Below, piece by piece: positions 1 through 35,477 of a DNA stretch of 35,477 bases (position 1 is the stretch's first letter; each line of letters begins with the position of its first letter). Position numbers and translations under genes: made by a program. Source of the stretch: Lachnospiraceae bacterium (GTDB lineage Bacteria > Bacillota > Clostridia > Lachnospirales > Lachnospiraceae); the NCBI GenBank assembly GCA_017938285.1, contig JAGBBW010000059.1, forward strand, positions 1-35,477, read 5' to 3'. Below the pieces are notes generated by a model, which did not search any database, was not told where the DNA came from, and worked only from the letters and a program-made list of their open reading frames with translations.

Positions 1-16
1 CTACCAATTAAATTCT

Positions 17-107
17 TTTTGTTGTATAATGGGTTTGACGTACAGAACACCTCTTTCGTTGGAATTTGTCTGCAAACTTATTATACAACAAAAGGTGGTC
101 TGTACGT
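17..107. repeat. Two interleaved inverted repeats (A-B-A'-B')
   Basis: Arm A (17-30, TTTTGTTGTATAAT) is a perfect reverse complement of A' (80-93). Arm B (38-51, ACGTACAGAACACC) matches B' (94-107) as a reverse complement at 13 of 14 positions. The order A-B-A'-B' means the two hairpins cannot form together except as a pseudoknot. The loops are too long for an ordinary terminator. The A arms contain TTGTATAAT, which recurs in the BlaI-like dyads at 1291-1306 and 5834-5862. The function is unknown; it could be an operator pair, a folded RNA, or the end of an element cut by the window edge. Confidence 0.7.
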
Positions 108-125
108 TATTTTTTATTTAAAAAG

Positions 126-153
126 TTGTAAACTGGTGTAAAAATTTTATAAT
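126..153 (+). promoter_or_regulatory. Possible vegetative promoter upstream of the sigma factor gene
   Basis: TTGTAA at 126-131 and TATAAT at 148-153 are separated by 16 bases, a plausible sigma-A promoter. It lies just upstream of the second, unusual promoter at 167-194, so the sigma gene could have basal plus autoregulated transcription. Confidence 0.45.
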
Positions 154-166
154 GTTATAAAAGTAG

Positions 167-194
167 GTTACAATTCTTGAAATTTTCCCTTTTT
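167..194 (+). promoter_or_regulatory. Group 5 sigma-like promoter of the sigma-holin pair
   Basis: GTTACA at 167-172, then 16 bases, then CTTTTT at 189-194. The same layout occurs at 3317-3344 and 4207-4234, before the two wall hydrolase genes. From memory, TcdR/BotR/TetR/UviA sigma factors recognise TTTACA-like -35 and CTTTTT/CTCTTT-like -10 elements. Placement in front of the sigma gene itself suggests positive autoregulation. Confidence 0.65.
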
Positions 195-212
195 ACCTCG
201 TAAGGAGGGAAA

Positions 213-758
213 ATGATGGGAGAACTTGTAACTTTAATTTATGAAATAAAAAAAGACAAAAATAACTTTAATTTTTTGTTAGAACGTATGGAACCGGCGG
301 TCAACAAATATGTGCGGTTGTTATATAAAGACGAAAAAGAAGATATTCGTTCTGAATTGATGCTTGCTTTATGGGAAGCGATTGGAAATATAGAATATTG
401 TGAAAGTGACGGACAAGTCCTTAATTTTCTGAACACAGCACTTCGAAACAGATTTTATGAAATGTATAAAAAAAGCAGAAAAAAGTTTGATCATGAGTCG
501 GCTGTTAATGAAGAAACAGGAATATTTCAAACGATATTGTATGAAGGAAAGGAACTAGAAGATACAATATTTAGAGAAGACGCGATGAAAATTGTGGGGC
601 AATATAAAGGAGTCCAACAAAACATAGTGCAGTGTATTTTATTGAAAGAAATGACCGATAGGGAGATTGCTCAAAAGCTGAATCTTTCACGGCAATATAT
701 TAATCGAATACGCAGAAAACTAAAAGAGCATCTACAAAGAGAAGATTATTTTGTATAA
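213..758 (+). CDS. TcdR/UviA-like alternative sigma factor
   Basis: This is a predicted cytoplasmic RNA polymerase sigma factor of 180-181 residues, the size of the clostridial TcdR/BotR/UviA group. Residues about 30-95 look like sigma region 2 (acidic helix, then a region ending NRFYEMYKKSRKK). The C-terminus carries a region 4 helix-turn-helix (MTDREIAQKLNLSRQYINRI). Region 3 is absent. Two ATG codons lie in tandem; the second, at 216, sits better behind AAGGAGGG (202-209). The holin gene follows after 34 bases, a pairing known from tcdR/tcdE and uviA/uviB. The matching promoters at 167, 3317 and 4207 suggest that it drives itself, the holin and two wall hydrolases. It could instead be a generic phage-type sigma factor; the sigma assignment is firm, the subgroup is inferred. 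Confidence 0.78.
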   Translation: MMGELVTLIYEIKKDKNNFNFLLERMEPAVNKYVRLLYKDEKEDIRSELMLALWEAIGNIEYCESDGQVLNFLNTALRNRFYEMYKKSRKKFDHESAVNEETGIFQTILYEGKELEDTIFREDAMKIVGQYKGVQQNIVQCILLKEMTDREIAQKLNLSRQYINRIRRKLKEHLQREDYFV

Positions 759-792
759 ATGAAACTAGCAAGCAAAAGAAAAAGGTGGCTGT

Positions 793-1263
793 ATGGAAAA
801 TAAAGGAGTATACATAAAGGGGATTATAACAGGCGTGGTAACTTTTATTAGTGGAAAACTGGAAGGAATGGGACCAGCATTACTTTGGTTTATGCTGCTG
901 ATGGTAGTGGATTATATTTCTGGGATGTTGGCATCTAAGAAAGAGGCATTAGAACATCCAAATGAAAAAGAGTATGGCTGGAGCAGCAAAAAGGGATTGA
1001 TAGGAATTTATAAGAAAGTAGGATATATTGTAACCGTATTGGTTGCAGTTAGTACGGATTATCTGCTGTCTGATTTGATAAGTGAGATAGGAATTGATTA
1101 TAAAGGAAGCACAATCTTTGGTTTGTTAGTATTGGTATGGTTTATTCTAAATGAAATGTTGTCAATATTGGAGAATGCAGGGAGAATGGGAGTAAAGCTT
1201 CCACAAAGTTTAGTAAAGGTAATTTGTAGGTTAAAAAACAACGTTGATAGGAAAGAAGATTAG
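793..1263 (+). CDS. Phage/toxin-secretion holin (TcdE/UviB-like)
   Basis: This is a 156-residue predicted inner membrane protein. Hydrophobic segments lie at about residues 6-22, 28-46 (LLWFMLLMVVDYISGMLASK), 74-92 and 104-122. The VDYISG motif and the following Lys/Arg-rich stretch (KEYGWSSKKGLIGIYKK) are typical of the Phage_holin_4 / toxin secretion holin family, which includes C. difficile TcdE. Holins form membrane lesions that let proteins without signal peptides reach the wall or medium. AAAGGTGG precedes the ATG. The gene probably shares a transcript with the sigma factor gene just upstream. No phage structural genes surround it, which argues against a simple prophage lysis cassette, although a remnant cannot be excluded. 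Confidence 0.82.
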   Translation: MENKGVYIKGIITGVVTFISGKLEGMGPALLWFMLLMVVDYISGMLASKKEALEHPNEKEYGWSSKKGLIGIYKKVGYIVTVLVAVSTDYLLSDLISEIGIDYKGSTIFGLLVLVWFILNEMLSILENAGRMGVKLPQSLVKVICRLKNNVDRKED

Positions 1264-1270
1264 AATGTAT

Positions 1271-1306
1271 TTGCAAAAAAATTTGAAAAATGTATAATAA
1301 TATACA
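1271..1306 (+). promoter_or_regulatory. blaI-blaR1 promoter with overlapping dyad operator
   Basis: TTGCAA at 1271-1276 and TATAAT at 1293-1298 are 16 bases apart. A dyad, TGTATA-ATAA-TATACA (1291-1306), covers the -10 region. BlaI/MecI repressors bind TACA/TGTA-type dyads over their own promoters, so this is a likely autoregulatory operator. Confidence 0.6.
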
Positions 1307-1333
1307 AAGTAGGAAGAAAGGAATAGAGAGTTT

Positions 1334-1708
1334 ATGAAAAAATTATCAGAAGCCGAATTGGAAATTATGCATATTTTATGGAGCCATAAAAATTCTCTTA
1401 CTTCCAATCAGATTTTAAATGAATTAAGTGAAACAAGAAATTGGAAGCTTGCCAGTGTAATGACGGTTTTGGCAAGGATGGCGGAAAAGGGAGCTGTTAA
1501 TTGTGACAGAAGTACCAGGACGAATTTTTATTCTGCTTTGGTGTCTGAGCAAGAATATAAGTTAGCAGAAAGCGAGACTTTTTTAGAGCGGCTCTATGAT
1601 AAATCTGCCAAAAATCTGATTGCCTGCCTGTATCAGGGAAAGAGGATGTCAAAGGAAAATATTCAGGAGCTGAGAGAATATCTGGATTCCCTGGAGGAAA
1701 AGCAATAA
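1334..1708 (+). CDS. BlaI/MecI/CopY-family repressor
   Basis: This 124-residue protein has the usual BlaI length and shape: an N-terminal winged helix (LSEAELEIMHILW, then a recognition helix around WKLASVMTVLARMAEKGAV) and a C-terminal dimerisation helix region. BlaI-type repressors bind dyads over promoters and are inactivated by proteolysis triggered by the partner membrane protease. That partner follows directly, its ATG touching this gene's TAA. The dyad at 1291-1306 is the probable operator. The regulon may extend to the lipoprotein promoter at 5834-5876, which carries a related dyad. There is no beta-lactamase or penicillin-binding protein gene beside it, so the signal is probably not classical beta-lactam induction. 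Confidence 0.88.
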   Translation: MKKLSEAELEIMHILWSHKNSLTSNQILNELSETRNWKLASVMTVLARMAEKGAVNCDRSTRTNFYSALVSEQEYKLAESETFLERLYDKSAKNLIACLYQGKRMSKENIQELREYLDSLEEKQ

Positions 1709-3316
1709 ATGGGAATATTACTAAATATTATGGAAGCTTCCATAGCAGGAGGCATGGCCGTTATTGTCTTTGCTGTTTTATCTTTTGTTTTTGGAAGAAA
1801 AAGTAAGAAGAAATATAAAATGCTGATATGGTGCTTGATTATGCTACGATTTTTGATTCCATTACAATCCAGGGAGCAATCAGTTTTGGTTCAACTGGAA
1901 GTACCGGTATATCGTTTAAATGAAGTTTCAAACAGTACCACAGAATTGCCAGTGGATAGCGCAGAACAAGTGATGAATGAATTATCGAATGTGGCTGTGG
2001 ATAAATCGAAAAGTCATAGGCTTACTTCAGGGAATATCATGGTGCTTGCATGGGGCATGGGTACTTTCCTGTTTTTTTCTTATTATGTATTTACACAAAG
2101 AAGAGTATTTGAAAAATTGCGGAAAAAAAGCAGCCTTTGTATAGATGAACAAATGTTACATCAGGCAAAGGGACTCTCGAAAAAGATAGGGTTAAAGGAA
2201 TGCCCACAGATATATATTATGGCCGACAAAAAAATCAGTCCTTTTTCTGCTGGTTTATTCAAGAACAAAATTTATCTTCCGGATACAGAGTACTCAAAAA
2301 AAGACTTAGAATATATTTTGCAGCATGAACTAATACATTGTAAAAATCATGATATTTTGATAAAAGGTCTAGTGATTTTCGTTAATGGAATACATTGGTT
2401 TAATCCATTTGTATGGCTGATGAGAGTACTAATTAATCAAGATATAGAATTAATCTGCGATGAAAAAGTACTTAGTACTGCAACAAAAGAAGAGCGCAGA
2501 GAATATAGCGAAATTATTATGTCTTGTATCAGTGCGGGAGCAACAAAAGCTGCATTGACAACAGGGTATGTGCAGGGAACAAGGTTTATTAAATACCGAT
2601 TTGATAACATTTTTATGGTAGAAAAAAGAAGAACCAGCATTGTTAGTGTAATTGGCACATTATTGGTGATGTTGTTTGTAAGTAATGGACTTCGAATGAC
2701 AGAGGTGTTGGCAGAAACAAAGCAGTGCGATATTCCGATTTGTTATGGGATTGAGATTAGAACGGATGTCGACAGTAACGGAACAGAGGAAAGAGTGTAT
2801 GTAAAAGATTGTATAGGGTTGGATGAAACATATACGCAGCTGGTTGTACAGTTTTCGAATGGAACAAAAGATTTTACTAATTATTCCGGATACTGGAATT
2901 CGTATATGGTATCGGGAGACTTAAATGCAGATGGAGTGACAGAAATAGTCTTGTTTCGCAGTTCTGTTGGAAGTGCATATGGGTTAGGTGAAGTAAATGT
3001 TTTACAGATTGAAAATCAGAAGTGGTATGAGATTCCGAATGTGTTTATAAAAAATCCAGATTTGCAGGAGGAACAGCCAGAGGATTTTATTGCACGTCAA
3101 TTTGGTGTTTCCTGTGTGGCAGCAACTATAGTTGAAACAGATGGAAGAAAGCTACTTCGTTTAATAATGGATGAGGATATTACCGAGGATGTTGTAAAGT
3201 GTATAGATTGTTCCTGGACAGAGGAAGGATGGTACATAGAGAATATACAAATGATAATGGATTATTATGCAGAATACAAAGATATGGAGTTACTGGAAAA
3301 TAATTTGCTAAAATAG
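1709..3316 (+). CDS. BlaR1/MecR1-like M56 membrane protease with atypical sensor domain
   Basis: This is a 535-residue integral membrane zinc protease. Hydrophobic segments lie near residues 7-28, 36-52, 110-128, 220-240 and 312-328. The M56 motif HELIH is at 206-210, and a candidate third zinc ligand lies in DIELICDEKVL (about 245-255). In the BlaR1 family, ligand binding outside activates the cytoplasmic protease and removes the repressor. Residues about 331-535, outside the membrane, do not show the penicillin-binding SxxK/transpeptidase motifs of BlaR1. They hold Asp/Asn-rich repeats (DVDSNGTEE, DLNADGVTEIVLF) resembling VCBS/FG-GAP Ca-binding repeats. The ligand is therefore unknown. The gene is translationally adjacent to blaI and ends just before the sigma-type promoter at 3317. 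Confidence 0.85.
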   Translation: MGILLNIMEASIAGGMAVIVFAVLSFVFGRKSKKKYKMLIWCLIMLRFLIPLQSREQSVLVQLEVPVYRLNEVSNSTTELPVDSAEQVMNELSNVAVDKSKSHRLTSGNIMVLAWGMGTFLFFSYYVFTQRRVFEKLRKKSSLCIDEQMLHQAKGLSKKIGLKECPQIYIMADKKISPFSAGLFKNKIYLPDTEYSKKDLEYILQHELIHCKNHDILIKGLVIFVNGIHWFNPFVWLMRVLINQDIELICDEKVLSTATKEERREYSEIIMSCISAGATKAALTTGYVQGTRFIKYRFDNIFMVEKRRTSIVSVIGTLLVMLFVSNGLRMTEVLAETKQCDIPICYGIEIRTDVDSNGTEERVYVKDCIGLDETYTQLVVQFSNGTKDFTNYSGYWNSYMVSGDLNADGVTEIVLFRSSVGSAYGLGEVNVLQIENQKWYEIPNVFIKNPDLQEEQPEDFIARQFGVSCVAATIVETDGRKLLRLIMDEDITEDVVKCIDCSWTEEGWYIENIQMIMDYYAEYKDMELLENNLLK

Positions 3317-3344
3317 GTTACAAATAATTCAAATACTTCTTTTT
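3317..3344 (+). promoter_or_regulatory. Group 5 sigma-like promoter of the SleB-like hydrolase
   Basis: GTTACA at 3317-3322, 16 bases, then CTTTTT at 3339-3344. It shares TAGGTTACAA with the promoter upstream of the sigma gene and a longer block of similarity with the region before the peptidase gene at 4278. It is a likely target of the sigma factor encoded at 213. Confidence 0.62.
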
Positions 3345-3373
3345 TGTTAGTGTAATCATTGTATAACAAAAAA
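3340..3373 (+). promoter_or_regulatory. Leader hairpin next to the ribosome binding site
   Basis: Arms TTTTTTGTTA and TAACAAAAAA form an inverted repeat that runs into the AAAGGAGG ribosome binding site of the hydrolase. It could slow translation or stabilise the transcript. The stem is A/T rich and may be weak. Confidence 0.4.
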
Positions 3374-3384
3374 GGAGGCAGTAT

Positions 3385-3861
3385 ATGGCATACGGAGAAT
3401 CATTAAGTACAGCAAATGAATTAATTGGAAGAGATGGGATTGATTTGTTGACCCGGTTGATTTATGCAGAAGCACTCAATCAGTCGGAATCTGTTAAAAA
3501 AGGAGTTGCTTTTGTTGTAAAAAACAGAAAAGAAAAAAATTCTTCTGTATTTGGAGGAAATACATGGGAAGGAGTTATTTTGGAGAAAAATCAGTTTACG
3601 AAGATAACAAGTTCCTATGCATTGCAGCCGGATACGTCATCTGAGGAATGGAAAACAAGTCTGGATATTGCCAGAAATATTGCAGACAAAACGAATCCGG
3701 TTGGTAACTGCTTGTGGTATGCAAAGAGTACCTATTATGCAAGAAAAGTAAGCACAGAAAACGGTAAAGAATATTATTGTCAGGGGACTGGTGTCTATAA
3801 TGAAGTTATTGAAAAGACAGTTCTTGGAGATTACACGTTTTATCGTTTACTGGGATATTAG
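3385..3861 (+). CDS. SleB-like cell wall hydrolase without signal peptide
   Basis: This 158-residue protein matches the Hydrolase_2/SleB fold: LLTRLIYAEALNQSESVKKG with the conserved Glu of the lytic transglycosylase-like active site, then VAFVVKNRK, WEGVILEKNQFTKI and the late GDYTFYRL. Enzymes of this family cut peptidoglycan glycan strands, classically in spore cortex germination. There is no signal peptide or membrane anchor at the N-terminus (MAYGESLSTANELIG), unlike secreted SleB proteins. Export through the holin encoded at 793 or release on lysis would explain this. The start has a near-perfect AAAGGAGG. Transcription probably starts at the 3317-3344 promoter and ends at the terminator at 3866-3900. 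The family call is by motif reading, so substrate specificity is uncertain. Confidence 0.75.
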   Translation: MAYGESLSTANELIGRDGIDLLTRLIYAEALNQSESVKKGVAFVVKNRKEKNSSVFGGNTWEGVILEKNQFTKITSSYALQPDTSSEEWKTSLDIARNIADKTNPVGNCLWYAKSTYYARKVSTENGKEYYCQGTGVYNEVIEKTVLGDYTFYRLLGY

Positions 3862-3865
3862 AAGT

Positions 3866-3900
3866 AAAAAAAGTGGCATCAGTTCGGTGCCACTTTTTTT
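3866..3900 (+). terminator. Rho-independent terminator after the SleB-like gene
   Basis: AAAAAAAGTGGCA pairs with TGCCACTTTTTTT (13 pairs) around a nine-base loop, ending in seven T. It is symmetric enough to work on both strands. Confidence 0.85.
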
Positions 3901-4206
3901 ACGAAAAATTAACATGACAATAATATTATCGGAATGTATAATGAAATACAATAAGATAATAGGCAAGAGAAAGGATAATTGAAAAGCGACGGTAAAGAGA
4001 AGGAAAAACATTAAAAATTTTAATACGCTATGTTTGAATGAGTAATAGAGTAACAGATGAGTGACGCTAAAAATGTAAAGAGAGAAGGGGATAGAAAACG
4101 AATATAAATTATGGTTTGTATTGTATGCATTGATTAAATGATATTTAGTTGTGTTGACAGGTTGAATAAAGTGTAAATAAATAGTTATACAATATATGAA
4201 ATGAAG
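3901..4206. other. Non-coding AT-rich gap
   Basis: There is no convincing gene between the terminator and the next promoter. The only notable element is TTGACA at 4154-4159, with TAAATA 18 bases later (4178-4183), a weak vegetative promoter candidate for the peptidase gene. The composition is strongly AT rich and contains short decayed-looking frames without ribosome binding sites. Confidence 0.5.
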
Positions 4207-4234
4207 TTTACAAAACTACAGAAATACTCTTTCT
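4207..4234 (+). promoter_or_regulatory. Group 5 sigma-like promoter of the NlpC/P60-like peptidase
   Basis: TTTACA at 4207-4212, 16 bases, then CTTTCT at 4229-4234. An overlapping CTCTTT at 4227-4232 is an alternative -10. It is the third copy of the layout found at 167 and 3317 and the closest to the TTTACA / CTCTTT consensus recalled for TcdR/BotR. Confidence 0.62.
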
Positions 4235-4240
4235 ATTAGA

Positions 4241-4254
4241 TGTAACCGGTTACA
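4241..4254. promoter_or_regulatory. Perfect 14-bp palindrome in the leader
   Basis: TGTAACCGGTTACA is its own reverse complement. It lies between the -10 element and the ribosome binding site of the peptidase gene. Its shape resembles LacI-family operators (TGTAAnCGnTTACA), but no LacI-type regulator is present in the window. It may instead act as a leader hairpin. Confidence 0.5.
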
Positions 4255-4277
4255 AAAAAGAAAGGAGTATAATACTT

Positions 4278-4928
4278 ATGTCATTTTTAACAAATTTAAA
4301 TCGGAAGTGTATGGAATATACGCAATTTACCTATGATGGTATGTCGATTAAAATTCCTTACTGCATGGGAGGAAAAGCCACACCGGCAGAGATTAGAGCG
4401 GCAATTTCTGCATGGGTCGGTACAAAATCCAAAACACAAGAAGAAATTCAGGAGTATGTGTCTGCTAACGAAGAGATATTTGGACTTGACTGTTCTGGTT
4501 TCGTTTATTATGTGTTAAATGAAGCAACAGGCGGTGCAGTAAGGGAGTATTTTGAGGATGCCCTTGGAGGAACGTTAATTTATAGGAACGGAGTTTTAGC
4601 GTCGGAGTTATCAAGTATATATCACGGAACTAAAATTACGATGGCGAAAGATATTAAGCCGGGCTGTACCATACAGACTAATGAGGGTGGTCATGTTCTG
4701 GTTGTCCATTCTGTAAACAAAAATGCTGCCGGAGCAGTTACCAGTATTGTATATGCACATTCCGGTAAAACGGGTCCACATCATGGTTATATCACTATCG
4801 GAGATGAAACCAAGGACTTAAATCATGCAAGTCAGACATGGCGGGATACAGTATATACTAATCCAGCCTATTTACAGACGGTTTATACCCATACAATACT
4901 GTTAAAGCCAGTACAGGATTTTGTATAA
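4278..4928 (+). CDS. NlpC/P60-like peptidoglycan peptidase without signal peptide
   Basis: This 216-residue protein has the papain-like NlpC/P60/CHAP arrangement. The catalytic Cys72 lies in LDCSGFVYYVLNEA and the candidate His139 in EGGHVLVVHSV, with a further conserved-looking AHSG at 160-163. Such enzymes cut stem peptides or cross-links of peptidoglycan. The N-terminus is polar and has no signal peptide or anchor, so it needs lysis or holin-assisted release. AAAGGAG precedes the ATG. The gene is monocistronic, with its own sigma-type promoter at 4207 and the terminator at 4943. With the SleB-like enzyme it would attack both glycan and peptide parts of the wall. An amidase-like activity is an alternative. 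Confidence 0.7.
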   Translation: MSFLTNLNRKCMEYTQFTYDGMSIKIPYCMGGKATPAEIRAAISAWVGTKSKTQEEIQEYVSANEEIFGLDCSGFVYYVLNEATGGAVREYFEDALGGTLIYRNGVLASELSSIYHGTKITMAKDIKPGCTIQTNEGGHVLVVHSVNKNAAGAVTSIVYAHSGKTGPHHGYITIGDETKDLNHASQTWRDTVYTNPAYLQTVYTHTILLKPVQDFV

Positions 4929-4942
4929 GATAAGAAATAGTA

Positions 4943-4990
4943 AAAAAGCACAGCCAGAGTATGGTCAGATATACTCCGGTTGTGCTTTTT
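4943..4990. terminator. Bidirectional terminator between convergent genes
   Basis: AAAAAGCACAGCC...AGAGTAT pairs with ATACTCC...GGTTGTGCTTTTT, with one mismatch and one wobble. It has A-runs and T-runs on both sides and separates the peptidase gene from the oppositely oriented lipoprotein gene. Confidence 0.85.
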
Positions 4991-4992
4991 TA

Positions 4993-5778
4993 TTATCCTG
5001 CTGTTGGATAGTAAAAGGTAATGGCAGCAATCTTGTCGTCCTTAATAAGTAACCCAAGATGAACTGGCAGAGTATCCGTTGGGCGTTGGATATCAGCTAC
5101 CATGATATAGTCAAACTGATTTGTCCAACGGTATGTTTGGTCGCTATACTCATAATCCGGATCAAAATCAATGGGACTACGGGGATAAGCAGTATCGTTC
5201 CATCCATAGAATCCCCGGACTTTTTCTCCGATAAAATTATTGTTAAAATTTACAATGGCCATATTAGGATATAAGTCAAGAATATCTTTCACAGTCATTC
5301 CGACAGAAAGACCATTTGTTAAAATATGGCTCTCGTCTATTATGGAATAGCCATAAAAATCTATACATCCCGTGAATATGTGTGTACCTTCATCCAATGC
5401 ATAATAATATTCCACACCATTTTTGCGTACTGTATACCAGGTTCCATAAGTTGCGCCGGGCTGTGTACCAAAAATTTCATGATAAATCTCGTTTTTATTG
5501 ATTTCGTCAAAGTCATAAAAAACAATTTCTGGTATTACTTCAACCTCTTCTGGAAGAAATACCTGTATTGGTGCCGGAGTAGCAGTTGGTACAGGAGAAG
5601 GAGGATTGGTTGGAGTCATGGTTGGTAATGGGGATGGGGTGTGGGTTGGAGCAGTTGTTGCTACAGGCGTAGTAGTAATCGCAGGCTGTTCTGAAACAAT
5701 ACTTTGGGATGTTTTTTGTCTGCATCCAGAGAAAAGACACAGGGTGAAAAATAAGAGAGAGACAAAAACTTTTTTCAT
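4993..5778 (-). CDS. Secreted lipoprotein of unknown function
   Basis: This 261-residue protein has a lipoprotein signal: KK at the start, a hydrophobic core and a lipobox LFSGC with Cys19 as the lipidated residue. Residues about 25-75 form a Pro/Thr/Ser-rich spacer (repeats like THTPSPLPTMTPTNPPSP), which would lift the domain away from the membrane. The globular part (about 75-261) is rich in Tyr, Phe and Asp and is not recognised. The promoter is TTGACT-N17-TACAAT on the minus strand, its -10 covered by a perfect dyad (5834-5862) related to the blaI operator. It may therefore belong to the BlaI regulon and act in sensing or protecting the wall. That role is inferred only from the regulatory site. 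Confidence 0.8.
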   Translation of the reverse strand: MKKVFVSLLFFTLCLFSGCRQKTSQSIVSEQPAITTTPVATTAPTHTPSPLPTMTPTNPPSPVPTATPAPIQVFLPEEVEVIPEIVFYDFDEINKNEIYHEIFGTQPGATYGTWYTVRKNGVEYYYALDEGTHIFTGCIDFYGYSIIDESHILTNGLSVGMTVKDILDLYPNMAIVNFNNNFIGEKVRGFYGWNDTAYPRSPIDFDPDYEYSDQTYRWTNQFDYIMVADIQRPTDTLPVHLGLLIKDDKIAAITFYYPTAG

Positions 5779-5833
5779 TGGGCATTCCTCCTAAATGATA
5801 ATATATGACAAGATAACTAAAAGTATCTTATCA

Positions 5834-5862
5834 TGCGTATTATACAAATTGTATAATACGCA
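5834..5862. promoter_or_regulatory. 29-bp operator-like palindrome over the lipoprotein promoter
   Basis: Left arm TGCGTATTATACAA (5834-5847), central A at 5848 and right arm TTGTATAATACGCA (5849-5862) are perfectly complementary. The core TACA-AAT-TGTA has the form of BlaI/MecI/CopY sites. The half-site TGTATAATA is also present in the dyad over the blaI promoter. Confidence 0.65.
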
Positions 5863-5876
5863 TTTTATAAAGTCAA
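5848..5876 (-). promoter_or_regulatory. Promoter of the lipoprotein gene
   Basis: On the minus strand, TTGACT (5876-5871) and TACAAT (5853-5848) are separated by exactly 17 bases. The -10 lies inside the palindrome, so a bound repressor would block transcription. Confidence 0.7.
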
Positions 5877-5929
5877 GAGGAGTAATTATATTTATTAGGA
5901 GTTATAGGGAAATCCAATCAGGGATATAA

Positions 5930-6232
5930 CTACAAAAACCATTCCACCAGAAACACCACTCCGCAGCACACCACCGCCGTCTTAAACAAATCCGCCCCAA
6001 ACCATGCCGCCAGAATACCGGCAAACAGTGCCAGTGCACCGGAAACCGGGCTTTGTGTAGCATGCAAAATTGCCGGAAAGGTCATAACTGCCAGTGTGAC
6101 ATAAGGCACATAGTACAGGAAGGACTGCAAAAATCTGCTTTTAATCTGTTTTTGGAATAAAGTCAGCGGCAGGGCACGGATAAGAAAGGATACGCCTGCC
6201 ATAATGAGTATATAAACATAGCTTTTATTCAT
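5930..6232 (-). CDS. azlD: AzlD-family branched-chain amino acid exporter subunit
   Basis: This 100-residue protein has four hydrophobic stretches and the AzlD hallmarks RALPLTLF near the N-terminus and FLYYVPYVTLAVMTFPAIL in the middle. AzlD is the small partner of AzlC (BrnF/BrnE in Corynebacterium) in a membrane exporter for branched-chain and related amino acids. A GGAGGAGG site lies inside the end of azlC, and the ATG overlaps the azlC stop by eight bases, so the two are translationally coupled. Confidence 0.88.
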   Translation of the reverse strand: MNKSYVYILIMAGVSFLIRALPLTLFQKQIKSRFLQSFLYYVPYVTLAVMTFPAILHATQSPVSGALALFAGILAAWFGADLFKTAVVCCGVVFLVEWFL

Positions 6233-6968
6233 TGGTTTGTTCCTCCTCCGTTGTATTCCTTGGGAACAGAATGGCAGCTCCGGCGGAAATCAGAACGGTT
6301 AATAATATGGTACGGATACCCTCAGACAGTCCGGAAAGCACCGGAAGATATGCGGCACAGTAGCTGGCAAAAAAGCAGACAACAATTAAACCGCAGACCA
6401 CTTTACTTTTTCTTGCCGGTGGAATAAATACTGCCAGAAACATTCCATAAAGAGCCACGCTGAAGGCACTTACCAGGCGGAGCGGCAGCAGGTTTCCGGC
6501 AATGGCTCCTAATGCCGTACCGAAAGCCCAGCAGGGAGCCGCAATCAGTACAGCACCGTAGGTATAGTAAGGGTTCAAATAACCGGGACGGGCAATGGCA
6601 ATGCCAAACAGCTCGTCTGTAATATAAAATCCCAGAAAGATCCGGTGAAAGAACGGCATATCCGGGTCAATCCTCTGGCTCATGGCACAGCTCATCAGGA
6701 GATATCTGGCATTGGCAATCAGAGTCACAAGGGCGACTTCCAGGAAAGCAGCGCTGGCGGCAATCAGGGTAAATCCGGCGTATTCCCCGGCAGAAGCATT
6801 GCACAGTGCGCTGGATAAAAAGGCCTGGAACGGTGTCAGTCCGGCATTTTTGGCGGCAATGCCCAAAGAAAAGGATACGGCAAGATAGCCAAGCCCGATG
6901 GGAATACCGTCTTTGATTCCCTTACGGAAAATGGATGTATTATGTTGGAAAGAGTATGTTTTATTCAT
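6225..6968 (-). CDS. azlC: AzlC-family branched-chain amino acid exporter
   Basis: This 247-residue polytopic membrane protein is of typical AzlC length. The family signature is visible in KDGIPIGLGYLAVSFSLGIA near the start, then GLTPFQAFLSSALCNASAGEYAG, NARYLLMSCAMSQ and FYITDELFGIA. With AzlD it exports branched-chain amino acids and analogues. Transcription probably starts at the minus-strand promoter at 7069-7097, divergent from the coiled-coil gene. The ribosome binding site is weak (AGGTG). Confidence 0.9.
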   Translation of the reverse strand: MNKTYSFQHNTSIFRKGIKDGIPIGLGYLAVSFSLGIAAKNAGLTPFQAFLSSALCNASAGEYAGFTLIAASAAFLEVALVTLIANARYLLMSCAMSQRIDPDMPFFHRIFLGFYITDELFGIAIARPGYLNPYYTYGAVLIAAPCWAFGTALGAIAGNLLPLRLVSAFSVALYGMFLAVFIPPARKSKVVCGLIVVCFFASYCAAYLPVLSGLSEGIRTILLTVLISAGAAILFPRNTTEEEQTNE

Positions 6969-7068
6969 AGTTCACCTGTTTGCATGAAGTGTATGGTTTT
7001 TCTTCTTAGCATCGTTTTATTTTTTAAGTAGTTTTTATTGTTGCTAAAAGGTTAAAACAGTCATCAAG

Positions 7069-7097
7069 ATTATAGTATTATTTTGAGAAAGGCGCAA
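7069..7097 (-). promoter_or_regulatory. Promoter of azlCD
   Basis: On the minus strand, TTGCGC (7097-7092) and TATAAT (7074-7069) are 17 bases apart. This gives a leader of about 100 bases before azlC. Confidence 0.5.
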
Positions 7098-7113
7098 GAG
7101 GAAAAGGAAAGAA

Positions 7114-7142
7114 TTGCTTTTTTTACTGATAAGAAGTATAAT
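7114..7142 (+). promoter_or_regulatory. Promoter of the coiled-coil gene
   Basis: TTGCTT (7114-7119) and TATAAT (7137-7142) are 17 bases apart. It is back to back with the azlC promoter. Confidence 0.6.
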
Positions 7143-7204
7143 ATTAGTATGGAAGCAGGAGAACTGTCGGGGTAAAACATATTTTGTAAAGAGGAGGATG
7201 TGGA

Positions 7205-7885
7205 ATGGCTATTAATAATGTATCAATGAACAGTGTAAGTCAGACAACTGTGCCAAAGGCAGATATGGAAAGCAAGACTCTTCAGAGCCAGATTGCAACA
7301 AAGCAGCAGAGTCTGAACCGGTTATCTTCGGATTCACAAAAAACAAAAGAAGAAAAAGAAAAGGAATCAGAAGAAATCCGTCAGCAGATTGAAGAATTGA
7401 ACCGCAGGCTGAAAATGCTCCAGATGGAGAAGAAAAAAGAAAGAGCAGAGCAGCTGGAAGAGCAGAAAAAGGAAAAAGAAACGGCCAGACTGTCAGAAGA
7501 ACGCAGATCAGTAAAGGAAACCGCAGAAGAAGATCTGGAAAAGGAACAGGATAAAAAAATTGTGGTGCAGGAACAGAAAGAACCAGTAGAAAAAGTCAAT
7601 GTGCCTGCGGATAAACTGCAGAAGATGCTGGCAGTAGATTCCCTGTGGCAGCAGGAGCGTCTGCAGGACCAGGTAGCAAGGAAACAGGACCGGAGAGAAG
7701 CTGCCCTTGCTGCGGAAATTAAATCAGACACCCTGCATGGAAATGATAATGAAACAAAGAAAAAAGAACTTTCAGAAATGCGTAGAAAAGAACCATTTGA
7801 TGTGAATACGCTGAATCAGCCGATAAAGAAAACATTTGTTGGTTCCGATCAGGATGATAAGGTCTATACATTAAATCATATATAA
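7205..7885 (+). CDS. Predicted coiled-coil protein of unknown function
   Basis: This 226-residue, highly charged protein is dominated by Glu, Lys, Gln and Arg between residues about 40 and 130 (for example EEIRQQIEELNRRLKMLQME), a strong coiled-coil pattern. There is no signal peptide or membrane segment, so it should be cytoplasmic unless exported by a specialised route. The N-terminal MAINNVSMNSVSQTT is Ser/Asn rich, similar in style to the N-termini of the products at 18261 and 24058 in this window. GAGGAGG precedes the ATG, and the gene has its own promoter and a strong terminator. The family is not recognised; a structural or scaffold role is only a guess. Confidence 0.75.
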   Translation: MAINNVSMNSVSQTTVPKADMESKTLQSQIATKQQSLNRLSSDSQKTKEEKEKESEEIRQQIEELNRRLKMLQMEKKKERAEQLEEQKKEKETARLSEERRSVKETAEEDLEKEQDKKIVVQEQKEPVEKVNVPADKLQKMLAVDSLWQQERLQDQVARKQDRREAALAAEIKSDTLHGNDNETKKKELSEMRRKEPFDVNTLNQPIKKTFVGSDQDDKVYTLNHI

Positions 7886-7888
7886 AAG

Positions 7889-7931
7889 AAAGCAGACTGC
7901 CGTACGGAAGGGGGTACGGTAGTCTGCTTTT
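7889..7931 (+). terminator. Strong terminator after the coiled-coil gene
   Basis: AGCAGACTGCCGTAC pairs with GTACGGTAGTCTGCT over 15 positions with one wobble, followed by TTTT. Confidence 0.85.
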
Positions 7932-7952
7932 GTATACAGAATGATAAATAGC

Positions 7953-7981
7953 TTGAAAAAGTTTAAGCATAATGTTAAAAT
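7953..7981 (+). promoter_or_regulatory. Promoter of pncA-pncB
   Basis: TTGAAA (7953-7958) and TAAAAT (7976-7981) are 17 bases apart and lie about 60 bases before the pncA start. Confidence 0.6.
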
Positions 7982-8041
7982 TTAAACAAAGTATCAGTTG
8001 CAGAAAACTTAAGCAGGACAGAAAATGAAGGAGGCAGGCGG

Positions 8042-8569
8042 ATGAAGTATTTGATTGTTGTGGATATGCAGAATGATTTTATCACAGGAAGTCTTGGGAC
8101 ACCGGAGGCAGAGCAGATTCTTCCTAAGGTGGAAGAAAAGGTAAGAAATTTTAAAGGAACGGTGATGTATACGAAAGATACCCATACCAGCGACTATCTG
8201 AATACCCAGGAAGGAAAGAATCTTCCGGTAGAACATTGTATTGAGGGTACAGAGGGCTGGCAGCTGTCTGGTGGACTGGAGAAATTGAGCGAAGGCTGCC
8301 GGGTATTCTGCAAGCCAACCTTTGGAAGTATGGAGCTGGCAGAAGAGTTAAAGAAGCTTCATGTGGAAAATCCGATAGAAGAAATAGAACTCTGTGGATT
8401 ATGCACGGACATCTGCGTGATTTCCAATGCCCTGGTGTTAAAGGCTAATCTGCCGGAGGTACTGGTTTCCGTGGACGCCTCCTGCTGTGCCGGGGTAACA
8501 CCGGAGAGCCACAAAAATGCACTGGCTGCGATGAAAATGTGCCAGGTGACGGTAAGAGGAGAAGAATAA
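8042..8569 (+). CDS. pncA: Nicotinamidase / isochorismatase-family cysteine hydrolase
   Basis: This 175-residue cytoplasmic enzyme is predicted to hydrolyse nicotinamide to nicotinate and ammonia. The family triad is visible: Asp8 in VVDMQNDF, Lys91 in FCKPTF and Cys125 in LCGLCTDICV. Candidate metal ligands are Asp46 and His48 (KDTHTSDY) and His65. It lacks the long insertions of larger PncA proteins but keeps the CGLCTDICV motif characteristic of nicotinamidases. AAGGAGG precedes the ATG. The nicotinate phosphoribosyltransferase gene follows after 70 bases, which supports a role in NAD salvage rather than isochorismate chemistry. Confidence 0.87.
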   Translation: MKYLIVVDMQNDFITGSLGTPEAEQILPKVEEKVRNFKGTVMYTKDTHTSDYLNTQEGKNLPVEHCIEGTEGWQLSGGLEKLSEGCRVFCKPTFGSMELAEELKKLHVENPIEEIELCGLCTDICVISNALVLKANLPEVLVSVDASCCAGVTPESHKNALAAMKMCQVTVRGEE

Positions 8570-8582
8570 ATTTATAGTAGAA

Positions 8583-8613
8583 ACGTAACTATGAAGATAC
8601 TGAATAGTTACGT
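8583..8613. repeat. Short palindromic repeat, GTAACTAT family
   Basis: ACGTAACTAT (8583-8592) and ATAGTTACGT (8604-8613) are perfect inverted arms around an 11-base loop, located between pncA and pncB. The right part, CTGAATAGTTACGT, recurs exactly at 24118-24131 in a longer palindrome. It is likely a dispersed palindromic element or a local transcript-processing hairpin. Confidence 0.7.
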
Positions 8614-8639
8614 AGAAAAGTAAGAAATGAGGGCAAACC

Positions 8640-10091
8640 ATGAGCACACAATTTAATGAAAGAAATATTTCCATGGTCATGGATATGTATGAACTGACCA
8701 TGACCAACGGCTACTTAAACAAAGGCTTTCAGGATACGATGGTAGCTTTTGATGTGTTTTACCGCAAAAATCCGGATAATGCCGGCTTTGCTATTTTTGC
8801 AGGTCTGGAGCAGGTAATTGAGTATATTCAGAACCTGCACTTTTCGGAGGCAGATGTGGAGTATCTCCGCTCCAGAAATCTGTTTACAGAGGAATTTTTA
8901 CAGTACTTATTAAACTTTAAGTTCCGAGGGGACATCTATGCCATGCCGGAAGGTACAGTCATGTTCCCGAATGAGCCGATTATGACCGTGGTGGCACCTC
9001 TGGTGGATGCCCAGCTCATTGAAACGGCAGTTCTTCTGGAAATCAACCACCAGTCCCTGATTGCCACTAAAACGAACCGCATTGTGCGCTCTGCCAAGGG
9101 CAAACCAGTCTCCGACTTTGGGGCAAGACGTGCCCATAACGTGGACGCTGCCGTGTATGGAGCCAGGGCAGCATATATCGGCGGTGCTGCCGGTACAGCC
9201 ACGGTGCTGGCAGGCCAGATGTTTGGCATTCCGATTTCCGGCACCATGGCACACAGCTGGGTGATGTCCTTTGAAAATGAATATGAAGCATTTAAGGCAT
9301 ATGCGGAAAGTTATCCAAATGCCACAGTGCTTCTGGTGGATACATATGATGTATTAAAGAGCGGTGTGCCAAATGCCATCCGTGTGGCAAAGGAAATCCT
9401 GGAACCGCAGGGTGCCCGTCTGAAGGGAATCCGTCTGGATTCCGGCGACCTTTCCTACCTTTCCAAGGAAGCAAGAAAGCAGCTGGATGAAGCCGGTCTT
9501 ACGGATTGTATTATTGTGGCTTCCAACGGTCTGGACGAATATACCATCAATTCCCTGAACCGCCAGGGGGCACTGATTGACAGCTACGGTGTTGGTGAAA
9601 AGCTGATTACTTCTTCCACCAATCCGGTGTTTGGTGCGGTATATAAGCTGGTAGCAGTGCAGAAAAATGGAGAGTTCCAGCCAAAGATTAAGATTTCTGA
9701 AACCGTGGAGAAGATTACAAATCCGGGCATTAAGGAGCTGTACCGTGTGTATGACAAGGATGGCAAGGCAGTGGCAGATTACCTGACCGTAAAAGGTGAA
9801 AAAATCGACGCTTCTGCTCCGGTACGCTATGTGGACCCGTTAAAATACTGGAAGAACCGCAGTTTTGAAGACTGTACGTTTAAAGCACTGCACCAGCAGA
9901 TTTTTAAAGCCGGTGAACTGGTTTACGAGCTGCCGAAGCTGGAGGATATCCGCAGTTATGTAAGACACCAGCTGGACAATGAAATCTGGCAGGAGGAGCA
10001 GCGTTTCGAGAATTCCCACCCACATTACCTGGATATGAGTCCGGCGATGTTCGAACTGAAGATGGGCCTGCTGCATGAATGCAGTAAATAG
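8640..10091 (+). CDS. pncB: Nicotinate phosphoribosyltransferase
   Basis: This 483-residue cytoplasmic enzyme condenses nicotinate with PRPP, with ATP hydrolysis, to nicotinate mononucleotide. The family motifs are clear: an N-terminal MDMYELTMTNGYLNKG, FGARRAHNVDAAVYGARAAY, the GTMAHSWVMSF segment with the regulatory His, and IRLDSGDLSYLSKEARKQL with VASNGLDEYTI in the barrel. The length is normal for the clostridial form. It follows pncA in the same orientation, so nicotinamide is turned into nicotinate and then into the NAD precursor. The palindrome in the intergenic gap may modulate the relative expression of the two genes. Confidence 0.94.
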   Translation: MSTQFNERNISMVMDMYELTMTNGYLNKGFQDTMVAFDVFYRKNPDNAGFAIFAGLEQVIEYIQNLHFSEADVEYLRSRNLFTEEFLQYLLNFKFRGDIYAMPEGTVMFPNEPIMTVVAPLVDAQLIETAVLLEINHQSLIATKTNRIVRSAKGKPVSDFGARRAHNVDAAVYGARAAYIGGAAGTATVLAGQMFGIPISGTMAHSWVMSFENEYEAFKAYAESYPNATVLLVDTYDVLKSGVPNAIRVAKEILEPQGARLKGIRLDSGDLSYLSKEARKQLDEAGLTDCIIVASNGLDEYTINSLNRQGALIDSYGVGEKLITSSTNPVFGAVYKLVAVQKNGEFQPKIKISETVEKITNPGIKELYRVYDKDGKAVADYLTVKGEKIDASAPVRYVDPLKYWKNRSFEDCTFKALHQQIFKAGELVYELPKLEDIRSYVRHQLDNEIWQEEQRFENSHPHYLDMSPAMFELKMGLLHECSK

Positions 10092-10126
10092 TCAGGGAAA
10101 CGGATGGCAGAACAGGAGAAGAAGAG

Positions 10127-10801
10127 ATGACATTCGAGGAACTTCAACAGTTTAATGCAGTAAGTAAAAAGAATTATGTTTTTCCACAGTACGATTTGAG
10201 GAAAAAGGAAACCGGAATGACGCTGTATTTTAATAACGAAGGTGATGTTATTATTGCCGGGACGGTGGACAATTATGTATTCTGGCTGTCTGCTACAAAA
10301 ACAGAAGATCTGGCATTAAATGAGGAAATTTTTAACCGTATTGACAGCGGAAAACTGGTGCGTGTGTCCTGGCTGCATAAGGCACTTCCGGCACTGGATC
10401 TGGCTTACGAAGATCTGGCAGGATATTATATGGTAAGGCTGAAACGTTCCCAGAAGGAAGGTATGGCATGGGAAACACCATTTGGACATTATTATGGCAC
10501 CGACCAGGCAGAACGGAACGGTTCCTTTTTTGCGAAAGATGTAAAGGGCTTTGTAAGTGAAGTGAATAAGCGGTGTGAGGTCCGGGAATGTGGCGGAAGA
10601 TATGCGGACATTCTGAAAAGTTATGCGGATACACTGAACAGGGCAGAAGAATACGATACTACTGTGCAGACGATACAGAACCTGCTAAATGCAGAGGATT
10701 ACCTCTGTATTTCTGAAAGGGAAGAAGTGCGCAGGCTGTATGTGGAATGCTGTGCAAGATGCAGTGCGCTGTACAACAGGTATATGACGGAGGCAAGATA
10801 G
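10127..10801 (+). CDS. Conserved-looking protein of unknown function
   Basis: This 224-residue protein has no signal peptide and no membrane segment. The N-terminal half has alternating hydrophobic beta-strand patterns (MTLYFNNEGDVIIAGTVDNYVFWL). The C-terminal half is helical and carries a cysteine-rich tail (VECCARCSALYNRY). I do not recognise the family. GGAGAAG precedes the ATG. It lies 35 bases after pncB and 46 bases before the MotA/FliG-like gene, all in the same direction, so it may be co-transcribed with either. Base and codon use resemble the neighbours, which argues against recent transfer. Confidence 0.75.
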   Translation: MTFEELQQFNAVSKKNYVFPQYDLRKKETGMTLYFNNEGDVIIAGTVDNYVFWLSATKTEDLALNEEIFNRIDSGKLVRVSWLHKALPALDLAYEDLAGYYMVRLKRSQKEGMAWETPFGHYYGTDQAERNGSFFAKDVKGFVSEVNKRCEVRECGGRYADILKSYADTLNRAEEYDTTVQTIQNLLNAEDYLCISEREEVRRLYVECCARCSALYNRYMTEAR

Positions 10802-10847
10802 GACGGATAAGGTAGTTGTATTTTTACTGGAACAGGAGGCGTAAATT

Positions 10848-11660
10848 ATGTCAGAGTCATTTAGCAGTATCATTTTAGGAAAGGCAAAGAATCATCTTCT
10901 GGAAGGAGAAAAACCAAGAGAACAGAATCTTGCAGCAGTCATTCATGTGCTCCAGCAAATTTTGAAAGCCAGTGCAACGGCCAGAAAAGAAGGACTGCTG
11001 GCGCTGGAAGAGTATGCAAATGAAAGCAGGTCAGGAGGAACCTTTGCGGATTTGTTTCTGGCGGATGCACTGCTGTTCATTGTAGATGGTACAGAACCGG
11101 AGTTATTAAAGAAAATTCTGACAAACAGAATTCTGGTTCAGGGACCGGATACACTGGAAGGATATTTATGTTATATCATCCTGGAAGGCAGTCTTTACAT
11201 TCAGGCAGGAGAAAATCCAAGACTGATAGAAGAGATTATGTACAGTTATATTCCAGCTTCCCTGAAAGGAAGGATCTCTAAAGTGATACGGCAGGAGCAG
11301 GAAGAATTATCAGAGACATATAAACAGCGTATGGTAGAGAAATGGAATGCTTACCAGCCGGCAGCGACAGACAATCCATTTATTGGTCTGTTCGAAGAAA
11401 AAATGAAGTTTTATTCTGACAGGGAAATTCAGCGTATTCTCCGGGAAGTGGAGTTCAAAGAGCTTGGAACTGTGCTGGCGTACTGCAGTCAGGAAGTGAA
11501 GAACAGGATATCAGACAATCTGACCGACAACGTGAAAGCAAATCTGATGGACAGCATGTGGTATGTCACAGAGTCGGATCTGACTCCTGCACTGAATTGT
11601 ATGCTCCGGGCAATCAATAAGCTGGCAGACTATGGGGAAATCAGGGATAAGGATGCATAG
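10848..11660 (+). CDS. Soluble protein with MotA-like and FliG C-terminal-like segments
   Basis: This 270-residue protein lacks membrane segments. Residues about 38-92 (ASATARKEGLLALEEYANE, then FIVDGTEPELLKKIL) closely follow the cytoplasmic signature of MotA stators (ARrdGlLALE ... vDGtdpelI). Residues about 190-265 (DREIQRILREVEFKELGTVL, SQEVKNRISDNL, INKLADYGEI) follow the FliG torque-helix domain (iqkvLreVd..dLa.AL, seevr..i..Nms, lae.GeI). In flagella these two surfaces touch each other. Here they seem joined in one soluble protein with no flagellar genes in the window. AGGAGG precedes the ATG, and the 63-bp repeat downstream supplies a terminator. The role is unknown; the resemblance is by eye and needs profile searches. 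Confidence 0.6.
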   Translation: MSESFSSIILGKAKNHLLEGEKPREQNLAAVIHVLQQILKASATARKEGLLALEEYANESRSGGTFADLFLADALLFIVDGTEPELLKKILTNRILVQGPDTLEGYLCYIILEGSLYIQAGENPRLIEEIMYSYIPASLKGRISKVIRQEQEELSETYKQRMVEKWNAYQPAATDNPFIGLFEEKMKFYSDREIQRILREVEFKELGTVLAYCSQEVKNRISDNLTDNVKANLMDSMWYVTESDLTPALNCMLRAINKLADYGEIRDKDA

Positions 11661-11673
11661 AAGGATAATTTTA

Positions 11674-11698
11674 GGGAAGCAATGAATCAGTGTTTCCT
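11674..11698. repeat. Short imperfect palindromic element (copy 1)
   Basis: GGGAAGCAATGAATCAGTG followed by TTTCC is a near palindrome of about 24 bases. Aligned with the second copy of the 63-bp repeat, it appears inserted after TTTTAG: copy 2 reads TTTTAGAAAGAATGG, while copy 1 has TTTTAG, the palindrome, then AAAGAATGG. Relatives are at 13917-13935 and 34117-34142. Confidence 0.6.
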
Positions 11699-11699
11699 C

Positions 11700-11762
11700 A
11701 GAAAGAATGGGACAGAAACAGGCTAAAGAGAGAGAAGGGCTGTTTCTGTCCTATATTTATTA
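11700..11762 (+). repeat. 63-bp direct repeat with terminator hairpin (copy 1)
   Basis: Identical to 14211-14273 at 61 of 63 positions. It contains GGACAGAAACAG (11710-11721) and CTGTTTCTGTCC (11740-11751), a perfect 12-bp stem followed by a T-rich stretch. It probably terminates the transcript of the MotA/FliG-like gene. Confidence 0.85.
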
Positions 11763-11807
11763 GCAAAAAAAGAAAATAAAAAAGTTAGTGTATGCATATG
11801 AAATTTC

Positions 11808-11816
11808 TGTTATAAT
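11808..11816 (+). promoter_or_regulatory. Extended -10 promoter of the ATPase gene
   Basis: TGTTATAAT is a perfect extended -10 (TGnTATAAT). No good -35 is seen at the usual distance, consistent with extended -10 promoters. Confidence 0.5.
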
Positions 11817-11868
11817 ATGTTCTTGTAATAGGGAAAGATAGATAGCAAAATGTGGGGAGGAGAATAAA

Positions 11869-13125
11869 GTGATTAATAAATTTTCTTGTCATAATTTTCG
11901 AAATATAAATGCAGATAATTTAGAATTTGAAAAAATCAATATTTTAATCGGACCTAATAATTCAGGAAAAAGTAATTTCATAAAAGCGATAACTTTTTTC
12001 TCTGAAATGTTAAAAAATTCCGGGGAAGGAAATTTGAAATCTGCGTTTTTAAATGCAGTTGCACGTAATGGCTGGGAACATTCATTATATAAGCATGCTG
12101 ATCCGGATGCTCCAATTGATTTTACATGGGAAATTTGCCTGAATGGTGAGCCGGTACGATATAAATTTTCATTTGGAGTAGGAAGTACTGTTGAAAAATG
12201 TAATATTGTTTTGGAAGAATTGAGTTCAGCTGAACCCAAAATGGGATATGACAGGGAGTTTAATTATTTTAGATGTCATGATCATAAAATTGGGTTGGGC
12301 AATTTTTCAACAGCAATAAAGGTCGGGGCAAAAAATCGTAGATTAGCCTTTGAAGTAGATAGCAAAGAAACTTTAATTATGCAATTTAAAGATATTCTTT
12401 TGAAAAATCAGAATATTTATGGGAATGAATTAATACGTGTAAATATTGCACAATTATTATATGAGTTGCAAAAGTATTTTGAGGGCTTTAGCGTTTATAC
12501 CAGTGCACAGTTTGAGTCTGGTAAATTGCGGGAGCCGGTTAATATGAAGGCTGTAGATGATTCTTTGAATAAGAATGCGTCTAATTTTACAAATGTATTT
12601 AATAGGTACAAATCGGAAGATGTATTTTGGAAAATTAATTTTGAAAAAAAATTAAAAGAACTGATTCCAAATCTACAAATGGCAGATACTGTAAATGCAT
12701 ATGATAAATTGATTTTTAAGATGGTATATGACGAGGAACAGTATGATTTATCTGATGTATCGGAAGGTACACTGAAAGGGTTGATATTGAATATGTTAAT
12801 CAATATGCCAATGAAAAATCAGCGGACATTATTAGCTATTGATGAACCGGAAACTAATTTACATCCAGCGTGGCAAAAAGTTATAGGTAATTGGATACAA
12901 ACGGCGGATACGTTTAGTCAGTGCTTTATAAGTACACATTCACCGGACTTTTTGGATGTATTTACGGAAGAATTCAAAAGAGAGAAAGTAGCTGTTTTTG
13001 TCTTTGGAAACAATGATACAATTAAAAAAATACAATATAGAGATATTGTGGACGAGTTAGGGGAATGGGAACTTGGTGATTTGTATAGGACAAATGATCC
13101 TGCACTGGGGGGATGGCCATGGTAA
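11869..13125 (+). CDS. OLD/AAA-type ATPase, probable defence or mobile-element gene
   Basis: This 418-residue protein has an ABC/SMC-like ATPase core split by an insertion. The Walker A GPNNSGKS lies at 28-35 after FRNI, a typical AAA_21/OLD start. A signature-like LSDVSEGTLKGLI, the Walker B LLAIDEPETNLHP and the H-switch ISTHSPDFLD lie in the last third. The start is GTG behind GGGGAGGAG. A second gene begins inside its last codons, as in two-gene ATPase plus TOPRIM-type systems related to OLD nucleases. That partner is frameshifted here, so the pair may be inactive. The gene is AT richer than its surroundings and sits among repeats, which suggests horizontal gain. The antiphage role is inferred from family habits. 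Confidence 0.8.
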   Translation: MINKFSCHNFRNINADNLEFEKINILIGPNNSGKSNFIKAITFFSEMLKNSGEGNLKSAFLNAVARNGWEHSLYKHADPDAPIDFTWEICLNGEPVRYKFSFGVGSTVEKCNIVLEELSSAEPKMGYDREFNYFRCHDHKIGLGNFSTAIKVGAKNRRLAFEVDSKETLIMQFKDILLKNQNIYGNELIRVNIAQLLYELQKYFEGFSVYTSAQFESGKLREPVNMKAVDDSLNKNASNFTNVFNRYKSEDVFWKINFEKKLKELIPNLQMADTVNAYDKLIFKMVYDEEQYDLSDVSEGTLKGLILNMLINMPMKNQRTLLAIDEPETNLHPAWQKVIGNWIQTADTFSQCFISTHSPDFLDVFTEEFKREKVAVFVFGNNDTIKKIQYRDIVDELGEWELGDLYRTNDPALGGWPW

Positions 13126-13651
13126 ATAGAATAGCATGTTTTTTGACCTGTGGATACACGGAAGCAGGTGCCATGCAGTATTTCTTGAAGAAAATAAACG
13201 ACAATTATGATTATAAGCAATACCTGCCGAATAAAACTATAAAGAAAAAAGGGGATTCTAAACGTATATCTTCTGATATAAGCGGTCTTACTGGAGAGGC
13301 ATTGTTTGAGAAAATCTATAGTATTTTAGGAAAGTACAGGGATGAAATCTCAAAGTGCAAAGCGGTTTTAATAGAAGATGATTTGGATGGTTTGAAGGCA
13401 GCTATATTAAATTAAGTGACAAACTTATTGAAGCGATACAGTCGGGAATAAAGGAACATATTAGTGAGGTGAAAAATGCAAATTCTGAATATGTAAAACA
13501 GATTGTAGAATCCAGAGATTTGTATTATTCAAAGAAATTGCATGGGGACAGGATGTTACGGAATATTAAGCCGGATATTGTTACTGACAAGTGCCGTAAA
13601 TATTTTGGGAGTACATATAATCAAATCCTTAGTGCGGAATTGTACAGTTGA
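13113..13651 (+). pseudogene. Frameshifted partner of the ATPase (TOPRIM/DUF4276-like)
   Basis: The first frame (13113-13415, 100 residues) begins ACFLTCGYTEAGAMQYFLKK and reaches AVLIEDDLDG before stopping. The acidic TE and EDDLD motifs are reminiscent of TOPRIM-like or DUF4276 partners of OLD-type ATPases. The reading then continues without a stop in another frame from about 13382 to 13651 (SYIKLSDKLIEAIQSGIKEH ... FGSTYNQILSAELYS). A one-base loss, or two-base gain, between 13382 and 13412 would explain the break. Joined, the product would be about 178 residues. It overlaps the end of the ATPase gene by 13 bases, so the two were translationally coupled. A sequencing error is the alternative to a true pseudogene. 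Confidence 0.6.
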
Positions 13652-13916
13652 TCTCAAATTGTATTTAGGAGATTGGAAATTTATGTATACAGCAGTAGAA
13701 GAATTATGTAATGAAGAAAAAAGAGTGACACTAAGAGGGGTATTGTATCAGTGTTACTCTGTGAAAGAATATGAGAACAGCCGGATTATGTCAGAACCTC
13801 AAAAATTGGTTGTTCAAGATACTATGTCAGTCAGAACACTGGAGGATATGGATAAAGCAATGAGCAATTTTAAAATGGGTGGTGTATCGCCGGCAATAGA
13901 GTTATCTGGTTTCTGA
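13647..13916 (+). pseudogene. Open fragment of unknown origin
   Basis: After the partner gene stops, another frame stays open for about 89 codons (LGDWKFMYTAVEELCNEEKR ... GVSPAIELSGF). It has no convincing start or ribosome binding site. The stop codon lies within the palindromic element at 13913-13929, as if a gene end had been cut by an insertion. The family is not recognised. It could be the tail of a decayed gene from the same island. Confidence 0.4.
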
Positions 13917-13935
13917 GGAAACACTGATTAATTCC
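13913..13935. repeat. Palindromic element end (copy 2)
   Basis: CTGAGGAAACACTGATT (13913-13929) is the exact reverse complement of 11685-11701. With the following AATTCC it also forms a GGAA...TTCC near palindrome like the copies at 11674 and 34117. Confidence 0.65.
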
Positions 13936-14353
13936 TTAGAAGCCTCCGGCGGATTGCACGAATTTGCAGTAGAAATGGTAAAAGAATTGCTTTAAATAAG
14001 CAGTTCCAGTGGAAAAGAAAAAAATCTTAAGAAAAATCATAAGGAAATAAAGAGGTTGTTTCATGTAATTTATTATGATTTTTCACGACTCTGCAAATCG
14101 CATAGAATCAAGGAATTTGCCAAGTTGAGTATGGTATATAATCCTTTATGGTGTATTAAGAAAATACGAAAATTGGTGTAGTGCTGGTGTAGTTGCGATA
14201 GAATGGTTTTAGAAAGAATGGGACAGAAACAGGCTAATGAGAGAGAAGGGCTGTTTCTGTCCTATCTTTATTAATGAAACAAGAGAATCGAACTTTTGTT
14301 CTGTACAATTTGCGGATTGTGTGTTATGCTTATTATGAAACTAATAAAAGAAT
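13917..14353. other. Non-coding stretch with decayed repeats
   Basis: There is no supported gene here. The stretch contains the palindromic element end (13913-13935), A/T-rich sequence with stop codons in all frames, and the second 63-bp repeat (14211-14273). TGCAAATCGCATAGAATC near 14093 echoes the GGATTGCACGAATTTGCAG at 13952, suggesting overlapping remnants of small mobile elements. Confidence 0.5.
14211..14273 (+). repeat. 63-bp direct repeat with terminator hairpin (copy 2)
   Basis: Matches 11700-11762 with two substitutions. The same 12-bp stem, GGACAGAAACAG / CTGTTTCTGTCC, is at 14221-14232 and 14251-14262. The two copies bracket the ATPase island. Confidence 0.85.
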
Positions 14354-14382
14354 TTGCTAATAAAAGCAAAACGTAGTAAAAT
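14354..14382 (+). promoter_or_regulatory. Promoter of the Rpn-family gene
   Basis: TTGCTA (14354-14359) and TAAAAT (14377-14382) are 17 bases apart, about 20 bases before the GTG start. Confidence 0.55.
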
Positions 14383-14402
14383 ATAAGAGAAGAGGGATAA
14401 TA

Positions 14403-15221
14403 GTGGACGCTAAGAAAAATAAGATACTGCAAACAGATAAAAGCGTTGAAAAAATCATTGACGATATGACTTTGTTTGATGATGATCTGATGTCAATGGT
14501 ATTTGACGAAAATATTCCGGCGGCAGAACTGCTTCTAAAAATTATCTTAAAAAGAGACGATATAGAAGTTATCAGCGTGGTTGGACAAAAAGAATTAGAA
14601 AGTCCCGTGGTCGGTGGACGTAATATCCGGCTTGATATTCTGGTGAAAGATGGACACGGAGAATTTTTCAACGTAGAAGTACAGCGTAGTAATGTAGGTG
14701 CAGATGAACGGCGTGCCAGATTCCACAGCAGCATGATTGACAGCCGGATGTTAAAGGAAGGCCAGGAATTTAAGGAACTGCTGGAATCCTATGTCATTAT
14801 GATTACACAAAATGATTATTTCGGTTATGGTTTGCCAATTTATACGATTAACCGTCACTTAGAGGAACTTGGAACAGTATTTCAGGATGGTTCACACATT
14901 CTGTATGTGAATGGCAGTTACAAAGGAGAAGACCCATTGGGAAGGCTCATGCGTGACTTTGGCTGTAAAAATGCAAAGGATATGTATTATGCAGAATTAG
15001 CAACTGGTGTGAAGCATTTTAAGGAAGAAGGAGGTCGGGAACTTATGTGCCAGGCAGTAGAAGAATATGCAAAGAAGAAAGCAATAGAAACAGAAATTAA
15101 GGCAGGTATTGCATATGGTGCAGATAAGAACCAAATTATTGCAAGAATGCATAAAGAATATGGTATTAGCAAAGAAGAAGCGGAAGAAATTTATGACGCT
15201 TATGCGGTGATGGCGGTTTAA
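14403..15221 (+). CDS. Rpn-family PD-(D/E)XK nuclease (recombination-promoting nuclease / putative transposase)
   Basis: This 272-residue protein matches the PDDEXK_2/Rpn family common in Lachnospiraceae. The nuclease core is visible as FDDDLMSMVF, then RLDILVKDGHGEFFNVEVQR, giving the D...(E)xQ-type active site. ARFHSSMIDS, YVIMITQNDYFGYGLPIYTI and a C-terminal helical region follow (AGIAYGADKNQIIARMHKEY, a short sigma-like HTH repeat). Rpn proteins are DNA endonucleases that promote RecA-independent recombination and often sit in multicopy families. The start is GTG. The gene is next to repeat copy 2 and has its own promoter and terminator. It may have helped shape the surrounding island. 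Confidence 0.85.
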   Translation: MDAKKNKILQTDKSVEKIIDDMTLFDDDLMSMVFDENIPAAELLLKIILKRDDIEVISVVGQKELESPVVGGRNIRLDILVKDGHGEFFNVEVQRSNVGADERRARFHSSMIDSRMLKEGQEFKELLESYVIMITQNDYFGYGLPIYTINRHLEELGTVFQDGSHILYVNGSYKGEDPLGRLMRDFGCKNAKDMYYAELATGVKHFKEEGGRELMCQAVEEYAKKKAIETEIKAGIAYGADKNQIIARMHKEYGISKEEAEEIYDAYAVMAV

Positions 15222-15261
15222 AAAGGTTCATGTATTTATGGGAATATGTATAAAAATGAAA

Positions 15262-15298
15262 CTCCACAGAGTAGAGAAATCTATTCTGTGGAGATTTT
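15262..15298 (+). terminator. Terminator after the Rpn-family gene
   Basis: CTCCACAGAGTAGA pairs with TCTATTCTGTGGAG around GAAA, with one wobble, followed by ATTTTGATTT. Confidence 0.85.
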
Positions 15299-15603
15299 GA
15301 TTTCATGATGTCTTTTGCCAATTATGTTTTTTTATTTTGATTTTTTGTGCCGATTCATCATAAGGCTGTGTTTTGAATGCAGAATATAATTTGATGAATA
15401 CGATATTGTTTATTGAAGAGTAAAATGACATTAAAAACAAAAGTTATCTGGATAAAACAAAAAAATCTTAAGAAATTCTTTGGTTTTTTACCAGAGACTT
15501 CTTAAGATTTTTTTAGTATACTGGTATCGTGTTAAAAGAGGATACAAGGAATATAAAACGTCTCATAAAATGAAAAGGCAGAAGAACCAGGGAGAGAAGG
15601 AGA
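15299..15603. other. Non-coding gap before the two-component operon
   Basis: There is no gene here. It contains the long inverted repeat at 15459-15514 and A/T-rich sequence. GGGAGAAGGAG just before 15604 is the ribosome binding site of the response regulator. Confidence 0.6.
15459..15514. terminator. Long symmetric hairpin, terminator or attenuator
   Basis: AAAAAAATCTTAAGAA (15459-15474) and TTCTTAAGATTTTTTT (15499-15514) are perfect inverted arms ending in a T-run. It lies about 90 bases before the response regulator gene, so it may insulate that operon or attenuate a longer leader. Part of the left arm sequence (AAAAAAATCTTAAGAAA) also occurs near 14020. Confidence 0.65.
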
Positions 15604-16311
15604 ATGGAGTATAACCACATTTTAGTCGTAGAGGACGACAAAGAAATACTGGAAGGTATAAAAATTTACCTGAAAAATCAGGGATACATAGTCTTTGGTG
15701 CCGGTAATGGAATCGAAGGTCTGGACATGATAGAGAAGGAAGAGATTCATCTTGCCATTGTAGATATTATGATGCCGAAAATGGACGGTATTACCATGAC
15801 CATGCGGCTGCGGGAAAAACATGATTTCCCAGTGATTATGCTGACAGCAAAGTCGGAGGAAATTGACAAAATTACCGGGCTGAATGTGGGGGCGGACGAT
15901 TATGTTACCAAACCGTTTGCACCAATGGAACTGATGGCGAGGGTGAATTCCCAGCTTCGCAGATATAAGAAATTTATGGATGCACTACAGGGAACGATGG
16001 AAGTGAAACGGGAACATGTGTATACGGTGGGCGGTCTGGAGCTGGATGAGGAAAAGGCTTCGCTGACGCTGGACGGGAATCCGGTGAAGCTGACCCCGCT
16101 GGAGTTTAAAGTGCTGGCACTGCTGATGAAGCACCCGGGCAGGGTATTTTCGGCAGAGGAGCTGTACGAGAGGGTGTGGAATGAGCGTGCCATTACCACT
16201 GATACGGTGATGGTGCATATCCGGAATATCCGGGAGAAAATTGAGTTAAATCCGAAGAAACCAAGATATTTAAAGGTAGTCTGGGGGGTCGGATATAAAA
16301 TAGAAGAATAA
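15604..16311 (+). CDS. OmpR/PhoB-family response regulator
   Basis: This 235-residue protein has a receiver domain (1-120) and a winged-helix DNA-binding domain (about 140-233). The phospho-acceptor Asp54 lies in LAIVDIMMPKMDG, acidic residues are at 10-12 (VEDDK), and the conserved Thr and Lys lie in MLTAKSEE and DYVTKPF. The DNA-binding part shows KLTPLEFKVLALLMKHPGRV and VMVHIRNIREKIE, with the end PRYLKVVWGVGYKIE typical of the family. The sensor kinase gene follows 110 bases later in the same orientation. The target genes are unknown. Confidence 0.94.
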   Translation: MEYNHILVVEDDKEILEGIKIYLKNQGYIVFGAGNGIEGLDMIEKEEIHLAIVDIMMPKMDGITMTMRLREKHDFPVIMLTAKSEEIDKITGLNVGADDYVTKPFAPMELMARVNSQLRRYKKFMDALQGTMEVKREHVYTVGGLELDEEKASLTLDGNPVKLTPLEFKVLALLMKHPGRVFSAEELYERVWNERAITTDTVMVHIRNIREKIELNPKKPRYLKVVWGVGYKIEE

Positions 16312-16421
16312 GCACAGGGACTGTTATGAGATGGGCAGTTCCGGAAGAGTATGTGATATAACTGGAAGAAAAACAGGAGAATACAGGAAAAGACATCTGT
16401 GTCTTGAAAAGGAGGATTCAT

Positions 16422-18134
16422 ATGGAAGAAAAGAAAACAGGAAAATTTGGCCGGGCGCTGGGCTGGCTGCTCAGTATCTGCCTGATGGCTGCGCTGGCTG
16501 GCGGATTTGTGGCTTCGTATCCACGTATGACAAAAGAGGCAAGGCTGGTGTATGAGGCGGACTTTGAATGGCAGATGACCTATCATCAGCTCTGGAATTG
16601 TATCCAGGCTATGGAAGTGGATTATGCCATATTTGTGCTGGCGGCCCTGGTGATTGTACTGCTGCTCGGGATGCTGCTTCCGGCGATTCGTCCTCTGGGA
16701 CTGAGGGAAGGCTGGAAAGCGCATATTCCGCTGGAACTGGTTGTAATTGCGGCGGTGCATGTGGCATATCTTCTGGTGGAAGGCATGCCGGAATTTATTG
16801 TGAAATGTCAGATGGAACTGGATTATCCGGGGGCGGTATTTTACTGGCTGGGTATCATGGAAGATATTGTGGCAGACGGAAGGGTTGTTTATGTGCTTCA
16901 GGGAGCCAATATTGCTCTCTGGTCGGGACTGTTTTTGGTGTCATATCTGGGAGTAATTAATGTACGTCAGATATTCAGCAAAGGGATTGTCCGCTGTTTT
17001 AAGGAAAATACACTGACCGGAAGAGTACTTTGTCTGGTTTGTGGCTGGATAAAAAAGATAGTTCAGTTTTGTGGAGAGATTGATTTTTCGAAGAAAGGGA
17101 CCAGAAATTTTGTACTGGCAGTGGTATTGAATTATATTGCTGTTGCGTTGCTGTGCTGTACCTGGGGATTTGGTATTTTTCTTGCTGTGCCGTATTCGGC
17201 GGTGCTTCTCTGGCTGCTGCAGAGTAAATGGAAGAATATCCGCACCAATTATGAAGTGCTTTTGTCCACGACAGAGGAGATGGCAGAGGGTGTGACGGAT
17301 GTGGAATATATCGGAAATGCAGGAGTGTTCCATGAACTGCAGACTGCTCTGCAGGGGGTACAGGCCGGCTTCCATACGGCAGTGCAGGAGGAAGTGAAAA
17401 GCCAGAAAATGAAGACGGAACTGATTACGAATGTGTCCCATGATTTAAAGACTCCGTTGACGGCGATTATTACCTATGTGGACCTGCTGAAAAATGAAGA
17501 ACTGCCGGCGGAAGAACGGCAGAAGTATGTGGCAGTGCTGGAACAGAAAGCTGCCCGGCTGAAAACGCTGATTGAGGATTTGTTTGAAATCAGCAAGGCA
17601 ACTTCCGGGAATATCCAGTTAGACAAGGTGGAACTGGACCTGGTACAACTGATTCAGGAAGTTCAGCTGGAACTGGAAGAGGAAATAATGCAGTCCGGGA
17701 TTACCTTTAAGGTGAATCTTCCGGAGGAAAAGGTACTGGTGAAGCTGGATGCCCAGAAAACCTGCCGGATTTTTGAAAATCTGACGCTGAACATTTTAAA
17801 GCATGGTCTGGCTGGCAGCAGAGCGTATATCAGCATGGAGCAGACGGAAAAAGAGGTTTGTACGGTCTATAAAAATATTTCGGATGCAGAAATTACTTAT
17901 AATGCAGAGGAAATCGTGGAGCGGTTTACCAGAGGAGATACTTCCAGAAACAGTGAAGGTTCCGGGCTTGGTCTGGCAATTGTAAAAAGTTTTGCGGAGG
18001 CCCAGGGCGGCAGTGCAAAAGTGGAACTGGACGGGGATTTGTTCAAGGTTACCGTGGTATTTCCAAAGGTAAGAAGTGTGCAGACAGGGACGAAGGAAAG
18101 ACAGAAGGCAGTGGAACAGGAAACTATACAGTAA
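16422..18134 (+). CDS. Membrane sensor histidine kinase
   Basis: This 570-residue protein starts at ATG 16422 behind AAAAGGAGG; an in-frame TTG 18 bases upstream is less likely. Four to six hydrophobic segments fill the first 270 residues (about 12-32, 68-89, 102-120, 166-182, 230-268). The phospho-acceptor His340 is in TNVSHDLKTPLTAIITYVDL. An N-box (FENLTLNILKH) and G-box (GSGLGLAIVKSFAEAQGG) complete the ATPase domain. There is no large extracellular loop, so it may sense membrane state or small hydrophobic ligands. It is the cognate kinase of the preceding regulator. The gene layout resembles VanRS/BceRS-like systems, but no transporter of that type is adjacent. Confidence 0.92.
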   Translation: MEEKKTGKFGRALGWLLSICLMAALAGGFVASYPRMTKEARLVYEADFEWQMTYHQLWNCIQAMEVDYAIFVLAALVIVLLLGMLLPAIRPLGLREGWKAHIPLELVVIAAVHVAYLLVEGMPEFIVKCQMELDYPGAVFYWLGIMEDIVADGRVVYVLQGANIALWSGLFLVSYLGVINVRQIFSKGIVRCFKENTLTGRVLCLVCGWIKKIVQFCGEIDFSKKGTRNFVLAVVLNYIAVALLCCTWGFGIFLAVPYSAVLLWLLQSKWKNIRTNYEVLLSTTEEMAEGVTDVEYIGNAGVFHELQTALQGVQAGFHTAVQEEVKSQKMKTELITNVSHDLKTPLTAIITYVDLLKNEELPAEERQKYVAVLEQKAARLKTLIEDLFEISKATSGNIQLDKVELDLVQLIQEVQLELEEEIMQSGITFKVNLPEEKVLVKLDAQKTCRIFENLTLNILKHGLAGSRAYISMEQTEKEVCTVYKNISDAEITYNAEEIVERFTRGDTSRNSEGSGLGLAIVKSFAEAQGGSAKVELDGDLFKVTVVFPKVRSVQTGTKERQKAVEQETIQ

Positions 18135-18199
18135 AGCTGCTCCTTGTAAACAATTTCAGCAGTTTTACCGATATATAATATGTAGGTAAACAATTCCTA

Positions 18200-18240
18200 C
18201 CGCCGGATAAATGGACGTATCCGGCGGCAGACTTTTTCAG
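18200..18240 (+). terminator. Terminator after the kinase gene
   Basis: CCGCCGGATA (18200-18209) pairs with TATCCGGCGG (18218-18227), followed by CAGACTTTTT. It lies only about 20 bases before the next start codon region, so it could also act as a leader hairpin for that gene. Confidence 0.65.
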
Positions 18241-18260
18241 GTAACAAGGAGGTTATTCCA

Positions 18261-19460
18261 ATGAAAATTGAAAACAGCAATGTGATGATGAAATCGGAAC
18301 GCTCTTTTTACAGCCATGTGGAGTCCCATACGGAAGAACTTGTCCTCCGGTCGGACCAGGCGGCTACTCTGGAATTTTCTGATGAATCCAAAACGCTGGT
18401 GGAGCAGATGAAGGAGTATAAAGAAGAGCAGAAACGCAGGAGCAGACAGCAGGCTGCGGAGCAGGAAAAGCAGAATGTCAAAGACCTGGCTCTTGCCATG
18501 GCAGAGGCGGAAAAGTCCCGGAAGAAAGATGGAGTGGACGTGAAAACGCCGGAGGACATCAAGCTGGAAACGTTAAAGCGTGTACTGGAGATGATACGGA
18601 AAATGCAGAATAAACGCCTGGGGCTGAAGGACACTGCCCAGATGGCAGAAAAGGTAGAACAGCGTATGGCAGAACTAAAGTCCAGTATGTCCAGCTCCCA
18701 GAGTTTTTCTTTTGCCGGTGCAATGAATCTGGCAGGCGGCAGGGTGATTTCCATTTCCGGTGGAGGCGGCGGAGGAGCAGTGCAGCCAACGACATTTCAA
18801 AAGATTACGGTGACTTCTTCCTTCTATACAGAGGCAGAGCACACAGCGTACCAGTCCCAGGGCATGGTAAGAACACAGGATGGCAGGGAGATTGCATTTA
18901 ATGTAGAAGTGGAAATGTCCCGCGCGTTTTGTGAAAAGTACGAATCCCTGACCAGGGATAGTTATATTTGTGTGGACCCGCTGGTGTTTAATCTGGATGG
19001 TAATATAGGGCAGATCAGCGACCAGAAGTTTCTGTTTGACTTAAATGCCGATGGCACCAAAGAGGAAATCTCTTTCACGGAGCAGGGCAGTGGTTTTCTG
19101 GCGCTGGATAAGAACAAGGACGGCGAAATCAATGATGGCAGCGAACTGTTTGGTACCCGGTCCGGTGATGGTTTTAAGGACCTGGCAGAGTACGATGAGG
19201 ACGGCAATGGCTGGATTGATGAAAATGATGCCATTTTTGATGACCTTTCCATCTGGACACTGGATGAGAATGGGGACAAGGTGCAGATTTCCCTGCGCAG
19301 GGCAGATGTGGGTGCAATTTATCTTGGCAAAGCGTCTACGGAATTTTCTTTAAAAAATGAGACAGACCATGCAACCAACGGTGTCATCCGCAGTACCGGT
19401 ATTTATTTGAAGGAGAGTGGCGGAGCCGGAACCGTACAGCATATAGATCTGGTAATTTAA
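18261..19460 (+). CDS. Protein with coiled coil and C-terminal Ca-binding repeats
   Basis: This 399-residue protein has two parts. Residues 45-140 are a charged coiled-coil region (EQMKEYKEEQKRRSRQQAAE). After a glycine run (167-172), residues about 237-360 carry Asp/Asn-rich motifs typical of the C-terminal module of large RTX/hemolysin-type proteins: DLNADGT (260-266), DKNKDGEINDGSELFG (283-298), DEDGNGWIDENDAIF (312-326) and DENGDK (335-340). These should bind calcium. No signal peptide, anchor or LPxTG is seen, unlike most secreted Ca-binding proteins, so localisation is open. AAGGAGG precedes the ATG. The gene is monocistronic between hairpins. The family exists as a conserved unknown; the exact role is not known. 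Confidence 0.7.
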   Translation: MKIENSNVMMKSERSFYSHVESHTEELVLRSDQAATLEFSDESKTLVEQMKEYKEEQKRRSRQQAAEQEKQNVKDLALAMAEAEKSRKKDGVDVKTPEDIKLETLKRVLEMIRKMQNKRLGLKDTAQMAEKVEQRMAELKSSMSSSQSFSFAGAMNLAGGRVISISGGGGGGAVQPTTFQKITVTSSFYTEAEHTAYQSQGMVRTQDGREIAFNVEVEMSRAFCEKYESLTRDSYICVDPLVFNLDGNIGQISDQKFLFDLNADGTKEEISFTEQGSGFLALDKNKDGEINDGSELFGTRSGDGFKDLAEYDEDGNGWIDENDAIFDDLSIWTLDENGDKVQISLRRADVGAIYLGKASTEFSLKNETDHATNGVIRSTGIYLKESGGAGTVQHIDLVI

Positions 19461-19466
19461 AAAATC

Positions 19467-19497
19467 TTGACAAAACTAACAGCAGTAGTGATATACT
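19467..19497 (+). promoter_or_regulatory. Promoter candidate of the ABC exporter pair
   Basis: TTGACA at 19467-19472 is followed by GATATA (17-base spacing) or TATACT (19-base spacing, 19492-19497). The region is embedded in the hairpin at 19472-19519, so promoter and terminator overlap. Confidence 0.4.
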
Positions 19498-19519
19498 TTA
19501 CTAATGCTGTTAGTTTTTT
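19472..19519. terminator. Hairpin between the Ca-binding protein gene and the ABC exporter genes
   Basis: AAAACTAACAGCA and TGCTGTTAGTTTT are perfect 13-bp arms, extended inward by TAGT/ACTA, with a TTTTTT tail. It can terminate the upstream gene. Its overlap with a TTGACA promoter leaves room for an operator role; MarR-type repressors commonly control such exporters, but none is encoded here. Confidence 0.65.
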
Positions 19520-19619
19520 ATGATACTAGAGCTCTTTCCTATATCATAAAAACGCTTCGTGGGGAGCGACAGCTTTTGCACTGGGAACGAAGAGAATGTT
19601 CCTGAAATGGGAGGTTACT

Positions 19620-21362
19620 ATGAAACGCTACACAAAACATATGAAGCCGCATTGGTACTGTTTTATCCTTGGTCCTCTTTTCATGACACTGGAGGCCTGT
19701 GGTGAATTTATCATTCCCTTTATCAATGCGAATATTATTAACAAAGGTGCTGCTGACGGAGATATTCCCTATATTCTGAAAAATGGCGTCTACATGCTCC
19801 TGATGGCAGCCGCCATGCTGGTAACGGGTGTGCTGGGAGCATACTTTTCCGTGAAAGGTGCCGCAAGAATGGCAGCGGGTGTCCGGCAGGAAGTGTTTGA
19901 CAAGGTCCAGAGTTTTTCTTTTTCGGAAATTGACCGTTTTTCTACCGGTTCACTGATTACCCGTGTCACGAATGATATTACGCAGGTGCAGACGTTTACC
20001 CAGTCACTGTTCCGTGGATTTTTCCGCAGTCCGGTCATGTTGATTGGTGCCCTGGTTATGTCGTTTCAGTTAAGTTCGGACATTGCCTGGGTGATTTTTA
20101 TTGTCATTCCATTTCTGGTGCTGGCAACCTGTCTGATCCGGTGGGTATCTTCCCCAAGGTATACGGTTATGCAGGAACAGCTGGATACGCTGAACACCGG
20201 TATCGGAGAGGCAATTACCAATGAGAAGGTAATAAAGTCTTTTGTGCGGGAGGAGCATGAAAAAAATAAGTTCGCGGTGATTAACCGTGCATTGATGGAA
20301 AAAACGGTTTCTGCCCTGAAGTGGCTGATTTTAATGCAGCCGGTGTATGCGCTGCTTACCAATGTGACTACCCTGGTAGTAGTGTGGGTGGCAGGACGGC
20401 AGATTATGATTGGTGGTATGGAAATCGGTACGCTGACGGCGTTTATTACATATTTGTCCCAGATTCTGACAGCGCTGAATGCACTGGCAACGATTGTGCA
20501 GCAGGGAACCCGCGCGGCTGCTTCGGACCGTCGTATTTCTGAAGTACTGCATACCATTCCGGATATCCGGGATGATGCCGCCACAAAGAAGGACCATGAC
20601 ATTGCTTCTGGTTCCATAGCGTTTCAGAAGGTATCCTTCCGTTATTTTAAGGAAACGAAGACGCCGGTGCTTAACAATATCAATATAACAATAGGGTCCG
20701 GGGAATATGTCGGTATTATTGGTTCCACCGGTTCCGGAAAAAGTACGCTGGTGTCCATGATTTCCAGACTGTATGACCCGGATGAAGGAACAGTGTTTGT
20801 AGATGGTGTGGATGTCCGGGAACTGTCGCTTGGTAAGCTGAGGGACAGTGTTTCCGTGGTTTTGCAGAAGAATACGCTGTTTTCTGGTACGATTACGGAA
20901 AATCTGCGCTGGGGTAATGAGAACGCTACGGATGAGGAAGTAGTGGCTGCCTGCAAAATTGCCCAGGCAGATGGTTTTGTTACTTCCTTTCCGGAAGGCT
21001 ATGAGACAGAGCTTGGACAGGGCGGTGGGAATCTGTCCGGCGGTCAGAAGCAGCGGCTCTGTATTGCCCGCGCTTTGTTAAAAAAGCCAAAGATTATGAT
21101 TCTGGATGACTCCACCAGTGCTGTGGATATGGCAACGGATGCCTGCATCCGCCGGGCATTCCGGGAGAAACTGCCGGATGTGACAAAGCTGGTGATTGCA
21201 CAGAGAATTACGTCAGTTATGGATGCGGATAAGATTATTGTCATGGAGAAAGGAGCCGTGGCCGGCTGTGGTACCCATGCAGAGCTGATGCGAAACTGTA
21301 AGACGTATCAGGAAATTTACTATTCCCAGAAGGATGGAGAGGAGGAAAGCGGTCATGAATGA
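19620..21362 (+). CDS. ABC exporter subunit 1 (degenerate ATP site)
   Basis: This 580-residue half transporter has six N-terminal membrane helices and a C-terminal nucleotide-binding domain. The ATG at 19620 is preferred over one 24 bases upstream because GGGAGG precedes it. Motifs: Walker A GSTGSGKST, signature LSGGQKQ, and Walker B IMILDDSTSAVD. The second Asp replaces the usual catalytic Glu, a mark of the degenerate-site subunit in heterodimeric exporters such as TM287/288 and LmrCD. The partner gene overlaps its end by eight bases. The pair probably exports drugs, lipids or peptides; the substrate cannot be read from the sequence. Confidence 0.92.
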   Translation: MKRYTKHMKPHWYCFILGPLFMTLEACGEFIIPFINANIINKGAADGDIPYILKNGVYMLLMAAAMLVTGVLGAYFSVKGAARMAAGVRQEVFDKVQSFSFSEIDRFSTGSLITRVTNDITQVQTFTQSLFRGFFRSPVMLIGALVMSFQLSSDIAWVIFIVIPFLVLATCLIRWVSSPRYTVMQEQLDTLNTGIGEAITNEKVIKSFVREEHEKNKFAVINRALMEKTVSALKWLILMQPVYALLTNVTTLVVVWVAGRQIMIGGMEIGTLTAFITYLSQILTALNALATIVQQGTRAAASDRRISEVLHTIPDIRDDAATKKDHDIASGSIAFQKVSFRYFKETKTPVLNNINITIGSGEYVGIIGSTGSGKSTLVSMISRLYDPDEGTVFVDGVDVRELSLGKLRDSVSVVLQKNTLFSGTITENLRWGNENATDEEVVAACKIAQADGFVTSFPEGYETELGQGGGNLSGGQKQRLCIARALLKKPKIMILDDSTSAVDMATDACIRRAFREKLPDVTKLVIAQRITSVMDADKIIVMEKGAVAGCGTHAELMRNCKTYQEIYYSQKDGEEESGHE

Positions 21363-23238
21363 AGTTCGTGCGGCACGAATCGAAGCAAAATATAGTGGTG
21401 CCAGAGTGAAGGACGAAAAAAAGGAAATGCAGATTGGACGTAATGATGGACGGAACCGGGCTCTGGCGGCTTCCGGCAGACCAAAGAGCATGAAAACCTC
21501 CATTCTGCGTCTGGTGAACTATCTGGCAGAAGAAAGAATGCTGATTATTACAGCGATTGTCTGCTCTGTGATTTATACGGTTTCTACGCTGGCGGCTTCC
21601 TACCTGCTTCGTCCTATCATAAATAAGTTTATTTATTATGACGAAACGGAGCCGGAGATTGGAGGACGTCTGGAAGGACTGTTTGGCTGGCTGGTGCTTC
21701 TGGCGGTGGTGTATGGAATTTCCGTGCTGACCCACTGGCTGCAGCAGCGGCTTATGCTGCAGGCGTCCCAGAGAATGCTGGTCCGTATGAGGGAAGATTT
21801 GTTTAACAAGCTGCAAAGTCTGCCGGTGCGCTATTTTGACACCCACCAGACGGGGGATATCATGTCCCGTTTCACTAATGATGTGGATACGGTGGGAGAA
21901 ATGCTGAATACAACACTGATTCAGATTATTTCCGGTGCAATCACTATTGTGGGAACGATTTTTCTTATGCTGTACACCAATCCGCTGCTGGGGACAGTCA
22001 CCATTGTTGCGACACCGGTTTTAACGTATCTAAGCAAGACAATTATGAAAAAGGGCAGGAAAGCGTATTCCGAACAACAGAAAAATCTTGGTATGCTGAA
22101 TGGTTTTACAGAAGAAACGATTTCGGGACAGAAGGTAGTGAAAGTATTTAACCATGAAGAAATTGCCAAGGATGAATTTGCTTACTTAAATGCCAGACTG
22201 TGCCGCGCCCAGGAGCAGGCACAGTTCCGTTCCGGTATTATGGGACCGGTGACTCATCAGTTCTGCAACATGGTCTATGCCGTGTCTGCCTGTGCCGGTG
22301 GAATTCTGGTGGCAAAGGGATATTTTGATATCGGCGGTCTGACAGTGTCCCTGAATTATACAAGACAGTTCAATCGTCCCATTAACGAAGTTTCCATGCA
22401 GATGAACACGGTGTTTTCAACACTGGCTGGTGCAGAACGAGTATTTGAAGTGTTGGATGCGGAGCCGGAGGCACCGGATGTGGATACGGTTCCGATGGAA
22501 AAAATCAAAGGCCATATTGTGCTGGAGCATGTGAATTTCGGTTATACACCGGAGGTGACAGTGCTGCATGATATATCCCTGTATGCAAAGCCGGGACAGA
22601 AGATTGCCTTTGTAGGCTCCACTGGTGCCGGAAAAACTACAGTGACGAATCTGCTTTCCCGGTTTTATGATATCCAGAATGGTACCATTACCATTGATGG
22701 TGTACCGATTGAAAAAATTGATCGTGGCTTTCTGCGTTCCAATATTGCCATGGTGCTTCAGGATACCCATCTGTTTACCGGTACGGTACGGGAAAATATC
22801 CGTTACGGCAGACTGGATGCCACGGACGATGAAGTGGTGGAGGCGGCAAAGATTGCCTCAGCCCATTCTTTTATAGAACAGTTGGAAAATGGATATGACA
22901 CGGTGCTGGAAAACGACGGTGCCAATCTGTCCCAGGGACAGCGCCAGCTGTTAAATATTGCGAGGGCAGCCATTTCCAGGGCCCCGATTCTGATTCTGGA
23001 TGAGGCAACGAGCTCGGTAGATACGAGAACGGAGCGGCATATTGAGGAAGGAATGGACACACTGATGGAGAACCGTACCACTTTTGTCATTGCCCACCGG
23101 CTTTCCACCGTACGGAAATCCAATGCGATTATGGTGCTGGAGAAGGGAAGGATTATCGAGCGTGGAACCCATGAGGAACTGCTGGCGGCAAAGGGAAGGT
23201 ATGCGGATTTGTACAATGAGATTATTGAACTGGATTAA
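21355..23238 (+). CDS. ABC exporter subunit 2 (catalytic ATP site)
   Basis: This 627-residue half transporter starts at ATG 21355 behind GAGAGGAGG; an ATG at 21334 lies upstream of that site. A charged N-terminal tail of about 45 residues precedes six membrane helices and the nucleotide-binding domain. Walker A is GSTGAGKTT, Walker B ILILDEATSSVD carries the catalytic Glu, and the signature is LSQGQRQ rather than LSGGQ. The complementary deviations in the two subunits fit one consensus and one degenerate ATP site in a heterodimer. The start overlaps the stop of subunit 1, so expression is coupled. Confidence 0.92.
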   Translation: MNEVRAARIEAKYSGARVKDEKKEMQIGRNDGRNRALAASGRPKSMKTSILRLVNYLAEERMLIITAIVCSVIYTVSTLAASYLLRPIINKFIYYDETEPEIGGRLEGLFGWLVLLAVVYGISVLTHWLQQRLMLQASQRMLVRMREDLFNKLQSLPVRYFDTHQTGDIMSRFTNDVDTVGEMLNTTLIQIISGAITIVGTIFLMLYTNPLLGTVTIVATPVLTYLSKTIMKKGRKAYSEQQKNLGMLNGFTEETISGQKVVKVFNHEEIAKDEFAYLNARLCRAQEQAQFRSGIMGPVTHQFCNMVYAVSACAGGILVAKGYFDIGGLTVSLNYTRQFNRPINEVSMQMNTVFSTLAGAERVFEVLDAEPEAPDVDTVPMEKIKGHIVLEHVNFGYTPEVTVLHDISLYAKPGQKIAFVGSTGAGKTTVTNLLSRFYDIQNGTITIDGVPIEKIDRGFLRSNIAMVLQDTHLFTGTVRENIRYGRLDATDDEVVEAAKIASAHSFIEQLENGYDTVLENDGANLSQGQRQLLNIARAAISRAPILILDEATSSVDTRTERHIEEGMDTLMENRTTFVIAHRLSTVRKSNAIMVLEKGRIIERGTHEELLAAKGRYADLYNEIIELD

Positions 23239-23252
23239 AGTAGTGAAAACAG

Positions 23253-23281
23253 AACACCGGGAAGATTCCCGGTGTTTTATT
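23253..23281. terminator. Terminator between convergent genes
   Basis: AACACCGGGAA pairs perfectly with TTCCCGGTGTT around GAT, followed by TTAT. It separates the ABC exporter genes from the SprA-like gene on the other strand. Confidence 0.85.
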
Positions 23282-23299
23282 GTGGCAGATGTTGTCTGG

Positions 23300-24058
23300 T
23301 TATGCGGCCAGATTTAACTGTTCTGTCCGGCCATTTGCGAAATTTTCATACGCCTGCTGCTGTTTTGCATAAGGGTTTTCTTCCACTCCGTTACGCATAA
23401 TGGTTCTGGTTTCGCCTCCGGCAACGTAGGTCTTGCCGCATTCCGGGCAGACAGCTGTCTTTAAGGAAACGGAAACACTGACTAATTCCTTGCCTTCTTC
23501 TTTATCTTCCTGATAAGCATTTCTGACATGTTCGTATTCATGGGCAGAAACCTGGGCGGCAGAAGCTTCCGGGGAAATATGACCCGGGGTTTTGAAAGAA
23601 ACGTCATTTTCATTGGAACCGTCTACATAAGTGCGGTTTTCACAGGTTTCGCACGTTTCAGTGCCATCGGCGTTTTCTTCCTCATCACCGAAGATTTTTT
23701 CCAGAGCTTCTTCTGCTTCGGAAGAAGGTTTCGTTCCGCTAACGGCTTCGGTGCCGTTAAATGGAGACTTTGTCATAAACTCCAGGGGTGCGTTTAAGTG
23801 TTCTGCATTTCTTGGAGTCAGGGAATTCATAATTTCATACGCATCTCTGCGGTCCTGCTGCAGTTCTTCCGGAGTACGCTGGACACGGTCTACCTCATCA
23901 TTGGAAAAGACCTCCGGCACATCGTCCACCGGCTGGACAGTAGTACTGCCGGCATGAAGCATGTCCTCCATGGCAGTCCGGGCTGCGCCACGGGTGGCAC
24001 CGGAAGAATAAGGGCTCGCGGTATAATAGGCATAACTATTGCCAATAGGTGAAATCAT
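23300..24058 (-). CDS. SprA-related putative metalloprotein
   Basis: This 252-residue protein has two CxxC pairs (CETC at 136-139 and CPEC at 204-207) flanking an HEYEH motif at 173-177, which is the HExxH zinc-protease signature. This order, with YVDGSNENDVSFKTPGHI and CGKTYVAGGET, matches the SprA-related family as I remember it. The first 130 residues are low complexity and acidic; there is no signal peptide. The ATG at 24058 is preferred over an in-frame TTG one codon upstream; AAGGAGG lies 11 bases ahead. Protease activity is inferred from HExxH only. It is transcribed toward the ABC exporter terminator. Confidence 0.75.
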   Translation of the reverse strand: MISPIGNSYAYYTASPYSSGATRGAARTAMEDMLHAGSTTVQPVDDVPEVFSNDEVDRVQRTPEELQQDRRDAYEIMNSLTPRNAEHLNAPLEFMTKSPFNGTEAVSGTKPSSEAEEALEKIFGDEEENADGTETCETCENRTYVDGSNENDVSFKTPGHISPEASAAQVSAHEYEHVRNAYQEDKEEGKELVSVSVSLKTAVCPECGKTYVAGGETRTIMRNGVEENPYAKQQQAYENFANGRTEQLNLAA

Positions 24059-24084
24059 CAAAGGGCATACCTCCTTTTTTATAA

Positions 24085-24129
24085 GTAACTATTCAGCCGT
24101 ATATGCTATATATACGGCTGAATAGTTAC
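24085..24129. repeat. Long perfect palindrome, GTAACTATTCAG family
   Basis: GTAACTATTCAGCCGTATA (24085-24103) is the exact reverse complement of 24111-24129; one more pair extends the stem to 20 bp with a five-base loop. It shares CTGAATAGTTACGT (24118-24131) with the element at 8583-8613. It lies between the divergent SprA-like and tex genes and could affect both promoters. Confidence 0.8.
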
Positions 24130-24220
24130 GTTTATAATAATTATACACTAAAAAGAAGGAAAAGGGCAAGAATTTATTGGATTTTTGCTGAAAAGTTTCC
24201 AAACCGTGCTAATCCGCCTA

Positions 24221-24250
24221 TTGCTATCCGCCCCCTTTTTATGCTATGAT
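24221..24250 (+). promoter_or_regulatory. Promoter candidate of tex
   Basis: TTGCTA (24221-24226) and TATGAT (24245-24250) are 18 bases apart. Confidence 0.5.
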
Positions 24251-24317
24251 ATTCCACAGGGATTTTCCGCAGGTTTTAGTGGAATTTTTTGCAACATTTA
24301 TCAAATGGAGGAACTAC

Positions 24318-26711
24318 ATGGACATTTTAAAACAGCTGACAACAGAACTCGGCGTCCGCCAGGAACAGGTGGAAGCTGCCGTAAAACTGATTGATGAAGG
24401 AAATACCATCCCATTCATTGCCCGTTACCGGAAAGAGGCTACCGGTGCATTGAATGATGAGGTACTTCGTAACTTAGATGAAAGACTGACCTACCTCAGA
24501 GGTCTGGAAGAAAAGAAGGAGCAGGTGCTCCGAAGCATTGAGGAGCAGGGCAAGCTGACAGAGGAATTAAAAGCGCAGATTGAGGCTGCTTCTACGATGG
24601 TGGTGCTGGAGGATTTATACCGTCCGTACCGTCCAAAGAGAAGAACCCGAGCGACCATTGCCCAGGAAAAGGGCCTGGCTTCATTAGCTGAGCTTATTAT
24701 GGCACAGGAAACTGCGGTGCCGCTGGTGGAGAGTGCGGCAGCCTATATTTCCGAAGAAAAAGAAGTAAAGACCGCAGAGGAAGCCATTGCCGGTGCGCTG
24801 GATATTATTGCCGAGCAGATTTCTGACCAGGCAGACTATCGTGGATACATCCGTGACATTACCATGGAAGAAGGAAGTATTTCTTCCTCTGCCAAGGAAG
24901 AAGGTGCAGAAAGCGTATACGAAATGTACTACAATTTCAGCGAAAAGCTTTCCACTCTGCCGGGCCATCGTATTCTTGCCCTGAACCGTGGTGAAGCGGA
25001 AAAGGTACTTACTGTGAAGATTCAGGCTCCGGAAGAGAGAATCTTACGCTATCTGGAAACGAAGGTTATCGTAAAAAATAACCCACATACCAGCGAATGT
25101 TTAAAAGCTACGGTGGAAGACAGCTACCGCCGTCTCATTGCCCCTGCCATTGACCGTGAAATCAGAAATGATTTAACAGAAAAGGCAGAAGAGGGCGCCA
25201 TCAAGGTATTCGGCAAGAACTTGGAGCAGTTACTTATGCAGCCTCCAATCGTGGGACAGACCGTGCTTGGCTGGGACCCTGGTTTTAGAACCGGCTGTAA
25301 GTTAGCTGTAGTGGATGCTACCGGAAAGGTACTGGACACTGCTGTTGTTTATGCGACAATTCCATCTCAGGGCAAGCAGGAAGAAGCTAAGAAGATTGTC
25401 AGACATTTAATCTGCAAGTACCATGTTACCCTGATTTCCATTGGTAATGGTACGGCGTCCAGAGAATCGGAATTATTTGTAGTAGATTTGTTAAAGGAAA
25501 TGAATGTTCCAACAAAATATGTGATTACCAGTGAGGCCGGAGCTTCCGTTTATTCTGCAAGCAAGCTGGCAACAGAGGAATTTCCGGACTATGACGTGGC
25601 ACAGCGAAGTGCGGTTTCCATTGCAAGAAGACTGCAGGACCCACTGGCAGAGCTGGTAAAAATCGAGCCAAAGGCGATCGGTGTCGGCCAGTACCAGCAC
25701 GACATGAACCAGAAAAAGCTGGGAGAAACCCTGGCTGGTGTAGTGGAAGACTGCGTAAACAAGGTTGGTGTGGACTTAAATACCGCTTCCCCATCCTTGT
25801 TGGAATACGTATCCGGTATTACAAAAGTGATTGCGAAGAATATTGTGGCATACCGTGAAGCAAATGGCAAATTTACGACCAGACAGGAACTTCTTAAGGT
25901 GACAAAGTTAGGTCCAAAGGCATTCGAACAGTGTGCAGGCTTCCTGCGTATTGCAGACGGAAGCAACCCTCTGGATGCCACCAGTGTACATCCGGAATCC
26001 TACCATGCGGCAACAGAACTTCTTGGCAAGCTTGGCTTCACTGCGGAAAATATCAAGGAATTACAGGAAAACCAGAAGAAAGCTGTGAAGAAGGCGGAAG
26101 ATGCAAAGAAGGCAGCCCAGGCTTCGGAAAAGAAAAAGCAGCCAAAGAAAAAAGAGCCAAAGACCATTCAGGTGAAGAATACCAACTCCGTATTTGGACA
26201 GGCTCTTGCCAGTGCCTTTGCAACCGGCGGTGCACCTGTGGCAGCAGTAAAAGAGGAATCTGCAAAGCAGAAGAAGGAAACGGCACCAGTGGTGGTGGCT
26301 GCCGGAGAGGATTTATCCAATTTAAGCGGAATGATTCGTGATAAAAAGAAATTAGCGGAAGAACTTGGTATCGGTGAACTGACCCTGACGGATATTATTA
26401 AAGAACTGGAAAAGCCGGGCCGTGACCCTCGTGAAGAAATGCCTAAGCCAATCCTCCGTACAGACGTGCTGGAAATGAAGGACTTAACGGAAGGCATGAT
26501 TTTAAAGGGTACCGTGCGCAACGTCATCGACTTTGGTGCGTTTGTGGACATCGGAGTACATCAGGATGGTCTGGTGCACATTTCCCAGATTACAAACAAG
26601 AAGTTCATTAAACATCCGTTAGAGGCGGTGAGCGTCGGCGATATTGTGGACGTGAAGGTCATGAGCGTGGATGTGGCAAAGAAAAGAATCCAGCTGACGA
26701 TGATTATGTAA
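24318..26711 (+). CDS. tex: Transcription accessory protein Tex
   Basis: This 797-residue cytoplasmic RNA-binding protein starts at ATG 24318 behind GGAGG; an in-frame ATG 72 bases upstream has no ribosome binding site. The usual Tex order is seen: an N-terminal helical domain (IPFIARYRKEATGALNDEVL), a YqgF/RNase H-like domain (LGWDPGFRTGCKLAVVD ... ISIGNGTASRE), helix-hairpin-helix units (VGVDLNTASPSLLEYVSGI) and a C-terminal S1 domain (GMILKGTVRNVIDFGAFVDI ... VDVAKKRIQLTM). A Lys/Ala/Glu-rich insert of about 90 residues (KKAEDAKKAAQASEKKKQPK onward) separates the helix-hairpin-helix and S1 parts and makes it longer than many Tex proteins. A terminator follows at 26725. Confidence 0.95.
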   Translation: MDILKQLTTELGVRQEQVEAAVKLIDEGNTIPFIARYRKEATGALNDEVLRNLDERLTYLRGLEEKKEQVLRSIEEQGKLTEELKAQIEAASTMVVLEDLYRPYRPKRRTRATIAQEKGLASLAELIMAQETAVPLVESAAAYISEEKEVKTAEEAIAGALDIIAEQISDQADYRGYIRDITMEEGSISSSAKEEGAESVYEMYYNFSEKLSTLPGHRILALNRGEAEKVLTVKIQAPEERILRYLETKVIVKNNPHTSECLKATVEDSYRRLIAPAIDREIRNDLTEKAEEGAIKVFGKNLEQLLMQPPIVGQTVLGWDPGFRTGCKLAVVDATGKVLDTAVVYATIPSQGKQEEAKKIVRHLICKYHVTLISIGNGTASRESELFVVDLLKEMNVPTKYVITSEAGASVYSASKLATEEFPDYDVAQRSAVSIARRLQDPLAELVKIEPKAIGVGQYQHDMNQKKLGETLAGVVEDCVNKVGVDLNTASPSLLEYVSGITKVIAKNIVAYREANGKFTTRQELLKVTKLGPKAFEQCAGFLRIADGSNPLDATSVHPESYHAATELLGKLGFTAENIKELQENQKKAVKKAEDAKKAAQASEKKKQPKKKEPKTIQVKNTNSVFGQALASAFATGGAPVAAVKEESAKQKKETAPVVVAAGEDLSNLSGMIRDKKKLAEELGIGELTLTDIIKELEKPGRDPREEMPKPILRTDVLEMKDLTEGMILKGTVRNVIDFGAFVDIGVHQDGLVHISQITNKKFIKHPLEAVSVGDIVDVKVMSVDVAKKRIQLTMIM

Positions 26712-26724
26712 TAAGAGATAGAGG

Positions 26725-26762
26725 AAAAGCACTGGCAGAAGAAAAGCTGTCGGTGCTTTTTA
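26725..26762 (+). terminator. Terminator after tex
   Basis: AAAAGCACTGGCAG and GCTGTCGGTGCTTTT form a stem with wobbles around AAGAAAA, ending in TTTTT. Confidence 0.75.
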
Positions 26763-26790
26763 CAAATATAAGCAAAGGTCTAATGAATCT

Positions 26791-27981
26791 ATGTTTAAAG
26801 CAAATCCTTACAGACCAGGAACGGGTTTAATGCCAGTATATCTGGCCGGTCGTGATGAAGATATTGAAAATATTTCAGAAATTTTTGAAGCACTGAATAT
26901 GAATATTCCAGTGCAGTCCGTGATATTCAGCGGTTTGCGTGGTGTTGGAAAAACAGTGCTTATTAATAAACTGCAAAAGATTGCGGAGGATAAAAATATT
27001 TTTTGCAGACATATTGAAGTCGAAGAACGGAATGATTTTGTTTCCCAGATTGCTACCTGTGCACAGGCTTTTTTGAGAAAAGTGAGCGCAAAGGAAAAGT
27101 TTAAACATTTAATACAAAAACCATTAGATGCCATCAAAGCACTGGTTGTATCTTTTGACCCAGGTGAAAATACATTTTCTCTGTCTTTGCTGGAGAAAGA
27201 ATTATACAGTTCCAATAATCTGACGCAGAGTTTGACAGAGGTTTTTATTACTATCGGTGAAACAGCGCAAAAAACAGAAACGCCAATTTGTTTTTTTATT
27301 GATGAAATACAATATATGAAATCCGGAGAGCTGGGGGCTTTAATTGCTGCCTTGCATCGGACGAACCAGCTGGGTTATCCGGTGATGGTTATTGGCGCAG
27401 GTCTGCCGAAAATTTATAAAATGTTGTCTGATGAAAAATCCTATTCAGAGAGGTTGTTTTTGTACAAGGAAATTGGTTCGCTGACAGAGGAACAGTCCAA
27501 AACTGCCATTGAAATTCCTGCGGGAAAGTTTGGGGTCAGTTATACAGAGGAAGCAGTGAAGAGAATTACAGCAGTGACCAAAGGATATCCTTTTTTTATT
27601 CAGCAGTTGTGTCAGATTGTATATCAGAATACAGGAGAAAAAAAGATTACAGAAACTCAGGTGGAAGCCTGTCTGGAGGAATTTTTTGAATCGCTGGACC
27701 GTGGCTTTTTTAAGGTCAGATATGAACGTTGTGCAGATAGTGATAAAAAGTTTGTGTTTGCTATGGTAAAGTGCGGGGAACTGCCGTGTACGATTTCTAA
27801 TATTGCACTGAATCTGCATAAAAGTGTAACGTCTATATCTACAACAAGAGCCCAGTTAATCAATAAAGGTATTATTTATCCGATCAGATATAAGGAACTG
27901 GATTTTACGGTGCCGGAGTTCAGCGGATATATACAAAGGCTGGAAGAGTACAGGGAGTGGTGTAAAGAGAGTAAGAGGTAG
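26791..27981 (+). CDS. AAA+ ATPase with C-terminal winged helix (Cdc6/archaeal-ATPase-like)
   Basis: This 396-residue protein has an N-terminal AAA+ module with Walker A GLRGVGKT (48-55), Walker B ICFFIDEIQYM (about 166-176) and a sensor-type segment MVIGAGLPKIYKML. A lid (VSYTEEAVKRITAVTKGYPF FIQ) follows, and from about residue 310 a region looks like a winged helix (LHKSVTSISTTRAQLINKGI). The AGRDEDIENI start is typical of AAA_16/ATPase_2 proteins. The role in this genome is unknown; such proteins occur as DNA-binding regulators, in mobile elements and in defence. The ribosome binding site is poor. It lies 80 bases after tex beyond a terminator and has no clear partner gene. Confidence 0.78.
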   Translation: MFKANPYRPGTGLMPVYLAGRDEDIENISEIFEALNMNIPVQSVIFSGLRGVGKTVLINKLQKIAEDKNIFCRHIEVEERNDFVSQIATCAQAFLRKVSAKEKFKHLIQKPLDAIKALVVSFDPGENTFSLSLLEKELYSSNNLTQSLTEVFITIGETAQKTETPICFFIDEIQYMKSGELGALIAALHRTNQLGYPVMVIGAGLPKIYKMLSDEKSYSERLFLYKEIGSLTEEQSKTAIEIPAGKFGVSYTEEAVKRITAVTKGYPFFIQQLCQIVYQNTGEKKITETQVEACLEEFFESLDRGFFKVRYERCADSDKKFVFAMVKCGELPCTISNIALNLHKSVTSISTTRAQLINKGIIYPIRYKELDFTVPEFSGYIQRLEEYREWCKESKR

Positions 27982-28014
27982 TGTATATCACAGAAAATCT
28001 CCTTCACGAACCAC

Positions 28015-28043
28015 TTGATTTCTCACCCTTCTTGTAGTACAAT
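28015..28043 (+). promoter_or_regulatory. Promoter of the ribU transcript
   Basis: TTGATT (28015-28020) and TACAAT (28038-28043) are 17 bases apart, just upstream of the FMN riboswitch. Confidence 0.65.
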
Positions 28044-28060
28044 GCGCTATGTAACTAAAC

Positions 28061-28178
28061 AATCTTCAGGGCAGGGTGCAATTCCCGACCGGCGGTACAG
28101 TCCGCGAACAAAAGGAAAATCCTTTTGCCGAAATGGTGTGATTCCATTACCGACAGTAAAGTCTGGATGAGAGAGGAG
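28061..28178 (+). promoter_or_regulatory. FMN riboswitch (RFN element)
   Basis: The conserved RFN core is present: CTTCAGGGCAGGGTGCAATT, CCCGACCGGCGGTACAGTCC, a variable stem (AAAAGGAAAATCCTTTT), GTGTGATTCC and GACAGTAAAGTCTGGATGAG. The end of the aptamer, GATGAGAGAGGAG, includes the ribosome binding site of the following gene. Control is therefore probably translational: FMN binding hides the site and lowers riboflavin uptake. Confidence 0.95.
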
Positions 28179-28186
28179 ACAAAAAA

Positions 28187-28897
28187 ATGAATGAAGTGAG
28201 TATTGGTTTTGTAGCAGGAAGCATTGCCGTGGTAGCAGCAATTATTGTACTGGCAAAGCTTGCAGAAAATGCGGCGGATAAGCGCAATGGAAACGAAAAG
28301 AAAAAGCAGATGCAGAGTACCAGACGTATGGTGAATATCGCCATGCTGGCAGCAGTTGCGATTGTTTTAATGCTGTTTGAGTTTCCATTGCCGTTCCTGC
28401 CGCCTTTTTACAAGATTGACGCCAGTGAACTTCCGGTTATTATCGGAGCGTTCACCATGGGTCCGGTGGCAGGTGTACTGATTGAATTTGTAAAGGTTAT
28501 GTTAAATATCCTGATTGACGGTACTACCACAGCTTTTGTCGGTGAGTTTGCCAACTTTTTAATTGGCTGTTCTTATGTGGTTCCGGCGTCCATGGTATAC
28601 TATTTCAGGAAGACAAAGAAGAATGCAGTGCTTGGTCTGGTACTTGGCACCGTGACATGTGCAGTGGCTGGCTGTCTGTTAAATGCGTTCCTTCTGCTTC
28701 CTGCCTACAGCAAAGCGTTCCACATGGAAATTGACGCACTGATTGCCATGGGTACTGCGGTGAATGGTGCCATCAACAGCATGTTTACCTTTGTTATGTT
28801 TGCCACTGCTCCGTTAAATATTATCAAATGCGGTGCGGTTTCCGTACTTACCATGCTGATTTATAAGCCAATCAGCCGGATTTTAAAAGGAGAGTAA
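28187..28897 (+). CDS. ribU: Riboflavin ECF transporter substrate-binding subunit RibU
   Basis: This 236-residue membrane protein is the S component of an energy-coupling factor transporter. Core RibU features are KIDASELPVIIGAFTMGPVAG with the riboflavin-binding region, FVKVMLNILIDGTTTAFVGE and an end typical of S components (NIIKCGAVSVLTMLIYKP). An extra hydrophobic segment plus a Lys-rich linker (about residues 5-45) precedes the usual six-helix domain. The FMN riboswitch directly upstream supports the substrate. The shared EcfA/EcfT module must be encoded elsewhere. Confidence 0.93.
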   Translation: MNEVSIGFVAGSIAVVAAIIVLAKLAENAADKRNGNEKKKQMQSTRRMVNIAMLAAVAIVLMLFEFPLPFLPPFYKIDASELPVIIGAFTMGPVAGVLIEFVKVMLNILIDGTTTAFVGEFANFLIGCSYVVPASMVYYFRKTKKNAVLGLVLGTVTCAVAGCLLNAFLLLPAYSKAFHMEIDALIAMGTAVNGAINSMFTFVMFATAPLNIIKCGAVSVLTMLIYKPISRILKGE

Positions 28898-28903
28898 TGA
28901 TTT

Positions 28904-29416
28904 ATGGAAGCACTCAGGGAAATTAAGTTTTCCGTTCAGATGAAAGTATCCTATATGTTTGACTTTTTATACTGGCATTCCTATCATGGAATGACCGGTG
29001 TAGTGAATTATGCCTTCAGCTTAGCCGGTGTAGCAGCCCTGATTGCCGGCTTTGGAAAGGATAACACTGCAGTAACGGTTATGCTGGTGGTACTGGCACT
29101 GTTGTTTACCGTCATTAATCCCCTGTCCCTGCTGTACAAGGCAGCAAGACAGGTGAAACGGGCTCCGATGTTCCAGAAACCGCTCCATTACTGTTTTGAT
29201 GACAAAGGTTTTACTATTTCCCAGGAAAGCAGTTCAGATTCTGCCAGGTGGGAGGATGTTATTTTCATCCGTGAAACAGGAAAATGTATTGTTCTGTATA
29301 TGGGTGCAGCCAATGCCATTGTTCTTCCAAAGAAGGACTGTGGCAGCCAGCTTCCGGAGTTAAAGGCACTGCTTCGTGCAAAACTCCCGGAGCAGGCAAA
29401 GAAACTGAAAAAATAA
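28904..29416 (+). CDS. YcxB-like membrane protein
   Basis: This 170-residue protein has two membrane segments (about 32-50 and 56-76) and a C-terminal soluble domain, HYCFDDKGFTISQESSSDSA ... WEDVIFIRETGKCIVLYM, which resembles the YcxB-like domain (a PH-like fold). It lies six bases after ribU, so the two are co-transcribed and it may share FMN control. Its function is unknown. Confidence 0.75.
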   Translation: MEALREIKFSVQMKVSYMFDFLYWHSYHGMTGVVNYAFSLAGVAALIAGFGKDNTAVTVMLVVLALLFTVINPLSLLYKAARQVKRAPMFQKPLHYCFDDKGFTISQESSSDSARWEDVIFIRETGKCIVLYMGAANAIVLPKKDCGSQLPELKALLRAKLPEQAKKLKK

Positions 29417-29417
29417 G

Positions 29418-29444
29418 GGAAACATGGAACAACTCCGTGTTTCC
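29418..29444 (+). terminator. Hairpin before tsaE
   Basis: GGAAACATGGA pairs with TCCGTGTTTCC (one wobble) around a five-base loop. There is no T-run, so it is either a weak terminator or a processing site between the ribU and tsa transcripts. Confidence 0.45.
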
Positions 29445-29486
29445 TGAAATCTGTTCCGTATCTTCACGGTTAAGGAGAAAAAATAT

Positions 29487-29924
29487 ATGTCAGAACAGAA
29501 AAAAATACTGGAAAGTTTTTCAGAAAAAGAAACCTTTCAATTTGCCAGAGAGCTTGCCGAAGGGGCAAAGCCGGGAGAGGTATACTGTCTTTCCGGTGAC
29601 CTTGGCGTTGGCAAGACCATATTTACCAAAGGCTTTGCGGCAGGACTTGGCATTACGGAGCCGGTCAGCAGCCCAACGTTTACGATTGTACAGATTTACG
29701 AAGAAGGACGGCTTCCACTCTATCACTTTGATGTGTACCGCATTGAAGATATTGAAGAGATGGAAGAAATCGGATATGAAGACTGCTTCTATGGGGAAGG
29801 GGTCTGTCTGGTGGAATGGGCCGAGCTGATCCGGGAAATTCTTCCGGAGAACTGTAAAAAAATCAGGATAGTGAAAGATCTGGAAAAAGGTTATGATTAC
29901 CGGAGAATTGAACTTGAGGACTAA
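29487..29924 (+). CDS. tsaE: tRNA t6A biosynthesis ATPase TsaE
   Basis: This 145-residue ATPase of the TsaBDE complex is needed for threonylcarbamoyladenosine at position 37 of ANN-decoding tRNAs. Walker A GDLGVGKT lies at 37-44, and the family motifs PVSSPTFTIVQIYEEGRLPL and HFDVYRI and an acidic-then-VEWAE segment follow. The length is typical. tsaB follows after 18 bases. Confidence 0.95.
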   Translation: MSEQKKILESFSEKETFQFARELAEGAKPGEVYCLSGDLGVGKTIFTKGFAAGLGITEPVSSPTFTIVQIYEEGRLPLYHFDVYRIEDIEEMEEIGYEDCFYGEGVCLVEWAELIREILPENCKKIRIVKDLEKGYDYRRIELED

Positions 29925-29942
29925 CTGGAAAAGGTGAAAAAA

Positions 29943-30662
29943 ATGAAGATATTAGCAATTGAAAGCTCTGGTCTGGTGGCATCTGCCGCCATTGCCACTG
30001 AGGATACCTTACTTGCAGAGTACACAGTAAATTTCAAAAAAACACATTCCCAGACACTTCTTCCAATGGTGGAAGAAATTGTGAAAATGACAGGGATGGA
30101 ACTGGCAGAACTGGATGCCATTGCTGTTTCAGCCGGACCGGGTTCTTTTACCGGCCTGCGGATTGGCTCTGCGACGGCGAAAGGGCTGGGGCTTGCACTG
30201 CACAAGCCGGTGGTTCCGGTGCCGACCACCCAGGGGATTGCTGCAAATCTGTATGGTACCAGAGGTCTGATCTGCCCTCTGATGGATGCCAGAAGAAACC
30301 AGGTGTATACCGGATTATATCGTTACGACAAAAATGGATTTGAAATTGTGGAAGACCAGATGGCAGTTCTGGTGGATGAAATTATAGAAAAGATAAATGC
30401 GATTGGTGAGCCGGTGACCTATCTTGGTGACGGAGTAGAAGCATTTTCTGAAATTCTGCAGGAAAAAACAACCGTGCCGTTTTCTTTTGCACCGCTGCAT
30501 TTAAGCAAACAGAGAGCAGGGGCGCTGGCAGTGCGGGCAGTAGAACTTTATAAAGCCGGTCGTATCCAGACTGCTGCGGAACATGAACCGGATTATTTAC
30601 GCCTGTCCCAGGCAGAACGGGAACTGGCGGAAAAACAACAGGCAGAAAAACAGGGTCTGTAA
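29943..30662 (+). CDS. tsaB: tRNA t6A biosynthesis protein TsaB
   Basis: This 239-residue ASKHA-fold protein is the TsaD partner in t6A synthesis. The N-terminal ILAIESSGLVASAAI, SAGPGSFTGLRIGSATAKGL and PLMDARRNQVYTGLY are diagnostic. The ATG at 29943 is chosen over the in-frame GTG at 29934, which lies inside the AAAAGGTG ribosome binding site. It is part of tsaE-tsaB-rimI. Confidence 0.94.
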   Translation: MKILAIESSGLVASAAIATEDTLLAEYTVNFKKTHSQTLLPMVEEIVKMTGMELAELDAIAVSAGPGSFTGLRIGSATAKGLGLALHKPVVPVPTTQGIAANLYGTRGLICPLMDARRNQVYTGLYRYDKNGFEIVEDQMAVLVDEIIEKINAIGEPVTYLGDGVEAFSEILQEKTTVPFSFAPLHLSKQRAGALAVRAVELYKAGRIQTAAEHEPDYLRLSQAERELAEKQQAEKQGL

Positions 30663-30674
30663 CAGGAGAAGTAT

Positions 30675-31109
30675 ATGCTGGTACGTCGTATGACAAAAGA
30701 AGATTGTGTCCAGGTGGCAGCGGTGGAAGCGGCCAGCTTTTCCATGCCCTGGAGTCTGAAGTCATTTACAGAGACGGTGGAAAAAGAAAATTACCGCTAT
30801 ATTGTAGCCGAGGAAAATGGAGAAATTCTTGGTTACTGTGGTTTTATATATGTTTTGGATGAAGCAGAAATTCCAAATGTCTGCGTAAGGTCAGATGCCA
30901 GAAACAGAGGAATCGGAAGGAAGATTATGGAACAACTGCTGACAGAGGCAGAACAACTGGGAGTTACCATTGCCTATCTGGAAGTCAGGGAAAGCAACCA
31001 GGCTGCCAGACATTTATACGAATCACTTGGATTCACAGAAAACGGGATTCGAAAAAATTTTTATGAGCAGCCGACAGAGGATGCAGTACTAATGAGTAAA
31101 ACACTGTAA
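30675..31109 (+). CDS. rimI: Ribosomal protein S18-alanine N-acetyltransferase RimI
   Basis: This 144-residue GNAT-fold enzyme transfers acetyl from acetyl-CoA to a protein N-terminus. The acetyl-CoA loop is VRSDARNRGIGRKIMEQLL, and the RimI-type segments LEVRESNQAARHLYESLGF and NGIRKNFYEQP follow. The AGGAG-preceded start lies 12 bases after tsaB, the usual place of rimI in tsaE-tsaB-rimI clusters. Confidence 0.9.
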   Translation: MLVRRMTKEDCVQVAAVEAASFSMPWSLKSFTETVEKENYRYIVAEENGEILGYCGFIYVLDEAEIPNVCVRSDARNRGIGRKIMEQLLTEAEQLGVTIAYLEVRESNQAARHLYESLGFTENGIRKNFYEQPTEDAVLMSKTL

Positions 31110-31138
31110 CTTTCTGCTATGTGTGGGAGTAAGTTCCA

Positions 31139-31168
31139 TTGGCAGAAAGGCTATGTTTCTTTTATAAT
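31139..31168 (+). promoter_or_regulatory. Possible internal promoter after rimI
   Basis: TTGGCA (31139-31144) and TATAAT (31163-31168) are 18 bases apart. It could serve the small Cys-rich protein, RNase Z and tsaD. A weak inverted repeat, CTTTCTGC / GCAGAAAG (31112-31149), overlaps it. Confidence 0.4.
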
Positions 31169-31248
31169 ATATCATACCTGGGGTGGATATGTTTCACGAA
31201 AAAAGGTGTGCATTTTGCGTTTTTTTGGAAGAGTGGAGGAAATGGACA

Positions 31249-31464
31249 GTGAAAGTAAAGAAGTGCAATTGTTGTGGGAAAATAATTAAAACAGAACAGG
31301 GAATTCAGAAGGAGGACACGCTGGATATTGTTAAAGACTGGGGGTATTTTTCTGCCCGGGATACGGAGCGTCATGAAATTGTTCATTGTGAATCCTGTTA
31401 TGATACGTGGATTTCCAGCTTCCGGATTCCTCCAAAGGTGATGGAACGGACGGAAGTTTTATAG
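31249..31464 (+). CDS. Small zinc-ribbon-like protein
   Basis: This 71-residue protein starts at GTG 31249 behind GTGGAGG; an ATG 66 bases upstream is open too but has a poorer ribosome binding site. Two Cys pairs (CNCCGK near the N-terminus and HCESCYDTW in the middle) would bind one metal ion. A charged central part (LDIVKDWGYFSARDTERHEI) lies between them. The family is not recognised. It lies between rimI and rnz, 29 bases before the latter, so a role near RNA metabolism is possible but unproven. Confidence 0.65.
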   Translation: MKVKKCNCCGKIIKTEQGIQKEDTLDIVKDWGYFSARDTERHEIVHCESCYDTWISSFRIPPKVMERTEVL

Positions 31465-31493
31465 AGAAGGAAAATTCCCAGAAGGGAGAAAAT

Positions 31494-32408
31494 ATGCTTG
31501 ATTTGTGCTTACTTGGCACTGGCGGAATGATGCCGCTGCCGGGACGCTGGCTGACAGCACTGATGACCAGATACAATGGAAAAGGGCTGTTGATCGACTG
31601 TGGGGAAGGTACCCAGATTACACTAAAAGAAAGAGGCTGGAGCTGTCATGATATTGATGTGATATGCTTTACCCATTATCATGGGGATCATATCAGTGGT
31701 CTGCCGGGACTTCTGCTGTCCATGGGGAATGCAGAGCGTAAGGAACCGGTGACCCTTATTGGTCCCAAAGGACTGGAACGGGTGGTGTCTGCCCTGCGGG
31801 TGATTGCGCCGGAGCTTCCGTTTGAGTTGAAATTTATTGAAGTAACTGAGCCGGAGCAGCGGCTGGAACTTTGCGGCTACCAGATAGACATGTTCCGGGT
31901 GAATCACAACGTTACCTGTTATGGTTATACACTGAGCATACGGCGGGGAGGCCGCTTTTATGCTGAAAAGGCAAAAGAACAGAATATTCCGCTGAAATAC
32001 TGGAATCGTCTGCAGAAAGGTGAAGTGATTGAGGACGAAGGTGTGGTTTATACACCGGAGATGGTGCTGGGACCAGAGAGAAAAGGAATAAAAATCACCT
32101 ATTGTACGGATACAAGACCAACACAAAGTCTTGTGAAAAATGCAAAACATGCCGATTTATTAATATGTGAGGGAATGTACAGCGAGGCGGAAAAACAGTC
32201 CAGGGCTTCCGAGTATAAGCATATGACTTTTGCAGAAGCTGCCAGGGTGGCGAAAGAAGCAGAGGTTCAGGAACTCTGGCTGACCCATTACAGTCCTTCT
32301 CTGGTCAGACCAAAGGATGCGCTGCCAGAGGCAAAGCGGATTTTTCAGGACAGCCGCTGTGGCAAAGATGGCATGAGCGTCACCTTGGAGTTTGAAAAAG
32401 ACGAATAA
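31494..32408 (+). CDS. rnz: Ribonuclease Z
   Basis: This 304-residue metallo-beta-lactamase-fold endonuclease matures tRNA 3' ends. The ATG at 31494 behind AGAAGGGAG is preferred over an ATG 87 bases upstream. Motifs: HYHGDHISGLPGLLLSMG (zinc motif HxHxDH at 61-66), GEGTQITLKERG near the start, YCTDTRPTQSLV, ICEGMYSE, YKHMTFAEAA and the late LTHYSP. The flexible exosite arm appears short. Its position in the t6A gene cluster groups two tRNA maturation functions. Confidence 0.9.
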   Translation: MLDLCLLGTGGMMPLPGRWLTALMTRYNGKGLLIDCGEGTQITLKERGWSCHDIDVICFTHYHGDHISGLPGLLLSMGNAERKEPVTLIGPKGLERVVSALRVIAPELPFELKFIEVTEPEQRLELCGYQIDMFRVNHNVTCYGYTLSIRRGGRFYAEKAKEQNIPLKYWNRLQKGEVIEDEGVVYTPEMVLGPERKGIKITYCTDTRPTQSLVKNAKHADLLICEGMYSEAEKQSRASEYKHMTFAEAARVAKEAEVQELWLTHYSPSLVRPKDALPEAKRIFQDSRCGKDGMSVTLEFEKDE

Positions 32409-32428
32409 CAGGAAAGGTGGGAATCGTT

Positions 32429-33016
32429 ATGAAAGGAAAAAAACTGGCACAGCTGATTGGTGTACTTTGTGTTGCCGTATTTGTGATACTGGGAGTATTT
32501 CTTGCATTTAATTTAAGGGAAGATGATGGAGCGTTTTCCAAAGGAGATAAGCCGAATACGGAAGCGCAGAATATTTTAGCAAAGGATCTGGACCGGAATT
32601 ATCCGGCAACCGTGAGGGAAGTCGTACGTCTGTATTCCCGTATTTCTTCCTGCTATCATAATGAAACCATTTCCGAAGAAGAACTTCGGAAACTGGCAGA
32701 GTTCCAAAGAAAGTTGTTTGATGAGGAATTTTTGGAAAATAACCCACTTGATACTTTTACAAACAATTTAGCGAATGAAATTGCGGTAGCAAAGCAGACA
32801 GAGTATGAAATGGTTTCCTGGAGGGTGCAGAAACAGAGTAGTGTAAAAACCTGGGAATCCGGAGAAAATCATTTTGCCAGTATCATTGCCTGCTATACAA
32901 TGTATGGAGATGATTATACCAGAACCTATGAAGAGTTTCTGCTTCGTGAGGACGAGAACGGCCGATGGAAAATCGTAGGCTGGCGTCTGACGGACCCGGT
33001 AGAAATAGAAGATTAG
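32429..33016 (+). CDS. Membrane-anchored extracytoplasmic protein of unknown function
   Basis: This 195-residue protein has an uncleaved N-terminal anchor ([20 protein letters not shown]) and an outside domain of about 165 residues, rich in Glu and aromatic residues, with a late [16 protein letters not shown] tail. It resembles the NTF2-like/DUF style of lachnospiral conserved proteins, but I do not recognise it firmly. The ATG at 32429 follows GGAAAGGTGG. It lies 20 bases after rnz and 25 bases before tsaD, so it is probably co-transcribed. Confidence 0.7.
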
Positions 33017-33041
33017 TACGATAAATTCAAGGAGAAGCGGT

Positions 33042-34061
33042 ATGGAAGAAACATATATACTTGCAATAGAGTCTTCCTGTGATGAAACTGCGGCAGCAGT
33101 GGTAAAGAATGGAAGGGAGGTCCTTTCCAATGTAATTTCCTCTCAGATTGCCCTTCATACGCTGTATGGAGGAGTGGTACCGGAAATTGCATCCAGAAAG
33201 CATATTGAAAAAATAAACCAGGTGATAGAAGAAGCACTGGCAGAAGCCGGGATGGAATTATCCCGGATGGATGCCATTGGTGTTACTTATGGACCGGGGC
33301 TGGTTGGCGCGCTTTTGGTCGGAGTAGCAGAGGCGAAGGCAATCAGTTTTGCCACTGGAATTCCTCTGGTAGGGGTACATCATATAGAGGGGCATGTTTC
33401 GGCAAATTATATCGAGCATCCGGAACTGGAACCACCCTTCTTATGTCTGATTGTATCCGGTGGTCATACCCATCTGGTTATCGTAAAAGAGTACGGAGTG
33501 TATGAAATTATAGGAAAAACCCATGATGATGCAGCGGGTGAAGCCTATGACAAGGTGGCGCGTGCCATCGGCCTTGGCTATCCGGGAGGTCCAAAGATTG
33601 ATAAACTGGCAAAAGAAGGTAATCCGGTGGCCATTTCATTTCCAAGGGCACATGTAGAAGGCTGCCCATACGATTTTAGTTTCAGCGGCCTGAAATCTGC
33701 AGTGCTGAATTATCTCCATCATGCAGAACAGATTGGAGAAGAGATTAATCGGGCAGATGTGGCAGCATCGTTTCAGCAGGCGGTTGTGGATGTTCTGGTG
33801 GACCGCACACTTCAGGCGGCAAAAGAATATGGTATTGATAAAGTAGCATTAGCAGGTGGTGTTGCTTCTAATTCTGCCCTTCGTGCAGGGATGGAAGCGG
33901 CCTGTAAAAAAGCAGGAAAACAGTTGTTTTTTCCGTCACCGGTTTACTGTACGGACAATGCGGCCATGATTGGTGCAGCAGCATACTATGAGTATAAAAA
34001 AGGTGTCCGTCACGGATTGGATTTAAACGCAGTACCAAATCTGAAAATAGGTCAGAGATAA
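33042..34061 (+). CDS. tsaD: tRNA t6A transferase TsaD
   Basis: This 339-residue ASKHA-fold enzyme transfers the threonylcarbamoyl group from TC-AMP to A37 of tRNA. Motifs: [14 protein letters not shown] at the N-terminus, the metal site HIEGH (114-118), [30 protein letters not shown], the phosphate-binding [10 protein letters not shown] and [12 protein letters not shown] near the end. It is separated from tsaE-tsaB-rimI by three genes in the same direction. Confidence 0.96.
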
Positions 34062-34116
34062 AAAACAGTTTCCAGACAGAATTTCGATATATTGTTTTCT
34101 GAATACTGGTTAATTA

Positions 34117-34142
34117 GGGAAACGCTGATTAAAGTGTTTTCC
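34117..34142. repeat. Short palindromic element (copy 3)
   Basis: GGGAAACGCTGATTAAAGTG followed by TTTTCC is a near palindrome similar to 11674-11698 and 13917-13935 (shared GGAAAC(A/G)CTGATTAA). It lies between tsaD and ispD. Confidence 0.55.
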
Positions 34143-34250
34143 AAATTTGATTTGTGCAGGAAAGCTGCAATTTCTGCTGTAACTGTTCTTTTTGTGCGTC
34201 CGGTGTGAAGTGGAAGAAGTATCTCATGAAAGAAGAAGGAAGTCTGGTAT

Positions 34251-34943
34251 ATGAAACGAAGAGTAACAGCTATTGTTCTGGCAGCAGGAAAAGGCTCCAG
34301 AATGAACAGCAGTGTGCCAAAACAATATTTAAGCCTGTTGGGAAAACCAGTACTCAGCTATTCACTTAAGGCATTTGAGGAAAGTAATGTGGATGAAATT
34401 ATCCTGGTGACCGGCAGGGGGGAGCAGGAATACTGTAGAAGAGAGATAGTGCAGAAATATCAGTTTAACAAGGTAACACAGATAATAGAAGGTGGTGCGG
34501 AACGTTACCATTCCGTGTATCGGGGATTACTTGCTGCAGAAGAAACGGAATATGTGCTGATTCATGACGGTGCACGTCCTCTCATTACAACACAGGTCAT
34601 AAATCTGCTGATTGAAAAGGTAAAGCTGACCAGAGCCTGTATAGCAGGAATGCCGGTAAAAGATACAATACAGCTTGTGACAGAAGAGAAAGAGATTGCG
34701 TCTACTCCGCTGCGAAGACTGGTATGGATGGCCCAGACACCACAATGCTTTGAATATAATCTGGTAAAGGCTTCTTATCAGAAAGCGATAGAGAGCTGTG
34801 ATAAGGATATTACAGATGATGCCATGGTGGTACAGCGGTATGGCGGAGAGAAAATAATTATGGTAGAAGCAGGTTATGAAAATATTAAAGTTACAACTCC
34901 GGAAGATATCATGATAGCAGAAGCTTTTCTGGTGCACAGATAA
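34251..34943 (+). CDS. ispD: 2-C-methyl-D-erythritol 4-phosphate cytidylyltransferase
   Basis: This 230-residue cytoplasmic enzyme of the MEP isoprenoid pathway couples MEP with CTP. The nucleotide-binding start is TAIVLAAGKGSRM with PKQYLSLLGKPVLSYSL. VLIHDGARPLIT, GMPVKDTIQLV, the RLVWMAQTPQCFEY region and VTTPEDIMIAEAF are diagnostic. The length is normal. AAGGAAG precedes the ATG. It is followed by the tRNA genes with their own promoter. Confidence 0.94.
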   Translation: MKRRVTAIVLAAGKGSRMNSSVPKQYLSLLGKPVLSYSLKAFEESNVDEIILVTGRGEQEYCRREIVQKYQFNKVTQIIEGGAERYHSVYRGLLAAEETEYVLIHDGARPLITTQVINLLIEKVKLTRACIAGMPVKDTIQLVTEEKEIASTPLRRLVWMAQTPQCFEYNLVKASYQKAIESCDKDITDDAMVVQRYGGEKIIMVEAGYENIKVTTPEDIMIAEAFLVHR

Positions 34944-35038
34944 AGACACTATATTTAGTGTTTGAAAAGTGAATGGCACTAAATACAGCGGATTGTTGCT
35001 GGTGTCAAAAAAAATTGAAAAAAAGTTTAAAAAAGTGC

Positions 35039-35067
35039 TTGACATTTTTAAAAACGGGTTCTATACT
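35039..35067 (+). promoter_or_regulatory. Promoter of the tRNA-Ser genes
   Basis: A perfect TTGACA (35039-35044) and TATACT (35062-35067) are 17 bases apart, 15 bases before the first tRNA. Confidence 0.85.
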
Positions 35068-35082
35068 AATGGAGCACTGTTC

Positions 35083-35168
35083 GGAGAGTTGTCCGAGTGG
35101 TTTAAGGAGCTGGTCTTGAAAACCAGTGATTCCGAAAGGAACCGTGGGTTCGAATCCCACACTCTCCG
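35083..35168 (+). tRNA. tRNA-Ser (UGA)
   Basis: The acceptor stem GGAGAGT/ACTCTCC has discriminator G. The anticodon stem CTGGT/ACCAG holds the loop CTTGAAA with anticodon TGA. The long variable arm (about GATTCCGAAAGGAACC) is typical of serine tRNA, and the T arm is GTGGGTTCGAATCCCAC. The CCA end is not encoded. Confidence 0.96.
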
Positions 35169-35223
35169 TTTGGAATATCTGGCTGACAGTTGTTCCTCAA
35201 TATGATTTTTTATTTAGCAATTT

Positions 35224-35312
35224 GGAGAAGTACCCAAGCGGCTGAAGGGGCTCCCCTGGAAAGGGAGTAGGTCGTTAATAGCGGCGCGAGGGTTCAAATC
35301 CCTCCTTCTCCG
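35224..35312 (+). tRNA. tRNA-Ser (GGA)
   Basis: The acceptor stem GGAGAAG/CTTCTCC has discriminator G. The anticodon stem CTCCC/GGGAG holds the loop CTGGAAA with anticodon GGA. The variable arm is long (TAGGTCGTTAATAGCGGCGC), and the T arm is GAGGGTTCAAATCCCTC. It lies 55 bases after the first tRNA-Ser and is probably on the same transcript. Confidence 0.96.
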
Positions 35313-35393
35313 TTCGATAATAACTGTGTGGTTGTTATCGGATGTTATGATTAAGATAGCAAGCATACGACTTGAAAAACTTTTAAAAAGTAG

Positions 35394-35422
35394 TTGACAA
35401 GACTTAAAAAGTGTGCTAAACT
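35394..35422 (+). promoter_or_regulatory. rRNA-type promoter
   Basis: A perfect TTGACA (35394-35399) and TAAACT (35417-35422) are separated by 17 bases, with A/T-rich UP-like sequence upstream (ACTTTTAAAAAGTAG). Strength and context fit an rRNA operon promoter. Confidence 0.8.
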
Positions 35423-35477
35423 AACGAAGCTGTCTTGAGAGTGACAGGAACGAACCTTGATAATTAAACAGTGAAAC
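35423..35477 (+). other. Putative 16S rRNA leader, cut by the window end
   Basis: The leader contains a short hairpin (CTGTC...GACAG) and GAACCTTGATAATTAAACAG, a form typical of pre-16S leaders in clostridia. The 16S gene itself is not reached. Confidence 0.6.

What the first reader, a model, noticed from the sequence alone, without database searches (positions are those of the whole stretch)
167..4928. Sigma factor, holin and two signal-less wall hydrolases may form one lysis/release system
A TcdR/UviA-like sigma factor and TcdE/UviB-like holin lie within 4.2 kb of a SleB-like hydrolase and an NlpC/P60-like peptidase, neither with a signal peptide. TcdR/TcdE and UviA/UviB are known to couple a sigma factor to a holin for toxin or bacteriocin release. 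Here the cargo would be two wall-cutting enzymes, attacking glycan and peptide bonds. No phage structural genes are near. The system could serve programmed lysis, release of vesicles or DNA, or killing of neighbours.
Basis: partly seen in the sequence, partly recalled or inferred. Interest (0 to 1): 0.8.

Follow-up and report, generated by a model that had tools for sequence, protein, structure and literature searches.

The report
Sigma-switched holin and wall-cutter release system
A bacterium, probably of the Lachnospiraceae, carries a dedicated transcription switch, a membrane-pore protein and wall-cutting enzymes that share one unusual promoter, and relatives carry the same kind of kit with swappable enzymes, many beside a gene for an exported partner that may be an antidote, which suggests a little-known system for releasing enzymes that could kill other bacteria.

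Summary
The TcdR-type promoter TTACA-N14-YYCTTT occurs exactly three times in 35 kb, directly before the sigma-holin pair, the SleB-like and the NlpC-like gene (expected 0.21). A fourth site elsewhere in the genome precedes a second NlpC-like gene. Of 472 genes picked in 37 sigma loci, N14 motifs precede 13: sigma, holin or effector-type by my reading. A second set of loci uses N16-17, and genome searches show the same split. In a relative without a hydrolase beside its sigma, the motif marks a muramidase gene about 630 kb away. Of 20 promoter-bearing cytoplasmic genes, 10 lie tail-to-tail with an exported or lipoprotein gene, versus 10 of 210 others. Effector parts are swappable. Best reading: a sigma-gated, holin-released lysin system with possible immunity partners, a new variant of the TcdR/TcdE-UviA/UviB kind. 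Co-regulation is well supported; killing and immunity are inferred. Against: partner-type domains also occur away from effectors, and a few motif-bearing genes are not recognisable hydrolases.

The parts
168..192 (+). TcdR-type promoter of the sigma-holin pair: TTACA-N14-CCCTTT, 20 bp before the sigma start codon
   Evidence: exact match; 3 in window vs 0.21 expected; same class of element before sigma in L005 and L068
213..758 (+). TcdR/UviA-like sigma factor, 181 aa, region 4.2 with LSRQYINR (SRQ marker)
   Evidence: TIGR02937 above cut-off; SRQ marker as described in PMC4031146
793..1263 (+). Holin, TcdE-type Phage_holin_4_1 family, 156 aa, starting 35 bp behind sigma, probably same transcript
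   Evidence: PF05105 E 1.4e-29; TIGR01593 above cut-off; 47-55% identical holins right behind sigma in five relatives
1334..1708 (+). BlaI-type repressor; no exact motif; link to the system unproven
   Evidence: PF03965 E 2.1e-30
1709..3316 (+). BlaR1/M56-type membrane protease with extracytoplasmic C-terminal part containing a D-x-N-x-D-G motif (by eye); link unproven
   Evidence: PF05569 E 1.6e-49
3318..3342 (+). TcdR-type promoter of the SleB-like gene
   Evidence: exact match; 67 bp from motif start to start codon
3385..3861 (+). Signal-less SleB/Hydrolase_2-type wall hydrolase, 158 aa (effector)
   Evidence: PF07486 above cut-off; weak match to SleB structure 4f55, E 0.015; a 35% identical protein in L066
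4208..4232 (+). TcdR-type promoter of the NlpC-like gene
   Evidence: exact match; similar promoter before the paralogue on contig C73
4241..4254 (+). Perfect dyad TGTAACCGGTTACA in the start region of the NlpC-like transcript; role unknown; also fits the cre (CcpA) consensus as I recall it
   Evidence: dyads at this place in 15 of 24 non-sigma promoters vs shuffled mean 2.1, largest 6 of 500; cre match
4278..4928 (+). Signal-less NlpC/P60- or CHAP-like protein, 216 aa (effector); 82% identical copy on contig C73
   Evidence: weak NLPC_P60/CHAP matches; DCSGF motif aligned to LytE; paralogue
4993..5778 (-). Convergent lipoprotein, 261 aa; candidate immunity partner of the NlpC-like protein; 69-70% identical copy beside the C73 paralogue
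   Evidence: lipobox by home-made test; co-duplicated with the effector; pairing test

Best explanation
The locus is a sigma-gated, holin-released lysin system. A TcdR/UviA-type sigma factor transcribes itself, the holin behind it, and separately placed signal-less wall hydrolases (SleB-like, NlpC-like, plus a second NlpC-like copy elsewhere in the genome) from promoters TTACA-N14-YYCTTT. The holin lets the hydrolases cross the membrane, in the whole population or in a lysing subset, and they act as bacteriolysins on neighbouring cells. A lipoprotein gene convergent with the NlpC-like gene, which lacks this promoter and so should be independent of the sigma, probably protects the producer. SHOWN by sequence: gene identities, shared promoter, its near-restriction to sigma/holin/effector-type genes, a spacing that differs between sets of genomes, effector modularity, frequent convergent exported partner. 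INFERRED: sigma recognition, holin-dependent export, killing, immunity. My probabilities: one regulon 0.9; holin serves the hydrolases 0.8; killing rather than self-lysis or housekeeping 0.55; partner is immunity 0.5.
For: Promoter: 3 exact sites in the window, 0 of 100 shuffles reach 3. Across 37 deduplicated sigma loci, 13 of 472 picked genes carry it within 160 bp: sigma 3, holin 2, effector-type 8; 20 shuffles give 0.5 on average, largest 4. Spacing: N8-12, N15 and N19-21 give 0 genes, N13 2, N14 13, N16 11, N17 5, N18 1. GTTTACA-N14-YTCTTT: 17 sites (reversed-pattern control 5) in five N14 genomes, 1 (control 2) in seven genomes without a strong sigma hit. The N16 version: 22 (control 6) in six genomes chosen for N16 loci, 2 (control 3) in six N14 genomes. 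Off-locus prediction: G347 has no hydrolase by its sigma, yet the motif marks a PG_binding + Muramidase protein about 630 kb away with a convergent lipoprotein. Partners: 10 of 20 promoter-bearing non-exported non-sigma genes have a convergent exported neighbour within 250 bp vs 10 of 210 others, Fisher 2.4e-7. Homologous effectors with homologous convergent partners: window/C73 (82% and 69%), L131a/b (45% and 28%), L126/L237 (60% and 47%), L005 C-terminus/G347 (47%; partners 32%, E 2e-30). L005 and L069 share an N-terminal ~490 aa (48-54% identical) with L070, L137 and L139 but carry other C-terminal parts. A plasmid carries UviB-like holins, PG-binding effectors and convergent lipoprotein or membrane-protein genes beside such a sigma.
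Against: No expression, export, killing or immunity data. The SleB-like gene has no convergent partner, and 10 of 20 promoter-bearing genes have none. L070/L137/L139 effectors are alike, but their neighbouring membrane proteins are not detectably homologous; the same holds for the convergent neighbours of L132b/L145b (76% identical effectors). Partner-type domains occur away from effectors: 13 of 13 further family hits of the muramidase partner have no muramidase ORF in their loci of about 3 kb, and the window lipoprotein domain is the C-terminus of two BlaR1-like proteins. Motif-bearing genes that do not fit: L073 (141 aa) and L128 (exported, 242 aa) of 32 in the survey; outside it, a small HTH-like protein in G347 (L195) and a repeat-rich frame of at least about 1,350 codons beside the L067 locus, which my ORF picker missed. 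Of the 17 N14 sites, 6 lie inside an ORF on the other strand and 2 before no gene I could see. Four promoter-bearing types called effector have no Pfam match or were not tested (L069 175 aa and L131; L066 180 aa and L071 177 aa untested). In the whole own genome the bare motif is not enriched (30 vs 38 reversed). 11 of 37 loci had no holin within 2.6 kb by my models; at least two of these have one a little farther.
Confidence: 0.55

Rival explanations
1. Programmed self-lysis. The sigma-holin-hydrolase regulon bursts the producer or a subset to free vesicles, DNA or enzymes; the lipoprotein is a brake, a wall adaptor or unrelated.
For: Sigma, holin and hydrolases of different presumed bond specificity under one promoter class are what a lysis programme needs; two loci carry small membrane proteins and an amidase-like gene (by eye) right behind the sigma (L129, L150).
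Against: Several effectors per genome, swappable C-terminal parts and co-duplicated exported partners are more than lysis needs and resemble polymorphic toxins.
Confidence: 0.24
2. Holin secretion route for another cargo (type 10-like, as for clostridial toxins): the hydrolases only open the wall for an unseen toxin or enzyme.
For: Holin-dependent secretion is described for clostridial toxins and holin-endolysin secretion for type 10 systems (PMC9527704, passages and section 6 read; PMC10109510, search listing only). Some motif-bearing proteins have no Pfam match (L069 175 aa, L131), and a motif stands before a long repeat-rich frame beside the L067 locus. I raised this from 0.13 to 0.15 when I checked that frame again.
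Against: Most motif-bearing genes in the survey are sigma, holin or wall-hydrolase-type; no cargo common to the loci was seen.
Confidence: 0.15
3. Domesticated or decaying prophage lysis cassette with no present role.
For: The holin has relatives, 31-52% identical, in 34 viral contigs.
Against: None of those 34 loci (255 kb held) has the sigma at E 1e-3 or an N13-15 motif; sigma, SleB-like and NlpC-like proteins gave no close relative in viral contigs; the sigma has one weak hit in phage records, E 0.01, an unverified 6.3-kb record; dN/dS between the two NlpC copies is 0.17 and between the two lipoproteins 0.29, which points to constraint.
Confidence: 0.05

Closest known systems
UviA/UviB with bacteriocin Bcn5 (Clostridium perfringens pIP404; PMC9527704 section 6 read)
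   Same: TcdR-group sigma, holin, endolysin and signal-less cargo; a plasmid-borne relative occurs here too (L095)
   Different: No Bcn5-type M14 protein among Pfam matches of the 30 window ORFs scanned; the promoter-bearing cargo is mostly wall hydrolases, often with a convergent exported partner; the window holin is Phage_holin_4_1, not BhlA
TcdR/TcdE and TcsR toxin-release loci (PMC10467148 and PMC9527704, passages read)
   Same: Autoregulated TcdR-group sigma with TTTACA-type -35 element and a TcdE-type holin
   Different: No large clostridial toxin noticed in the loci read; targets are mostly hydrolases
Type 10 secretion systems (PMC9527704 passages; PMC10109510 search listing only)
   Same: Holin plus wall hydrolase
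   Different: Gram-positive, sigma-gated, the hydrolase itself looks like the product
Enterococcal bacteriocin 41 (BacL1/BacA/BacL2): recalled, apart from the BacL2 model match
   Same: Sigma-like regulator with wall-lytic bacteriocin; the window sigma matches the BacL2 model weakly (15.1 bits, cut-off 200, E 0.016)
   Different: Holin present here; Bac41 proteins themselves were not compared
Polymorphic toxin systems (recalled)
   Same: Shared N-terminal module, variable C-terminal part, adjacent partner
   Different: Partner is exported and convergent; immunity untested

Membership tests
TcdR-group (group 5) sigma factors | Sigma-70 family with regions 2 and 4 only | tested here: met
   TIGR02937 51.3 bits vs 42.9 over residues 19-176; Pfam regions 2 and 4 seen but under their cut-offs
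TcdR-group (group 5) sigma factors | SRQ motif in region 4.2 (marker proposed in PMC4031146) | tested here: met
   LSRQYINRIRR in the window; by a regex on the last 60 aa 24 of 37 loci show SRQ[YA], 3 SKQ or TRQ, 10 no match, some of them open pieces of broken genes
TcdR-group (group 5) sigma factors | -35 element TTTACA in own and target promoters | tested here: met
   GTTTACA before NlpC-like; GGTTACA, one base off, before sigma and SleB-like
TcdR-group (group 5) sigma factors | Curated BotR model TIGR03209 cut-off | tested here: not met
   14.7 bits vs 138.35; so it is not BotR itself
TcdR-group (group 5) sigma factors | Directs core polymerase to these promoters | not testable with these tools
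   needs in vitro transcription
Toxin-secretion/phage-lysis holins | TIGR01593 cut-off and full-length PF05105 | tested here: met
   61.4 vs 40.2 bits; PF05105 profile 2-116 of 116
Spore cortex enzyme SleB | TIGR02869 cut-off, exported | tested here: not met
   26 vs 236.5 bits; no signal by home-made test
NlpC/P60 peptidases | Pfam cut-off and catalytic Cys-His | tested here: inconclusive
Bcn5 bacteriocin locus | Signal-less M14-domain bacteriocin | tested here: not met
   no M14 match among the 30 window ORFs scanned
Bacteriocin with immunity | Killing of competitors and protection by partner | not testable with these tools
   only the gene pairing statistic
Prophage lysis cassette | Lies in a phage with structural genes | tested here: not met
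   none among the 30 window ORFs scanned

The most novel reading that the evidence does not exclude
A widespread class of polymorphic lysin-immunity systems in this bacterial family and its order. A TcdR-type sigma and a holin serve a scattered, swappable set of wall-hydrolase effectors, each with its own convergent exported antidote. Two sets of sigmas read promoters that differ by 2-3 bp in spacing. Effector transcripts begin in a sequence-variable DNA dyad, an unrecognised control element, possibly the operator of a dimeric repressor.
Probability: 0.42. Interest if true: 0.82.

Novelty: new variant of a known kind. Interest (0 to 1): 0.72.

Why it matters
The papers seen describe TcdR-type sigma factors as switches for clostridial toxins and one bacteriocin. 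Here the same switch-plus-holin layout carries mostly wall-cutting enzymes in loci where no such toxin was noticed. That makes the origin of toxin-release modules testable. The promoter gives a simple genome-wide way to look for unknown effectors: two protein types without a Pfam match (L069 175 aa, L131) carry it. If the killing reading is right (inference), it would be a source of new lytic enzymes and a new view of competition among these bacteria.

Tried and rejected
Leader hairpins pairing -10 with the Shine-Dalgarno site (repeat I4): set aside as complementarity of pyrimidine- and purine-rich elements; not tested. Partner as an exclusive antidote family of muramidases: not supported. Bare genome-wide count of the motif: not enriched; position and the longer pattern discriminate. 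The other 26 motif sites of the own genome were read by script; L016 lies before a lipoprotein gene and L012 overlaps the start of a small membrane-protein gene: real or chance. One-mismatch matches in the window (12, expected 5.5) were not used. Tree of 37 sigmas: spacing labels are clustered (4 changes, as low in 4 of 200 shuffles), but with long branches, 19 unlabelled rows and one row (L071) with both spacings. An early hand count of partners (6 of 9 vs 18 of 249) was replaced. Rows dropped: L074 and L133-L135 as near-duplicates; the second L143 copy, while the two paralogous L131 genes were kept. In one search one L095 protein was kept by hand although my crude test flagged a membrane segment, and L129's 100-aa membrane-protein gene counts among the 20. 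Export tests and the ORF picker are home-made. The first lipoprotein search (9 of 98 genomes) drew in linker look-alikes; the domain alone gave 2 of 195. The genomes were chosen for N16 loci, so only off-locus hits and the contrast are independent. The statement that this is not in print rests on searches only.
Full report
WHAT IS THERE. The four proteins are real and at the stated places. Between holin and SleB-like gene lies a BlaI-BlaR1-like pair, and behind the NlpC-like gene, on the other strand and 64 bases away, a lipoprotein of 261 aa. The NlpC/P60 label is the weakest: its Pfam score is under the cut-off, and solved LytE domains align mainly at the Cys motif.

THE PROMOTER. Reading the DNA upstream of the three transcripts showed the same element, TTACA-N14-YYCTTT. 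It occurs exactly three times in the window, all on the + strand and before the three transcripts; 0.21 are expected, and 0 of 100 shuffles reach three. In the whole genome the short motif gives 30 matches against 38 for its reversed control, so the number alone means little, but one of the others lies before a second NlpC-like gene (82% identical) on another contig, which again has a convergent lipoprotein behind it (69-70% identical). PMC4031146 (passages read) names TTTACA as the -35 element of TcdR-group sigma factors, the -10 element as variable, and an SRQ motif in region 4.2 as a marker. The window sigma has SRQ.

RELATIVES. A profile of two sigmas against 397 family genomes gives matches in 151 at E 0.001, with a clear break: 13 genomes (own included) at 6e-14 or better, then from 5e-8 matches that look like general sigma factors. 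A wider profile over 392 genomes of the order gave 61 at 1e-8. I read 37 deduplicated loci in print-outs of ORFs. Holin-type genes lie within 2.6 kb of the sigma in 26 of 37 by models partly built from these loci; L072 and L095 have one a little farther away. Of five holin types tested with Pfam, one each matched BhlA and Phage_holin_4_1, one matched Phage_holin_1 just under its cut-off, and two had no holin match. Of 17 loci of weaker sigma hits, read to about 1.5 kb on each side, one matched a holin-type model (L057, whose sigma scores 70 bits with the wider profile).

PROMOTER SURVEY. Of 472 genes picked in the 37 loci, N14 motifs stand within 160 bp of 13: three sigma, two holin and eight effector-type genes, against 0.5 in shuffles (largest 4 of 20). 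Varying the spacing gives 0 for N8-12, 2 for N13, 13 for N14, 0 for N15, 11 for N16, 5 for N17, 1 for N18 and 0 for N19-21. By my reading these 32 are 7 sigma, 5 holin or holin-like, 18 effector-type and 2 that do not fit (L073, L128). Four of the effector types rest on promoter and position only: L069 175 aa and L131 have no Pfam match, L066 180 aa and L071 177 aa were not tested. Spacing labels are clustered on the sigma tree, though not perfectly. Whole genomes agree: the N14 pattern has 17 sites (control 5) in five N14 genomes and 1 (control 2) in seven genomes without a strong sigma hit (best 5e-10); the N16 pattern has 22 (control 6) in six genomes chosen for N16 loci and 2 (control 3) in six N14 genomes. 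Of the 17 N14 sites, nine stand before a gene or long frame, six lie inside an ORF of the other strand and two before nothing I could see. Two off-locus hits are telling. In G347, which has sigma and holin but no hydrolase beside them, the motif stands before a PG_binding + Muramidase gene about 630 kb away. In G556 it stands on another contig before a 348-aa relative (25%, E 8e-19) of the promoter-bearing L131 proteins. Two further hits do not fit the hydrolase picture: a small HTH-like protein with a convergent lipoprotein in G347 (L195, L211), and a repeat-rich open frame of at least about 1,350 codons beside the L067 locus.

EFFECTORS. Promoter-bearing or adjacent cargo that I tested has PG_binding, Rv2525c-like glycoside hydrolase, Muramidase, Phage_lysozyme2, CHAP, C39-like, endolysin-like or SleB-type domains; some have no Pfam match. 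They lack an export signal by my test, save one L095 protein with a flagged segment. They are modular. Five large effectors share an N-terminal ~490 aa (48-54% identical); L005 then has a muramidase part 47% identical to the G347 effector, L069 has an end unlike the others, and L070, L137 and L139 are alike throughout.

PARTNERS. Of 20 promoter-bearing non-exported non-sigma genes, 10 have a convergent exported or lipoprotein neighbour within 250 bp; of 210 other non-exported genes, 10 (Fisher 2.4e-7). Four sets of homologous effectors have homologous convergent partners that are more diverged than the effectors. The window lipoprotein has no exact motif, so it should be made without the sigma, as expected for an antidote. 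Against this: ten of the 20 lack such a partner, two sets of similar effectors have dissimilar neighbours, the muramidase-partner domain is found in 13 further ORFs, most with a signal or lipobox, without a muramidase in about 3 kb, and the window lipoprotein's domain recurs as the outside end of two BlaR1-like proteins. Immunity is therefore a hypothesis.

A SECOND ELEMENT. Behind the -10 element, non-sigma promoters often carry a dyad centred 12-17 nt downstream: 15 of 24 with at least 5 of 6 pairs, against 2.1 on average and at most 6 in 500 shuffles; 0 of 7 sigma promoters. The sequences differ between genomes and mostly centre on CG or GC (by eye), so a DNA operator seems likelier to me than an RNA hairpin. 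The window copy is TGTAACCGGTTACA at 4241-4254. The SleB-like gene shows only 4 of 6.

HOW IT PROBABLY WORKS. An unknown signal starts the sigma, which amplifies itself and the holin and turns on the hydrolases. The holin opens the membrane to the signal-less enzymes, which then act on walls outside. Producers are probably protected by the lipoprotein. The shared regulation rests on sequence; the signal, the export, the killing and the protection are inference from the families. Rivals are self-lysis, a secretion route for other cargo, and prophage relics; 34 viral loci with related holins have neither the sigma nor an N13-15 motif in the stretches held.

KNOWN AND NEW. TcdR/TcdE, UviA/UviB/Bcn5 and type 10 systems are close (PMC9527704, passages and section 6; PMC10467148, passages). 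The 2022 review PMC9527704 notes sigma, holin and endolysin around clostridial toxins and Bcn5. My searches (listings) showed no report of a TcdR-type regulon with wall hydrolases as main cargo in Lachnospiraceae; that library is incomplete. Hence: new variant of a known kind.

Noticed in passing
window 17-107: Two interleaved long inverted repeats (21 nt, 90%; 18 nt, 89%) just upstream of the sigma promoter; may be operators or a regulatory RNA.
   Followed up: no
window 4241-4254 and leaders of relatives: Sequence-variable DNA dyad at a fixed place behind effector promoters; role unknown.
   Followed up: partly
G000:C95 (L155 1018-3873) and G002:C71 (L157 3075-4946): Outside domain of the window lipoprotein reused as C-terminus of BlaR1/M56-like proteins beside BlaI-like genes; the window locus itself holds a BlaI-M56 pair, so a sensor role is conceivable.
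   Followed up: partly
L131 (G556:C10): Tandem pairs of an unknown 391/392-aa promoter-bearing protein and a convergent exported protein; no Pfam match for the one protein of each kind tested.
   Followed up: partly
L067 (reverse-complement coordinates from about 10042): An N14 promoter before a repeat-rich open frame of at least about 1,350 codons; a possible non-hydrolase cargo.
   Followed up: partly
L195/L211 (G347:C2 about 64.7 kb): N14 promoter before a 133-aa HTH-like protein with a convergent lipoprotein, next to a 280-aa CHAP/NlpC-like protein on the other strand (by eye).
   Followed up: no
L144 (G461:C63): Array of lipoprotein genes, two starting identically, beside a C39-like effector; looks like spare antidote genes.
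   Followed up: no
window 11869-13125: AAA/OLD-like ATPase with matches to many defence-system models.
   Followed up: no
window 28058-28182: FMN riboswitch before an ECF transporter substrate component, probably riboflavin uptake.
   Followed up: no
G668 contigs C137 and C840: Two versions of a sigma-holin-effector locus in one assembly with diverged CHAP effector (60%) and lipoprotein (47%); possibly two strains.
   Followed up: no
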